This document shows, piece after piece, positions 1 through 53,116 of a stretch of DNA of 53,116 nucleotides. Position 1 is the first letter of the stretch, and every line of letters starts with the position of its first letter. The notes under the pieces were generated by a model, which was given only the letters and a program-made list of their open reading frames with translations, made no database searches and had not been told where the DNA came from. The stretch is taken from positions 1-53,116 of the forward strand of contig JAFSWB010000041.1 of assembly GCA_017444735.1 (NCBI GenBank), given 5' to 3'. Source of the DNA: Clostridia bacterium (lineage in GTDB: Bacteria > Bacillota > Clostridia > Oscillospirales > CAG-272). Both the position numbers and the translations under genes were made by a program.

Positions 1-53
1 TCTTCGACCCGAAACGGATGATTTTACGAGCAGATTTTCGCGCCGAGGACGCC

Positions 54-139
54 GCCTTGCTATCGCAAGGCAAGGACGAGAAACGAAAAGATGCCGTAAA
101 GGCGCCGCTTCGGGCGGGTTCGGGTAACTTCTGTTACCC
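54..139. other. Left-end non-coding segment with two short hairpins
   Basis: The first 218 bases hold no gene that I can support. Two perfect 7-bp hairpins are visible: GCCTTGC/GCAAGGC around a TATC loop (54-71) and GGGTAAC/GTTACCC around a TTCT loop (122-139). Neither is followed by a T run in either direction, so I do not call them terminators. Their function is unknown. Confidence 0.4.
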
Positions 140-189
140 TAGCGTCGCCGATGGTTATGGTTTATAAGTTTATCCGGCCGGTAAATGCG

Positions 190-218
190 TTTTCGGCGTG
201 GTTTTTCCACGCCGAAAA
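190..218 (-). terminator. Hairpin directly after the toxin gene
   Basis: A perfect 12-bp stem (190-201 with 207-218) around a five-base loop begins immediately after the toxin stop codon. The bases beyond it are not a clear T run, so it may terminate weakly or protect the 3' end of the toxin-antitoxin mRNA. Confidence 0.5.
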
Positions 219-491
219 TCAGAATAAATCACTGTGTGTGCCGGTCCTTGTAAGGTAAAGGATCAATTCAGCGTTACTGATTTTATAAACCAGCAGCCAA
301 TCGGGCGTTATGTGACATTCTCTGCAATCGGCATAATCTCCGATAAGACTGTGATCTCTGTACTTTTCGGGCAAAACCTGCCCGTTTGCGAGCATTTCGA
401 TAACGTTTTCAAGCAGTCTGATGTCATATCCTCTTCTGACAATTCTTTTGAAATCCTTTTTGAACGTGGTCTCATACTTAATCGTCAGCAT
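219..491 (-). CDS. yafQ: YafQ-family mRNA interferase toxin
   Basis: This is a 90-residue toxin of the RelE superfamily. YafQ-type toxins cut mRNA on the ribosome and are held inactive by a DinJ/RelB antitoxin. The family pattern is intact: a basic N-terminal helix with RRGYD, then RDHSL, ECHITPDWLLVY and a C-terminal RTGTHSDLF. By alignment from memory with E. coli YafQ, His47, His60, Asp64, Arg82, His86 and Phe90 sit at the catalytic or substrate positions. The length is typical. The gene overlaps the upstream antitoxin by 14 bases, the usual translationally coupled antitoxin-first order. Nothing suggests the toxin is broken. Confidence 0.93.
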   Translation of the reverse strand: MLTIKYETTFKKDFKRIVRRGYDIRLLENVIEMLANGQVLPEKYRDHSLIGDYADCRECHITPDWLLVYKISNAELILYLTRTGTHSDLF

Positions 492-750
492 AGAGATCCT
501 CCATCAATTCGGAAACTGAATGAAATCCCCTGCTCAAACCAACGCCGTTTCTGACGTTTTCAACGGCTTTTTTCGTTTCGTCGTTCGGAGTCTCCGTTGT
601 GAGTTCAAAAGGTATCCTCTGTTCTCTTACGACAGTCCTTGCAAAAATATTGAATGCAGCGCTGACGGATAATCCGATTTCCTCACAAAACTTGTCAAAA
701 GCGATCTTCGTCGCCTCGTCCATCCTGATATTAACGTTTGTCTGCGCCAT
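478..750 (-). CDS. relB: RelB/DinJ-family antitoxin
   Basis: This 90-residue protein begins MAQTNVNIRMDEATK, the ribbon-helix-helix DNA-binding strand and helix of RelB/DinJ antitoxins. The segment LSVSAAFNIFARTVV fits the second helix, and the acidic C-terminal part should wrap the toxin. The start is fixed by an AGGAGGG ribosome site just upstream. It lies upstream of and overlaps the toxin gene. Antitoxins of this family usually repress their own promoter alone and with the toxin. A GC-rich inverted repeat lies between the -35 and -10 boxes of the promoter and is a reasonable operator candidate, but that is inference. Confidence 0.93.
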   Translation of the reverse strand: MAQTNVNIRMDEATKIAFDKFCEEIGLSVSAAFNIFARTVVREQRIPFELTTETPNDETKKAVENVRNGVGLSRGFHSVSELMEDLYADD

Positions 751-775
751 TTGAAACCCCTCCTTTTCAACTCTG

Positions 776-809
776 ATTATAGTATAGTGCGCTTGCGCGC
801 TTTTGTCAA
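776..809 (-). promoter_or_regulatory. Toxin-antitoxin promoter and candidate operator
   Basis: On the minus strand a perfect TTGACA (804-809) is followed after 17 bases by TATACT (781-786), with an overlapping TATAAT (776-781). The spacer contains two GCGC half-sites (788-800). Such a repeat inside the core promoter is where an autoregulatory antitoxin would be expected to bind. Confidence 0.75.
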
Positions 810-848
810 TAGTAATTATATCTATTTAATATTAATATCATTGACATT

Positions 849-1946
849 TCATAGAATCAGCATCGCGTCGCCGAACGAGAAGAAGCGGTATCTTTCTTTC
901 ACGGCTTCCTCGTACGACGCGAGCATCCTCTCCCGTCCGGCGAACGCCGAGACGAGCATCAGGAGCGTGCTTTCGGGCAGATGAAAATTCGTGATGAGCG
1001 CGTCGGTCGCGCGGAATTTGTAGCCGGGGTAGATGAAGATGCCCGTATCGCCCGAAAACGCTCTCACCTCGCCGCTGTCGTCGGCGACGCTTTCGAGCGT
1101 GCGGCACGACGTCGTTCCGACCGCCACGGTGCGCCCTCCGGCGCGCCGTCTCTCGTTGATGAGCCGCGCGGTCTCCTCCGTCACCGAAATATACTCCGAG
1201 TGCATCACGTGATCCCGTATCTTCGTTTCCTTTACCGGCCTGAAGGTGCCGAGTCCGACGTGGAGCGTGACGCGCGCGACGGCTACGCCCGAGTCTTCAA
1301 TTCTTTCGAGTAGCTCCTCGGTGAAGTGGAGTCCCGCCGTCGGAGCCGCCGCCGAGCCCTCGGTCTTCGCGTACACCGTCTGGTAGCGTGCCGGGTCGTC
1401 GAGCTTTTCCTTGATATACGGGGGCAGGGGAACGGTGCCGAGCAGGTGGAGCGCCTCGTAGACCGTGCCGACGGCACCGTCGGTCGTGAATTTCACGGTC
1501 CGCGTGCCGCCCTCGCCCACCGAAAGGACGCGCGCCGTGAGAACGCCGTCGCCGAAAGAGAGCGAGTCGCCCGGACGGGCGCGCTTTCCGGGACCGGCGA
1601 GCGCCTCCCAGACGTCGTTTTCCGTCTGCTTCAGAAGAAGGAGCTCGACGGGCGCCCCGGAGGTGTCCTCCGTCTCGCCCTCCGCCGTCGCGCGGACGGC
1701 GCGGCGGCCGACGATCCTCGCGGGGATCACGCGCGTCTCGTTCAGAACGAGCGTGTCGCCGGGGCGGAGGTATTCGACAACGTCGGAGAATCTACGGTGC
1801 TCGACGCCCTCGCCGCCTCGGTCGACGACCATAAGGCGCGAGGAGTCGCGCGGGAAGACGGGAGTCTGCGCTATCAGCTCCTCCGGCAGGTCGTATCGGA
1901 AATCCGAGAGGGTGAGGTCCGTCTCGGGCAGTTCGTTTTTTATCAT
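849..1946 (-). CDS. queA: S-adenosylmethionine:tRNA ribosyltransferase-isomerase
   Basis: QueA transfers and isomerises the ribose of S-adenosylmethionine onto preQ1 at tRNA position 34, making epoxyqueuosine. The 365-residue product starts [19 protein letters not shown] and continues with the family signature [21 protein letters not shown]. It also has [29 protein letters not shown] and a C-terminal [11 protein letters not shown]. The frame is open upstream to 2174, but that stretch is low-complexity sequence antisense to the dapA riboswitch. The start at 1946 has a GGAG box nine bases upstream and fits family length. No other queuosine gene is nearby, and the gene faces away from dapA. Confidence 0.95.
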
Positions 1947-1968
1947 GACATCTGACTCCAAAAAAATA

Positions 1969-1997
1969 TTGACATTCGCTCGTCGGTATGATAGTAT
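1969..1997 (+). promoter_or_regulatory. dapA leader promoter
   Basis: TTGACA (1969-1974) is followed after 17 bases by TAGTAT (1992-1997). Transcription from about 2004 would begin just before the lysine riboswitch. A TATAAT at 2021-2026 lies too close to the aptamer to serve as its promoter. Confidence 0.6.
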
Positions 1998-2020
1998 ATA
2001 GCCGAATATGAAAAAAGCAA
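1993..2020 (-). promoter_or_regulatory. queA promoter
   Basis: On the minus strand TTGCTT (2015-2020) and TATACT (1993-1998) are separated by 16 bases, a short distance ahead of queA. The site overlaps the opposite-facing dapA promoter, so the two may compete for RNA polymerase. Confidence 0.55.
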
Positions 2021-2023
2021 TAT

Positions 2024-2209
2024 AATGGTAGAGGAGCGTTTCCGAAGAGTATCCCGACGCCGCGGCGGCCGCAATCGCAGATAAGACGACGGGGGAAAGG
2101 CGAGAAACGCCGAAGACGCGCCGCTTGCGGGCAGGCGCTTCTGGGCCGCGTGCCGAAAGGGCGCGGACTGTCACCGGGCGGCGCCCGGTGGAGGGCTATC
2201 TGTGTCGGT
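2024..2209 (+). promoter_or_regulatory. Lysine riboswitch (L-box) aptamer
   Basis: The dapA leader carries the conserved segments of the lysine riboswitch in the right order: GGTAGAGG (2027-2034), AGTAT (2048-2052), GGGGGAAAGGCG (about 2091-2102), GCCGAAG (2109-2115), TTCTGGG (2139-2145), ACTGTCAC (2167-2174) and GGAGGGCTATC (2190-2200). These match the core of the B. subtilis lysC leader as I remember it. Binding of lysine would stabilise the closing stem and lower dapA-dapB expression. Because the aptamer lies antisense to the long upstream extension of the queA frame, it also argues for the short queA start. Confidence 0.93.
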
Positions 2210-2240
2210 GCGTTCAGCACAATCTATTATATTACACAGA

Positions 2241-2270
2241 GAGCCGGTTTTCAACCGGTTTTTGCTTTTT
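2241..2270 (+). terminator. Riboswitch-controlled terminator
   Basis: CCGGTT (2244-2249) pairs with AACCGG (2253-2258), extended by weaker pairs and followed by two T runs (2259-2263 and 2266-2270). The 5' arm is shared with a competing antiterminator: GGCT and CTGTGT (2194-2197 and 2200-2205) can pair with ACACAG and AGCC (2234-2239 and 2242-2245). This is the layout of a transcription-attenuation switch. Confidence 0.75.
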
Positions 2271-2287
2271 CCGAGGGAGGGTTTGTT

Positions 2288-3187
2288 ATGGGAAAATTCA
2301 ATAAGGAAGTCGTTTTCAGAGGCGCGGGCACCGCTCTCATCACTCCAATGAGGAACGGAGCGGTCGATTATGAGGATTTCGGTCGGTTGATCGACAGTCA
2401 GATAAACGGGGGAATCGACGCTCTCGTCGTCGCCGGTACGACGGGCGAGGCGGCGACGCTGACGGACGAGGAACACCGCGAGGTGATCAAGTTCGCCGTC
2501 GAGAAGACGGCGGGGCGCGTTCCCGTCGTCGCCGGAACCGGCTCAAACGACACCGCCTACGCCGACGACCTCTCGGAATACGCGAGCGACGTCGGCGCGG
2601 ACGCCGTTCTCCTCGTCACTCCGTATTACAACAAGACGTCCCCCGAGGGGCTCGTCCGTCATTTCATGTCGACGGCTGACAAGGTGAAGTGCCCCGTCAT
2701 CCTCTACAACGTACCGTCGCGGACGGGTATCAATATCCCGCTTTCCGTCTACCGCGAGCTCGCGAAGCACGAGCGCATCGTCGCGGCGAAGGAGGCGTCC
2801 GGCAATATCAGCGCCATCGCGGAGATTGCCGCGGAGCTCTCGGACGACCTCGCTCTTTACAGCGGAAACGACGATCAGATCGTCCCGATCCTCTCTCTCG
2901 GAGGGATCGGCGTCATCTCCGTCCTCTCGAACGTCATGCCGCGCGAAACGCACGATATCTGTTATAAGTTTTTTGAGGGCGACGCCGCGGGCGCGCGCGA
3001 TCTCCAGCTTCGGCTCCTCGACCTTATAAACTGTCTGTTCATCGAGACGAACCCGATCCCCGCGAAAGAGGCGTGCGCCATGATGGGGCTGTGCTCGAAC
3101 GAAATACGGCTTCCTCTTTGCAGGATGGAGGACGGGCACAGAGAAAAGCTCGCCGCCCTCATGAGAGCGCATGGGCTTATCCGCTGA
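2288..3187 (+). CDS. dapA: 4-hydroxy-tetrahydrodipicolinate synthase
   Basis: DapA condenses pyruvate with aspartate semialdehyde, the first committed step to diaminopimelate and lysine. The 299-residue TIM barrel shows GTALITPM near the N-terminus, the pyruvate-binding TTGE at 51-54, Tyr140 and Arg145 in LYNVPSRTG, and the Schiff-base Lys168 in AAKEASGN. The start was chosen at 2288, behind a GAGGGAGGG ribosome site; the frame is open further upstream only through the riboswitch. dapB follows after 21 bases in the same operon. The lysine riboswitch upstream implies feedback at the transcription level. Confidence 0.97.
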   Translation: MGKFNKEVVFRGAGTALITPMRNGAVDYEDFGRLIDSQINGGIDALVVAGTTGEAATLTDEEHREVIKFAVEKTAGRVPVVAGTGSNDTAYADDLSEYASDVGADAVLLVTPYYNKTSPEGLVRHFMSTADKVKCPVILYNVPSRTGINIPLSVYRELAKHERIVAAKEASGNISAIAEIAAELSDDLALYSGNDDQIVPILSLGGIGVISVLSNVMPRETHDICYKFFEGDAAGARDLQLRLLDLINCLFIETNPIPAKEACAMMGLCSNEIRLPLCRMEDGHREKLAALMRAHGLIR

Positions 3188-3208
3188 CGGCGGAAGGAGG
3201 ACGTGTAA

Positions 3209-3964
3209 ATGGATAAAATCAGGATAATTCTGTCCGGGTATCGCGGCCGTCTCGGCTCCGCCGTCGCGCGCGCGGCGGAGGAGCGCGACGGATTCGCCGT
3301 CGTCTGCGGCGTCGATCCGCGGGGCGGAGAGGAGGGATTCCCGACTTATTCGTCGCTTTCCGACGTTACGGAGGACGCCGACGTTCTGATCGACGCGTCT
3401 CACCACTCGGCGACAGCCGATCTTCTCGCGTTCGCTTCGTCGAGGCGGACGCCCGTCGTGATCTGCACGACCGGACACACCGAGGACGAGATCGACATGA
3501 TAAAGAAAGCGTCCGGGTCGATCCCGATCCTGAAATCGCGCAATATGTCCGTCGGTATCAACGTGCTTCTCGACCTCGTGAGACGCGCCGCCGCCGCGCT
3601 CGGCGACGAGTACGACGCGGAGATCGTCGAAGCTCACCACAGAAAAAAGCTCGACGCTCCGAGCGGCACGGCTCTGATGCTTGCCGACGCGGTGAAGGAC
3701 GTCCGTCCGTGCGCCGAGTACATATACTCGCGTAATGAGAGAAGGCAGGAGAGGGGCGACCGCGAGATCGGGATACACAGCATCCGCGGCGGAACGATCG
3801 TCGGCGAGCACAGCGTGATCTTCGCGGGCGACGACGAGGTCATAACGATCTCTCACAGCGCTGGGAGCCGCGATCTGTTCGCCTCCGGCGCGCTCCGCGC
3901 CGCGTCGTTCCTCGTCGGACGCGAACCCGGTTATTATACGATGGCGGACGCGGTGAGCGAATAA
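3209..3964 (+). CDS. dapB: 4-hydroxy-tetrahydrodipicolinate reductase
   Basis: DapB reduces the DapA product with NAD(P)H to tetrahydrodipicolinate, the precursor of diaminopimelate for peptidoglycan and of lysine. The 251-residue protein opens with a nucleotide-binding IILSGYRGRLGSAVA and contains the catalytic and substrate motif EAHHRKKLDAPSGTA, the strongest mark of the family. Its length is usual. A GGAGG site sits upstream of the ATG. It is the second gene of the riboswitch-controlled operon and is followed by a terminator region shared with the convergent gene. Confidence 0.97.
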   Translation: MDKIRIILSGYRGRLGSAVARAAEERDGFAVVCGVDPRGGEEGFPTYSSLSDVTEDADVLIDASHHSATADLLAFASSRRTPVVICTTGHTEDEIDMIKKASGSIPILKSRNMSVGINVLLDLVRRAAAALGDEYDAEIVEAHHRKKLDAPSGTALMLADAVKDVRPCAEYIYSRNERRQERGDREIGIHSIRGGTIVGEHSVIFAGDDEVITISHSAGSRDLFASGALRAASFLVGREPGYYTMADAVSE

Positions 3965-3980
3965 AAGATTTCACTTTTTT

Positions 3981-4075
3981 TGACGTTTGGCACACAAACG
4001 TCCTGCTTGCGCCGATATGCGGCAAAAAAACCGACTGAAATAAGGATAAACTTCCTTGCCTCAGCCGGTTTTTGT
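3981..4075. terminator. Bidirectional terminator region after dapB
   Basis: A hairpin GACGTTT/AAACGTC lies just after dapB. A second, longer imperfect hairpin (about 4027-4074) is flanked by an A run on the left and a T run on the right. The second element can stop both dapAB and the convergent sulfatase gene. Confidence 0.7.
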
Positions 4076-4113
4076 CAACTGTCCTTAAGAACGCCTTGCG
4101 TCCGCGGCTTTTT

Positions 4114-6108
4114 TTACTTCAGTTCCCAGAATCCGATCGGCGCGTTCTTTCTGTCGAACAGATACGCGTACTGGAGCCGCGCGTAATCGAGCAGCGCGTC
4201 GCGCTCCCCGTATTCCGAGATCGGGCGAAGCGTCCCGTCGCTGTCGGTGAACGCTTTCGCGTTTACCGTCGGATATTCCTTCATTAGATCGAGAAGGAAT
4301 TTCTGCGACGCGGTCTTCGGTATCCCTCCGATATCGGCGACGACGGCGGCGAGGTAGTCGGCGCTCATGTCGGCGGGCGCCGTGTAATCGAGGTCGAAAT
4401 TCGTCCATATCACGTACGGGGTGACGTATCGCGACTCGATATCGTCGACGCTTTCCGCGGCGAGCTTCCTTCCCGTCAGCTTCAGAAGCGGGTTCGCTAC
4501 AGCGTCTCCCGGCTGATGATCGCCGAACATCACGATTATCGTTTTCTCGTCGGCGTCCCGGAAATACTCCACGAGCTTTTCAAACGCTTTGTCGGACTCC
4601 CTCACGAGCGAGAGATACGAGGAGACGACGAAGCTGTCCTCGAGACCGTTCACCGTAACCTCCGGCGTGAAGTTGTCGTACTTGTCCCAGTACCCGCCGT
4701 GATTCTGCATGGTGACGGCGAAGACGAAGAGCGGATCGTCCGACTCCTCGTAAATATCTATTATACTGTCGACGACCGCCTCGTCGGTCACGTAGTTCCT
4801 GATCTTTCGGGATCTCTTGAAGGTCGTGTCCTTTGAGGAATCGAGAAAATGAGTTTCGGAGAAGCCGAAAAACGGATAGATCTCGTCGCGCCGCCACCCG
4901 CCTTTATAGTACGGGTGCATACCGACGGTCCTGTAACCGAGATCGGCGAGCTGACCGGCGAGAGAGGGCGAGGAGCTCTTTACGAACTGCTGATACGGGA
5001 TGCTCCCCTCTGGGAGAAATCCCATCGTGAGGCCCGTGAGAAATTCGAATTCCGAGTTCGGCGTGTTCCCGCCGATGACCGACATATGAAGTCTGCCCTT
5101 GACCGTGTTGTCCTCGAGCGAGTCGATAAACGGGAAATACGGTTCGTTCGTCTCGTATCCGGCGAGGTATTTCATCTCGGCGAGCGCCTCGTTCATGATG
5201 ACGATCACGTTCGGACGCTCGCCCCCGTCAGTCCCGTCCGACTCGTAAAGCGACGCGGCGCGCGAGGCCGCCTCGGGCGAGTAGCCCGAGGGCTTCTCGA
5301 CCGTCATATACCTGAGATTCATCAGGAACGAGACGGTAAATCCGTTCCTTTTGTATAACACGCCCGGCGTAAAGAGATACGGATAAAGGCCGAAGCGTGA
5401 GATCGCGTCGTCCGTTCCGATATACGCGACCGAGCCCCCGAGCATCGCGGCGGCGAGGACGGTAGCGGCGGCACGGATATACCATTTGCCGAGCTTCAGC
5501 CGGATCCCCGCGAAGAGCGAGAGCTCGATCACGAGAAATCCGAGCGCGGCGACGAAGACGAGCTTCATCGGCAGCTCGAGACGGTACGCCGAGACGACGG
5601 TCGCCGCCGTCCCCGCGGACGCGAGGTCCCACGGGAAGAGCGGGGAGCTTCTGAATATCGTCGTGTAGTAGCTTATGAATCCGAAAATGAGGTGAATGAC
5701 GGCGACGGCGGTTATCCCCGCCCACGTTCTGCCCGTCAGGAGGGCGACGGTCGCGGCGAGAAGATAATAGACGACGAGATTGAGCGCTATTATCTCCCAC
5801 TTGATCGAAAACGGGTCGTGCGTCAGAAATTCGACGAGGTAAAATACGGCGAACGGCAGCGCCGCCGTCACGATCCAGCGAAAAACGAGCGGCGGTTTTT
5901 TGCCGAGGAACAGTCTTATGACCGCGAGCGCCGCGCAGACGATCGCCGAGGCGTGGATCACGATGACGAAAGGCGCGTCGCCCTTCGAAAAGCCCGTTCC
6001 GACCGCTCCGACGATGAAAAGAGCCTCGATCGCCAGCGCGCAGAAAGCCGCTCCGACTATCCGGGCGATCAGCGCGGGCGTTTTCATTTTCTTTGTTTTT
6101 TCAGCCAT
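4114..6108 (-). CDS. LTA synthase-like membrane sulfatase
   Basis: This 664-residue protein has about five or six hydrophobic segments in its first 240 residues, then a large extracellular sulfatase-fold domain. It matches the lipoteichoic acid synthase/phosphoglycerol transferase family. The metal and nucleophile positions of LtaS are recognisable: Glu307 in VIVIMNEALAE, Thr349 in GGNTPNSEFEF, and Asp530-His531 in FGDHQP. HPYYKGGWRR and TMQNHGGYW are also family-like. LtaS enzymes move glycerol-phosphate from phosphatidylglycerol to a glycolipid or glycan outside the membrane. Whether this one makes lipoteichoic acid or decorates another polymer cannot be told. It appears monocistronic, with its own promoter. 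Confidence 0.88.
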   Translation of the reverse strand: MAEKTKKMKTPALIARIVGAAFCALAIEALFIVGAVGTGFSKGDAPFVIVIHASAIVCAALAVIRLFLGKKPPLVFRWIVTAALPFAVFYLVEFLTHDPFSIKWEIIALNLVVYYLLAATVALLTGRTWAGITAVAVIHLIFGFISYYTTIFRSSPLFPWDLASAGTAATVVSAYRLELPMKLVFVAALGFLVIELSLFAGIRLKLGKWYIRAAATVLAAAMLGGSVAYIGTDDAISRFGLYPYLFTPGVLYKRNGFTVSFLMNLRYMTVEKPSGYSPEAASRAASLYESDGTDGGERPNVIVIMNEALAEMKYLAGYETNEPYFPFIDSLEDNTVKGRLHMSVIGGNTPNSEFEFLTGLTMGFLPEGSIPYQQFVKSSSPSLAGQLADLGYRTVGMHPYYKGGWRRDEIYPFFGFSETHFLDSSKDTTFKRSRKIRNYVTDEAVVDSIIDIYEESDDPLFVFAVTMQNHGGYWDKYDNFTPEVTVNGLEDSFVVSSYLSLVRESDKAFEKLVEYFRDADEKTIIVMFGDHQPGDAVANPLLKLTGRKLAAESVDDIESRYVTPYVIWTNFDLDYTAPADMSADYLAAVVADIGGIPKTASQKFLLDLMKEYPTVNAKAFTDSDGTLRPISEYGERDALLDYARLQYAYLFDRKNAPIGFWELK

Positions 6109-6145
6109 TGGATCAAATCTCCGTGAGTTTCCCTATTCGACAATA

Positions 6146-6174
6146 ATACTAAACCTCAAATGTTAATAAATCAA
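6146..6174 (-). promoter_or_regulatory. Promoter of the LTA synthase-like gene
   Basis: On the minus strand TTGATT (6169-6174) and TAGTAT (6146-6151) are spaced by 17 bases, about 40 bases before the start codon. It lies in the short gap after the glycoside hydrolase stop. Confidence 0.55.
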
Positions 6175-6178
6175 GTCG

Positions 6179-9103
6179 TCAGAGCCCCGTTTTAACAAAG
6201 GCGAACGTATCCTTCATTTTGCTCGGGGTATACGGGTAAAAATCGTCGGGTCCGACGGACATCGGCTCGGCTTTTTCAAGGTGATGCGGCCCGAGAAGGT
6301 TTCTGTTGCCCGCGACGATCTCGAGGCGGAGCGTATTTTCGCCCTTTCTGACGAAGCGCGTCACGGGTACGGTGAAATCGCCCCACATAACGGTCCCCGC
6401 GCGTTCGCCGTTGACGAACACCCTGACGAGCGCGGCGCGCGGGAAGGGAAGAACGACGGCGCGCGGAACGTCGGCGTCCTCCGCCGTGAACTCGCCCTCG
6501 AGACACAGATCTCCCCTGAAAAACGGGAAGCCCTCCGCGACGATATCAGAGCCGCTCACCGTCCCGGGCGCGTCCTTTATTACGAAAGGACCCTTCGTCA
6601 CCGTCGCGCGGTCGGGCGCGTCGGCTAACCCGCTCTTTGAGTAAACGCCGAATTTCCCGGTCACGTAGAGATACCCGATCTCGTCGTCCTCACCCGACGC
6701 GAGCCCCGAGACAGACACGGCGTTTTCGCCCCGTTCAAGCGCTCCTCCCGCGTGATATACGGTAAACGAGCGATCGAGCCACCACTCGTCCGGCGACGGC
6801 TGAAGGAGCGTTCCGTTGAGACGAACGGTAACGCGGGGAGAAAACTCGGTCACGATCCTGACGTCGCCGAGCGCGGCGGGATCGGCGTCGACCTCGAACC
6901 GATATTCGACCGCCGCGGACGCGGGATCGGAGAGCGAAAAAACTCTGTCGTTCGCGAAATAAACGTGAGCGGGGGCGGTCCTCTCGTCTTTTGTCACGAC
7001 GGCGCATTTTTCGATCATGAGCGCGTTGTCCGCCGTTCCGTCGGCCACGCGCCAGACGGCGGGGAGCTCGATCTTTTCGTACTCGCGCGCGCCTTCGCAC
7101 GGCTTTTCATCCGCCTTGACGCTGACGGCGATCATGCGCGACTGCATCGGCAGGAAGGAGAGGGAAAGCGTCACCCTCCCGTCCGGCGAACAGGCGAGCT
7201 TTTCGGAGGAGCCGTCCGGGAAAACCTCGTCGGCCTGCGCTCCGTCCGCCGAGAAGACGATATCGTGCGCGCCGTCCTTCGAGGTGTTTATGAGGAAGTA
7301 AAGGCGGACGCCGTCGTGATCGAAACGGCGGGAGGTCACGTGAATGAACCGCGCTCCGTCCCCGTCGATACCGGCGCACCGGAACCCGCCCTCGTCGGCC
7401 GCCTTCACGATCGCGTCGGCGGTCGGCTCGCAGGGCGCCGCTTTTTCGATGAGCGGGGAGAGCGCGTCCTCCGACGGGACCCCGTCGATGAACAAGGGAA
7501 GCCGCCCGAGAGAGATCAGCCGCCCGCCGCTCCCGACGAAACTGAGAAGAAGGTCGACGGTCGTCCGGTCGAGCCCGTAAAGGGACGGCAGGATAACGGT
7601 ATGGTACGTTTTTTCTCCGATCGTGAGCGCGCCGTCTTTTGCGGACCCGTGCCGCCTTATCAGCCGCTCGTCGCCGAAGTGGAAATCGACGTGCGCGTCG
7701 GCGAGGGCGAGAACGGCGAGGTTGAATTCGTCGTCGAAGTCCTGCTCTGAATTTATGTCGGTCCCGTTGAACCTGATCCACAGCGAGTGCATCGGGTGAA
7801 TGAGGAGCACGTCGGGATCCCACGATCCGGAACGGAGCATTTTCGCCTCGCGCGATACGGCGTCGATAAATGCGCCGTAGTCCTTCCACCACGGGGACTG
7901 ATAGAAGATCGACGGCGGATAATCCGCTTTTCTGCGTCCTCTTATCGTATACCCTTCGAGGTGCTGGCAGAGAAGGCCGACGCCGTACATCATCTGCCAG
8001 TCGAAGAGCCATTTCATCTCACAGAACGAGACGTCCCACCCGGAGAGGGCGAAGGTCTCGCTTATCGTGTTTTCGGAGCCGAGCTGAGCCGCGGCGGAGC
8101 CGAGCTGAAGCGGCGTGACCGGGAGGCAGTATCTGCCGGTGATATGCTCGCGCGCCGGGTCTCTTCCGAGCCAGTCGATTCCGGGAACGTGCATGAATTC
8201 GTAAAGGGGCATGATCCCCGCGGTGCAGTGCATCTGGCAGAGAAGGTTGTCCTCCATCATCCCGTGACCGGTGAGGCGGACGCCGTGCTCCCCGCACCAA
8301 TCGTATATCGTCTTGCCGAACGACTCGACGTAAAGATCGTTGACGACCGACCAGAAGTCGTGGCGCACCTTTTCGGCGCCCTCCGAGTCGAAGAAGAGAG
8401 CGGGGACGTGATCCGAAACGGAATACCCGTGCCGTTCCCGGAACGTCCTGTCTACGGCGGACGACCACGGTACGCGGCAGAGGGAATACTGAGGCTCGTC
8501 GGTGAAAAAACCGCCTGTCAGCCCGCCCTCGAACAGCTCGGGACACTCCGACAGATACTTTTCGTGCGTCAGTCCGATGAACGCCTTCACCGCATCCGGG
8601 TTGAGAACGTCGATGTATGAGCCGTCCGAGAAATACACGCCGCAAAGGACGCGCTCGCCCTCGCGGACGCCGTCCGTGTCCCCGACCCTCCGGTACGATC
8701 CGTCGTCCCTGACGGCGAAAGTCCCGAGGACGGGCGCGCCGTCCGTGCTGTCGGGTTCTCTCATGCGGAGCCACGAAACCTCGTATTCGGGGTGCGCCTT
8801 CACGACCGCGCCGCCCGCGGAACCGCTCGGCCAGCCTTCCTCGTCGTAGCACCAGGGGACTATCCCCTCTTTTTTCGCCTCGTCGGCGGCGGCTCTCACG
8901 GCGTCGAACCACTCGTCCGACAGATATTCCGTCAGAAGGCCGTCGCGGGCGTGCATGAAAAAGCCGCCGTGACCGACCCCGGCCATCTCTCTCACCTGAC
9001 GCCGGAGCTCGTCTTCATTCAGTTTATCGTTCCACGACCAGAACGGCAGAGAGCCGAACTCCCTCGCCGGGCCGCTGAATTTCTTTATAAAATCGGCAAA
9101 CAT
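6179..9103 (-). CDS. GH106-like (alpha-L-rhamnosidase-related) glycoside hydrolase
   Basis: This 974-residue protein has the N-terminal pattern PFWSWNDKLNEDELRRQV, then GFFMHARDGLLTEYLSDEW and CYDEEGWPSG. These I recognise from the large alpha-L-rhamnosidase-like GH106 group. The first half should be the catalytic barrel. The end (roughly residues 780-960) reads as beta-sandwich sequence, with FTVPVTRFVRKGENTLRLE typical of galactose-binding-like modules. No signal peptide is visible, so it probably acts in the cytoplasm on imported oligosaccharides. Many members are annotated only by homology, so the substrate is uncertain. The start has a GGGAGGTG site nine bases upstream. Confidence 0.75.
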   Translation of the reverse strand: MFADFIKKFSGPAREFGSLPFWSWNDKLNEDELRRQVREMAGVGHGGFFMHARDGLLTEYLSDEWFDAVRAAADEAKKEGIVPWCYDEEGWPSGSAGGAVVKAHPEYEVSWLRMREPDSTDGAPVLGTFAVRDDGSYRRVGDTDGVREGERVLCGVYFSDGSYIDVLNPDAVKAFIGLTHEKYLSECPELFEGGLTGGFFTDEPQYSLCRVPWSSAVDRTFRERHGYSVSDHVPALFFDSEGAEKVRHDFWSVVNDLYVESFGKTIYDWCGEHGVRLTGHGMMEDNLLCQMHCTAGIMPLYEFMHVPGIDWLGRDPAREHITGRYCLPVTPLQLGSAAAQLGSENTISETFALSGWDVSFCEMKWLFDWQMMYGVGLLCQHLEGYTIRGRRKADYPPSIFYQSPWWKDYGAFIDAVSREAKMLRSGSWDPDVLLIHPMHSLWIRFNGTDINSEQDFDDEFNLAVLALADAHVDFHFGDERLIRRHGSAKDGALTIGEKTYHTVILPSLYGLDRTTVDLLLSFVGSGGRLISLGRLPLFIDGVPSEDALSPLIEKAAPCEPTADAIVKAADEGGFRCAGIDGDGARFIHVTSRRFDHDGVRLYFLINTSKDGAHDIVFSADGAQADEVFPDGSSEKLACSPDGRVTLSLSFLPMQSRMIAVSVKADEKPCEGAREYEKIELPAVWRVADGTADNALMIEKCAVVTKDERTAPAHVYFANDRVFSLSDPASAAVEYRFEVDADPAALGDVRIVTEFSPRVTVRLNGTLLQPSPDEWWLDRSFTVYHAGGALERGENAVSVSGLASGEDDEIGYLYVTGKFGVYSKSGLADAPDRATVTKGPFVIKDAPGTVSGSDIVAEGFPFFRGDLCLEGEFTAEDADVPRAVVLPFPRAALVRVFVNGERAGTVMWGDFTVPVTRFVRKGENTLRLEIVAGNRNLLGPHHLEKAEPMSVGPDDFYPYTPSKMKDTFAFVKTGL

Positions 9104-9113
9104 TGCGTCACCT

Positions 9114-9137
9114 CCCGCTTTATTTTACCATAAAGCG
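9114..9137 (-). promoter_or_regulatory. Hairpin and possible -10 at the hydrolase start
   Basis: CCGCTTTA and TAAAGCGG form a perfect 8-bp inverted repeat that ends next to the ribosome site of the glycoside hydrolase. On the minus strand its loop spans TGGTAAAAT, an extended -10-like sequence. The element could be an operator or could mask translation; no clear -35 was found. Confidence 0.4.
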
Positions 9138-9181
9138 GAAAAGAATAAAAGAGAAAAGGGCCGCCGGCGCTCAAAAATAAC

Positions 9182-9210
9182 TTGAAACGAGCGGCGCGTC
9201 ATGGTAAAAT
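9182..9210 (+). promoter_or_regulatory. Promoter of the nucleoside hydrolase gene
   Basis: TTGAAA (9182-9187) and TAAAAT (9205-9210) are separated by 17 bases. The -10 carries an upstream TGG, giving an extended -10 form. It lies about 40 bases before the start codon. Confidence 0.65.
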
Positions 9211-9246
9211 ATAAACGGAAATCAAATAACCGAAAGGAATTTTGAA

Positions 9247-10179
9247 ATGACTGCTCAACAGCTTTTTGACGAACTGAAGAACGGAAAGGTGAAAAAGGTC
9301 ATAATCGACGGCGATTACAGCGCCGAGATCGACGACCAGTGCGCCCTCGTTTACTGCCTCGGATCCGAAAAGATCGACGTGATCGGAGTCAACGCCGCGG
9401 CTTTCTACGAATATCCGGTCGCCGTCGATACCGAAGAGGTCATGATACGCAGCTACAAGGAGATCGAGCGCGTTTACGACTATATCGGTCTTACCGGCGA
9501 CGAGCTTCCGTATTTCGAGGGAGCGCGCTCGCAGATCACGAACAATCCCGATCACGGCCCGTCTGACAGCCCCGCAGCGAGGAACATAATAAAGGCGGCT
9601 CACGAAAGCGACGAGAGGGTCTACGTCATCGTGACCGGTCCCTGCACCAACGTCGTATCGGCGTATCTTCTCGATCCGTCGATAAAGGACAATATCGTCG
9701 TCGTATGGGTCGGCGGACTCGCCCTCGAGAACGAGCACGCTTTCGAAACTCACCACGAGTGGAACATCTGCGCGGACGTCGAGGCCGCGAAGATCCTTCT
9801 TCGCGAGGATATCCCTCTCGTGTTCCTCCCCTGCGAGCCGCACGGGACGGCTGACATTCATATGCCGTTCCGCGATTTCGGACTGATAAAAGGGGACAAC
9901 AGAGGCGCGGAGTTCTTCCGCTGGATCCTCCCGTCGAAGGAGGTTGACGAGGAGAAATACAAGACGAAGATGAAGGTCATGTGCGACCTCGCCGGTCCCG
10001 CCTCCGTCATCGACCCGTCGATGATGCGGATCAGCATAATAAAAGCGCCGATCGTCGAGGACGGGCCGAAATACGTCCTCGATCCGAACGGACGCGAGAT
10101 CCTCTACGGGATCTATCCCGACTCCGACAGGATCACGGCGGATGCCCTCAGGTGCATCGAAAAATTCGTCAACAGATAA
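9247..10179 (+). CDS. Nucleoside hydrolase family protein
   Basis: The 310-residue protein belongs to the inosine-uridine nucleoside N-ribohydrolase fold, whose members split nucleosides into base and ribose. The calcium-binding N-terminal Asp motif reads DGDYSAEIDDQCAL, the variant with two extra residues before the Asp pair. The later EWNICADVEAAKIL fits the family's conserved Asn and Asp positions, and VTGPCTNV is also typical. The substrate is not predictable, and some members of this subgroup have no proven nucleosidase activity. It has its own promoter and terminator, so the gene stands alone although it diverges from the glycoside hydrolase. Confidence 0.8.
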   Translation: MTAQQLFDELKNGKVKKVIIDGDYSAEIDDQCALVYCLGSEKIDVIGVNAAAFYEYPVAVDTEEVMIRSYKEIERVYDYIGLTGDELPYFEGARSQITNNPDHGPSDSPAARNIIKAAHESDERVYVIVTGPCTNVVSAYLLDPSIKDNIVVVWVGGLALENEHAFETHHEWNICADVEAAKILLREDIPLVFLPCEPHGTADIHMPFRDFGLIKGDNRGAEFFRWILPSKEVDEEKYKTKMKVMCDLAGPASVIDPSMMRISIIKAPIVEDGPKYVLDPNGREILYGIYPDSDRITADALRCIEKFVNR

Positions 10180-10187
10180 AAAGGAAC

Positions 10188-10217
10188 GCGGTCCCGCGAG
10201 GGACCGCTCTTCTTTTT
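10188..10217 (+). terminator. Terminator of the nucleoside hydrolase gene
   Basis: GCGGTCCC and GGGACCGC form a perfect 8-bp stem around a GCGA tetraloop (10188-10207), followed by a T-rich run. It begins eight bases after the stop codon. Confidence 0.85.
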
Positions 10218-10283
10218 GCGAATATTTCCTCTCCCCCCGTCACATAATAAAATAATAAACGCCGGTTTCGGGAGGGGTGCGCG

Positions 10284-11390
10284 GTGAAGGGGAACGACGA
10301 CGGGCTGAAGAGGACGGCTCTCTCTCTTTTTGTCGCCCTTGCGGTCGGCTTTATCGCGTGGTTTTTCGTAAAGTACGCTCTTTTCGCCGTCGTTCCCGTC
10401 GTGATATCAGCCGCCGTCGCCGCGCTTCTCCGACCCGCGGCGACCCTCTTCTCGAAGAGGACGCGGATACCGTATCGCGTCTGCGGCGGAGCCGTTTCCG
10501 TCGTGACGATCTTCGTCGTCGGCTTCCTCTCCGTCATCGTCACGGCCAAGCTCGTCGGCGAGCTCGGCGGATTTCTCGGCGGCCTCGTCTCGGGGCTCGA
10601 AAAAGAGGACAACGTACTCCGACGGGTGATCGACCTCTTCGTCAATCTGAGAGAGCGGATACCGATCTTCGACAAGCTCGGCTCCGCCGTCGGTGAGGAC
10701 GCCGCCGCGCGGATCTACTCGGCGGTGACCGATCTGATCAGAAACGCCGCGCAGGCGCTCTCCGCGAAGACCGCCGCTCTGGCGGGGAGCCTCGTTTCGG
10801 CTCTTCCCGGAGCGCTTTTCGCGTCGACCGTCACGGTAGCCGGGACCTACTATCTGACGACGGACAGGGAAGGGGTCAAAAACGGTTTTTTCGAGCTTCT
10901 TCCGCCCGGCGTGAGGCGGTCGCTCTCCCGCATGAGAGGCGGGATGAGGGGCGGTCTTTCCGGGTATCTGCGCGCGTATCTCGCCATAATGGTCGTCACG
11001 TTCTGCGAGCTTTTCGTCGGTTTTATCGTCCTCGGCTTCCGGTATTCGTTCCTCATCGCCGCTGCCGTCGCGATCGTCGATATCCTCCCCGTCCTCGGGT
11101 CGGGGACCGTCCTTTTTCCGTGGGCGACCGTCCTCTTTCTGATCGGAGACTTCAAAAGAGCGATCGGCCTTCTCGTCCTTCTCGGCATTATGTCCGTCGT
11201 GCGCCAGATAATCGAGCCGAAGCTTCTCGGAAAGTATATGGGTCATCACCCGTTCGTGTCTCTCTTTTCCGCCTATCTCGGCTTTACGCTTCTCGGCGTA
11301 CCCGGGCTTATCGCCGCGCCCGCCGCGATCTTCGTTCTGAAATACCTGTTTTCGAAAAATGAAAAAAAGCCGGTCACGAAATATCCGTGA
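10284..11390 (+). CDS. AI-2E family transporter (YtvI-like)
   Basis: This 368-residue integral membrane protein has about seven or eight hydrophobic segments and the layout of the AI-2E/PerM family. Typical marks are two early helices, a long amphipathic stretch around residues 95-165, then a C-terminal helical bundle containing YSFLIAAAVAIVDILPVLGSG and PKLLGKYMGHHP. Family members export small molecules or act as Na+/H+ antiporters, and B. subtilis YtvI is linked to sporulation. The actual substrate is unknown. The start is GTG at 10284 with GGGAGGGG upstream. Its 3' end overlaps the terminator of the convergent LRR gene. Confidence 0.85.
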   Translation: MKGNDDGLKRTALSLFVALAVGFIAWFFVKYALFAVVPVVISAAVAALLRPAATLFSKRTRIPYRVCGGAVSVVTIFVVGFLSVIVTAKLVGELGGFLGGLVSGLEKEDNVLRRVIDLFVNLRERIPIFDKLGSAVGEDAAARIYSAVTDLIRNAAQALSAKTAALAGSLVSALPGALFASTVTVAGTYYLTTDREGVKNGFFELLPPGVRRSLSRMRGGMRGGLSGYLRAYLAIMVVTFCELFVGFIVLGFRYSFLIAAAVAIVDILPVLGSGTVLFPWATVLFLIGDFKRAIGLLVLLGIMSVVRQIIEPKLLGKYMGHHPFVSLFSAYLGFTLLGVPGLIAAPAAIFVLKYLFSKNEKKPVTKYP

Positions 11391-11393
11391 CCG
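11361..11393 (-). terminator. Terminator of the LRR operon
   Basis: An 8-bp stem, CGGTCACG/CGTGACCG (11371-11378 with 11386-11393), is followed on the minus strand by a run of seven T. It ends transcription of the BlaI/M56/LRR operon and lies inside the last codons of the convergent permease gene. Confidence 0.85.
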
Positions 11394-11406
11394 ACCTTTG
11401 CGTATT

Positions 11407-13839
11407 TCAGTTTGCCGACGACCGATAAAGAAACGTGACGATTTGCGCGCGGGTACATATTTCATCCGGCGAAAAAGTCTTCGCGCCCGTTCCTACAGTG
11501 ATTCCGTTCTCGACCGCCCAAAGGACCGCATCCCGGAAATAGTCTGTTTTTTTCACGTCGGTGAACGGACATACGCCGTTCTTCGGCTCCGGCTTTCCCG
11601 CCGCCCGCCACAGGAACGCGACGATCTGGCCTCTCGTGCACGTTTTGCCCGACGAAAACGTGGTGGGGGTTGTCCCTACGGTGACGCCGTTCTCGACAGC
11701 CCATATTACCGCGTCCTGTACGTAAGGCGGGATCATGTCGACAAAAGGATGCTTTGCGCTTTTCGGAGCGGGGCTCCCCTGCGCTCGCCACAGGAACGCC
11801 ACGACCTGACCGCGCTCGCATCCGTCGTCCGGGGCGAAAAGCGCGCTTCCGACGCCGGCGGTGATCTCGTTCTCCGCCGCCCAGACGACAGCGTCGCTGT
11901 AGTATTCGCCGTCGGGGACGTCCAGAAAATGCGGACGCGGATCTCCCGACAGCTTTATGAATCGGAGCTCAGCGCAGTTCCGGAACGCGTTTTTGCCGAC
12001 GGATCCGAGCGTTTTTCCGAGCGTCAGGTCCGTAAGAAAATGGCATGATTCAAATGCGCTGTCACCGACTGTCCCGACTCCCTCGGCGACCGCTTTCCGA
12101 AGCGAAACGCACCCTTTGAACGTTTCGGGACCTATATTCGTTATACCCGCGGGAAGAGTCAACGCTCTGATGCTGGAATAACTGAACGCGCCGTCTCCGA
12201 TCTCGCGGAGTCCGTCGGGAAGGGTTATATTTTTCAGCCCGCAGCTTGTAAAAGCGCCTTCTCCGATCTTGCGAAGAGATTCGGGAAGAGATATTTCTTC
12301 AAGCGCGAGGCACATATTGAAGGCGTTGGCGCCTATCGTTTCGACCCCTTCGGAAACGGTGACCTTTTTGAGATAACTGCAGTAAAGGAAAACGTCCGCC
12401 GGGATCTCCGTTATGCTTCCGGGAAAATCGAATTCCTCGATTTTCGAGCATTTAAACGCACCGTCGCCGATCTTAAGAAGGCCATCCGGCAGGACGATCA
12501 TTTTTACATTTGCGCCGGCGAACGCCCCGCTTGCGATTTCTTTTGCCGTTTCGGGAACAGTGTAAACGTCTTCCGTAAGGGTGGACGGGTAGTCAAGAAG
12601 CCTGTCGAGATCGCGGCTGAACAGGACGCCGTCGACAAATACAAACCGTTCGTTTTCTCCGCCGAAGGTCAGCGATTCGAGAGGAGCGCATCCTCTCAGC
12701 ATATTATGATTGAATTCCTCAAGAGAAGAGGGAAGGACGATCGATTTCATACTGTCGCATCTGTTGAAGCAGTCGTCTCCTATCTCGGTAACCCCGTTCG
12801 GGATGACGACGCTTTCAAGCGACGTACAGTCTGCAAACGCGTTTTCTTCGATTTTTTTCAGCGATCCGGGAAGCGTTATGTCGCGGAGCGATGAACAGAG
12901 AATGAACGCTCCGCTTCCTATCGTCTCTACCCCCTCGGAGACAACGACTTTCTCAAGCGATTCGCACCAGCAAAAAAGTTGATCGGGGAGCCTCTTTAGA
13001 GTCCCCGGAAAGACGAATTCTTCAAGCGCCGTCCCGCTGAACGCCTCGAGGCCGATTTCCTCGATCCCGTCGGGGAGCGTTATGCTTTTCAGACAACTGT
13101 CTTCAAACGCCTTATCGCCTATCTTTTTCAGACCTTCGGGCAGAGTGATCTTCTTGAGTTTTGTTCCTTCAAACGCCCGATCTCCGATCTCTTCTGTCGT
13201 GTCGGGCACGGCGTACGTCTCGTCGGTCCCGTACACGGGATAGTATACGAGCTTTTCAAGATCACGGCTGAAAAGGACCCCGTCGACGAAGCGGAAATGC
13301 TCGTTTTCTCCTCCGAAGGATACCGATTCGAGCGCCGGACAGTCGGTGAATATATGATGCTCAAACGATACGAGCGAGGAGGGAAGGACGACGGTTTTTA
13401 ACTTTCTGCAGAGATGAAAGCAGTAATCTCCGACGTGCGTCACTCCGTTCGGGATAACGACGCTTTCGAGCGATTCGTCGGATGAGAACGCCGAGCCGAG
13501 TATCGTCGTGAGGGTGGAGGGAAGAGATACTTTTTTAAGATTCCTGCACGAGCTGAACGCGCCGGAAGTGATCGTCGTCACGCCTTCTTCTACTCTCACT
13601 TCAACGACGCCGGGAAGACAAGACATCGGGCTTTCGCCACGCCCGCTTCCCCATCCGAAATCCTCCCACATCGGTCCTTTCCCCGAAACGGTCAGGATCC
13701 CGGTGCTTTCGTCGAAAGAAAACCAAACTTTTTCACCGACTTTTCCGGTCCTCGTTTCCGCTTCGGCGGGGAGGACAAAAAGGACGCTCAAAAGACAAAG
13801 GATCAGGATGATCGCGGCGATTTTCCGATTTCTTTTCAT
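11407..13839 (-). CDS. Secreted BspA-type LRR protein with three SLH modules
   Basis: This 810-residue exported protein starts MKRNRKIAAIILILCLLSV, a signal peptide ending near AEA. A short beta region follows (WFSFDESTGILTVSGKGPMW), then many BspA/LRR_5 repeats of the form LESVVIPNGVTEIGDDCF. Three S-layer homology modules occupy about residues 650-810, each with DAVLWAVENGITVGT and RGQIVAFLWR. SLH modules bind pyruvylated wall polymer, so the repeats are displayed on the surface, where they could bind proteins or glycans. The start was placed at the second Met because an AAAGGAG site lies eight bases before it. It is the last gene of the BlaI/M56 operon, 14 bases after the protease gene. 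Confidence 0.9.
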   Translation of the reverse strand: MKRNRKIAAIILILCLLSVLFVLPAEAETRTGKVGEKVWFSFDESTGILTVSGKGPMWEDFGWGSGRGESPMSCLPGVVEVRVEEGVTTITSGAFSSCRNLKKVSLPSTLTTILGSAFSSDESLESVVIPNGVTHVGDYCFHLCRKLKTVVLPSSLVSFEHHIFTDCPALESVSFGGENEHFRFVDGVLFSRDLEKLVYYPVYGTDETYAVPDTTEEIGDRAFEGTKLKKITLPEGLKKIGDKAFEDSCLKSITLPDGIEEIGLEAFSGTALEEFVFPGTLKRLPDQLFCWCESLEKVVVSEGVETIGSGAFILCSSLRDITLPGSLKKIEENAFADCTSLESVVIPNGVTEIGDDCFNRCDSMKSIVLPSSLEEFNHNMLRGCAPLESLTFGGENERFVFVDGVLFSRDLDRLLDYPSTLTEDVYTVPETAKEIASGAFAGANVKMIVLPDGLLKIGDGAFKCSKIEEFDFPGSITEIPADVFLYCSYLKKVTVSEGVETIGANAFNMCLALEEISLPESLRKIGEGAFTSCGLKNITLPDGLREIGDGAFSYSSIRALTLPAGITNIGPETFKGCVSLRKAVAEGVGTVGDSAFESCHFLTDLTLGKTLGSVGKNAFRNCAELRFIKLSGDPRPHFLDVPDGEYYSDAVVWAAENEITAGVGSALFAPDDGCERGQVVAFLWRAQGSPAPKSAKHPFVDMIPPYVQDAVIWAVENGVTVGTTPTTFSSGKTCTRGQIVAFLWRAAGKPEPKNGVCPFTDVKKTDYFRDAVLWAVENGITVGTGAKTFSPDEICTRAQIVTFLYRSSAN

Positions 13840-13853
13840 TGTCTTTTCTCCTT

Positions 13854-15923
13854 TCAATAATATGAGAAATACGTTACCTCGCTGCCTTCAAAAGCATTGC
13901 CGAAGACCTTTTCAATGCTGTCGGGCATACTGATTTTCTTTATTTTTGAAAACGCAAACGCGGGGGAGCGGATCTCACGGACCGTCGCCGGGACGACGTA
14001 TTCGTTTCCGTCAAAAGCGGGCGGAAAAGCGATCAGAACGTCCTTGTTTTTGCTGAAGAGGACTCCGTCCTCCGACGTATAATTCGGGTTGTCGCCGCTG
14101 ACGTTGATCGATCTGAGCTTTGTACACTGATAAACGTCCCAGACGTCTGTTGAGACGAGAGTTGACGGAAGATCCAGCGTCTCAAGTTCGGGTGAATTGA
14201 TAAAGCAGTAAGGGCCGACGCTCACGACGCCTTCGGGAACCGTGATTTCCCTGACGCCGGAGGAAATGAACGCCCGTTCTCCGATCGAGACGAGAGTCGC
14301 GGGTAAAGTCACCTCCGTGAGATTGGGGCAGTAAGCGAACGCACAGTTTCCGATCGACGTCACCCCGGGTTCTATCGTGACCCGGCGGATGTTTTCACGC
14401 CATTGTCTGACCCACGGAGACGCCTGCCGGAGTTCACCCCTGCAATCCTCCGCATAATCGAGCCAATAGTCCCACATCTGTCCTGTCCCGGAGACTGTGA
14501 GCGACCCTGAGTCGATATCGTACGAGTAGGCGAGACCGGCGCCGCACGTTCCCGTCACAACGTCCGGCTCGGGGGAGCTGTGCGGCTCTGATGCGGATTT
14601 ATCATTGACGGCGTGCTCTTGTTTGACGACAGTTTCGGGGTCAAACGCCGTTTCCGGATCTGTTTCTTTTTCAAAAAGCGGTTCTGACGGGGATTCGGAT
14701 ACCGGTTCCGTTTCCGACTCTGTTTCCGATTCAGTCCCGCTTTCCGTTTGATCCTCCGCTTCGCTTTCGGACGCGGATTCCGATTGCGTCTCCGGTTCGC
14801 TCGCGCTTTCGGCCGCGGATCCCGCCGTTACGGACGGCGGAGCGGCGTCCGTTTCATCGGGAACGCCCGGACTCGCCGCTTTGAAAGAGATAACGGAACC
14901 GGCGGCGATACAAATCAGTACGGCGACAGCGATCACGACGGTTCCGCGCTTTTTCCGCCCGCAGTCCATTATCATGCGAAATCTTTTCTTTATTCCTTTT
15001 TTTCCGCTGACGAACTCGGTCGTGAGCGCGGTCCCTAGCCCCGATTTTCTTCTTTCTTTGATCACGGCGAGGACCGCCGCTCCGTATTCGGTACGCTCTT
15101 CCTCGCTGTGTCCCGAAAGAACGCGCTCGTCGCAGGAATATTCCATTTCCCGGGTCATCATAAATACGGCAAGGTACGCCGCGGGATTCAGGAAATTGAC
15201 GCTGACGCACAACTCTCCGAGCAGCTTCAGATAAAGGTCACCGCGCTTGTGATGAGTGAGCTCGTGCCGGATAACGTTTTCAAAGCGGGGAGAGGTCATC
15301 ACCGATTCCGTCAGAACGATCTTTTTCTTGAAGAAACCGCAGAGGATCGGTCCGGACACCCGATCGGACACGAAAAGCGCGGGAGCTTTTTTTATTCCCA
15401 TTTCTTCGGCGGCGCGGCGAAAGATACCGACCGCGACAGCGTCCGGTTCCCTGAGGGAGCGCCGTATCTTTTTCATCGTGACGTTGTAACCGATAAGCCG
15501 GATGGCAAAGATCGACGCGGCGGCGGCGGAGTACGCCGCCGTAAACAGGGACGCGGGTGATAAAGACCGCGGCGATGTTCTCCCGGCTGTCGGCGCGGAC
15601 GACGCGCCGCTGTGAACCGCGGACGGGGAAACCGGCGAGGAAGAGGGGGTATTGACTGTGGAAGAAGACGCCGAAAGAGATGACGTGTCAGCCCTGTCCG
15701 CCGTCTCATATCCCGCTTCGGTCGGCGCGGCGGGCGTCTCAAGCGTCATAAAAGTCGGGAACAGCGTCAGGGGAATACACATCCTGACGACGATGACCGC
15801 CCATATCGCGTATCTGCTCGCGGAGGAAAAACGGTTTTCCGAAATGTGCGACAAAAGGAGCAAAAGCGCCGTCGCCGCCGCCGTCGAGAGAGAGAACGCC
15901 GCAAAGTTCAGTATGGCGTTCAT
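13854..15923 (-). CDS. M56 (BlaR1-type) membrane protease fused to an LRR sensor domain
   Basis: This 689-residue protein joins a BlaR1/MecR1-like zinc protease to an extracellular BspA-type repeat domain. The membrane segments are near residues 8-25, 38-60 and 124-145. The gluzincin motif is HELTHHKRGD, with His220, Glu221 and His224. REMEYSCDERVL supplies the likely third zinc ligand. A last membrane helix lies at about 327-347. A Ser/Glu/Thr-rich linker (about 355-455) follows, then LRR_5 repeats to the end. In BlaR1 the sensor is a penicillin-binding domain; here it is replaced. The upstream BlaI-like gene overlaps by ATGA, so this is probably a proteolytic switch for that repressor. The signal sensed is unknown. 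Confidence 0.88.
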   Translation of the reverse strand: MNAILNFAAFSLSTAAATALLLLLSHISENRFSSASRYAIWAVIVVRMCIPLTLFPTFMTLETPAAPTEAGYETADRADTSSLSASSSTVNTPSSSPVSPSAVHSGASSAPTAGRTSPRSLSPASLFTAAYSAAAASIFAIRLIGYNVTMKKIRRSLREPDAVAVGIFRRAAEEMGIKKAPALFVSDRVSGPILCGFFKKKIVLTESVMTSPRFENVIRHELTHHKRGDLYLKLLGELCVSVNFLNPAAYLAVFMMTREMEYSCDERVLSGHSEEERTEYGAAVLAVIKERRKSGLGTALTTEFVSGKKGIKKRFRMIMDCGRKKRGTVVIAVAVLICIAAGSVISFKAASPGVPDETDAAPPSVTAGSAAESASEPETQSESASESEAEDQTESGTESETESETEPVSESPSEPLFEKETDPETAFDPETVVKQEHAVNDKSASEPHSSPEPDVVTGTCGAGLAYSYDIDSGSLTVSGTGQMWDYWLDYAEDCRGELRQASPWVRQWRENIRRVTIEPGVTSIGNCAFAYCPNLTEVTLPATLVSIGERAFISSGVREITVPEGVVSVGPYCFINSPELETLDLPSTLVSTDVWDVYQCTKLRSINVSGDNPNYTSEDGVLFSKNKDVLIAFPPAFDGNEYVVPATVREIRSPAFAFSKIKKISMPDSIEKVFGNAFEGSEVTYFSYY

Positions 15924-16327
15924 TTTTCCGACCTCTTCTTTGATCTGAGGATATCTTCAAGTTCGGCGATATCCTCGCGGGATAGGTTATCGGTCTCTGC
16001 GATGTTCAGAACAAGCCTTTTCCACGAACCGCTGAAAAGCCGGTCGACGAGACCGCTCGTCTCCGAGATCGCGTAGTCGTTTTCCGCGACGAGCGCCGTT
16101 ATCTGCTTGTACGTGACGGGTTCGTCGACCTGCTCGATCGAAACGAAACCCTTCGAGGCGAGCTTATCCGCGAGTATGTACACCATCGGCTTCGTACACG
16201 GGCGATAACGGTTCAGAACGCGGTGAATCTGCGTCGCCGACGAGGGACCGCCGAGCTCCCACAGAGCGCGCATCAGGTCAAATTCCGCAGGTGACAGCGA
16301 AGCGTTGTTCTCCGATTTTCTTCTCAC
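15920..16327 (-). CDS. blaI: BlaI/MecI-family transcriptional repressor
   Basis: The 135-residue protein has the winged-helix sequence LSPAEFDLMRALWELGGPSSATQIHRVLN and the dimerising C-terminal half of BlaI/MecI. These repressors are inactivated by cleavage when the partner M56 protease is triggered. I chose GTG at 16327 because GAGG lies seven bases before it. ATG at 16342 would add five residues but has no visible ribosome site. Its stop overlaps the start of the M56 gene by ATGA. It probably controls this operon from the promoter upstream. The classical TACA/TGTA bla operator is not seen, so its DNA site may differ. Confidence 0.88.
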   Translation of the reverse strand: MRRKSENNASLSPAEFDLMRALWELGGPSSATQIHRVLNRYRPCTKPMVYILADKLASKGFVSIEQVDEPVTYKQITALVAENDYAISETSGLVDRLFSGSWKRLVLNIAETDNLSREDIAELEDILRSKKRSEK

Positions 16328-16350
16328 GATAAAACCTCTCATTCTGCATT

Positions 16351-16396
16351 TAATTTATTCTGACCACATTTTAATATTAATTAAATTACTTGTCAA
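16351..16396 (-). promoter_or_regulatory. Promoter and candidate operator of the BlaI/M56/LRR operon
   Basis: On the minus strand TTGACA (16391-16396) is followed after exactly 17 bases by TAAAAT (16368-16373). The inverted repeat TAATTTA/TAAATTA (16351-16357 and 16382-16388) spans the -10 box and part of the spacer. Its position suits a repressor site; that BlaI binds it is inference. Confidence 0.65.
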
Positions 16397-16420
16397 CCCT
16401 TTTTGAAAAGTTTTCGCCGA

Positions 16421-16461
16421 AAAAAACCGGCGCGGATCACGGCTTTCGCCGCCCGCGCCGG
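16421..16461 (-). terminator. Terminator after coaD
   Basis: CCGGCGCGG (16427-16435) pairs with CCGCGCCGG (16453-16461), with an inner hairpin between them. On the minus strand it is followed by six to seven T. It closes the uvrC-rsmD-coaD operon. Confidence 0.85.
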
Positions 16462-16474
16462 GAGATTCTGCGTT

Positions 16475-16978
16475 TTATTTTTTTATCTCATAAATGTTTC
16501 TCAGCATTTTTTCCGTCCCCGGCGCGAACGCTCTTTCGTCGCCCTTTCCGTATTTCAGGATCTCGCGGACGTACGTAGAGGAGACGTGCATATATTCGGG
16601 CGAGGAGGGAAGAAGGACCGTCTCGATCCCGGGGCCGAACCGTCTCGTGATCTCCGCCATACCGAACTCGCAGTCGAAATCGGTCGCGTTGCGAAGGCCT
16701 TTGACGATGAACCCGGCGCCGCACTCGCGGGCGGCGTCGACGGTCAGACCGCGGAAAACGCGGGCGTCGACGTTTCCGATCCCTTCCTTTTCAAGCTCGC
16801 GGATCGCGGCGTTCACCGCGGCGAGCCGTTCCTCGGCGGAAAAAGTGCCCGTTTTTTCGCTGTTGACGAGGATCGCGACGGTCACGCCGTCGAAAATCGC
16901 CGCCGCGCGGCGGATGACCTCGAAGTGTCCCGCCGTTACGGGGTCGAAGCTCCCCGGTACGATAGCCCTTTTACTCAT
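16475..16978 (-). CDS. coaD: Pantetheine-phosphate adenylyltransferase
   Basis: CoaD joins ATP and 4'-phosphopantetheine to give dephospho-CoA, the penultimate step of coenzyme A synthesis. The 167-residue protein has the nucleotidyltransferase start AIVPGSFDPVTAGH with its catalytic His18. It also has the substrate segment VKGLRNATDFDCEF and the C-terminal ATP motif SSTYVREI. Its length is usual. It overlaps rsmD by eight bases. The rsmD-coaD pair is common in Bacillota, so the context supports the call. Confidence 0.97.
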   Translation of the reverse strand: MSKRAIVPGSFDPVTAGHFEVIRRAAAIFDGVTVAILVNSEKTGTFSAEERLAAVNAAIRELEKEGIGNVDARVFRGLTVDAARECGAGFIVKGLRNATDFDCEFGMAEITRRFGPGIETVLLPSSPEYMHVSSTYVREILKYGKGDERAFAPGTEKMLRNIYEIKK

Positions 16979-17612
16979 TTTCTCCGTCCTTCCCTCCGAG
17001 CGACAAAAGCGTCACGCGCGTTCTGCCGTAGATTTTGGTTTTCAGTATCGTGTACGCTCCGGCCGCGGCGCGGTCGCCGGAGAAAACGTCCCCGATCACC
17101 GCCTCGTCCGACAGGAGCGTCTCTTTCTTGCTCTTCGACGGCTTTCCTCTGAAGCCGGTGTCCGACTCCGTGACGATAATACCGCCGTCCGACAGGATCC
17201 CCGCCTTGGCGATCCCGGCGAGCGAGTCGCGCAGGAGCGCCGTGTTGTACGGCGGGTCGAGGAAGATGAGATTGAACTTCTCGCGCCCCGCCGCTCCGCG
17301 CAGGAACGCCGCGTAATCGGACGTCGAGACGCGGCACCTGTCAAAGAGCTTTGTTTTTTTTGCGTTTTCGATGATGATCGCCGTCGCCTCGCGCGAGGAG
17401 TCGACGATGACCGCTTTTTCCGCGCCGCGCGAGAGCGCCTCGATCGCGAGCTGACCCGACCCTCCGAACAGATCGAGGACCGTTCTGCCCTCGAGATCGA
17501 ACTGGATCATCGAGAAGATCGCTTCCTTGACCTTGTCGGACGTCGGTCTCGTCGCGTCCGAATCGAGCGTCGCGAGCTTTGCGCCGCGCGCGCTTCCCGT
17601 TATTACTCTCAT
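16971..17612 (-). CDS. rsmD: 16S rRNA (guanine966-N2)-methyltransferase
   Basis: RsmD methylates G966 of 16S rRNA in the small subunit. The 213-residue protein begins MRVITGSARGAKL. It has the SAM-binding motif VLDLFGGSGQLAIEALSRGA and the N2-guanine catalytic motif FLDPPYN, plus RPTSDKVKEAIF, a family signature. The frame is open about 290 bases further upstream, but that part lies within uvrC and is arginine-rich noise. The start at 17612 overlaps the uvrC stop as ATGA, a sign of translational coupling. Confidence 0.95.
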   Translation of the reverse strand: MRVITGSARGAKLATLDSDATRPTSDKVKEAIFSMIQFDLEGRTVLDLFGGSGQLAIEALSRGAEKAVIVDSSREATAIIIENAKKTKLFDRCRVSTSDYAAFLRGAAGREKFNLIFLDPPYNTALLRDSLAGIAKAGILSDGGIIVTESDTGFRGKPSKSKKETLLSDEAVIGDVFSGDRAAAGAYTILKTKIYGRTRVTLLSLGGKDGENE

Positions 17613-19498
17613 TCCTTTTTTCCTTTCCCGTCGAAATATGATCTCACCGCCTCGGCGTCGCGGCGGCTGACGCCGCGCGCCCCGGCGATTTCCTCGACCG
17701 TGGCGGCTTTTATCGCGTCGAGTTTTTTGAAGTGCAAGAGAAGAGCTTTCGCCTTCGCGCTCCCGATCCCGGGTATTTTTTCGAGAGACGACGTTCTGAG
17801 CGTTTTTCTCTTGGCGTTTTTCATTCTTCCTATGGAATATCTGTGGACCTCCTCCTGAAGTCCGTAGATGAATCTGAAAACGTTCTCGCGTTTCGAGATA
17901 TCGCACTCGCCCTCGGGAGTGACGAGCGTTCTCGTCTTGTGAAAATCGTCCTTTACCATTCCGAAGACGGGGATATGCGGGAATCCCGCGTCCGCGAGCG
18001 CCTCGCGGACGACGGAAACGTGACCCGCGCCGCCGTCGAGAAGGATGAGATCGGGCTCCGCCGCCATCCCGGAATCCGCTCCCGGTTCAATGTGGGAGAC
18101 CCGCCGCGTTATCGCCTCGCGCATCGAGGCGTAATCGTCCGGGGAGTCGAGTCCTTTTATGAGGAAGGCGCGGTATTCGCTTTTTTTGAGTTTTCCGCCG
18201 ATCGCCGTCACCATTCCCGCGGTCACGTGCTCCGATCCGAGATTCGATCTATCGTACGCCTCGATCCTCTCGGGGAAGACCTCGAGAGAGAGCAAGGACG
18301 AAAGATCGGCGAGCGTCTTCTCCGCCGCGCGGTTTCCCGTCACCTTCGACGCGGCGTGACTGGCCGCGTCCGATACGACCATATCGCAGAGATACCGCGA
18401 CGCGCCGCGTTTCGGCGTGCGGACGGCGACTCTGCGGGAGGCGAGCGAGGAAAGATACTCCTCGAGCTCCGCCGTATCGCTGTCCGAGAGCTCGAACGAG
18501 AGAAGGATCTCGCGGGGGATGTACTCTCTGCCTCTGTAAAGCGAAACGATGAAGGACGACATCGGCGACTCGTCCGTCGCGCCATCCGCGGCGGTCAGGG
18601 CGTTGTCGTCAAAGAGAAAGTGCTCGCTGTCGGCGACGCACCCGCCCCTGATATAGAATACCGACGCGCTGTCGCGGTTCGCCGGGGTCGACGAGGCGGT
18701 CGACAGACCGATCACGTCGCACTCCACGTCCGGCGATCCGACCGTCTTCTGCCTTTCCTTCAGTTTTTTTATCGCCGCGAGCGTGTCGCGGCAACGCGCC
18801 GCCGACTCAAAGCGGAGCGCGGCGGAGTGGTTTTCCATATCGCGGCGGAGCGTCCGTTCGACCTCCGCTGTGTCGCCGCGAAGGACGGAGACAGCCGCGT
18901 TTATCGCTTTCCCGTACTCCTCCGGGCTGACCTTTCCGGTACAGACGCCGAGGCATCTTCCGATCTGATAGTTTACGCACGGTCTTCCGCGCCCGATATC
19001 GGCGGGGAACTTCTTTTTGCAGGAGGGGATGCCGAACGCCTTCTCGACCGACGATATCACCGAGAAAACGGTCGACGTCGACGAATACGGACCGAAGTAA
19101 AGCTCCCCGTCCGCGGCGCGCCGCCGCGTCATAATGACGCGCGGGTACTCTTCCTTCACCGTCACTTTCACGTATGGATACGATTTCGCGTCCTTCAGCT
19201 TGATATTGTATCTCGGAGTATGCTGTTTTATGAGCGAATTTTCCATCGCGAACGCTTCCATCTCCGTGTCGCAGGTGATGAAGGAAAAATCGCAGACGCT
19301 CGACGCCATCCGTTCCGTCTTTACGTCGTGCGTTCCGTGAAAATACTGCGAGACCCGGTCGCGGAGAGAGCGGGATTTGCCGACGTATATCACCTTTCCC
19401 GCGGCGTCTCTCATGATGTATACGCCCGGTGAGCGGGGAAGGGACGACGCTTTTTTTCTCAGCGCCGCGAGGTCTCTTTTCCGTGAGGGAGTGTTCAC
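17609..19498 (-). CDS. uvrC: UvrABC system protein C
   Basis: UvrC makes both incisions of nucleotide excision repair after UvrB loads on the lesion. The 629-residue protein has the GIY-YIG nuclease (PGVYIM and VIYVGKS, residues about 24-41). A four-cysteine cluster in CKKKFP and CVNYQIGRCLGVC is likely the iron-sulfur site. The UvrB-interaction segment, the RNase H-like second nuclease (FPERIEAYDRSN and LILLDGGAGHV) and a C-terminal helix-hairpin-helix pair (LEKIPGIGSAKAKALL) complete it. Translation starts at GTG, with GGAGG eight bases upstream. It is the first gene of the uvrC-rsmD-coaD operon. Confidence 0.97.
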   Translation of the reverse strand: MNTPSRKRDLAALRKKASSLPRSPGVYIMRDAAGKVIYVGKSRSLRDRVSQYFHGTHDVKTERMASSVCDFSFITCDTEMEAFAMENSLIKQHTPRYNIKLKDAKSYPYVKVTVKEEYPRVIMTRRRAADGELYFGPYSSTSTVFSVISSVEKAFGIPSCKKKFPADIGRGRPCVNYQIGRCLGVCTGKVSPEEYGKAINAAVSVLRGDTAEVERTLRRDMENHSAALRFESAARCRDTLAAIKKLKERQKTVGSPDVECDVIGLSTASSTPANRDSASVFYIRGGCVADSEHFLFDDNALTAADGATDESPMSSFIVSLYRGREYIPREILLSFELSDSDTAELEEYLSSLASRRVAVRTPKRGASRYLCDMVVSDAASHAASKVTGNRAAEKTLADLSSLLSLEVFPERIEAYDRSNLGSEHVTAGMVTAIGGKLKKSEYRAFLIKGLDSPDDYASMREAITRRVSHIEPGADSGMAAEPDLILLDGGAGHVSVVREALADAGFPHIPVFGMVKDDFHKTRTLVTPEGECDISKRENVFRFIYGLQEEVHRYSIGRMKNAKRKTLRTSSLEKIPGIGSAKAKALLLHFKKLDAIKAATVEEIAGARGVSRRDAEAVRSYFDGKGKKE

Positions 19499-19526
19499 TT
19501 CAGATCCTCCGAATCAGAAATAAACA

Positions 19527-19553
19527 GAGCGAGGGCGCGGTACGCCTTCGCTC
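19527..19553 (-). terminator. Hairpin between HPr and uvrC
   Basis: An 11-bp stem with one G-T pair (19527-19537 with 19543-19553) is followed on the minus strand by a T-rich but broken run. It probably attenuates or ends the HPr transcript before uvrC. Confidence 0.6.
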
Positions 19554-19615
19554 CGGTCATGCGTTATTTTTCCCGATCCGACTTTTCGTCACGAGGTGGA
19601 GGCGCGATTTCCGGA

Positions 19616-19879
19616 TCACTCCGAGAAACCGGTGTCGATGAGAGTCGCGAGACCCTCGATCGCTTCTTCCTCGTCCGCTCCGTCGGCGTGAAGAGTGATT
19701 GTCATACCCTTCACGATACCGAGTGAAAGGACGCCGAGCAGACTTTTGGCGTTCACGCGGCGGTCGTCCTTCTCGACCCAGATGGAGCTCTTGAACGAGT
19801 TCGCCTTCTGGATGAAGAAAGTCGCGGGGCGCGCGTGGAGTCCCACATTATTGTTGATTGTTACGTCGCGTGAAACCAT
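19616..19879 (-). CDS. ptsH: HPr-family phosphocarrier protein
   Basis: HPr carries phosphate from enzyme I to sugar-specific PTS permeases. In Bacillota it also acts in carbon catabolite control when phosphorylated on Ser46. The 87-residue protein has the active site GLHARPAT with His15, and Ser46 in NAKSLLGVLSLGI, so both phosphorylation sites are present; a Crh-type protein would lack His15. It stands alone under its own promoter and no enzyme I gene is in the window. The symbol rests on homology, and a paralogous HPr elsewhere in the genome is possible. Confidence 0.9.
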   Translation of the reverse strand: MVSRDVTINNNVGLHARPATFFIQKANSFKSSIWVEKDDRRVNAKSLLGVLSLGIVKGMTITLHADGADEEEAIEGLATLIDTGFSE

Positions 19880-19960
19880 ATCGAATCCCTCAGCTCCCTA
19901 AACAGGAAAAATGGACCGTTCCGGGGCGCCGGATGCGCCCTCGGTATCGGTGTAATGTAG

Positions 19961-19989
19961 ATTATATCAAAACCCGGAGTTAAAATCAA
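19961..19989 (-). promoter_or_regulatory. HPr promoter
   Basis: On the minus strand TTGATT (19984-19989) and a perfect TATAAT (19961-19966) are spaced by 17 bases. The transcript would have a leader of about 75 bases with a GC-rich inverted repeat near 19923-19941. Confidence 0.75.
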
Positions 19990-20076
19990 TATCTACGGCC
20001 GATTTTTTAATCGGCAGAATCAACAACTTGTCCGCCGAAAAAACCGGGTCCGCGGTGATTTATTTATAAAAAACGC

Positions 20077-20111
20077 CGAAAAGGGCAGGACGAAGACCGT
20101 CCTGCCCCGTT
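20077..20111 (-). terminator. gdhA terminator
   Basis: GGGCAGGACG and CGTCCTGCCC form a perfect 10-bp stem (20083-20092 with 20098-20107), followed on the minus strand by four T. It lies just after gdhA. Confidence 0.8.
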
Positions 20112-20120
20112 TTGCGTCGG

Positions 20121-21536
<1,416 letters not shown>

Positions 21537-21542
21537 TTAATA

Positions 21543-21571
21543 AATATACCACAGGACGAATTAAAATGCAA
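21543..21571 (-). promoter_or_regulatory. gdhA promoter
   Basis: On the minus strand TTGCAT (21566-21571) and TATATT (21543-21548) are separated by 17 bases, with TGG just before the -10. The leader is roughly 80 bases and GC-rich. Confidence 0.65.
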
Positions 21572-21644
21572 TAAATAAAATATCACACCCGAAAAAAGTT
21601 TTCTGTCTGTTTTTCGGATAATCTGACCGAAAAACAATAAACTC

Positions 21645-21673
21645 TTGAACTTTTATTTCTTTAGTGTTATAAT
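21645..21673 (+). promoter_or_regulatory. trkA-trkH promoter
   Basis: TTGAAC (21645-21650) and a perfect TATAAT (21668-21673) are separated by 17 bases. The leader of about 70 bases carries a stable hairpin, GGACCCG/CGGGTCC, around 21695-21712. I saw no known potassium or c-di-AMP riboswitch in it. Confidence 0.75.
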
Positions 21674-21748
21674 CTCACAGTACAGGAAGGCGAAGGGACC
21701 CGCCGTCGGGTCCTGCCGTCTTCAACGCGAATGAACGGAGCCTGAAAA

Positions 21749-23128
21749 ATGAAGATCATTATTATCGGAGCGGGTAAGGTCGGGCGATCCCTCGCGGAGA
21801 GTCTGTCATCGGAAAACCACGAGGTCACCGTCGTCGACACGAACAAGGACGTGATCGAGGACATCGTCAATACCTGCGATATTATGGGCATTTGCGGAAA
21901 CGGCGCCCTTTACGGGATCGAGGAGGAGGCGGGAGCCCGCTCCGCGGATCTCGTCATCGCCGCCACGGACGCGGATGAAATAAATCTGCTGATCTGTATG
22001 CTCGCCAAAAAGCTCGGGACGAAGCACGCGATAGCGCGCGTCAGGAACCCCGAGTATGAGCACCAGCTCAGGATCATGCGGGACGATTTCGGCCTTTCGA
22101 TGGCGATCAATCCCGAAAAGGCGACCGCGCGCGAGATCGCGCGCGTTCTGAGATTCCCGACCGCGATCAAACTCGAGTCGTTCGCAAAGGGGCGTCTCGA
22201 GCTTCTCGAATACCTCATCGGAAAAGGATCGCGTCTCGACGGCGTCGCCCTCGCCGATCTCTCGTCGTCCGTCCGCGCCAGGGTGCTTATCTGCGCCGTG
22301 GAGAGGGAAGGACACGTCACGATCCCGTCCGGCGATTTCGTCCTTAAAGAAGGCGACACGATCTACATCACCGCCTCGTCGGGAGAACTCCGCAATTTCT
22401 TCTCCCATCTCGGCGCGCTCCGCGCCGGGGTCAGCTCCGCGATCATCGCGGGAGGGAGCAATATCGGTTACTATCTTGCGAAGGAACTCAAGGACGCGGG
22501 CATCAAATTCACGATCATCGACAAGGACCCCGCCCGCTGCCGTTTCCTGAGCGAGCATTTCCCCGATGAACTCGTTATAAACGGCGACGCCTCGGATATC
22601 GAGCTTCTCGCCGAGGAGGGCCTTTCAAAGACGGACTCCTTCGTCGCCCTGACGGGGATCGACGAGGCGAACATCCTGCTCTCGATGTACGCTGTGAAGC
22701 ACGGAGTCGGGAAGGTCGTCTCAAAGGTCAACAAGAGATCGTTCGCCGATCTCGTGTCGCGCGGCGCGCTGACCGATACGATCGTCTCGCCGAGCGCGAT
22801 CACCGCCGACAGGATCCTCCAGTACGTCAGATCGATGAGAACGTCGCCCGAGAACGGCATCAGGACGCTTCATCAGCTCGTCGGCGGGCGCGTTGAGGCG
22901 GTCGAATTCATAGCGTCGGCTCAGACCGGACTTACCGGCAAACCGCTTTCGGTCCTTTCGATCAGGGACGACATTCTGATCGCCGCCATCGTCAGATCGA
23001 ACGGAAGGATCGTTATCCCGGACGGTTCCTCCGAGATCGAGGACGGAGACAGCGTCATCGTTATCACCATGGATAAGACGCTCACGGCGCTTCCGGACAT
23101 CGTACGCCGGGGAGGGGCGAAAAAGTGA
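21749..23128 (+). CDS. trkA: Trk potassium uptake system regulatory subunit TrkA
   Basis: TrkA is the cytoplasmic nucleotide-binding ring that gates the TrkH potassium channel. The 459-residue protein is two tandem RCK units. Each starts with a Rossmann loop (IIIIGAGKVGRSLAESL, and AIIAGGSNIGYYLAKEL near residue 232), followed by a small C-terminal RCK_C domain. Acidic strand ends (VVDTNKD and IIDKDPAR) suit NAD(H) or ATP binding. RCK_C domains in Bacillota often bind c-di-AMP, but that is not shown here. The stop overlaps the trkH GTG start by four bases. Confidence 0.95.
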   Translation: MKIIIIGAGKVGRSLAESLSSENHEVTVVDTNKDVIEDIVNTCDIMGICGNGALYGIEEEAGARSADLVIAATDADEINLLICMLAKKLGTKHAIARVRNPEYEHQLRIMRDDFGLSMAINPEKATAREIARVLRFPTAIKLESFAKGRLELLEYLIGKGSRLDGVALADLSSSVRARVLICAVEREGHVTIPSGDFVLKEGDTIYITASSGELRNFFSHLGALRAGVSSAIIAGGSNIGYYLAKELKDAGIKFTIIDKDPARCRFLSEHFPDELVINGDASDIELLAEEGLSKTDSFVALTGIDEANILLSMYAVKHGVGKVVSKVNKRSFADLVSRGALTDTIVSPSAITADRILQYVRSMRTSPENGIRTLHQLVGGRVEAVEFIASAQTGLTGKPLSVLSIRDDILIAAIVRSNGRIVIPDGSSEIEDGDSVIVITMDKTLTALPDIVRRGGAKK

Positions 23129-24699
23129 ATTTCAAGTCGATGAGATATATGCTCGGCAGAATAATGTTTGCTGAGGCGGCTATTATGGCGATACCGCTCT
23201 TCGTAGCGATGGGATACGGTGAGTTTTACGATATTCCCGCGTTCCTTATCCCGATCGCCGCGCTCGTCGCCGCGGGGTTTCTCATAAGCATCAAGGCGCC
23301 GAAGGACGGGGCGCTCTTCGCGCGCGACGGACTCGCGATCGTCGCGCTGTCGTGGATCATAATGTCCCTGTTCGGCGCGCTTCCGCTTTTCATATCCCGC
23401 GCGACCCCGACCTATATCGACGCGCTTTTTGAGACCGCGTCGGGATTTTCGACGACGGGAGCCTCCGTCATCGAGGGGTCGAGGCTTGCGGACGTTGCGA
23501 CCGGGAAGGCCGCCGAGATCGGATGCGGCGTTCTTTTCTGGCGCAGCTTCACCCACTGGATCGGCGGCATGGGCGTGCTCGTCTTCGTAATGGCGATCCT
23601 CCCGGTTTCCGGTTCGCGCGGTATGCACATCCTGCGCGCCGAGGTCCCCGGTCCCGAGGTCGGCAAGCTCGTCACGAAGATGAGCAAAACGGCAAAGATA
23701 CTCTACGGTATTTACCTCGCCATCACCGTTGTTGAGACGATCTTTCTCGTCTGCGGCGGGATGACGCTTTACGACGCCCTCATCCACTCGTTCGGAACGG
23801 CGGGAACGGGCGGCTTTTCCAATCAGGGCGCGAGCATAGGAGCGTACAACAGCGTCTATATCGACGTCGTCGTCTCGGTCTTTATGCTCCTGTTCGGCGT
23901 GAACTTCAATCTGTACTATTTCATTCTGCTCCGTCAGATGAAAAAGGCGTTCTGCAATCTCGAGCTTCGCGTCTACCTCATCACCGTCGGCGTCGCGACC
24001 GGCGTGATAACGGCGAATATCCTCCATATTTACAAATCGTTCGGAACCTCCCTGCGTTACGCGTTCTTCCACGTGTCGTCCCTCGTCACGACGACCGGAT
24101 TCGGAACGGGAGGAAGTCTCGTTTCCTTCAACGAGTGGCCGGTCTTGTCGCAGACGATCGTCGTTCTTCTGATGTTCTTCGGAGCGATGGCGGGGTCCAC
24201 CGGCGGAGGATTCAAGCTCGCGCGTATCATCATCCTCGTCAAAGCGGGGATCGCCGAGCTGAAAAGGCTCCTCCACCCGCGCTCCGTCAGACCGGTCACG
24301 ATCGACAAAAAGCCGGTCGACGAGGCGACGATCCACGGCACGTTCGTTTATTTCGCGCTTTACGCCACGGTGTTTACCGTTTCCTGTCTGCTTCTGTCGA
24401 TCGACAACGGGACGGCGGAGTTTCCGAACGACCCGACCACGACGTTCACTTCCGTCCTGTCGTGTCTGAACAACATCGGGCCGGGACTCGGAAGCATCAG
24501 CCCGCCGAACGGTTATTTCGGCTTCTACTCACAGCCGGCGAAGCTGCTGCTCACGGTCGATATGCTGATGGGCCGTCTTGAGATCTTCCCGATCCTTATG
24601 ATCTTTGCCCCCGGTATGTGGATCAGAAGACGGCGCTCGGCGCTCAGGACGAAGCTCGACGAAGAGGCGCTTCCTCCGTCGGCGGACGCTGAAGAATAA
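23125..24699 (+). CDS. trkH: Trk potassium uptake channel subunit TrkH
   Basis: This 524-residue membrane protein forms the potassium pore. The four pore loops of the TrkH/KtrB family are visible in order: ASGFSTTGASV, GTAGTGGFSNQGAS, SLVTTTGFGTGG and LNNIGPGLG. Each carries the selectivity glycine. GSTGGGFKLARI is the usual segment after the third loop. Translation starts at GTG within the GTGA overlap with trkA, so the two are coupled. The length fits TrkH better than the shorter KtrB. A strong terminator follows. Confidence 0.95.
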   Translation: MNFKSMRYMLGRIMFAEAAIMAIPLFVAMGYGEFYDIPAFLIPIAALVAAGFLISIKAPKDGALFARDGLAIVALSWIIMSLFGALPLFISRATPTYIDALFETASGFSTTGASVIEGSRLADVATGKAAEIGCGVLFWRSFTHWIGGMGVLVFVMAILPVSGSRGMHILRAEVPGPEVGKLVTKMSKTAKILYGIYLAITVVETIFLVCGGMTLYDALIHSFGTAGTGGFSNQGASIGAYNSVYIDVVVSVFMLLFGVNFNLYYFILLRQMKKAFCNLELRVYLITVGVATGVITANILHIYKSFGTSLRYAFFHVSSLVTTTGFGTGGSLVSFNEWPVLSQTIVVLLMFFGAMAGSTGGGFKLARIIILVKAGIAELKRLLHPRSVRPVTIDKKPVDEATIHGTFVYFALYATVFTVSCLLLSIDNGTAEFPNDPTTTFTSVLSCLNNIGPGLGSISPPNGYFGFYSQPAKLLLTVDMLMGRLEIFPILMIFAPGMWIRRRRSALRTKLDEEALPPSADAEE

Positions 24700-24735
24700 A
24701 AAAACAACGGCTTCGGATCGAAGCCGTGTTTTTTT
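24699..24735. terminator. Bidirectional terminator between trkH and the glycyl radical genes
   Basis: ACGGCTTCG and CGAAGCCGT form a perfect 9-bp stem around GAT (24707-24727). An A run lies to its left and a T run to its right, so it can stop both convergent operons. Confidence 0.88.
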
Positions 24736-24771
24736 CGGATAAGCGCCCCGCGGCGCGGGGCCCCGTCGGGA

Positions 24772-26940
24772 TCAGACGCCCATATCGATAAACGTCCGGG
24801 CTATCACGTTATCCTGCAGACCCTCATCGAGCTCGACGAAGTAGCCGGAAAAGCCGCCGACGCGGACGATGAGGTCGCGGTGGCGTTCCGGGTGGATCTT
24901 CGCGTCGAGAAGGTCCTCGGGGCTTACGACCGTCGCGGTGTACTGCTGACCGCCGCCCGCGAAATACGCTTTGGCGAGATGCTTGAACGCCTCCTTGCCC
25001 TTCGGGGTACAGAAGACCTTTTTATCGAATTTCATCTGAAAAATGAAGCCGGAACAGCAGTTCCTGTGGTCGTATTTCAAGACGGAATTGATGTGTGATG
25101 TCGGTCCGCGGACGTCGCATCCGGGGACGGCGGCGATAGAGTCCGCGATAAGCGGCTCGCCCTTCTTTTTGCCGTTCGGCAGAGCGGCGATCCTCGAGCC
25201 GTAGCCCGCCGCGCGGTCGTCCGGCGAGCATCCGCCGGTGAAGACGCCGCCGCGGTACGTGCGGTTCCTCTTCAGGACCTTGAAAAACCGGTTTATGATA
25301 CGCGCGGTGATCTCGTCGACCTCCGCCTCGTCGTTTCCGAATTTCTCGCAGTGTGAAAAATCGTAATAAAGCTCGTCGTACCCCTCGAAATTCGCCCGGA
25401 GCGCGTCGAGGAGCTGCGCCATCGTGTATTTTTTCTCGATGAAGACGAGCTTTTTGATCGCCCAGAGCGAGTCGCCCGTGTCGGCGATCGCCTCGGCGAG
25501 GATCTGACCGTGATTATAGAGCGGTCCGCCGTTCCTGTAGTCGATCCCGCGTTCGAGACAGCCCTCGATCAGGCAAGAGCGGAGCGGATTCGGCTGCCAG
25601 ACGCCTCTCGTGTGCTGACAGGCGTCCGCCGACTCGCACGCCATATACGTGACGTATTCGAGCTGGCGCATGAAGGCGCGCTCCATTTCCTCATAATCGG
25701 CGAACTCCGACGCCTCTCCCGTCTGGATGGAGTCGTAACGCTCGAGCATCTCGTTGTAACCGTTGTAGAGCGCGTATTCAAGACACTTGCCGAAAACGAC
25801 CTCGCCGTCCTCGAGACCCATGTGGCTCTTGCCCATTATGTCGATCTGATTACAGCCGTTCATGCAGTAGAGATGACTGTCGCGCGGCGGGATACCGACC
25901 TTTTCGAGCGCGTCGCAGACGACCTCGTCGTTGTAGATCGCCGGCATTCCGATCCCGGACGCGAGCGTTTCCGCCGCCTCGTCCCAGAGCTTCTCCGGGG
26001 TGTTCCGGTGGACCCTCATCGTAAGGTTCGGAGTCTCGTATTTCCGCTCTCTCGCGATCTTCAGGATCGCGTATGAGAGGGAATTCGTCTTGTCGTTCCA
26101 AGTCTCGTCCGAACCGGAGATACAGAGGTTCCACGTTCTCGTGTCGTGAAAACATTCCCAGAGGCGGGAGAGGACGTCGAGCTTTTCTTCCTCCGACCCG
26201 GTCGCATCCCACGAACGGAACATATACTGGTCGAAACGGCCGGGGGAATCGACTCCGTCGAGCGTGAATATCATCCAGAAAACGAGTCCCGCGGCGGTGA
26301 AATCGGGAGCCGGTCGGCGCGGCGCGACCGAAAACGCTTCCGCGGCTTTTTCATAGCGTCTTTTGTCGGCCGGATCCTGACATTCGGCCGCTTTTTCCGC
26401 GGCGAGCGCGCGGAAGCGGTCGCCGAGCGTGTCGATCGCGTCGAGCGTGTACCTGCATCCGCGGTAGAACCAGTCGGAGTCTTCCGTATTGATCTTTTCG
26501 TATTTGCCGATCAGCTCTCTCACGCCGTCGGTGCCGAGATTGACGATCCTTCCGAAATCGGGATTCGAATGACCCGCCCATCCGCCTCCCCACATTGCGG
26601 AGGAGAGGACGGAGTACCTCTCGAGGCGCGGCAGGTCGTGAGCCGCCGCCATATAGACGTTGTATTTTCCGTCGTATTCCCTGATCTTTTCTTCAAACTC
26701 GGGGTGACGCGCGATCATTTCCTCAAAGGCGTCGCGGCTGTAGGTAAATCCCATACCGTAGCTGAATCCGCCGCCGAAGCCGTGAGCGCGGGCGTCGACC
26801 GTCGGCATAATATTCCGGTCGAAAGAGATCGGAATATGGGGCGCGGCGCACTTCAGCGCGTACCCGACGCGCTCCGCGATCTCCGCGTCCTCGTCCGCGA
26901 AAAAGCCCTCCGCGTACGGATCAAGTTCGTAATAGTGCAT
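24772..26940 (-). CDS. Glycyl radical enzyme, second tandem copy
   Basis: The 722-residue protein has the pyruvate formate-lyase-type fold signals: a C-terminal radical loop RVGGFSGYF with the likely radical Gly696, followed by LQDNVIARTFIDMG. The active-site loop is YCMNGCNQIDIMGKSHMG, giving the thiyl candidate Cys363. The dehydratase/lyase class has Cys-x-Glu here and PFL has Cys-Cys. This protein has Cys-Asn-Gln, so neither activity can be assumed. It is clearly paralogous to the preceding gene through most of its length and differs mainly in the first 120 residues. The start codon directly abuts the stop of that gene. The reaction is unknown. Confidence 0.85.
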   Translation of the reverse strand: MHYYELDPYAEGFFADEDAEIAERVGYALKCAAPHIPISFDRNIMPTVDARAHGFGGGFSYGMGFTYSRDAFEEMIARHPEFEEKIREYDGKYNVYMAAAHDLPRLERYSVLSSAMWGGGWAGHSNPDFGRIVNLGTDGVRELIGKYEKINTEDSDWFYRGCRYTLDAIDTLGDRFRALAAEKAAECQDPADKRRYEKAAEAFSVAPRRPAPDFTAAGLVFWMIFTLDGVDSPGRFDQYMFRSWDATGSEEEKLDVLSRLWECFHDTRTWNLCISGSDETWNDKTNSLSYAILKIARERKYETPNLTMRVHRNTPEKLWDEAAETLASGIGMPAIYNDEVVCDALEKVGIPPRDSHLYCMNGCNQIDIMGKSHMGLEDGEVVFGKCLEYALYNGYNEMLERYDSIQTGEASEFADYEEMERAFMRQLEYVTYMACESADACQHTRGVWQPNPLRSCLIEGCLERGIDYRNGGPLYNHGQILAEAIADTGDSLWAIKKLVFIEKKYTMAQLLDALRANFEGYDELYYDFSHCEKFGNDEAEVDEITARIINRFFKVLKRNRTYRGGVFTGGCSPDDRAAGYGSRIAALPNGKKKGEPLIADSIAAVPGCDVRGPTSHINSVLKYDHRNCCSGFIFQMKFDKKVFCTPKGKEAFKHLAKAYFAGGGQQYTATVVSPEDLLDAKIHPERHRDLIVRVGGFSGYFVELDEGLQDNVIARTFIDMGV

Positions 26941-29115
26941 TTATACCCCCATATCGACGATCGAACGCGCAATAACGTTATCCTGAAGACCCTCTTCGAG
27001 GTTGACGAAATAGTCGCTGTATCCTCCGACGCGGACGATCAGGTCGCGGTGGCGTTCCGGGTGGACCTTCGCGTCGAGCAGATCCGCGGGATTGACGACG
27101 TTGACGGTGTACTGCTGACCGCCGCCGGCGAAGAACGCCTTTGCGAGCGTCTTGAACGCCTCTTTACCCTTCGGCGTGTTGAAGACCTTCTTGTCGAATT
27201 TCGTCTGGAAGATGAAACCGGAGCAGGAATCGACGTGATTGTAGTTGAGGACCGACTTGATGTGAGCGGTGGGACCGCACGTGTCGCATCCCGGAACGGC
27301 GGCGATACTGTCGGCGATAAGCGATTCGCCCTTCTTCTTCCCGTTCGGAAGCGCGGCGATCCTGATCCCGTAACCGGCGGCGCGGGAGAACGGCGAGCAT
27401 CCGCCCGTAAAGACGCCTCCGCGGTACGTGTGATGACGCTTGAGGATCGTGAAGAAGCGGTTGAGGGCGCGCGCGGTGATCTCGTCGACTTCTTTGATAT
27501 CGTTGCCGAATTTCTCGCAGTGCGAGAAGTCGTAGTAAAGCTGATCGTACCCCTCGAAGTTCGCGTCGAGAGCGTCGATGAGCTCGCTCATCGTGTATTT
27601 CTTCTCAATGAAAACGAGCTTCTTGATCGCCCAGAGCGAGTCTCCCGCGTCGGCTATCGCCTCGGCGAGGACCTGACCGTGATTGTAGAGAGGCCCGCCG
27701 TTTCTGTAGTCGATCCCTCGTTCGAGGCAGCCCTCGATGAGGCACGAGCGGTACGGGTTCGGCTGGAACGCCGCCCTGATGTGCTGCGCGTCGTTTGACG
27801 CGCTGCAGGCGATGAACGTCGCGTATTCGACCTGCTGATCGAACGCGTTTTCGAGCTCCTCGTACGACTCGAATTTTCTCGCGTCGCCGGTCGGGATCGA
27901 GATCTTCTTGCCGTTGATCGCGTCGACTCCGTTGTGAAGAGCGAGCTCGAGGCACTTGCCGAGAACGACCTCGCCGTCCTCGAGGCCCATGTGGCTCTTG
28001 CCCATGATGTCGACCTGGTTGCACCCGTTCATGCAGTAGAGATGGCTGTCGCACGGCGGGATCCCGATTTTTTCGAGCGCCGGGCACATCGTCTCGTCGT
28101 TGTAGAGGGCGGGCATACCGATCCCCGTCGCGAGCGTGTCGGCGATCGCGTCCCAGAGCTTCTCCGGGGTGTTGCGGTGAACGCGGAGCGTGATGTTCGG
28201 CGTCTGATATTTTTTCTCGCGCGCGATGGCGAGGATATCGTACGTCAGGCCGTTTGTGTCGTCGTTCCAGTTCTCGTCGGAGCCGGAGAGGCAGAGATTC
28301 CACGTTCTCGTGTCGTGGAAGCACTCCCACAGCCGTTCGAGCGCGTCGAGGACGTCCTCGCGGGGCTGGGGGATCTCGTAAGCGCGCTTCATGAACTGGT
28401 CGAAGCGGCCGGGCGAGTCGATCCCGTCAAACGTGAAGATCATCCAGAACACGTGGCACGCCGAGGTGAAGTCGTACGCCGGTTTTCTCGGCACGACGGA
28501 GAACGCCTCGGCGGCTTTCTCGTAGCGTTTTTTGTCGGCGGGGTCGCCGCACTCCGCCGCTTTCTCCTCGGCGAGAGCGCGGAAGCGGTCTCCGAGGATA
28601 TCGACGGCGTCGAGCGCGTATTCGCACGCGCGGTAGAACCAGTCGGCGTCTTCGGTGTTGATCGCTTTGTATTTGTTTATCATCTCTCTGATCCCGTCCG
28701 TGCCGAGATTGATGATGCGGCCGAAGTCGGGGTTGCTGTGGCCGCCCCATCCGCCGCCCCAGAGGACTCCGGCGTCGGCGAGATCCGAGTAGATATTCGT
28801 CCTGATGAGGGTTTGAGACGTCATGCGGTGCGGGAGCGTCTTATTCCGGATTGCGTCGATCCTCCCGCGCTCCTCGGGATGATCCTCGTAGAAGTCGTCG
28901 TCGTGGCGGAACGAGAGACCCTCCGAAAAGAGGAAACAGGCGCGCTCCCCGTCCTCGTTTGCGAAAACCTGCGGAAGGATATGATCTCCGAACGATATCT
29001 TGAACGTCTTCGCGCCCTCTTTAAGGGCGAGCCCGACGCGCTCCGCGCGCTCCAGGCCTTCGTTCTCGTAAAATGCGACCGTCACGGGATCGCGGCTGTA
29101 ATCTTTCATTTTCAT
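26941..29115 (-). CDS. Glycyl radical enzyme, first tandem copy
   Basis: This 724-residue glycyl radical enzyme carries the C-terminal radical motif RVGGYSDYF with Gly698. The active-site loop YCMNGCNQVDIMGKSHMG has the thiyl candidate Cys365, with Gln367 where most dehydratase-type members have glutamate. Blocks such as FHDTRTWNLCLSGSDENW and HRNTPEKLWD are shared with the downstream copy. It is somewhat shorter than PFL, CutC or glycerol dehydratase. The ATG at 29115 was chosen because AGGAGG lies eight bases before it; the longer frame starts inside the activase gene. It sits 13 bases after the activase, so both enzymes are probably activated by it. The substrate is unknown. Confidence 0.86.
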   Translation of the reverse strand: MKMKDYSRDPVTVAFYENEGLERAERVGLALKEGAKTFKISFGDHILPQVFANEDGERACFLFSEGLSFRHDDDFYEDHPEERGRIDAIRNKTLPHRMTSQTLIRTNIYSDLADAGVLWGGGWGGHSNPDFGRIINLGTDGIREMINKYKAINTEDADWFYRACEYALDAVDILGDRFRALAEEKAAECGDPADKKRYEKAAEAFSVVPRKPAYDFTSACHVFWMIFTFDGIDSPGRFDQFMKRAYEIPQPREDVLDALERLWECFHDTRTWNLCLSGSDENWNDDTNGLTYDILAIAREKKYQTPNITLRVHRNTPEKLWDAIADTLATGIGMPALYNDETMCPALEKIGIPPCDSHLYCMNGCNQVDIMGKSHMGLEDGEVVLGKCLELALHNGVDAINGKKISIPTGDARKFESYEELENAFDQQVEYATFIACSASNDAQHIRAAFQPNPYRSCLIEGCLERGIDYRNGGPLYNHGQVLAEAIADAGDSLWAIKKLVFIEKKYTMSELIDALDANFEGYDQLYYDFSHCEKFGNDIKEVDEITARALNRFFTILKRHHTYRGGVFTGGCSPFSRAAGYGIRIAALPNGKKKGESLIADSIAAVPGCDTCGPTAHIKSVLNYNHVDSCSGFIFQTKFDKKVFNTPKGKEAFKTLAKAFFAGGGQQYTVNVVNPADLLDAKVHPERHRDLIVRVGGYSDYFVNLEEGLQDNVIARSIVDMGV

Positions 29116-29128
29116 TTTTCGTACCTCC

Positions 29129-30022
29129 TCATTCGGAAATCTTAACGCTGACGCCGTTTTTTTCAAACAGGCGGAGCCAGCGGTCTTTTTCTTCCTGCCC
29201 GGCGTTTTCCGCCTCGTGCGCGGGAACGCCGCCGAGCTTTCTCATTTTTCCGACGCCGAGCGCGTGATACGGCATGATCTCGGCGTACCGGTATTCTCCC
29301 TCGTGCTTTTTCAGGAAATCCGACAGCCGTCCTATGTCGTCGTCACCGTCGTTTATCCCGGGTATCATAGGCAATCTGATCCTGACGTCCGCTCCCCGCG
29401 AGAGGAGATATTCGAGATTGTCGATGATCGCCCGGTTGTCCGCTCCCGTCAGCTCGCGGTGACGGACGGGGTCCATACATTTCAGGTCAAACAGGAAAGT
29501 CGTTCCGAGATCGGCGGCCTTCTCGTAAAACCACCGTGGTCCCATGCCGCACGTCTCGATCGCCAGCCCGATCCGCTCGGCCTTCGCCCGTTCGAGCAGC
29601 TCGAGCGTGAATTCCGGCTGATACGAGGGCTCGCCGCCCGAAACGGTCAGTCCCCCTCCCGATCTTTCATAGAACATACGGTCCTTCAGGACGTCGTTCA
29701 TTATCTCCTCCGCCGACTCCTCTCTTCCGAGAAGCTCGTTGGCGTCGTTGAGACAGACGCCGACGCATTTTCCGCAGTGCGTGCATTTTCCGCGGTCGAG
29801 AACGAGCGCGCCGTTCTCGATGCGCCGCGCGGGACACCCCTCGAGGCATCGGCCGCACGCGGTACACCGCGAGGCGGTGAACGAGAGGGAAACGGTCTTG
29901 TAAAGGCCCTCCGGATTATGGCACCAGATGCATTTCAGAGGGCATCCTTTGAGAAACACGCAGGTCCTTATCCCGTCCCCGTCGTGGATACAGAATTTCT
30001 GAATATTGAATACGGTCCCCAC
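29129..30022 (-). CDS. Glycyl radical enzyme activating enzyme (radical SAM)
   Basis: This 297-residue radical SAM enzyme installs the glycyl radical on its partner. The SAM-cluster cysteines are in GCPLKCIWCHNPEG, the CX3CX2C form. Two further ferredoxin-type clusters follow, CTACGRCLEGCP and CTHCGKCVGVC, as in activases of dehydratase-type enzymes but not of PFL. GGLTVSGGEPSYQPEF supplies the SAM-binding GGE. I chose GTG at 30022, since GGAGG lies about 11 bases before it and upstream residues run into the promoter. It heads the operon with the two glycyl radical enzymes. Oxygen sensitivity and anaerobic use follow from the family. Confidence 0.93.
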   Translation of the reverse strand: MGTVFNIQKFCIHDGDGIRTCVFLKGCPLKCIWCHNPEGLYKTVSLSFTASRCTACGRCLEGCPARRIENGALVLDRGKCTHCGKCVGVCLNDANELLGREESAEEIMNDVLKDRMFYERSGGGLTVSGGEPSYQPEFTLELLERAKAERIGLAIETCGMGPRWFYEKAADLGTTFLFDLKCMDPVRHRELTGADNRAIIDNLEYLLSRGADVRIRLPMIPGINDGDDDIGRLSDFLKKHEGEYRYAEIMPYHALGVGKMRKLGGVPAHEAENAGQEEKDRWLRLFEKNGVSVKISE

Positions 30023-30077
30023 GGGGGCGTCACCTCCTCCGGAACGGCTTCCGCCGCCGAACGTTTCAAACCGTACC

Positions 30078-30106
30078 ATTATACCATATTTCGACCGCGG
30101 AGTCAA
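30078..30106 (-). promoter_or_regulatory. Promoter of the glycyl radical operon
   Basis: On the minus strand TTGACT (30101-30106) and a perfect TATAAT (30078-30083) with a preceding TGG are spaced by 17 bases. It is among the strongest-looking promoters in the window, about 55 bases before the activase GTG. Confidence 0.8.
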
Positions 30107-30174
30107 CAGCGGGAAGGACCGATTTTCCTTTGTTTTTTTCGCGTTTTCGCGGCTTTTTCCGCTTTTTCCGGGAC

Positions 30175-30203
30175 TTGTGTTTTCCGCGGGTATGAAGTAT
30201 AAT
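30175..30203 (+). promoter_or_regulatory. Promoter of the RluA-family gene
   Basis: TTGTGT (30175-30180) and a perfect TATAAT (30198-30203) are separated by 17 bases, 34 bases before the start codon. It faces away from the glycyl radical promoter. Confidence 0.65.
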
Positions 30204-30237
30204 ATACGGAGAGCGGAAAGAGAGGAGGGAAGACCCT

Positions 30238-31242
30238 GTGAAAAAGTTCACGGTCAACAAAAACGACGCGGATCAGCGGCTCGACAAATTCGTGACGAAG
30301 ACGACCCGCGGCCTTCCCGGATCGCTTCTTTACAAATTCATCAGAAAAAAAAGAATAAAGGTCAACGGAAAGCGCTCCGACGCCGCGTACCGCCTTTCAG
30401 AGGGCGACGAGGTCGAGCTGTTCATCCCGGACGAGTTTTTCGGGCGCGATACCGCCGCCTGCGAGTATTCAAGGTCAAAGGCGACGCCTGACGTCGTCTT
30501 TGAGGACGAAAACGTCATTCTCGTCAACAAAAAGCCGGGCGTCCTGTCGCACACCGGCGACGGGGAAGGGGCTTCCCCGTCAGAAGAGGCGGAGAGGTCG
30601 ACTCTCATCTTCGCGATCAAAGCGTATCTTTTCGGGAAGGGCGAATACGATCCGTCCTCGGAGAATTCGTTCGCTCCCGCTCTCTGCAACAGGATCGACA
30701 GAAACACGGGAGGGATCGTCATAGCGGCGAAGAACGCGAAGACGCTCCGCGCCGTGAACGAGGCGATAAAACGCCGCGAGATAAAGAAATTCTATCTCTG
30801 CGCCGTCCACGGGATACCGGAGAAGAAGGAAGGACGGGCGACCGCGTACCTTCGCAAGGACGAAACGGCGAACAAAGTGACGGTGAGGGACGACCCGTTC
30901 CCCGGGGCGAAAAAGATCGTCACCGCTTACCGCGTCGTCGCGGAGAACCGAAAAGACGGTCTTTCGCTCCTTGAGGTCGAGCTCCTGACGGGGCGCACGC
31001 ACCAGATCAGGGCGCACCTCGACCATCTCGGATTCCCGCTCGTCGGAGAGGGGAAATACGGCGTCAACAGGGAGGACCGGGACCGCGGCTTCCGGTATCA
31101 GGCGCTTTACTCCTATAAGACGGTTTTCGAATCGCATATTCCGGAGATCGAATACCTCTGCGGACGGTCGTTCTCGATCCCGGCGGACTCGCGTTCGATC
31201 CCGTTCGTCTCTCTCTTCGGGACGGATACGAAAAAGCGATAA
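30238..31242 (+). CDS. RluA-family rRNA/tRNA pseudouridine synthase
   Basis: This 334-residue protein converts uridine to pseudouridine in structured RNA. An S4 RNA-binding domain fills about residues 1-70 (RLDKFVTKTTRGLPGSLLYKFI and IKVNGKR). The catalytic motif LCNRIDRNTGGIVIAAK supplies the essential Asp, in place of the more usual HRLDRxTSG. The C-terminal TGRTHQIRAHLDHLGFPLVG is characteristic of the RluA group. Whether it acts like RluC or RluD on 23S rRNA cannot be decided from sequence alone. Translation starts at GTG, behind GGAGGG. It is separate from the Rnf operon, which has its own promoter. Confidence 0.92.
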   Translation: MKKFTVNKNDADQRLDKFVTKTTRGLPGSLLYKFIRKKRIKVNGKRSDAAYRLSEGDEVELFIPDEFFGRDTAACEYSRSKATPDVVFEDENVILVNKKPGVLSHTGDGEGASPSEEAERSTLIFAIKAYLFGKGEYDPSSENSFAPALCNRIDRNTGGIVIAAKNAKTLRAVNEAIKRREIKKFYLCAVHGIPEKKEGRATAYLRKDETANKVTVRDDPFPGAKKIVTAYRVVAENRKDGLSLLEVELLTGRTHQIRAHLDHLGFPLVGEGKYGVNREDRDRGFRYQALYSYKTVFESHIPEIEYLCGRSFSIPADSRSIPFVSLFGTDTKKR

Positions 31243-31246
31243 AATA

Positions 31247-31275
31247 TTGCTTTTTACGTCTCTTTAATATATAAT
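31247..31275 (+). promoter_or_regulatory. rnf operon promoter
   Basis: TTGCTT (31247-31252) and a perfect TATAAT (31270-31275) are spaced by 17 bases, about 50 bases upstream of rnfC. It overlaps the tail of the short gap after the RluA-family gene. Confidence 0.75.
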
Positions 31276-31323
31276 GAATATATGTGTGACCTCGTGTCAG
31301 GAAAAGAATTGGAGTGATGAACT

Positions 31324-32667
31324 TTGTATACCTTTAAGGGAGGCACCCACATAAAGGAATATAAGCTGACGAAGGACTATGAGATCGAGCGTATCGAGGC
31401 GCCCGACCGCGTCGCGATCTCGATGAGTCAGCACATCGGCGCGCCCTGTACGCCCGTCGTCGCGGCGGGAGACGAGGTCCTCGTCGGTCAGGTGATCGGG
31501 ACGGTGCCGGACGGCGCCCTCGGATGTCCCGTTCACTCCTCCGTGTCGGGCAAAGTCGTCGGGACCGAGATAATAAGCGGATCGACGGGAAACCGCGAGA
31601 CGTGCGTCGTCATCGAGAACGACAAGGAGGACAGGCCGTCCCCCGAAATAAAACCCCCGGAGGGTAGGATCACGGAGATGACGAAGGATGAGATCGTCTC
31701 CGTCATCCGCGCGGCGGGCATTACCGGGATGGGAGGCGCGTCCTTCCCGTCGTACGCGAAGATCAACTCGGCGGCGGGTCACGTCGACCGCGTGATCGTC
31801 AACTGCGCGGAGTGCGAGCCGTTCATCACGGCGGACCACCGCCTTCTTCTCGAGCATCCGGAGCGCGTCGTCGGCGGTCTTAAAACGATAATGATCTCTC
31901 TCGGCGTGAAAGAGGCTTTCATCGCCGTCGAGGACAACAAGAAGGACGCCGCGCGCCGCCTCGCCGCCGTCGTCGGGCAGAGCGATATGATATCCGTCTG
32001 CCTGATGAAGACGAAATATCCGCAGGGCGACGAGCGCCAGCTCATATACGCTCTCACCGGGACGGAGCTCCCGATGGGGATGCTTCCGATGGACGCGGGA
32101 TGCGTCATTTTCAACGCCGGGACGTGCGCCGCGATCTATGAGGCGTTCTCGACCGGCATGCCGCTTGTGAAGAGGATCGTCACCGTCACGGGCGACTGCG
32201 TGAAAAAACCGGGCAACTACATAATCCCGATCGGAATGAAGGTGTCCGACGTCGTAAATAAATGCGGCGGACTCGTCAGAGAGCCGATCAAGGCGGTCTT
32301 CGGCGGCCCGATGATGGGCAGAGCGGAGTTCTCGCTCGACACTCCCGTCAAGAAGGGGACCTCGGCGATCCTGCTCCTCTCCGAGCTGTTCGACACCAAA
32401 CCGACGCCCGATCCCGAGTGCATAAGGTGCGGCAAATGCGTCGCGAACTGTCCGATGCGGCTGATGCCGGCGTACATCGCCCAGTATTCCCGCCTCGGCG
32501 ATATGGCGTCCGCCGAGAAGTTCGGCGCGATGAGCTGCGTCGAGTGCGGCACCTGTTCTTACAACTGCCCGGCGGGAATCGAGATCGTCCAGTATATCAG
32601 AAGCGCAAAGAACAACATCAAAGCCGAACAGCGGCGCATCGCCGCTCTCAGGCAGAAAGAATCGTGA
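31324..32667 (+). CDS. rnfC: Rnf electron transport complex subunit C
   Basis: RnfC is the peripheral FMN- and NADH-binding subunit of the Rnf complex. The 447-residue protein begins MYTFKGGTHIKEYK, as RnfC proteins do. It has the nucleotide and flavin region GITGMGGASFPSYAK and VNCAECEPFITADH. Two 4Fe-4S motifs follow near the C-terminus, CIRCGKCVANCP and CVECGTCSYNCP. The start is TTG at 31324, with GGAG nine bases upstream; a nearby ATG is out of frame. It opens the rnfCDGEAB operon, in the gene order common in clostridia. Confidence 0.96.
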   Translation: MYTFKGGTHIKEYKLTKDYEIERIEAPDRVAISMSQHIGAPCTPVVAAGDEVLVGQVIGTVPDGALGCPVHSSVSGKVVGTEIISGSTGNRETCVVIENDKEDRPSPEIKPPEGRITEMTKDEIVSVIRAAGITGMGGASFPSYAKINSAAGHVDRVIVNCAECEPFITADHRLLLEHPERVVGGLKTIMISLGVKEAFIAVEDNKKDAARRLAAVVGQSDMISVCLMKTKYPQGDERQLIYALTGTELPMGMLPMDAGCVIFNAGTCAAIYEAFSTGMPLVKRIVTVTGDCVKKPGNYIIPIGMKVSDVVNKCGGLVREPIKAVFGGPMMGRAEFSLDTPVKKGTSAILLLSELFDTKPTPDPECIRCGKCVANCPMRLMPAYIAQYSRLGDMASAEKFGAMSCVECGTCSYNCPAGIEIVQYIRSAKNNIKAEQRRIAALRQKES

Positions 32668-32705
32668 CGGCGGCTCGCGAGGTTGACGAAAGGGACTTTA
32701 TCACG

Positions 32706-33791
32706 ATGGATGAAAAAGAAAAAACAGAAGTAGTCGAGGTCGACGCGGCTCCGGAGAAAACCGAAAAAAAGATCACTTTTCCGGCTCTTCTTTCCGTATC
32801 GCCGTCTCCTCATCTCAGAAAAAGGGAAACGACCCGCTCGGTGATGGCGGAGGTCATCATCGCTCTCACACCGGCGCTCCTCTGGGGGATCTTCGTCTTC
32901 GGCCTCCGGGCGCTTCTCATCACGCTCGTCAGCGTGGCGTCGTGCGTCCTCTTCGAGGCGGGAGCGGAGAAGCTCCTGAAGCGCAGGATCACCGTATCCG
33001 ACCTGTCCGCGGCGCTGACCGGTATGCTTATCGCGATGAATATGCCCGTCAGCGTTCCGATCTGGATGCCCGTCGTCGCGTCGTTCTTCGCGATCGTGGT
33101 AGTCAAGCAGGTCTTCGGCGGTATCGGCAAGAACATCGTGAACCCGGCTATGGCGGCGCGCGTCTTCGTTATGATGTCGTGGGCGGGTAATATGACGAAA
33201 TTCACGGCGCCCGGCGCGAGATTCCCGTTTTTCGGGACGGTCTCCGGCGGAGTCGACGCCGTGACGGCGGCGACGCCCCTCGCGTCGCTGAAGCGGGGCG
33301 CGTTCCCTAAGGAAACGCTTCTCGACCTTCTCACGGGGAATACGGGCGGGTGCATAGGAGAGGTCTCCGCCGCGCTCCTCATCCTCGGCGGGATTTACCT
33401 GCTCGTCAGGAAGGTGATATCCTGGCAGATCCCCGTCGCGTTCATCGGGACGGTGGCGATCATCACGTTCGTCTTCCCGAAGGGCGGAGAGCCGCTTGAC
33501 TTTATGCTCTACGAGATCCTGTCCGGCGGACTTATGCTCGGAGCGATCTTCATGGCGACCGACTACGCGACGTCGCCGATCTCCCCGACCGGCAGGATCG
33601 TTTACGGCGTCGGCTGCGGACTTATCACCGTTCTTATCAGGTATTTCGGAGGATATCCCGAGGGAGTGTCCTTTTCGATCCTCATAATGAATCTTCTCGT
33701 TTGGTATCTCGACAACGCGTTCAAGCCGCGCCGCTTCGGTTCGGAGCTTGCAAAAAAGCGCGAGCGTGAAAAAAAGGAAGGCAAGGCGTGA
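32706..33791 (+). CDS. rnfD: Rnf electron transport complex subunit D
   Basis: RnfD is a membrane subunit with a covalently bound FMN. The 361-residue protein has a charged cytoplasmic start, then many hydrophobic helices. SPSPHLRKRETTRSVM and NPAMAARVFVMMSW are typical RnfD/NqrB sequences. The flavinylation site is in DAVTAATPLASLKRG, an Asp-x-x-Thr-Ala-Ala-Thr form where Gly is more usual at the fifth position. MATDYATSPISPTGRIVYG is also a family mark. The frame is open further upstream only through the end of rnfC. The ATG at 32706 fits family length. It is followed by rnfG after 42 bases. Confidence 0.95.
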   Translation: MDEKEKTEVVEVDAAPEKTEKKITFPALLSVSPSPHLRKRETTRSVMAEVIIALTPALLWGIFVFGLRALLITLVSVASCVLFEAGAEKLLKRRITVSDLSAALTGMLIAMNMPVSVPIWMPVVASFFAIVVVKQVFGGIGKNIVNPAMAARVFVMMSWAGNMTKFTAPGARFPFFGTVSGGVDAVTAATPLASLKRGAFPKETLLDLLTGNTGGCIGEVSAALLILGGIYLLVRKVISWQIPVAFIGTVAIITFVFPKGGEPLDFMLYEILSGGLMLGAIFMATDYATSPISPTGRIVYGVGCGLITVLIRYFGGYPEGVSFSILIMNLLVWYLDNAFKPRRFGSELAKKREREKKEGKA

Positions 33792-33833
33792 ACGCCGTCG
33801 CCACCGTTTGAGGGAAAGGCAGGATTCGGATCA

Positions 33834-34958
33834 ATGGATGAAAAGAAAGACGGCGTGACCGAAGAAGCCGGCAGGGAAGTCACCTCTTCCGCGCCCGACA
33901 AAAACACGGTCCCCGGAAAATATCTTTTGAGACTTATAATAGTCCTGACGGCGGTCTGCACCGTCGTCGCGGCGCTCCTCGCCAGCGTAAACGCCGTGAC
34001 GAGGGACAAGATCGCCTCGCACAAGCTCGAAGCGCAGAAAGCGGCTGTTTTCGAGGTCTTCCCGGGGGGAGACGACTGTAAGCTTTACGAGTCCGAGGAC
34101 GTCGACGGCGACGTTTACCTCGTGTTCAGAAACGGCGCGCTCTGCGGATACGCCGCGAGAGTTCTCCCGTCCGGCTTCGGCGGCGAGATCGAGATGATGG
34201 TCGGCGTCGGCGCCGACGGCAAGACGACCGGAGTGAGCATAATATCTCTCTCCGAGACGCCCGGCGTCGGATCGAAGGTCCGGGGCGAATCGTTCCTCAC
34301 CCAGTTCAGGGGGACGGGGAAGGACGTAAAGGTCGGCGGCGGGATCGACGGGATCACCGGCGCGACGATAAGCTCGAAGGCGGTGACGGAGGGCGTCCGT
34401 ATGGCTCACGCGATCGGCGTCGACCTTGAAAAGGTCGCCGAGGAGCTCGGCGTTCCGCTCGACCGCGTCGGACCGGGACCGGAAGAGACGAAAAAGCCGG
34501 AACCGGTTCCCGAAACGGAAACGGAAGCCGCGAGCGAAACGGAACCCGAACAGACCGCGGCCGAGACCGTGACCGAGGAGGAGTCCTCCGAAGAGCCGTT
34601 CACCGAGAACGGCGGACCGAGCGGCGGATATCTTCCCGTCGACGTCGGCGAGACGGACGACGACTATCAGATAGAGATCGACAGAGAGGCGTACTCCTCG
34701 ATGCTCGAGGAGACCGACGAGCCGGAGACGACGGCGGCGCCGACTCCCACACCGACCGGAACGACCGCGCCTCAGCCGACCCCGACCGGGAAGACAGAGA
34801 CAAAGGAGCCCGAGCCGGAACCGACGGAGACGGAGAGCGAAGCTCCCCCGACCGAGTCGGAATCGGAGTCTGAACCGCCTGTCACCGAGGAAGAGAGCGC
34901 CGAAGAAGAACCGGTCAGCCCCGGGGAGTCCGATATCCCCGCGGAGCCGACGGAGTGA
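33834..34958 (+). CDS. rnfG: Rnf complex subunit G with a long acidic tail
   Basis: RnfG carries the second covalent FMN of the Rnf complex. The 374-residue protein has one membrane helix (about 30-55) and an FMN-binding domain with the flavinylation motif DGITGATISS, Thr178 being the likely attachment residue. ETPGVGSKV is also conserved. Usual RnfG proteins end near residue 200-215. This one adds about 165 residues rich in Glu, Thr, Pro and Ser, of low complexity, which should lie outside the membrane. The tail is in frame and the next gene has a normal start, so it is not an assembly join. Its role is unknown. Confidence 0.93.
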   Translation: MDEKKDGVTEEAGREVTSSAPDKNTVPGKYLLRLIIVLTAVCTVVAALLASVNAVTRDKIASHKLEAQKAAVFEVFPGGDDCKLYESEDVDGDVYLVFRNGALCGYAARVLPSGFGGEIEMMVGVGADGKTTGVSIISLSETPGVGSKVRGESFLTQFRGTGKDVKVGGGIDGITGATISSKAVTEGVRMAHAIGVDLEKVAEELGVPLDRVGPGPEETKKPEPVPETETEAASETEPEQTAAETVTEEESSEEPFTENGGPSGGYLPVDVGETDDDYQIEIDREAYSSMLEETDEPETTAAPTPTPTGTTAPQPTPTGKTETKEPEPEPTETESEAPPTESESESEPPVTEEESAEEEPVSPGESDIPAEPTE

Positions 34959-34988
34959 CGGGCGTCCGGGAAAGGAGTGAGACGGAAA

Positions 34989-35708
34989 ATGAAAAATCCT
35001 CTGCTTAAGCAGATGAAGGAAGGGATCGTGACGAACAACCCGACCTTCGTCCAGCTTCTCGGAATGTGCCCGACGCTCGCGACGACGACGTCCGTCATCA
35101 ACGCGCTCGGGATGGGCGTGGCGGTCATCGCCGTCCTGACGTTCTCGAACCTGTTTATCTCTCTTGTCAGAAAGATAATCCCGAAGGAGATCAGGATCGC
35201 GTCGTATATCGTGATAATCTCCGGATTCGTGACGGCTGTCGAGCTGATAATCAAGGCGTTTTTCCCGGCGATCGACGCGTCGCTCGGAATATTCATACCG
35301 CTCATCGTCGTCAACTGCATCATCCTCGCCCGCGCCGAGGCGTTCGCCTCGAAGAACGGGCCGCTTATGTCGGTTATCGACGGTATCTCGACCGGTATCG
35401 GATTCACGCTCGCGCTTTCGCTCATAGCGTTCGTGAGAGAGCTTCTCGGGACCGGTAAGGTCTTCGCCGCGTCCGACGGGACCGGCGGGGTGACGGTCCT
35501 CGGCGGATGGTACAGCCCCGCAACGATCTTTCTGCTTCCCGCGGGCGCGTTCCTGACGCTCGGATTCATCCTCGCCGCCGTCCGCAAGATCGGCGACAAG
35601 GCTGAGGAGAGAAATCACAGAAAAGAAGTGCTCGCTCATATCGACGAGGCGTTCGCTCCGGCGGACGTCCCGGAACTGACCGCGGAGGAGGTGGAGAACG
35701 ATGGGTAA
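34989..35708 (+). CDS. rnfE: Rnf electron transport complex subunit E
   Basis: RnfE is one of the two small homologous membrane subunits that hold an iron-sulfur centre and form the electron and ion path. The 239-residue protein begins MKNPLLKQMKEGIVTNNPT and has LLGMCPTLATTTS, with the conserved Cys in the first helix. VVNCIILARAEAFASKNG carries the second Cys. About six membrane helices are present. The start at 34989 has AAAGGAG upstream; a GTG four codons earlier overlaps that site and is unlikely. It overlaps rnfA by eight bases. Confidence 0.95.
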   Translation: MKNPLLKQMKEGIVTNNPTFVQLLGMCPTLATTTSVINALGMGVAVIAVLTFSNLFISLVRKIIPKEIRIASYIVIISGFVTAVELIIKAFFPAIDASLGIFIPLIVVNCIILARAEAFASKNGPLMSVIDGISTGIGFTLALSLIAFVRELLGTGKVFAASDGTGGVTVLGGWYSPATIFLLPAGAFLTLGFILAAVRKIGDKAEERNHRKEVLAHIDEAFAPADVPELTAEEVENDG

Positions 35709-36282
35709 TATCTTCCTCATCATGTTCGCCGCCATCCTGACGGAGAACTTCATCTTCTCGAGGTTCCTCGGGATCTGCCCGTTCCTCGGCGTTTCGAACA
35801 AGCCGTCGACGGCGTTCGGAATGGGAATGGCGGTCACGTTCGTAATGACGGTGTCGTCCGCGGCGACGTGGGCGGTTTACCACCTCATTCTCGAACCGCT
35901 TCACCTCGAATATCTCAAGACGATCGCGTTCATCCTCGTGATCGCGACGCTCGTTCAGTTCATCGAGATGTTCCTGCGCAAATACGTCCCCGCTCTTTAC
36001 GGCGCGCTCGGGATCTATCTGCCCCTCATCACCACGAACTGCGCGGTCCTCGGCTCCGCTCTTCTCAACATCCAGAAGGGCTACGGGTTCGGCGAGAGCG
36101 TCGTTTTCGGCTTTTCCTCGGCGCTCGGCTTCACGATGGCGATCCTCGTTTTCGCCGGCGTCCGCCAGCGCATCGAGATCGCAAATCCTCCCCGCGCCTT
36201 CAGGGGCTTCCCGATCCTTCTGATCGCGGCGAGCCTCGCGGCGATGGCTTTCGCCGGATTTTCCGGCATGAGCTTCAACTGA
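35701..36282 (+). CDS. rnfA: Rnf electron transport complex subunit A
   Basis: RnfA pairs with RnfE in the membrane core of the complex. The 193-residue protein has six hydrophobic segments. The conserved cysteine segments are NFIFSRFLGICPFLG in the first helix and LPLITTNCAVLGSAL in the fourth. GESVVFGFSSALGFTMAI is a further family mark. Length is exactly typical. The start overlaps the end of rnfE, and rnfB follows after 22 bases. Confidence 0.96.
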   Translation: MGNIFLIMFAAILTENFIFSRFLGICPFLGVSNKPSTAFGMGMAVTFVMTVSSAATWAVYHLILEPLHLEYLKTIAFILVIATLVQFIEMFLRKYVPALYGALGIYLPLITTNCAVLGSALLNIQKGYGFGESVVFGFSSALGFTMAILVFAGVRQRIEIANPPRAFRGFPILLIAASLAAMAFAGFSGMSFN

Positions 36283-36304
36283 CGGCGGGAGGTGACCGTA
36301 AGAG

Positions 36305-37135
36305 ATGGAAATAGTAATAACGATAGCCGTTTTTCTCGGACTCGGAGCCCTGATGGGCGTTCTCCTCGCCGTATCGGCGAAGCTCTTCCACGTTCCCGTG
36401 AATGAGAAGGTCAACGAAATACGCGCCTGCCTTCCAGGCGCCAACTGTGGCGGATGCGGATATTCGGGATGCGACGCCGCGGCGGAGGCGATAGAGAAGG
36501 GCGAGGCGGAGGTCACCGCCTGCACCGTCGGAGGCGCGGAGGTCGCGCGGGCTATCGGCGCCGTAATGGGCGTCGAGGTCGGCGAGGTGAAACGGATGCG
36601 CGCTCAGGTGATGTGCTCCGGCACTCTCGAGGCGGCGGCGAAAAAGTATATCTATGAGGGCGCGGCTGACTGCGCGCAGGCGGCGGCGATCGGCGGAGGG
36701 AACAAGCTCTGCCCGGACGGCTGTATCGGACTCGGAACGTGCGCGGCTCACTGCCCGTTCGGTGCGATTTCGATCCGCGACGGCGTCGCGGTCGTCGATC
36801 ACGAAAAGTGTATGGGCTGCGGCGTCTGCGTCGCTCACTGCCCGAAGGGGATAATCAAGCTGATCCCATTCGATTCCGCCCACTGGGTCGGCTGTATGAG
36901 CCGCGACAAGGGCAAGGACGTCAGAGCGTACTGCGAGGTCGGCTGTATCGCCTGCAAAATGTGCGAGCGCGCCTGCGAATCTGGCGCGATCACGGTCGGC
37001 GACAACGTGGCGTCGATCGACTACTCGAAGTGCGTCGACTGCGGAAAGTGCGTCGAGAAATGCCCGAGAGGGATAATCTGGAGCGCCGGACGCCAGTCGA
37101 ACGGAGAATTCGTAATAGCGAGAAAAACAAAATAA
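36305..37135 (+). CDS. rnfB: Rnf electron transport complex subunit B
   Basis: RnfB is the ferredoxin-interacting iron-sulfur subunit. The 276-residue protein has an N-terminal membrane anchor (about 3-25), then a 4Fe-4S motif ACLPGANCGGCGYSGC. Four more ferredoxin-like clusters follow: CIGLGTCAAHCP, CMGCGVCVAHCP, CIACKMCERAC and CVDCGKCVEKCP. It completes a six-subunit operon. The operon lets the cell trade reduced ferredoxin for NADH and an ion gradient. A strong terminator follows at once. Confidence 0.96.
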   Translation: MEIVITIAVFLGLGALMGVLLAVSAKLFHVPVNEKVNEIRACLPGANCGGCGYSGCDAAAEAIEKGEAEVTACTVGGAEVARAIGAVMGVEVGEVKRMRAQVMCSGTLEAAAKKYIYEGAADCAQAAAIGGGNKLCPDGCIGLGTCAAHCPFGAISIRDGVAVVDHEKCMGCGVCVAHCPKGIIKLIPFDSAHWVGCMSRDKGKDVRAYCEVGCIACKMCERACESGAITVGDNVASIDYSKCVDCGKCVEKCPRGIIWSAGRQSNGEFVIARKTK

Positions 37136-37167
37136 AAAGAGAGCGGAGCGATCCGCTCTCTTTTTTT
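37133..37167 (+). terminator. rnf operon terminator
   Basis: A stem of more than ten pairs (AGAGAGCGGA with TCCGCTCTCT around GCGA) is followed by a run of T. It begins at the rnfB stop codon and has an A run on its left. Confidence 0.9.
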
Positions 37168-37213
37168 GCGTCCGTGTGGATCCGGGCGTAAGCCGCCGCC
37201 CTCGGATTCCCGA

Positions 37214-37242
37214 TTGAATCTCCCGTTTCCGCGTGATATACT
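37214..37242 (+). promoter_or_regulatory. Promoter of the sigma/anti-sigma/SLH operon
   Basis: TTGAAT (37214-37219) and TATACT (37237-37242) are separated by 17 bases. This looks like a vegetative-type promoter; I did not find a second, self-recognised promoter with confidence. The leader of about 95 bases is unassigned. Confidence 0.65.
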
Positions 37243-37343
37243 GTTCATATAAAAAATCGTTTTTTTCTGAAAATAATGAAACCTCGGCGCGCCGTGATAC
37301 GGCTTTTATAACGGCGGAGAAAAACGGGGAAAGGGGGCGGAAT

Positions 37344-37904
37344 ATGGACGACTCGGAGATCATTTCTCTGTTTGAGGCGCGTGACGAAGACGCGATCCCG
37401 GCTCTCGACGCCGCGTATTCCGCTTACCTCGGAAAGATCGCGATGAACGTGCTCGGAAACCGGGAGGACGCCGAGGAATGCGTCAACGAGACGTTTTACC
37501 GGGCGTGGATAAGGATACCGCCCGCGAGACCCGACAATCTCAAGGCGTACCTCGGAAAGATCACGCGCGAGCTGGCGATAGACGCGTTCCGGGCGAGGAA
37601 GTCGAGGCGAAATACGGCGGGAGAATACGAGAAAGCCGTCGAAGAACTCGGGATTTTCTCCATCTCGGACGACGCGACCGAACGGACGGTCGAAGGGGTC
37701 GTCCTCCGCGATATTATTGCGTCGTTTCTCAAAGCCGTCCCCGAGAGGGAGAGGAACGTTTTTATCAGACGGTATTTTTTCTTCGATTCGGTCGGCGATA
37801 TAGGAAAGATGTACGGCATCGTCGAGCCGACGGTAAAGGTGATCCTCTTCAGAATGAGGAACAAACTCAAAAAAAAGCTTGAAAAGGAGGGGTACGAGAT
37901 ATGA
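37344..37904 (+). CDS. Sigma-70 family (ECF-like) RNA polymerase sigma factor
   Basis: The 186-residue protein has region 2 around residues 25-90, with NREDAEECVNETFYRAW and KAYLGKITRELAIDAFRARK. A C-terminal region 4 has ERERNVFIRRYFFFDSVGDI and PTVKVILFRMRNKLKKKLEKEG. This two-region build is that of extracytoplasmic-function sigma factors. The start has GGGGGCGG shortly upstream; the open frame before it has no such site. It overlaps the next gene by ATGA. That gene looks like its membrane anti-sigma partner, so release on a surface signal is the likely mode of control. Confidence 0.9.
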   Translation: MDDSEIISLFEARDEDAIPALDAAYSAYLGKIAMNVLGNREDAEECVNETFYRAWIRIPPARPDNLKAYLGKITRELAIDAFRARKSRRNTAGEYEKAVEELGIFSISDDATERTVEGVVLRDIIASFLKAVPERERNVFIRRYFFFDSVGDIGKMYGIVEPTVKVILFRMRNKLKKKLEKEGYEI

Positions 37905-39019
37905 GACCGGAAGATATTCTGTCCGCGGTGGGACAGCTTGACGACGATATGATCGCCGGGACGGAAAAAACGCAGGCTGTCAAAAGACCGCCGGCCCGGT
38001 ATTTTATTATCGTCGCCGCGGCGATCGTTCTTCTCGCCGCCGTCGCTCTTTTCGCCGGGCTCAACACGGGTCGTCCGCGCGTACCTTCCCCGATAGCGTC
38101 TGATTTCACGGACGGGACGGTCTCGCCGCAGTCGGAAAGCGTTCGGGACGAGACCGGGACCCGGGATTCCCCGGGAACCGAAGAGACGACGGATGAAACG
38201 GATATCGCCGACGGGACCGCGTCCGCGGAGACGACGGACGACGGCGGATCGGAGTACGTCGATCCCGTCGTCGATCCGGACCCGTACGTCGACCCGTTTT
38301 CCTCCGAGCCGGAGACTGCCGATCCGCCCCCCGCGTCCGGGACCGTAAAAGAAGACGATCCGCCCGTCGGGTCGGAGCGGGCGACCGAGCCCGCCCCCGT
38401 GAGCGAGTCCGGGTCGCAAGACGAGCCCGATCCCGTGACCGGGACGGAAAGCGAGACAGATCCGATAGCGACGGACCCCGGGGAATCGACCGGACCGGAG
38501 CCGGTATTCGATCCGGACGTAAACATTTACGAATCGGACGTCCGCGAATTCTTTTACGATCTCAACGGAAGTCCCGTGTACTATGTACAGTCGTATAACT
38601 GGAGCGAAGGACCTTCATTTCAGGGAATGCAGACGGAAAAGCTCCCCCGGTCGGACTCGATCAACAGGTGGTGGGGTGAGTTCTGCCGCTCGCCGAAGAG
38701 CAATCTTCGGTATTTCCGGCTGACGGGCGGACGGTTCGTGACGAGAGCCGACGCGGCTGTTATCCTTTACGGGCTTGCGAAATACCTTGACGCGGATATC
38801 CCCGATATAAGAGAATATCAGGGATTCACCGACGCAAACCGTCATCAGGGGCTGCCGATCAGATACGTATATGAAAAAGGGCTTCTCGACCCGGTGAGCG
38901 AAGAGAGGTTCGGAGCGGAAGAATACGTCACGCGCGAGGAGTTCGTCGCGGCGGCGCAGACGATCGCCGGATATGCCGGAACAAATCAACAGGAGGTCAA
39001 TAATGAAGAAAACGGTTAG
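37901..39019 (+). CDS. Anti-sigma-like membrane protein with SLH-like ectodomain
   Basis: The 372-residue protein starts MRPEDILSAVGQLDDDMIAG, like the short cytoplasmic sigma-binding part of many clostridial anti-sigma proteins. A single membrane helix follows at about 32-54. Residues about 60-205 are a Glu/Thr/Pro/Asp-rich linker. The end (about 250-360) contains FVTRADAAVILYGLAKYL and YVTREEFVAAAQTIAGYA, which read as divergent S-layer homology modules outside the cell. No ZAS-type zinc motif is seen. It overlaps the sigma gene by four bases and the SLH protein gene by 17. The anti-sigma role is inferred from position and architecture. Confidence 0.75.
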   Translation: MRPEDILSAVGQLDDDMIAGTEKTQAVKRPPARYFIIVAAAIVLLAAVALFAGLNTGRPRVPSPIASDFTDGTVSPQSESVRDETGTRDSPGTEETTDETDIADGTASAETTDDGGSEYVDPVVDPDPYVDPFSSEPETADPPPASGTVKEDDPPVGSERATEPAPVSESGSQDEPDPVTGTESETDPIATDPGESTGPEPVFDPDVNIYESDVREFFYDLNGSPVYYVQSYNWSEGPSFQGMQTEKLPRSDSINRWWGEFCRSPKSNLRYFRLTGGRFVTRADAAVILYGLAKYLDADIPDIREYQGFTDANRHQGLPIRYVYEKGLLDPVSEERFGAEEYVTREEFVAAAQTIAGYAGTNQQEVNNEENG

Positions 39020-40736
39020 GTTTATTTCGCTTATTATTTCGTTGATAATGCTCTCGGGAGGACTCGCGGCGTTTGCCGGAGCGGAAGACGCCGGGGAACC
39101 GTTCATCGACGTCGGAGACGGCGACTGGTTCTCCGAGAGCGTAAAGTACGTGAAAAGCAAGGGGCTGATGGAGGGTACGGGGAGATTCGTGTTTGACCCC
39201 GAGGGGAAGCTCACCCGCGCTATGGCGGTGACGATCCTCTACAGACTGTCAGGAGAGCCCGGAACGGCGGAGGGCAGCTCCTTCTCCGACGTTCCCGAAA
39301 ACACGTGGTATACGGCACCCGTGTCGTGGGCGCGGAAACAGGGCGTGGTAAAGGGCAGAACGAAGACGGAATTCGATCCCGACGGGGAGATCATCCGCGC
39401 CGAGTTTGCCGCGATGCTCTCCCGTTATATCGCGGCGGAGGATAAGATCGTTTACGAGGAAAGGGAAGGGGACCCCGCCGACATTTCCGCCGTCCCCGAT
39501 TACGCGAAGGAGTCCGTGACGGAGATGTACCGCGCCGGAATAATCAACGGAAGGGAAAACGGAGCGTTCGACCCGGAAGCGAAGATCACCCGGTCTGAGA
39601 CGGCGGCGATGATCGAGAGATACGATAAAAAATCGTCGCGGAGAATAATCGAAGACGGAGTGCTGAGAAACAACGGCGTCACGCTCGGATGGGTCATAAA
39701 CGCCCTTTATAAAATCGAGGGCGAGCCCGTCGTCAGGATGTGGACCCCGATTTACGGCAAAAGCTATATTGCTATATACGCCCCGGACGATCCGGAATGG
39801 GCGAGACAGGAAAAAACGAGACGGTTCTGGAACTCGGAATTTCCCGGAAAATGGTATCGCGACGCGCTTATCTGGGCGCACAATAGTTATCTTTATCTCG
39901 TTTCTGAAAATACCGATCCCGATTACGTAAAATCAGATTTCGAGGACGGGGAGATTTTCAGAGAAGAACTCATAGACGTCTTGTTCAGGTACTGCAGAAG
40001 ATCGGGGATAAAACTGCCGAAGGTCAGGGATTATCCGGGCTTCGACGACGTTGACGAAGTGTATTACGATCTCGACTCCGTCGCCGCTCTTTACGGGGCG
40101 GGAGTCGTCGACGCAAAGGGCGAGGGATTTTTCGGCATCGACGACGTCGTGAGATACGATGAGGCCGTGTCGACCGTCGAACGTCTCGCCGCGGTCAGGG
40201 AGGCGTCGATGCTCGATCCCGACCGCCCGGTCCCTGTCGGCATACTGTTGACCGCTCTTTACGGGCTCGAGGGCGAACCGGACGTGACGGATTACTGTCC
40301 GTGCCCCGAATCCGATCTCGGGGCGGAAGATCCCGAAAAAGCGCAGGCGGCGGTATTCTGGCTCCGGACGGTTAAGGATAAGCCGTACCGTAAGCCGCTG
40401 ATGTGGGCGATAAACAACAGCCTATACTATTCGTCCGATATCGAGAAGATCGACTCTGACTTTACGACCGGCGATATGAACAAGAGAACTTTTGTCAGAC
40501 TCATCGCGAAATACTGCGGGAAGTCTGAGATCGCGCTCCCGAAGACGCGCGATTTCCCTGGCTTCGACGATCTCTCCGAGCTCGAGAATTCCGATCCCGA
40601 TCTCATATCGGTATACGAGGCGGGACTGATACGTGAGGCCGAGGAGGGGAGATTCGGATATAACGAGGGCAGGATCACCCTCGCTCAGGCGGAAGCCGCC
40701 GTCCTGTTACTGAAAGAACTCAAAAACGGGGAATAA
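39003..40736 (+). CDS. Secreted SLH-domain protein with duplicated C-terminal module
   Basis: This 577-residue exported protein has a signal peptide (MKKTVRFISLIISLIMLSGG, cleaved near FAGAEDA). Three S-layer homology modules lie between about residues 33 and 215, with FDPEGKLTRAMAVTILYRLSG in the first. Two copies of a module of about 180 residues follow. The shared marks are ALYGLEGEP, YRKPLMWAINN, RDFPGFDDL and a final GLI-EGRFG segment; each copy resembles a stretched SLH pair. AGGAGG precedes the ATG, which lies inside the end of the anti-sigma-like gene. The SLH part should anchor it to the wall. The repeated part resembles the end of the anti-sigma-like protein. Confidence 0.88.
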   Translation: MKKTVRFISLIISLIMLSGGLAAFAGAEDAGEPFIDVGDGDWFSESVKYVKSKGLMEGTGRFVFDPEGKLTRAMAVTILYRLSGEPGTAEGSSFSDVPENTWYTAPVSWARKQGVVKGRTKTEFDPDGEIIRAEFAAMLSRYIAAEDKIVYEEREGDPADISAVPDYAKESVTEMYRAGIINGRENGAFDPEAKITRSETAAMIERYDKKSSRRIIEDGVLRNNGVTLGWVINALYKIEGEPVVRMWTPIYGKSYIAIYAPDDPEWARQEKTRRFWNSEFPGKWYRDALIWAHNSYLYLVSENTDPDYVKSDFEDGEIFREELIDVLFRYCRRSGIKLPKVRDYPGFDDVDEVYYDLDSVAALYGAGVVDAKGEGFFGIDDVVRYDEAVSTVERLAAVREASMLDPDRPVPVGILLTALYGLEGEPDVTDYCPCPESDLGAEDPEKAQAAVFWLRTVKDKPYRKPLMWAINNSLYYSSDIEKIDSDFTTGDMNKRTFVRLIAKYCGKSEIALPKTRDFPGFDDLSELENSDPDLISVYEAGLIREAEEGRFGYNEGRITLAQAEAAVLLLKELKNGE

Positions 40737-40784
40737 TATTCCCCGAAAAAAAGAAACAAGGGCTCGTTTTTGAGCCCTTGTTTG
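40728..40784 (+). terminator. Terminator after the SLH operon
   Basis: GGGGAAT/ATTCCCC spans the stop codon (40728-40744). It is followed by a stronger hairpin in which AAACAAGGGCTC (40754-40765) pairs with GAGCCCTTGTTT (40772-40783). A-rich and T-rich flanks suggest the second one works in both directions, also for the convergent kinase gene. Confidence 0.8.
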
Positions 40785-40802
40785 TGTTAAAGGATACTGC
40801 CG

Positions 40803-41714
40803 TCAAAGAATACTGCTGTCGGCCGCCGCAGTCGGAAGCATCATGCTTATCGCGCAGTGAAGGTTTTTCACGTTTACGTGCCCGTCCGTGTCCGCTCGCT
40901 CCCCGTCGATCGACCAGACGAGAGGATTTTCACTTTCGATCTCCGCCGATTCTATGGGGAGAAACTCGATCATGTCCGTATCGTAGTTCTGCGACAGGAT
41001 CGCGTTGATCGACAGGCTGAGATCGCCCATATTACCGGGCTTTTTGACGAGCAGAAGCTCGAATTTCCCGTCGTTCATCATCACGACCTTGTCGTCGAGC
41101 TTCATCACTCCGCCGAGAGACGTGCTGTTGGCGATCGCCCCGAAGATGTAGTCGTCCTCGAACGTCTTCTCCGGCGTCACGATCCTGACGTGCTCGGCGC
41201 GCGTGGTCGGCAGATCCTTGATCCCCTCGAGGATATACGCGAGGTGGCCGAGGACGTTCTTCGATTCCTGCGGGGTGGAGTACGACGCCTTCGTGAAGAT
41301 CCCGAACGACGCGACGTAGGTGAAATATCTGTCGTTGAACGCGCCGACGTCGATCCCTTTTTTGACGCCCTTGACGACGTCGCGAACCGCTTTTCTCGGA
41401 TCCTTCGAGAGACAAAGCGTCGAGGCGAAGTCGTTCGTGGACCCGGTCGGGATATACCCGACGGGGACCTCGGCGCCGGAGCGCAGGAGTCCCGTTATCG
41501 CTTCGTTGAGGGTCCCGTCGCCGCCCGCGCAGACGACGAGATCGTGCTCTTTCCCGTATTTATAAACGGCGTCGGTCGCGTGACCGGGCTTCTGCGTCAT
41601 TATCACGTTCACCGCGTAATCGGCGCGCCCGAGCGTTTCTATCCACTGGTAGAGCCACGTCCTCGCTTTCGATTTGCCTGCCTTCGGATTTACGATCAGC
41701 AGAGCTTTTTTCAT
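40803..41714 (-). CDS. Diacylglycerol kinase family lipid kinase
   Basis: The 303-residue protein is of the DgkB/YegS/BmrU family, which phosphorylates diacylglycerol or related lipids at the membrane surface. LLIVNPKAGKSKA and the nucleotide motif CAGGDGTLNEAITGL mark the ATP domain. GYIPTGSTNDFASTL and the C-terminal beta domain with KFELLLVKKP fit the family. It begins 17 bases after the acyl-CoA synthetase gene and shares its promoter. Together they could recycle lipid head and tail parts, for example diacylglycerol left by LTA-synthase-like enzymes; that link is inference. Confidence 0.9.
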   Translation of the reverse strand: MKKALLIVNPKAGKSKARTWLYQWIETLGRADYAVNVIMTQKPGHATDAVYKYGKEHDLVVCAGGDGTLNEAITGLLRSGAEVPVGYIPTGSTNDFASTLCLSKDPRKAVRDVVKGVKKGIDVGAFNDRYFTYVASFGIFTKASYSTPQESKNVLGHLAYILEGIKDLPTTRAEHVRIVTPEKTFEDDYIFGAIANSTSLGGVMKLDDKVVMMNDGKFELLLVKKPGNMGDLSLSINAILSQNYDTDMIEFLPIESAEIESENPLVWSIDGERADTDGHVNVKNLHCAISMMLPTAAADSSIL

Positions 41715-41731
41715 CTTTTATACGACCTTTC

Positions 41732-43456
41732 CTATTTGACGAGATGCCTCTTTATCTTTTTCGACGTTGTTTTCTCAAATTCCGTGTCGCGGAGTTCCAC
41801 CTTTACTATTCTCTTGAAGGAGGGGAGCTTTTTATTCACCGCGGCGATCTTTTCCTCGATGATCTCTTTTATCCTTTCGTCGTCCGCGTCCTCCGGGAGC
41901 TCGTCGCGGTTCGGGAAGACGACGGCGGTCAGCTCGACCGTCTCGCTTTCCTCCTCGGTCCGTCCCACCACGACGCTCTCCGCGATCTCCTTGATCGATC
42001 CGAGATATTCCTCGATCTCCTCGGGAAAGACGTTTTTTCCGTTTTCGAGGACGATGACGGATTTCTTTCTTCCGGTGATGAAGATGTATCCGTCCTTGTC
42101 GATGAATCCCATATCTCCGGTGCGGAACCATCCGTCCTCCGTGAACGCGTCGGCGTTTGCCTCCTCGTTGTCGAAGTAACCGAGCATCACGTTGTCGCCC
42201 TTCACCTCGATCTCGCCCTCGGTGTAGCCGGATTCGCCGACTCCCTCGCCCTCTATGCGGACCTCACAGCACGGAACGGCGGTGCCGACCGAGCCGTATT
42301 TTCTCGCGTAGTAAGGGGTGACGGCGGCGAGGGGAGAACACTCCGTGATCCCGTATCCCTCGTAGATCGAGATACCGAAGTTCTCGAACGCCTCGATCAT
42401 AAGAGGGTCGAGCGGCGCGCCGCCGCAGATGATCTTTTCAAGCCGCCCGCCGAACGCCTCGAGCACCTCGGCGAACACGCGGCGTCTCACGTCGACGCCC
42501 GCCGCCTTCGCGGTCCCGGACGCGATGATCCCGATCTTGAGAAGGTTTTCGCGCCCCTTCTTTTTCGCCTCCGCCCAGATCCGCTTGTGTATCGTGTAGA
42601 TGAAGAGCGGAACGAGGATGAGCGCCGTCGGACGGAAGAGCTTGAAGTTCTTGAGCGTGTGCGAGAGGGTGTCGTTGATGCAGACGTGCATCCCGTATAT
42701 CATTTCCGACATCGTGATCGCGAGCTCGTACGTGTGGTGGACGGGAAGAACGGAGACCGTGACGTCGTCCGGATAAAAATCGACTGTCTCGACGGCGGCG
42801 GTGGCGACGGAGAAAATGTTTTTCTGCGACAGCATTACGCACTTGCTCGTTCCGGTCGTCCCGGAGGTGAAAAGCATCTCCGCGAGCCGCTCGCGGTCGA
42901 CCTCGGCGGGGTATTCGTAACCGTCGATCGAACGTCCTTTTTCGATGACGGACGAAAGGGGCAGATATTTCTCGTTTCCCCCGTCCTCTCCCTCCATCGG
43001 AATAAAGACGCGCAGGGAAGGGTGATCCTCCGAGAGAGGCGCGAATTTTTCGCGGAAGGACTCGTCGAACGCGATGGCGTCGGCGCCGACCCAGCTCATA
43101 AATCCGCTGATGACGGAGACGTCGAGCTCGCGGTCGAGAGGAATGATAACGCCGCCCGTCGCGAGGACGGCGAGATAGACCGTGAACCACTCGGGGCTCG
43201 TGCGGCCGACGACCGCGATCTTCCGCCCCGCGAGGCCCGCGTCGGTTAGACCCGCCGCGGTTGCCCTGACGTTTTCCTCAAACTCGGAGTAGGTCATATC
43301 GTGAAGCTGGCGGTCGGATCCGTAAAACGAGAAAAGGACCCGGTCTTTGTGCCCTTTCAGGACCTCGATCAGCTCGAGAACGTCGGCGACCGGCGTGTAT
43401 ATCCGCTCTGTTTTCGGTTTCTTATGGATCCTGACGTTGACTTTTTTGTTCTTCAT
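41732..43456 (-). CDS. Long-chain acyl-CoA synthetase-like AMP-forming ligase
   Basis: This 574-residue enzyme belongs to the ANL superfamily, which activates a carboxylate with ATP and passes it to CoA. The P-loop MLFTSGTTGTSK lies near residues 194-205. YEGYGITECSP, GWFRTGDMG and the C-terminal lysine region TTSKKIKRHLV are all present. The sequence most resembles fatty-acid ligases. Its first 20 residues are rich in Lys and have no signal. It is the first gene of a pair with the lipid kinase, driven by a clear promoter. The exact acyl substrate is not predictable. Confidence 0.88.
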   Translation of the reverse strand: MKNKKVNVRIHKKPKTERIYTPVADVLELIEVLKGHKDRVLFSFYGSDRQLHDMTYSEFEENVRATAAGLTDAGLAGRKIAVVGRTSPEWFTVYLAVLATGGVIIPLDRELDVSVISGFMSWVGADAIAFDESFREKFAPLSEDHPSLRVFIPMEGEDGGNEKYLPLSSVIEKGRSIDGYEYPAEVDRERLAEMLFTSGTTGTSKCVMLSQKNIFSVATAAVETVDFYPDDVTVSVLPVHHTYELAITMSEMIYGMHVCINDTLSHTLKNFKLFRPTALILVPLFIYTIHKRIWAEAKKKGRENLLKIGIIASGTAKAAGVDVRRRVFAEVLEAFGGRLEKIICGGAPLDPLMIEAFENFGISIYEGYGITECSPLAAVTPYYARKYGSVGTAVPCCEVRIEGEGVGESGYTEGEIEVKGDNVMLGYFDNEEANADAFTEDGWFRTGDMGFIDKDGYIFITGRKKSVIVLENGKNVFPEEIEEYLGSIKEIAESVVVGRTEEESETVELTAVVFPNRDELPEDADDERIKEIIEEKIAAVNKKLPSFKRIVKVELRDTEFEKTTSKKIKRHLVK

Positions 43457-43517
43457 CGGCTAAAATCTCCCCCGCGAAACGGCTTTTGTCGTTTTTCGAC
43501 ATAATCGACCACGTTAC

Positions 43518-43546
43518 ATATTATCATAAAAAGCAACGATTGTCAA
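43518..43546 (-). promoter_or_regulatory. Promoter of the acyl-CoA synthetase/lipid kinase operon
   Basis: On the minus strand a perfect TTGACA (43541-43546) and TAATAT (43518-43523) are spaced by 17 bases. It lies 60 to 90 bases before the start codon. Confidence 0.7.
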
Positions 43547-43587
43547 CGAGGACGGTTATTCCGACCCGCCGTGTGAAATACTGATTA

Positions 43588-43616
43588 TTGACTTGCACTT
43601 TGCCCTGTGGTAGAAT
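43588..43616 (+). promoter_or_regulatory. Promoter of the CpXC-like gene
   Basis: TTGACT (43588-43593) and TAGAAT (43611-43616) are spaced by 17 bases, with TGG just before the -10. It is divergent from the acyl-CoA synthetase promoter. Confidence 0.7.
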
Positions 43617-43640
43617 TGTCCCTGTGAAAGGAGCGTTTTT

Positions 43641-44279
43641 ATGGTGCTTGACAACACGAAGGCGACCGTCGCGTATCGCTGTCCCTCCTGCGGATCGCTC
43701 GTCCGCAGTATCGTCGGGATCTTTTCGTTGACTGCTGATTCGATAAAACTGAAATGTCCGTGCGGAGGCTCTCATCTCGAGCTCAGCTACACCCGCGACA
43801 GGAAGATCCGGCTGTCCGTTCCGTGCTTCATCTGTCCGAATCCGCACAACTTTACCGTTTCGACGTCCGTTTTCGCGGAGGACGGAGCGATCTCTCTCGT
43901 CTGTCCGTTTTCCGGGGTCGATATTTGCTTTATCGGCGGCGAGGACGCCGTCCTCGAGCGCGTCGCGGAGTCGGAAAAGGAGCTTTCGGAGCTTCTCGGC
44001 GACGCGGGGATCACCGATTTCTCAAAGGGCGGGAAAAAGGGAGGCGAACTGACCGACCCGATGGTATCCGAGATCGTCGCCTACGTTATAAAGGAGCTCG
44101 AGGACGAGGGCGCCCTCTTCTGCGGCTGTCCCGACAACGAGGGAGACTACGAGGTAAAGATCGGCGACGCGGAGGTCACTGTCAGATGCCGGAAATGCGG
44201 GCGGCTGGCCCACCTTCCGGCGGACAGCATCTCCGCCGCGCGCGCGTTTCTTGAGATCGACAAACTGACGCTCACCTGA
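43641..44279 (+). CDS. CpXC-like zinc-ribbon protein of unknown function
   Basis: The 212-residue protein has a CPSCG motif at residues 14-18, then CPCGG and CFICPN, which suggests one or more zinc ribbons. Its last third contains a second pair, FCGCPDNEG and CRKCGRLAHLPA. Between them is an acidic helical stretch. It is soluble and lacks a signal peptide. This pattern recalls CpXC-type proteins of clostridia, whose function is unknown. AAAGGAG precedes the start. It has its own promoter. I see nothing that ties it to neighbours. Confidence 0.7.
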   Translation: MVLDNTKATVAYRCPSCGSLVRSIVGIFSLTADSIKLKCPCGGSHLELSYTRDRKIRLSVPCFICPNPHNFTVSTSVFAEDGAISLVCPFSGVDICFIGGEDAVLERVAESEKELSELLGDAGITDFSKGGKKGGELTDPMVSEIVAYVIKELEDEGALFCGCPDNEGDYEVKIGDAEVTVRCRKCGRLAHLPADSISAARAFLEIDKLTLT

Positions 44280-44303
44280 CGCGAGCCGTCCGCATAGTAT
44301 AAT
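44276..44303 (+). promoter_or_regulatory. Possible promoter of the small Cys-rich peptide gene
   Basis: A perfect TATAAT (44298-44303) lies 16 bases after CTGACG (44276-44281). A GC-rich imperfect hairpin (about 44306-44335) follows in the leader. The weak -35 makes the call tentative. Confidence 0.5.
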
Positions 44304-44392
44304 AGCAGAGCGCCGGGAAAAAGCCCGTGCGGCTCCGCGGTTGGCGGCGTGTCCGTCTTCCGAAATATATGCGAAAGCAAAGGAATTATACT

Positions 44393-44488
44393 ATGGGATG
44401 TCTTTGCAATCTTTTCGACAATGACGATTTCATCTGGTTCGTCATTCTCGCTCTTCTGATAATCTACTGCTGCGGCTGCAACGGCTGA
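44393..44488 (+). CDS. 31-residue Cys-rich membrane peptide
   Basis: ATG at 44393 opens a 31-codon frame whose product begins MGCLCNLFDNDDF, has a hydrophobic core (IWFVILALLIIY) and ends CCGCNG. AAAGGA lies eight bases upstream and a strong terminator follows, so it is a proper transcription unit. Tiny proteins of this build (acidic/Asn/Cys start, one membrane span, Cys-Gly end) occur in Oscillospirales and recall YjcZ-type sporulation peptides. The function is unknown. Five Cys in 31 residues invite metal binding or disulfide roles, which is speculation. Confidence 0.7.
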   Translation: MGCLCNLFDNDDFIWFVILALLIIYCCGCNG

Positions 44489-44496
44489 TAACGGAA

Positions 44497-44537
44497 CAAA
44501 AAAAGAGGGCTCTTCCGATAAGAAAGAGCCCTTTTTT
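44497..44537. terminator. Bidirectional terminator after the small peptide gene
   Basis: AGGGCTCTT and AAGAGCCCT form a 9-bp stem flanked by an A run and a T run. It serves the small peptide gene and the convergent TIM-barrel gene. Confidence 0.88.
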
Positions 44538-44547
44538 GACGTTCCGG

Positions 44548-45429
44548 TCAGAATCCGAAACGGTCGAGTTTCTCGCGGAGGAATCCGACCGCCATCGCAA
44601 TATCGTCGACGGGATTGTCTCCGACTTCGCGCTCGATCGTCAGGAAGCCGTCGAATCCGGTCGCGCGGAGCGCGGGGAGATAGACGTCGAAGTCGACGTC
44701 GCCCTGTCCGAGCGGGAGTTCGAGGTACTTGTCGCCCATCACGATCATCTGCGCGTGACGCTGCGCGTCCGCGTCCATCTTGAGGGCGTCCTTGTTGACC
44801 TTGAGCGCCTCGTGGAGCTTCTTTTCAAGCATGATGCCGTCCTTCGCGTGGGTATGGACGACGTACTTTCCGAGATATTTCAGCGCCTCCTCGGGTCTGT
44901 CGTCCACGCACATGACGAGGTTTGCGGGGTCGAAGTTGACTCTGACGCCGTCTGCCCCGAGCGATCCGAGGAATTCGGCGAGCAGCCAACCCTTTTCAGG
45001 ACCGGTCTCGACCGCGAACGACGCGCCGACGGAGTCGGCGTACAGAGCGAGCTCGCGGCACGCCTTTCTCATCGTCTCTTTCTTTTCACATTCTTCCTCC
45101 GGAACCGTTCCGATATGCGTCGTGACGATCCCGCATCCGAGTTCGAGCGAGAGATCGAGGATCCTTTTCGATTTGTCGATCAGCCACTTGTTCTTCTCGG
45201 GGTCGCCGAAGCCGGTGCCGAAGTCGCCGCAGAGAGCGGAGAACACCATCCCGTTCGAGTGAACGATGTCGAGCGCCTCGCGGATCTTTTCCTTCGTCAT
45301 ACCTTCCGCGGCAAGCTCGCTGTCGGTAGTCGCCGTCGCCTGGATCCCCTCGATGCCGAGCTTCGCCGCCGTTTCGACGCCGCCCCTGAACCCGAGTCGG
45401 AATGAACCTACCATTGCTCCGATTTTCAT
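44548..45429 (-). CDS. Sugar phosphate isomerase/epimerase-like TIM barrel
   Basis: The 293-residue protein has the xylose-isomerase-like barrel shared by sugar epimerases and AP endonucleases. Marks are MKIGAMVGSFRLGF at the first strand, VVTTHIG and FAVETGP in the middle, VNFDPANLVM, VVHTHAKDG and LTIEREVGDNP at the end. The Glu, Asp, His and Glu of these segments are the usual metal ligands. GGAGG lies eight bases before the ATG at 45429; the upstream GTG falls within that site. The substrate is unknown and no sugar operon adjoins it. Confidence 0.85.
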   Translation of the reverse strand: MKIGAMVGSFRLGFRGGVETAAKLGIEGIQATATTDSELAAEGMTKEKIREALDIVHSNGMVFSALCGDFGTGFGDPEKNKWLIDKSKRILDLSLELGCGIVTTHIGTVPEEECEKKETMRKACRELALYADSVGASFAVETGPEKGWLLAEFLGSLGADGVRVNFDPANLVMCVDDRPEEALKYLGKYVVHTHAKDGIMLEKKLHEALKVNKDALKMDADAQRHAQMIVMGDKYLELPLGQGDVDFDVYLPALRATGFDGFLTIEREVGDNPVDDIAMAVGFLREKLDRFGF

Positions 45430-45485
45430 AATAATCACCTCCGTATATGAATAATACTATCGTCTGATAATACTATTTTACAGGT

Positions 45486-46442
45486 TTATCTCCTCGCGAT
45501 TTTGAGGCGTCTCACGTCGGTCCCGTAAAAGAGCAGGGGCATATACTCGCCGAAGAGCCGGCTGGCTATCCGGTCGGTGTATCTGTCGCGGAGCTCCTCC
45601 TGCGAGAGATTCGTGTTGATTATCGTTGACAGACCGTTGACGAGACGGTCGTTGATCACCTTGTAAAGACATGAGACGGTGAACTGATTACACAGCTCCG
45701 TGCCGAGGTCGTCGATTATCAAAAGGTCGCATTCGGTGTATTTGCGTTCGCTGCCGGAAGTGTAATCGCCGCCGAACCGCCTTTCCTCAAAGGCGGCGAT
45801 TATTCTGTCCACGCTGTCGTAGACGACGCTGTATCCCGCTTTTATCACCTTGACGGCGACGGAGGTCGAGAGGTGCGTTTTTCCGAGTCCGGTCGCGCCG
45901 ATGAGGAGCCAGCTTTCGCCGCGTCGTTCGCCGAAGTTGTCGGCGAACGAGAGAAGCATATCCCGATTCGTCTGCATCATCGACCGGTCTCCTCCGGTGT
46001 AAAACGAGAGGTCGAACGTGTCGAAGCTCTGCGTCAGGGCGAGTTTCGCGAGGCCGGAGGACTCAAACTCCACCTCGGCGAGCGCTTCTTTCAGACATCC
46101 GCACGTCTTCGTCCCGCGGTAACCTGTATCCGAACAGACGGGGCAGGTGTAATTGACGTCGAGGTAGTTTTCCGGGTAACCGTTTTTCTTCAGAACGGCC
46201 CGCAGCTCTCTCGTCAGCGCGGTCGATTCTTTTTTTATCTCGTCGACCGACTCTCCCGTCCCCGAAACGACGGCGCGGTAGATCCGCATTCCGGTCTCTC
46301 TGATCCGGGCGTCGATCTCGGCCGCCTCGGGAAGGGAACGGTTGATCTGTTTTATATGCGCTTCCCAATCCGAGATCGCTTTGTCTCTTCGCGAGCGGAT
46401 TATCGCTTTTGCCCGTTCGACGGTATCTTTGGAATAAGGCAT
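45486..46442 (-). CDS. dnaI: DnaC/DnaI-like helicase loader ATPase
   Basis: This 318-residue AAA+ ATPase should load the replicative helicase. The N-terminal part is helical, then a zinc-binding cluster CPVCSDTGYRGTKTCGC appears near residues 98-116, as in DnaI. The Walker A motif is LIGATGLGKTHLS, and Walker B is DLLIIDDLGTE. NTNLSQEELRDRY and RIASRLFGE fit sensor 1 and the arginine finger region. It follows the dnaD-like gene after 14 bases. That gene pair is standard for Bacillota primosomes. The symbol is by homology; dnaC is also used for this gene. Confidence 0.92.
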   Translation of the reverse strand: MPYSKDTVERAKAIIRSRRDKAISDWEAHIKQINRSLPEAAEIDARIRETGMRIYRAVVSGTGESVDEIKKESTALTRELRAVLKKNGYPENYLDVNYTCPVCSDTGYRGTKTCGCLKEALAEVEFESSGLAKLALTQSFDTFDLSFYTGGDRSMMQTNRDMLLSFADNFGERRGESWLLIGATGLGKTHLSTSVAVKVIKAGYSVVYDSVDRIIAAFEERRFGGDYTSGSERKYTECDLLIIDDLGTELCNQFTVSCLYKVINDRLVNGLSTIINTNLSQEELRDRYTDRIASRLFGEYMPLLFYGTDVRRLKIARR

Positions 46443-46456
46443 TTGTCTTTCTCCCT

Positions 46457-47467
46457 TTACTCTTTTTTATACGAGCGCTTCAGCGCCGCCTCGAAGAAAT
46501 CGTCCGTGTCGAAACTCGTTCCGGCTCCACCGCTTTTCGGGGCGCCTTTTTTCTTCTTTTCGCGGCCCGGGTGTTCTTTTTGATATATTCGCGCTTCCTC
46601 GACCGTCCGGACCCCGTGATCGTGCCAATTCTGAAGGACCGCGTTGGCGTAGCTCAAGGACGATTTTTCCGTGTTTGTGACGGTTATCTCGTAGGCCTCG
46701 CCGACCATGTCTTCGCCGTAACCCCACTCGGAGCACCACGTTCTTATGAATTCCTGCTCTCTCCCGATGAGCGACCTCTGCCCGAGTCCGAAGATCTTTC
46801 TCACCTTGCCCTCGAACGATTCGGCCTTTTCAAGGGCGGACAGTTCTTCGACAAGCGCAGAATATGTAGTTATCCCCTTGTCGAACATTTCAAACGCCAT
46901 CAGCTCTACGGTCCTCACGGACCCCTTGTTTTTCTGCTTTGCCCTTCCGACGAGGAGCATGACGTACTCGGGCTCAAGCGAGAGATGGTCGCATAGACCG
47001 ATTATTTTATTGACCTCGGCTCTCGTCAGGACTTTTCCGAACTCTCTCTCAACGTCGGATATGAGCATTTTGACTCTTTTGTTCCCTTCGAGGAACGCCG
47101 CGGCTTCGTCCGTCGTCAGAGGCGGCACCTCCGTCCTTTGCGGACGGGACGGTTCTTTCGTTTCGCCCTCGTCCGCCCGCTCCTTCTTCTTTCCGAACGG
47201 GACGGAACGGGCGCTCTTTTCCTCTTCGCTCTTTTCGGTCCTGATGATACCGTTCTTTTCCCAGAAGCGAAGAGCGGAATTGATCGCTCTTTTTCCGATG
47301 CCGAATTCTTTGCTGATCCGGTCGGCGTCGAACGACTCCCCGCATTTCAGCGCGGCGAGAAGGACCGCCATATCGTCTCCCGTGGCGTCGCCGAGGCACT
47401 CGATGACGCGCGTCGGGATAACGGAGACGGAATCGTCGTAAATCGGTATGATCTTCAAATCGTTCAC
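46457..47467 (-). CDS. DnaD-domain replication initiation protein
   Basis: The 336-residue protein has an N-terminal winged helix (MAVLLAALKCGESFDADRIS, then GIGKRAINSALRFWEKNGII). A charged linker follows and then two DnaD C-terminal units, the last with SSLSYANAVLQNWHDHGVRTVEEAR, close to the family's YANKIL-W signature. DnaD proteins remodel DNA and help recruit the helicase loader. The frame starts at GTG (47467) with little ribosome site; TTG three codons later is an alternative. It leads the pair with the DnaI-like gene. Upstream lies a cluster of DnaA-box-like sites. Confidence 0.88.
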   Translation of the reverse strand: MNDLKIIPIYDDSVSVIPTRVIECLGDATGDDMAVLLAALKCGESFDADRISKEFGIGKRAINSALRFWEKNGIIRTEKSEEEKSARSVPFGKKKERADEGETKEPSRPQRTEVPPLTTDEAAAFLEGNKRVKMLISDVEREFGKVLTRAEVNKIIGLCDHLSLEPEYVMLLVGRAKQKNKGSVRTVELMAFEMFDKGITTYSALVEELSALEKAESFEGKVRKIFGLGQRSLIGREQEFIRTWCSEWGYGEDMVGEAYEITVTNTEKSSLSYANAVLQNWHDHGVRTVEEARIYQKEHPGREKKKKGAPKSGGAGTSFDTDDFFEAALKRSYKKE

Positions 47468-47529
47468 TCTCTTCTTTTGCCCGGCGGAAGGACCGGACGG
47501 ATTGTTTTTTTCGTATGCGCCGACTGCCT

Positions 47530-47675
47530 AAATCCACAGCCCGCATAAAATGGATAAAAATGTCAAAAATTGAACTTAAATGGTAAAATATGTTGAAAAA
47601 CCGCCTTTTTTCGGCCTTGAGAAGCCGATAAGAACGCTTGTTTTTCCACAAACTGTTGAAAACTTATGTTGAAAA
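47530..47675. promoter_or_regulatory. DnaA-box-like cluster upstream of dnaD-dnaI
   Basis: The gap of 288 bases between tsaD and the dnaD-like gene holds AAATCCACA (47530-47538), TTTTCCACA (47642-47650) and three copies of TGTTGAAAA (47591-47599, 47654-47662, 47667-47675). The first two are close to the DnaA box TTATCCACA, and the last three resemble the degenerate boxes of clostridial origins. The surrounding DNA is AT-rich for this window. A site for DnaA control of the replication genes is plausible. No dnaA or dnaN is beside it. I found no convincing promoter. Confidence 0.45.
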
Positions 47676-47755
47676 ATAGGCAAAGGCATAACCGTTTTAG
47701 ACCGGGTATTTGACGAAAATCATTTAATACACGGGCTTAAAACCGGGAAATCTCG

Positions 47756-48838
47756 TCAGCGGGAAAAGACTTTTTTTGCCGCCTCCTCGGAGGCGTAAGC
47801 GTTCATCGACGAGTCGGCGAAAAGCCCTTCTTTTACGGCGAAATAACCGGCGACCGCCACCATTGCGGCGTTGTCTCTGCAGAGGGACACGGGGGGGACC
47901 GAAAGGGCGACGCCCCGTTTTCGGCAAACATCTGCGACCGCCTCGCGCAGATGCGAGTTCGCCGCGACTCCTCCCGCCATCACGAGCTTGTCGTATTTCC
48001 TCTCGCCGAGGAAACGGGAGACTTTTTTCGCTATGCCGGACGTCACCGCGTCGGTGAACGCCGCGGCGACCGCGAGGACGGTCTCTTCGGGAAGCGGATC
48101 GTCTTCGGAAAGGCGGAGCGACTGACGTTTGGAATTGACGTAGTTCAGCGTCGCCGTTTTGAGACCGCTGAATGAAAAATCGAGCGTATCGCCGGGAAGC
48201 GCGGGGGACGGAAGCGCGATATCCCCGGCGTTGACGCCGAGCGAGAACGCCTCGCGCGCAAGCTCGTCCATTTCGCGGCCGGCGGGATAAGAGAGGCCGA
48301 TGATCCTGCCCACCTTGTCGAACGCCTCGCCCGCCGCGTCGTCGCGCGATCCGCCGACCGGCGTGAAGACGGTCGGAGAGGATACGTCGTAGATCGACGT
48401 GTGACTTCCCGAGACGACGAGCGCTCCGAACGGCGCCGAGAGGGAAGCGTCGGAGAGATACGCCGCGTCCGCGTGCGCCTCTATGTGGTTGATCGGGACG
48501 ACGGGGACTCCGAGCGAAGACGCGAGCCCCTTGGCAAACGACGTTCCGACGAGCAGACATCCGATAAGCCCCGGATAAGCCGTTACGGCGACCGCGTCGA
48601 TCTCGGAGGGGGCGATCCCCGCCTCGTTCATCGCCCGGCGCGCCGTCCCGGATATTACCTCGGCGTGCGCGCGGCTCGCGATCTCGGGGACGACGCCGCC
48701 GAAAAGACGGTGCGTCTCGATCTGCGACGCGACAATATTCGAAAGGAGACGAAAGGACGGTCTTTCTCCGCGTTCCTCAACGGACAATACGGAGCATGAC
48801 GTTTCGTCGCATGAACTCTCAACTGCAAAAATAATCAT
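47756..48838 (-). CDS. tsaD: tRNA N6-adenosine threonylcarbamoyltransferase
   Basis: TsaD transfers the threonylcarbamoyl group to A37 of ANN-decoding tRNAs, with TsaB and TsaE. The 360-residue protein has the ASKHA fold start IFAVESSCDETSCSVL and the metal site NHIEAH with His118 and His122. DFSFSGLKTA, MAGGVAANSHLR and the late Asp in SLCRDNAAM complete the picture. It follows rimI after 12 bases, a common arrangement. tsaB and tsaE are not in the window. It is the last gene of the minus-strand cluster here. Confidence 0.97.
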   Translation of the reverse strand: MIIFAVESSCDETSCSVLSVEERGERPSFRLLSNIVASQIETHRLFGGVVPEIASRAHAEVISGTARRAMNEAGIAPSEIDAVAVTAYPGLIGCLLVGTSFAKGLASSLGVPVVPINHIEAHADAAYLSDASLSAPFGALVVSGSHTSIYDVSSPTVFTPVGGSRDDAAGEAFDKVGRIIGLSYPAGREMDELAREAFSLGVNAGDIALPSPALPGDTLDFSFSGLKTATLNYVNSKRQSLRLSEDDPLPEETVLAVAAAFTDAVTSGIAKKVSRFLGERKYDKLVMAGGVAANSHLREAVADVCRKRGVALSVPPVSLCRDNAAMVAVAGYFAVKEGLFADSSMNAYASEEAAKKVFSR

Positions 48839-48850
48839 TTTCGTTCCGGA

Positions 48851-49306
48851 TCAAATAGATTTTGAAATATCGAGCGCCATAAGGACGGCGTCCTCTCTCG
48901 GGCGCGAATAGTAGCCGCGCCTCACGCCTGTCCGCGAAAATCCCCGCGAGGCGTAGAGCGCGATCGCCGCGCCGTTTGATTCTCTGACTTCGAGATAGCA
49001 CCTTGCGGTGCCCCTCTTCTGCGCCTCTGCGAGAAGCCGGTCGAGGATCATCCCGCCGAATCCGACGCGTCTTTCGTCCGGCCTTACGGCGAGGTTTGTT
49101 ATCTCCCCCTCGTCGGCGGCCGTCAGAAGACAGCCGTACCCGATGAGATCCCCGCCCGAAAAGCAGACGGCGAGGACGCCGTGACCGGCGGAAACGGCGA
49201 AGTCGCCGGGGACCCACGGGACGGAAAAGGAATCCGTCTCGATCTTCATTATGCCGTCGATGACGGCGGGAAGATCGTCGGGGGACAGAATGACGATACC
49301 GTTCAT
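48851..49306 (-). CDS. rimI: Ribosomal protein alanine N-acetyltransferase (RimI-like)
   Basis: The 151-residue GNAT acetyltransferase has the acetyl-CoA loop RPDERRVGFGGMILDRLLAE. YLEVRESNGAAIALYASRGF is typical of RimI, and GYYSRPREDAVLMAL matches the end. RimI acetylates the N-terminus of ribosomal protein S18 in E. coli. The N-terminal extension in the long frame lies inside the phosphatase gene. The start at 49306 overlaps that gene's stop as ATGA. Linkage to tsaD supports the call. Confidence 0.9.
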   Translation of the reverse strand: MNGIVILSPDDLPAVIDGIMKIETDSFSVPWVPGDFAVSAGHGVLAVCFSGGDLIGYGCLLTAADEGEITNLAVRPDERRVGFGGMILDRLLAEAQKRGTARCYLEVRESNGAAIALYASRGFSRTGVRRGYYSRPREDAVLMALDISKSI

Positions 49307-49809
49307 TTTGTCCGTCCGCCGTTTTCTTTCGCAGGAGGGAAGACCTCGCGGAGCATCCTCTCGATCATCGAGAGACACTCGTCGTATTCCTCGTCCGTTC
49401 CGCCGAACGGATCGGGAACGTCCTCCGGGAGGACGGAGATCTTCGTCGCGAATTCGGGGAAGCGCATGATGAGCTGCGTCGCGTGAAAGCCGGTAACGGC
49501 GATAACGAGACGCGCGTTTTCGATATCCTCGCGGGTCACGTTCCTTGAAACGTGTTTTTCGTAGTCGTTATTCCCCTCGGACGGAACGCCGCGCTTTTTC
49601 AGCGCGTGGAGCGCCCCCGAGGAGATCCCCGAGCCGTTGGCGACGAGACCGGCGGATGAAGCGCGCCTTCCGTCAGGTCCGAAGAGCCAGTTGAAGAGCG
49701 CGGCGGCCATCGGCGACCGGCACGTGTTTCCGCTGCAAACGAAAAGATACGGCGCGGAGCGCGAGTCCTCTTTTTCTTTTTCGGGAGCCGTCATAACAGC
49801 GTCTGCCAT
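49303..49809 (-). CDS. Low-molecular-weight phosphatase, probably arginine-type
   Basis: The 168-residue protein has the LMW phosphatase P-loop FVCSGNTCRSPMAA and a late general-acid Asp in VPDPFGG. In tyrosine phosphatases the residue after the P-loop Asn is usually Ile. Here it is Thr, as in the protein-arginine phosphatase YwlE, so phosphoarginine is the likelier substrate. An extra 15-20 charged residues precede the fold. GGAGGAG sits upstream of the ATG. It overlaps rimI and lies 16 bases after dCMP deaminase. No arginine kinase McsB gene is in the window. Confidence 0.85.
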   Translation of the reverse strand: MADAVMTAPEKEKEDSRSAPYLFVCSGNTCRSPMAAALFNWLFGPDGRRASSAGLVANGSGISSGALHALKKRGVPSEGNNDYEKHVSRNVTREDIENARLVIAVTGFHATQLIMRFPEFATKISVLPEDVPDPFGGTDEEYDECLSMIERMLREVFPPAKENGGRTK

Positions 49810-49825
49810 TTTCTCTCCTCCGGCG

Positions 49826-50314
49826 TCAATATCCGAATTTACCCGAAAGACTGTCGTCGTTCTTTATCCAGTCCTCGACCTCGTAAACCGAAAAATCGGT
49901 TTTTGTCTCTCTGACGACGACGGTCCTGATACCGGCGTTTATCACAAGTCTTTTGCACATCATGCAGGAGCAGGTCCCCGGGACGATCGATCCGCTGTCC
50001 GGGTCGGTACAGCACATATAGAGAACGGAGCCGATCATATTCTCCCGGGAGGCGGCGATTATCGCGTTCGCCTCCGCATGGACGGAGCGGCACATCTCGT
50101 ATCTCTCCCCGCGCTGGATCCCGAGCCTCGTCCTGATGCAGTCGCCGATCTCATTGCAGTTCGCGCGCCCGCGCGGGGCTCCGTTATATCCCGTCGAGAT
50201 GATCGTGTCGTTCTTGACGATGATCGAGCCGAATCTGCGGCGGAGGCAGGTTGAGCGCTCCGACACGGTCTCGGCGATATCGAGATAATAGTTTTCCTTT
50301 GATACGCGGTCCAT
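49826..50314 (-). CDS. dCMP deaminase (ComEB-like)
   Basis: The 162-residue zinc enzyme turns dCMP into dUMP, feeding thymidylate synthesis. The catalytic HAE is in CRSVHAEANAIIAA, and the zinc cysteines are in CSCMMCKRLVINAG. TGYNGAPRG and NCNEIGDC are the usual substrate-side motifs of the family. AGGAG lies eight bases before the ATG at 50314; a GTG one codon earlier is possible. It sits in a same-strand run with the phosphatase and the unknown membrane protein. Confidence 0.94.
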   Translation of the reverse strand: MDRVSKENYYLDIAETVSERSTCLRRRFGSIIVKNDTIISTGYNGAPRGRANCNEIGDCIRTRLGIQRGERYEMCRSVHAEANAIIAASRENMIGSVLYMCCTDPDSGSIVPGTCSCMMCKRLVINAGIRTVVVRETKTDFSVYEVEDWIKNDDSLSGKFGY

Positions 50315-50326
50315 CACAAAAACTCC

Positions 50327-51154
50327 TTATTCGGTTTCCGCGTCTTCGGCGCGGTAAGCAAAGATCGTTCCGGCGAATTCGACGTGGCGGCGGTGAGCCT
50401 CCTCCTCTCTCTTCTTTCCGGTGAAGGCGGACATCGTCGACACCCGCCTTATGCAGAGGACCGTGTCGTCCGGAAGAGAGGAGAACGCCTTGTTCTTTCC
50501 GAAAAACTCAACGAGGACGGCGGGTATCCCGTATTCGTCGATCGAGCCCTCCGGGCGGTATCCGACGACCTCTTCGAGCTTCATCAGTCCGCCGGCGTCC
50601 CTGATCGTCTCAAACAGATAGGGATCGAGCAGACAGATCACCGAGTCTCCGGCGAGCATATCGTTGGAGAACGCGGCGTACGCGTCGCGGTTCTCCTGGC
50701 TTTTCGCATAGCGTTCGAGGGGGCTCCATTCGTTCTTCTTCTTCGCCTCCTCGGAAGCGGCGGCCGCCTTTTCGTCTGAAACGTAAAAGAGCGTCGTGAA
50801 GCGGGCGACGTGGGTCGTCCCGTCGGCTGAGGCGAGCGACGACAGAGCGTCCTCAGCCGCCGCCGCGCTGTCGGAGTCGAAGGTCACGGCGCCCGCGAAG
50901 AGGACGAAGACGTCCGCTTTTTTGTTTCTCACCATCTGGGTGATCCCGACGGCGAAGATCAGGGCGAAGCCGATGAAAATGAGGATCGGCGCCTTGTAGT
51001 GATACCAGAGGTTTCCGAAGAAGCTCTCCCTGACCGGTTCCGGATCGCTTTCACTTTCCGTTTCCGCCCCGCCGAGAACGCGAAGCCGCTTCGCGGCGTT
51101 CGACTCGTATTCTTCCTCGTTTTCTCCCCGTTTTTTTTCTTCGTTTTCCGCCAT
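50327..51154 (-). CDS. Single-span membrane protein of unknown function
   Basis: I do not recognise this 275-residue protein. It has an acidic, charged N-terminal 45 residues, then one membrane helix at about 54-72 (PILIFIGFALIFAVGITQM). A soluble part of about 200 residues follows. That part has an alpha/beta look, with strand-like VFVLFAGAVTF, DSVICLLDPYLFETI and IPAVLVEFFG, which recalls a degenerate periplasmic-binding or lipoprotein fold. The start lies one base after the stop of the phosphodiesterase-like gene, so the two are in one operon. No catalytic motif is seen. Confidence 0.65.
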   Translation of the reverse strand: MAENEEKKRGENEEEYESNAAKRLRVLGGAETESESDPEPVRESFFGNLWYHYKAPILIFIGFALIFAVGITQMVRNKKADVFVLFAGAVTFDSDSAAAAEDALSSLASADGTTHVARFTTLFYVSDEKAAAASEEAKKKNEWSPLERYAKSQENRDAYAAFSNDMLAGDSVICLLDPYLFETIRDAGGLMKLEEVVGYRPEGSIDEYGIPAVLVEFFGKNKAFSSLPDDTVLCIRRVSTMSAFTGKKREEEAHRRHVEFAGTIFAYRAEDAETE

Positions 51155-51155
51155 A

Positions 51156-51956
51156 TTACTTCGTGAAGAGTCCGTCCGGGAGCTTTGAATCCCACGACGG
51201 CGAGCCGGGTACGCCGAGCGCGCGGGTGACGACGGCGGGGATGTCCTTGACCTCGAGGTCGATCCGTGTTCCCGGAGCGACGGTCTTTCCGACCGCGGCG
51301 AAGAACACGTATTTTTCCTCGTCCGTCACTCCGCCGTGGTTCTGACCGAATCCGCCATGGTCCGCGGTCGCGATGAAGAGCGTGTCGTCCGCGATCCCCG
51401 CCTCCTCGACCGCTGATCTGATCGCGCCGACGTAACCGTCGGCGACGGTGAGCTCTTTGAGATATTTTTCCGAGCCGTAGCCGAACGTGTGACCCGCTCC
51501 GTCGATGGAATCGAACTGAACGAAGACGAACGTCGGCTTCTTTTCCCTGATATATTCGCAAACGCGTCTTGTGATCCCGGGGTCCTCTCCCGTATCGAGA
51601 TGAACTCCGGCGTCGCGTTCGACGATGCCTGAAAGTATGGGACTCCAGTTGCTGAAGGCGCCGATCTCGGCGTCCGGCCGGGCGTCTCTGATCATTCTGA
51701 ACACGGTGGGATGTTCGGCGTCGGTGTACGGAAGTCTCGACACGATATCGTTTGTGAGCCCGTGCGTCTCGGGATAAACGCCGATGAGCATCGAACCCCA
51801 GCACTCGGCGGAGATCGTCGGGATGGACGTGAGACAATAGTCGGTCCCGGCGCCCTCTGCAAAGAGCCGCCTGATCGCCGGCGCGTCCGTCTTTCTGTAA
51901 AAGTTGCCCGCCCCGTCGATACCTACCAGAACAACGTGCTTATACTCTCCGGCCAT
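51156..51956 (-). CDS. Alkaline phosphatase superfamily phosphodiesterase-like protein
   Basis: The 266-residue protein has the metal-binding start VVLVGIDGAGNFY and the nucleophile segment PTISAECWGSMLIGVYPETHG. VFVQFDSIDGAGHTFGYGS and ATADHGGFGQNHGG follow, the order seen in nucleotide pyrophosphatase/phosphodiesterases. It lacks a signal peptide and is shorter than most exported members, so it is probably cytoplasmic. The substrate is unknown. AAAGGA precedes the start and a very strong promoter lies 45-70 bases upstream. It heads a six-gene same-strand run ending with tsaD; all six could be co-transcribed. Confidence 0.83.
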   Translation of the reverse strand: MAGEYKHVVLVGIDGAGNFYRKTDAPAIRRLFAEGAGTDYCLTSIPTISAECWGSMLIGVYPETHGLTNDIVSRLPYTDAEHPTVFRMIRDARPDAEIGAFSNWSPILSGIVERDAGVHLDTGEDPGITRRVCEYIREKKPTFVFVQFDSIDGAGHTFGYGSEKYLKELTVADGYVGAIRSAVEEAGIADDTLFIATADHGGFGQNHGGVTDEEKYVFFAAVGKTVAPGTRIDLEVKDIPAVVTRALGVPGSPSWDSKLPDGLFTK

Positions 51957-51998
51957 AATAAAATATCCTTTCGGTGATAATATAATAATTCATAATAA

Positions 51999-52027
51999 AT
52001 AATACCTCATACGGGTCAAAATGTCAA
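51999..52027 (-). promoter_or_regulatory. Promoter of the phosphodiesterase-to-tsaD gene run
   Basis: On the minus strand a perfect TTGACA (52022-52027) and TATTAT (51999-52004) are spaced by 17 bases. AT-rich DNA follows toward the start codon. Confidence 0.75.
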
Positions 52028-52045
52028 TGGCTGACCGGAGGGATA

Positions 52046-52073
52046 TTGACATATGAAAAAAAAGTGGTAAAAT
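52046..52073 (+). promoter_or_regulatory. Lipoprotein gene promoter
   Basis: A perfect TTGACA (52046-52051) and TAAAAT (52068-52073) with a preceding TGG are spaced by 16 bases. It is divergent from the phosphodiesterase promoter, with the two -35 boxes about 20 bases apart. Confidence 0.72.
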
Positions 52074-52126
52074 AATACGTGCACGATACCGGGAGACCGG
52101 ATTATTACAGATTTGGAGGCAATATC

Positions 52127-52774
52127 ATGAAAAGAATTCTTGCGATCCTTATCGCGATCCTGACCGTAGCCGCTCTGATTTCCTGCGGCGCGCCGGTCAA
52201 GCAGACGGAGGGGACCGCGACGGCGGGAAATACCGAAACGGCGGGCTCGACGGATAAGGAGACCGACGCCGCGACGGAGACCGACGCCGCGACGGAGGAA
52301 GGCGACGAGACGGGAGACGATGAGGACGATAAGCCGGTCATCATTCCCAAGGCGACCGACGAAGGGATCAAGGCGGAAGAGGGCGCTCTTTCGTTCCTCG
52401 GCGACGGCGAAGTCTATTTTGACGTCAGCGTAAGCGATAAGATCGACTCCTTCAAGGTCGAGATCGACGGGCAGGACGCCGTCGGCCATGCGGTCAAGTT
52501 CAAGGAAGGCAGCGAAATCTCGGTCGAAGCGACCGGCGACGAGAACGTGAAGCTCTCCGTTTTCGTCGTCTTCGGCGACGAAGAAGGCGCTCACTTTACG
52601 TTCAGCAGAAACAACAATGTTACCAAGATGGACGCCCTCTCCAGAAAATTCCAGGAGAGGACGAACAACAAGAGGATCTATATCGCCGTCCTCGAAAAAC
52701 TCGACGGATGGAATCACGATCTCTCCGAGGGACTGAACGCGACGCTTGAACCCTACACCGAACTCGAGAAATAA
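52127..52774 (+). CDS. Small lipoprotein of unknown function
   Basis: The 215-residue protein starts MKRILAILIAILTVAALISC, a lipoprotein signal with the lipid-bearing Cys at position 20. A Thr/Glu/Asp/Ala-rich linker (about 22-70) follows. The rest is a small domain with strand-rich sequence (VYFDVSVSDKIDSFKVEIDG and LSVFVVFGDEEGAHF). It should sit on the outer face of the membrane. TTGGAGG lies eight bases before the ATG. I do not recognise a family. It may be a surface or wall-associated protein. Confidence 0.8.
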   Translation: MKRILAILIAILTVAALISCGAPVKQTEGTATAGNTETAGSTDKETDAATETDAATEEGDETGDDEDDKPVIIPKATDEGIKAEEGALSFLGDGEVYFDVSVSDKIDSFKVEIDGQDAVGHAVKFKEGSEISVEATGDENVKLSVFVVFGDEEGAHFTFSRNNNVTKMDALSRKFQERTNNKRIYIAVLEKLDGWNHDLSEGLNATLEPYTELEK

Positions 52775-52870
52775 TACCTCACTTAAAAAAGAGCGCTCCC
52801 GGAAGAGCGACCGTCATAAGGAAGTTTTTTGACCGTGCGTTATTGTGGTGAGTAAGTGCGCACAATGATC

Positions 52871-52911
52871 AAAAAGGAACAGGCTGTAACCTCAGTCTGT
52901 TCCTTTTTTTT
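52871..52911 (+). terminator. Terminator downstream of the lipoprotein gene
   Basis: GGAACAGGCTG pairs with CAGTCTGTTCC (one G-T pair), followed by nine T and preceded by five A. It lies about 100 bases after the stop. The 52775-52870 gap before it shows only weak pairing and no gene. Confidence 0.85.
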
Positions 52912-52925
52912 GATTAGAGCGAAAT

Positions 52926-53116
52926 TGCCGCGCATAGCGCGGCAGCAAAATTGTTTGCCCGCCGGCAATCAGCTAAATTGAAAATCGAAGATTTTCAGCT
53001 AAATTGAATTCGCCCTCAAGCTCGCGCAAGCGAATTTAGCTGAGCGAAGCTCAATTTAGCTGTGCGAAGCACAATTTAGCTCGCCGCAGGCGAATTCAGC
53101 TTCGGCGCGGCAAAGA
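52926..53116. repeat. Tandem short-hairpin array at the right edge
   Basis: The last 190 bases are a series of short perfect hairpins. The clearest units repeat every 20 bases from about 53033: AATTTAGC, a five-base arm, a three-base loop and the matching arm. The stems read TGAGC-GAA-GCTCA (53041-53053), TGTGC-GAA-GCACA (53061-53073) and TCGCC-GCA-GGCGA (53081-53093). Earlier members are TGCCGCGC-ATA-GCGCGGCA (52926-52944), GAAAATC-GAA-GATTTTC (52980-52996) and a wider AATTCGC/GCGAATT pair (53007-53036). The stem sequences vary while the pairing is kept. The array runs off the window and no gene lies in it. Confidence 0.75.

Follow-up and report, generated by a model that had tools for sequence, protein, structure and literature searches.

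Glycyl radical enzymes (GREs) that act as eliminases are described as carrying a conserved mark on their Cys loop, a glutamate two residues after the catalytic cysteine (Cys-X-Glu, or CXE). In the open-access literature, at the level of the text accessible for searching, the phrase "CXE motif" matched two articles alone (PMC7077986 and PMC8473560). According to the accessible portion of the first, the E436Q, H160Q and D339N mutants of trans-4-hydroxy-L-proline dehydratase (HypD) are inactive, Glu436 has a positioning role, Asp278/Asp339 carry out the acid/base work, and Tyr450 hydrogen-bonds the substrate carboxylate (PMC7077986); according to that of the second, IslA E470Q is inactive (PMC8473560). 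Benzylsuccinate synthase carries Cys493 with Ser495 two residues on (PMC13298812, excerpt) and binds fumarate through Arg508 (PMC13298812 and PMC12358834, excerpts). We found no natural Cys-X-Gln GRE in the titles and abstract openings of the open-access literature, which is not proof of absence, and a text find in the accessible part of PMC11528403 returned nothing on the Cys loop or on glutamine.

We analyzed a 53,116-nucleotide stretch of DNA from a Clostridia bacterium (hereafter the window), in which a single minus-strand operon encodes an activase, then GRE1, then GRE2. GRE2 (24772..26940, minus strand; 722 aa) matches PF02901 at 328.9 bits and PF01228 at 72.9 bits, and GRE1 (26941..29115, minus strand; 724 aa from the ATG at 29115) matches the same two Pfam families, with its mechanically called ORF starting at a TTG upstream of that ATG. 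GAGGAGG stands ahead of the GRE1 ATG with 8 bases between, a clear ribosome-binding site; the TAA stop of GRE1 directly abuts the ATG of GRE2, and the two proteins are 69% identical over 724 columns. The activase (29129..30022, minus strand) is a radical SAM protein with two ferredoxin-type cluster motifs that scores 317.3 bits with TIGR02494 (cut-off 174.35) and falls under the cut-off of every equivalog model among the 25 of 33 families listed. Its start is probably the GTG at 30022 behind GGAGGAGG, within a mechanical ORF of 29129..30106. By consensus match, a sigma-70-like promoter (TTGACT and TATAAT 17 apart, 11/12 matches, TG before the second hexamer) lies at 30078..30106 on the minus strand, one of five promoter-like sites in the region against 1.4 expected. 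By pattern match, a terminator-like hairpin with a T tail follows GRE2 (24707..24727, minus strand, also reading on the plus strand), one of 13 such hairpins against 6.8 expected. The operon has as neighbors convergent trkA/trkH and, beyond an ORF that clusters with a pseudouridine synthase of locus L024, rnfC; we found no link between the trkA/trkH or rnfC neighbors and the GREs. The rnfC gene (31324-32667, plus strand) runs opposite to the GRE operon, with more same-strand ORFs after it. The window's genome also holds (G000:C78, locus L003) a 311-aa fragment of a third GRE, which stops short of the Cys loop.

Both proteins show all the features that define the GRE superfamily, namely PFL-like and glycyl-radical domains, a catalytic Cys, a radical Gly and a dedicated radical SAM activase, and an AF2 model of GRE2 (pLDDT 93.7) adopts the full GRE fold. 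The Cys loop of GRE2 is YCMNGCNQIDIMGKSHMG, with the codons of Cys363 and Gln365 at 25852-25854 and 25846-25848 (Cys363-Asn364-Gln365, 25846..25854, minus strand); that of GRE1 is YCMNGCNQVDIMGKSHMG, with the codons of Cys365 and Gln367 at 28021-28023 and 28015-28017 (Cys365-Asn366-Gln367, 28015..28023, minus strand). The Gln codon is CAG in each, and the shared reading is YCMNGCNQ[I/V]DIMGKSHMG, such that the Cys-X-Glu mark of eliminases is absent from both copies, which read Cys-Asn-Gln (CNQ). By alignment, the radical glycines are Gly696 of GRE2 (RVGGFS; 24853..24855, minus strand) and Gly698 of GRE1 (RVGGYS; 27022..27024, minus strand). The catalytic Cys aligns, with no nearby gap, with the CXE-loop Cys of choline TMA-lyase CutC and diol dehydratase, and Q365 falls ungapped on residue 491 of CutC chain 5fav, which is Gln there by mutation and Glu in the other CutC chains shown. 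The original prediction was that both copies keep the radical-glycine loop and a likely thiyl cysteine while Gln replaces the CXE glutamate; the alignment places the catalytic Cys where it had been put, and the codons confirm the replacement. The prediction also mentioned a second Cys four residues earlier (YCMNGC), which is indeed present in both copies but is not distinctive: this Cys is ordinary, because it is replaced in some CNQ rows (Val in 4/96, Ala in 1/96) and is found in CutC and GrpM.

CNQ is a family-wide, selected feature within a known kind of GRE and not an artefact. A first alignment took 98 distinct GRE ORFs, each 450 aa or longer, from the loci of relatives, and 96 of them read CNQ; these comprise all 96 relative rows above 500 bits, with none below 400 bits, and the two remaining ORFs score 358 bits (L023) and 89 bits (L073:5002-7149) against the window proteins. 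Because every relative row above 500 bits reads CNQ, the triplet is not a sequencing slip, as had been argued from its occurrence in both paralogs. Another 80 rows, drawn from 60 further regions of related genomes and from plasmid and E. coli references, include no CNQ and no score above 358 bits. The genome-contig scan is biased in that YCMNGCNQ was among its six search peptides; a whole-protein search and a class-wide profile search, both independent of that peptide, also returned CNQ in their close matches, the latter in all ten rows above 500 bits (two being the window's own) and in none of the rest, which score at most 383 bits. Glu stands at Cys+2 in 95 of 104 other GRE rows. Among 202 GRE ORFs of at least 600 aa, a sample weighted to the query's relatives, the triplets are CNQ (101), CQE (31), CVE (30), CIE (16), CWE (5), CTE (4), CSQ (3), CYE (3), CGE (2), CVS (2, PFL) and, once each, CNW, CLG, CDE, CVQ and CVV. 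A search for a named close relative on plasmids was abandoned at about 30% identity or less, among 40 of 137 plasmid records listed.

In an IQ-TREE phylogeny of 104 representatives, the CNQ sequences are monophyletic (UFBoot 100) and belong to a superclade (UFBoot 94) of CNQ, CTE, CSQ, CQE and CGE sequences, outside of which fall one CTE row (L192) and two CQE rows in the clade labelled by L154. All eight labelled references also lie outside the superclade: HypD, CutC, GrpM, PflD, YbiW, PflB, a Monoglobus PFL and a Novosphingobium GRE. The clustering that would have refuted the original prediction was not seen: the CNQ sequences cluster inside no characterized group in trees from which benzylsuccinate synthase, MasD, HPAD, IAD, IslA and HpsG are absent as sequences; these were compared via NCBIfam models (where listed), phmmer and fold. 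Judging from the aligned sequences, Gln at Cys+2 occurs in at least three places of the GRE tree: besides CNQ, the three CSQ sequences (L122, L180, L184) form a separate clade within the superclade (UFBoot 100), and the one CVQ sequence (L190) is placed elsewhere; both groups are likewise uncharacterized GREs. FastTree and IQ-TREE place CSQ differently, and the CNQ node has a support of just 0.747 in FastTree. Since branch order inside the superclade is weakly supported (UFBoot 66-72), Gln may have arisen there once or more often. In the rows inspected, superclade members share a deletion of about seven residues ahead of SPGRFDQ; the Gly preceding its radical Gly is not exclusive, being present in 44/103 other rows. 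Three single GREs carry other residues at Cys+2, namely L194 (CVV), which adjoins CutC in the tree, L166 (CLG, on a Novosphingobium plasmid) and L073:5002-7149 (CNW).

The genome-contig scan yielded 78 loci from the best 80 of 132 stretches; a ruminant gut site is named in 52 of the 78 locus titles, and all titles are of uncultured genomes. CNQ-level profile matches occur in 11/245 genomes from the order (loops checked for part), in 7/391 from the class by score gap (CNQ loop checked at one locus in each of the seven) and in 1/398 from the phylum, that one being the window's own; each count includes the window's genome, with two to four candidates scored per genome. Locus titles include Victivallales and Lentisphaeria, which would mean transfer between phyla unless the contigs were wrongly binned. 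We did not find pflB in the window's genome, which is 80.67% complete. We rejected the CNQ GRE as a simple stand-in for PFL: two genomes of the same genus (G006 and G010) hold pflB over the cut-off, and in a third genome (G014) a CNQ GRE and pflB sit within a few kb of each other on one contig.

Purifying selection acts on both copies. Measured against orthologs from three relatives, Nei-Gojobori dN/dS values are 0.093, 0.097 and 0.098 (GRE1) and 0.103, 0.098 and 0.124 (GRE2), at dS values of 0.9-1.35 that are near saturation. Because the tree places orthologs of both copies in related genomes, the duplication is older than the related species and both copies have been kept. Across 79 loci we counted one CNQ ORF in 66, two in nine and three in four, numbers that include contig-end fragments and a two-ORF locus (L087) that resembles a split gene. 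Five matches in a row, at 46-54% identity, are present in one relative (G044).

Pocket assignments here are made from alignment columns. To compare these, we set 103 distinct sequences picked by their CNQ triplet against 104 other Cys-aligned rows, with gaps set aside, so that N364 and Q365 are fixed by construction. Beyond these, N361, D367, H373, E380, Q479, E483, W270 and R576 are near-fixed in CNQ sequences and rare elsewhere: H373 and D367 are each found in 103/103 CNQ against 0/104 other sequences, E483 in 102/102 against 0/104, and E380 in 102/103 against 0/103. R268 follows less clearly (102/102 against 13/94), in a column that is poorly aligned in the others and for which two alignments differ for HypD. 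H124 is common to both sets (100/100 against 91/102), and the radical Gly is present in 100/100 CNQ-type sequences reaching that column. The clade-specific residues were all fixed in one ancestor, and therefore count as one event and not as independent support. Among them, the acidic Glu380 of GRE2 (25801..25803, minus strand) and its GRE1 equivalent Glu382 (27970..27972, minus strand) lie at Cys+17, in a column that holds Tyr in HypD (Tyr450, offset 16), Tyr in CutC (offset 17) and Arg in two PFLs (offset 16). The PFL Arg is Arg435 and the CutC Tyr is Tyr506; in PFL, the substrate carboxylate is bound at the Arg435 position. A Glu in this column argues against a carboxylate bound there, as in HypD, and favors a hydroxyl or amine. 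The main refinement to emerge is that the lost glutamate is accompanied by a glutamate gained in another pocket column. CSQ sequences have a Glu at column 571 (3/3) and the CVQ sequence has Glu at columns 477, 572 and 665, which is compatible with repeated relocation, although a chance Glu somewhere is to be expected over so many columns.

A same-strand activase homolog adjoins the CNQ gene in 37/79 CNQ loci (31 upstream, 6 downstream), and an activase model matches elsewhere in the locus in 7/79. No activase was seen in 11/79 loci with a cut flank, nor in 24/79 whose two flanks each reach 1 kb or more (L038, L062, L072 and L076 among them). Of the seven loci with a match elsewhere, L054 and L089 gave weak activase matches lacking the Cys motif; in L058, L059 and L061, a 256-aa activase homolog sits next to a further GRE-like ORF on the opposite strand, which in L059 is apparently the pflB seen in G014, and in L073 an activase homolog lies beside the CNW GRE. 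Two loci with cut flanks (L067 and L068) have a divergent radical SAM gene just downstream of the CNQ GRE. We scanned 110 of 214 candidate neighbors, leaving out GREs, activases and one cluster of ORFs read as antisense to activases, and found no family recurring more than four times, with aldo/keto reductase the commonest (4). A directon scan covered 27 loci, comprising 22 of the 24 activase-less loci, two with a weak match and three with a cut flank; of its neighbors of at least 250 aa, 33 of 48 were scanned singly, chosen non-randomly, against a random control of 20 of 159. The L076 directon holds GH141-like, DUF4838, GDSL, glucuronyl esterase and GH4 genes, while DUF4838 precedes L083, GH28 lies two genes before L086, a sulfatase precedes L072, and an MGH1-like GH gene follows the CNQ GRE in L085, which has a cut flank. 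In total, families that we counted as carbohydrate-degrading account for 8/33 neighbors (four from L076) against 1/20 controls, a raw difference in counts that is suggestive; the figure is six without DUF4838, a family linked to carbohydrates. The window's own operon has no carbohydrate-type neighbor. Overall, the gene contexts of related members lean weakly toward carbohydrate-derived substrates.

We tentatively favor, at somewhat under an even chance, a model in which the CNQ proteins would constitute an uncharacterized family of catalytically competent GREs whose acid/base residue has been relocated. Their substrate would be small and hydroxylated, and perhaps derived from carbohydrate. By homology to other GREs, the radical SAM activase would put the radical on Gly696/698, from which it would move to Cys363/365, and the resulting thiyl would take a hydrogen atom from a small, polar substrate. 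Gln365 could hydrogen-bond a substrate hydroxyl but would be unable to deprotonate it, and the acid/base role may now fall to a different clade-invariant residue. Glu380 is the likeliest candidate, with help from His124, which is the His kept from the His-Glu pair of HypD. E380 could instead serve in substrate binding, or in a pairing with some other residue, and not be a base. Retention of two paralogs through the lineage may reflect two related substrates or conditions. Where the original prediction pointed to an undescribed reaction class, an eliminase whose base has moved is an equally plausible reading, because the pocket has gained E380, E483, D367 and H373.

The strongest rival is a non-eliminase reaction, which we consider possible though doubtful: the enzyme would form no ketyl radical by deprotonation, and would rearrange, epimerize, split a C-C bond or transfer a group, just as PFL and the fumarate-adding enzymes work with no such Glu. 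It is favored by the characterized non-eliminases available for comparison, which also lack Glu at Cys+2, with both PFLs reading C-V-S and benzylsuccinate synthase having Cys493/Ser495 (PMC13298812, excerpt), and by the inactivity of Glu-to-Gln mutants in two eliminases, HypD (PMC7077986) and IslA (PMC8473560); the gain of E380, on the other hand, favors a moved acid. Moreover, the invariant polar set of H124, Q365, E377, D378, E380 and Q479 would resemble a pocket for a hydroxylated substrate and not for a hydrocarbon, the PFL Cys pair is missing, and the window shows no gene for an accessory subunit next to the operon. That CNQ GREs catalyze a reaction new to GREs, and that Gln365 and Glu380 as a pair replace the CXE glutamate in it (for example, in the radical epimerization, isomerization or C-C cleavage of sugars or sugar acids from plant cell walls in the ruminant gut), is in our view unlikely, if worth entertaining; were it true, the tandem paralogs would cover different sugars.

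Less probable still is an ordinary eliminase, in which Gln365 just positions the substrate as Glu436 is described as doing in HypD while His124, Asp378 and others perform acid/base chemistry, making the change conservative and the chemistry not new. The division of labor between Glu436 and Asp278/Asp339 described in the accessible text of PMC7077986 and the retention of H124 and D378 agree with such an enzyme; E436Q, however, is inactive even in HypD in that same text, CNQ sequences differ from other GREs in many columns at once, and they and the whole superclade lack the roughly seven residues before SPGRFDQ, including the His-Ser of diol-dehydratase-like rows. A spare-part, regulatory or decaying GRE without enzymatic function is very improbable: the 24/79 loci with at least 1 kb flanks and no recognized activase would fit it, but the radical Gly is intact in all 100 CNQ-type sequences reaching its column, dN/dS is about 0.1 in both copies, and the window copies come with an activase of their own and a promoter-like site, GRE1 also with a clear ribosome-binding site. 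A family of 103 distinct sequences with a natural Gln and new fixed acidic residues makes it possible to ask whether the base can move or whether Glu marks a reaction class, and offers a precise target within the radical metabolism of bacteria from the ruminant gut.

CQE GREs (most of L102-L121) resemble the CNQ GREs at about 30-35% identity; many lie in the same genomes, and they too occur in tandem arrays. They have the deletion and the GKS and EDG motifs in common with CNQ GREs, but retain the Glu at Cys+2 and lack one at column 380; we found no characterized member among them in this comparison. In three same-genus genomes (L110, L112, L113), the sister CQE GRE is seemingly embedded among genes of pyrimidine biosynthesis: carbamoyl-phosphate synthase, dihydroorotate dehydrogenase, OMP decarboxylase, phosphoribosyltransferase and aspartate/ornithine carbamoyltransferase each match two or three of 78 neighbors, with the L110 carbamoyl-phosphate synthase alone placed gene by gene and the others assigned from gene lengths. 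The CSQ GREs (L122, L180, L184) share the superclade and Gln at Cys+2, but have Glu at column 571 in place of E380. Among described enzymes, pyruvate formate-lyase differs by its Cys-Cys pair, where CNQ GREs have a single Cys, and with TIGR01255, whose cut-off is 994.2, the scores are 61.7 and 58.2 bits. X-succinate synthases are marked by Ser at Cys+2 (Ser495 in benzylsuccinate synthase), Arg508 for fumarate and accessory subunits; by published residue numbers (PMC13298812 and PMC12358834, excerpts), the CNQ GREs show Gln at Cys+2 and, in the column that probably corresponds to Arg508, Glu. The best scores with the NCBIfam models of HpsG/HpfG (263.5 against 1000), IAD (195.5 against 1100) and HPAD (149.7 against 1150) all stay below their cut-offs. 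With HypD (6vxc), GRE1 reaches 306.9 bits against a cut-off of 1100, the window activase falls below the HypD activase cut-off of 425, and the CNQ GREs have Gln for Glu436 and Glu for Tyr450. CutC (5fau; E491Q mutant 5fav) shares the fold and the YCxxGC before the catalytic Cys, but is 24-27% identical, with at most 300.6 bits against a cut-off of 1050, and the Gln that is a mutation in 5fav is natural here. Finally, the B12-independent glycerol/1,2-propanediol dehydratases (1r8w, 5i2g, 9rco) have the same fold along almost the full length of the chain (5i2g TMq 0.88), and share the catalytic Cys, the radical Gly and a His in the H124 column; at 25-29% identity, CNQ GREs differ from them in having Gln for the CXE Glu, in lacking the His-Ser segment before SPGRFDQ of diol-dehydratase-like rows, and in having E380 where GrpM and glycerol-dehydratase-like rows have Phe.
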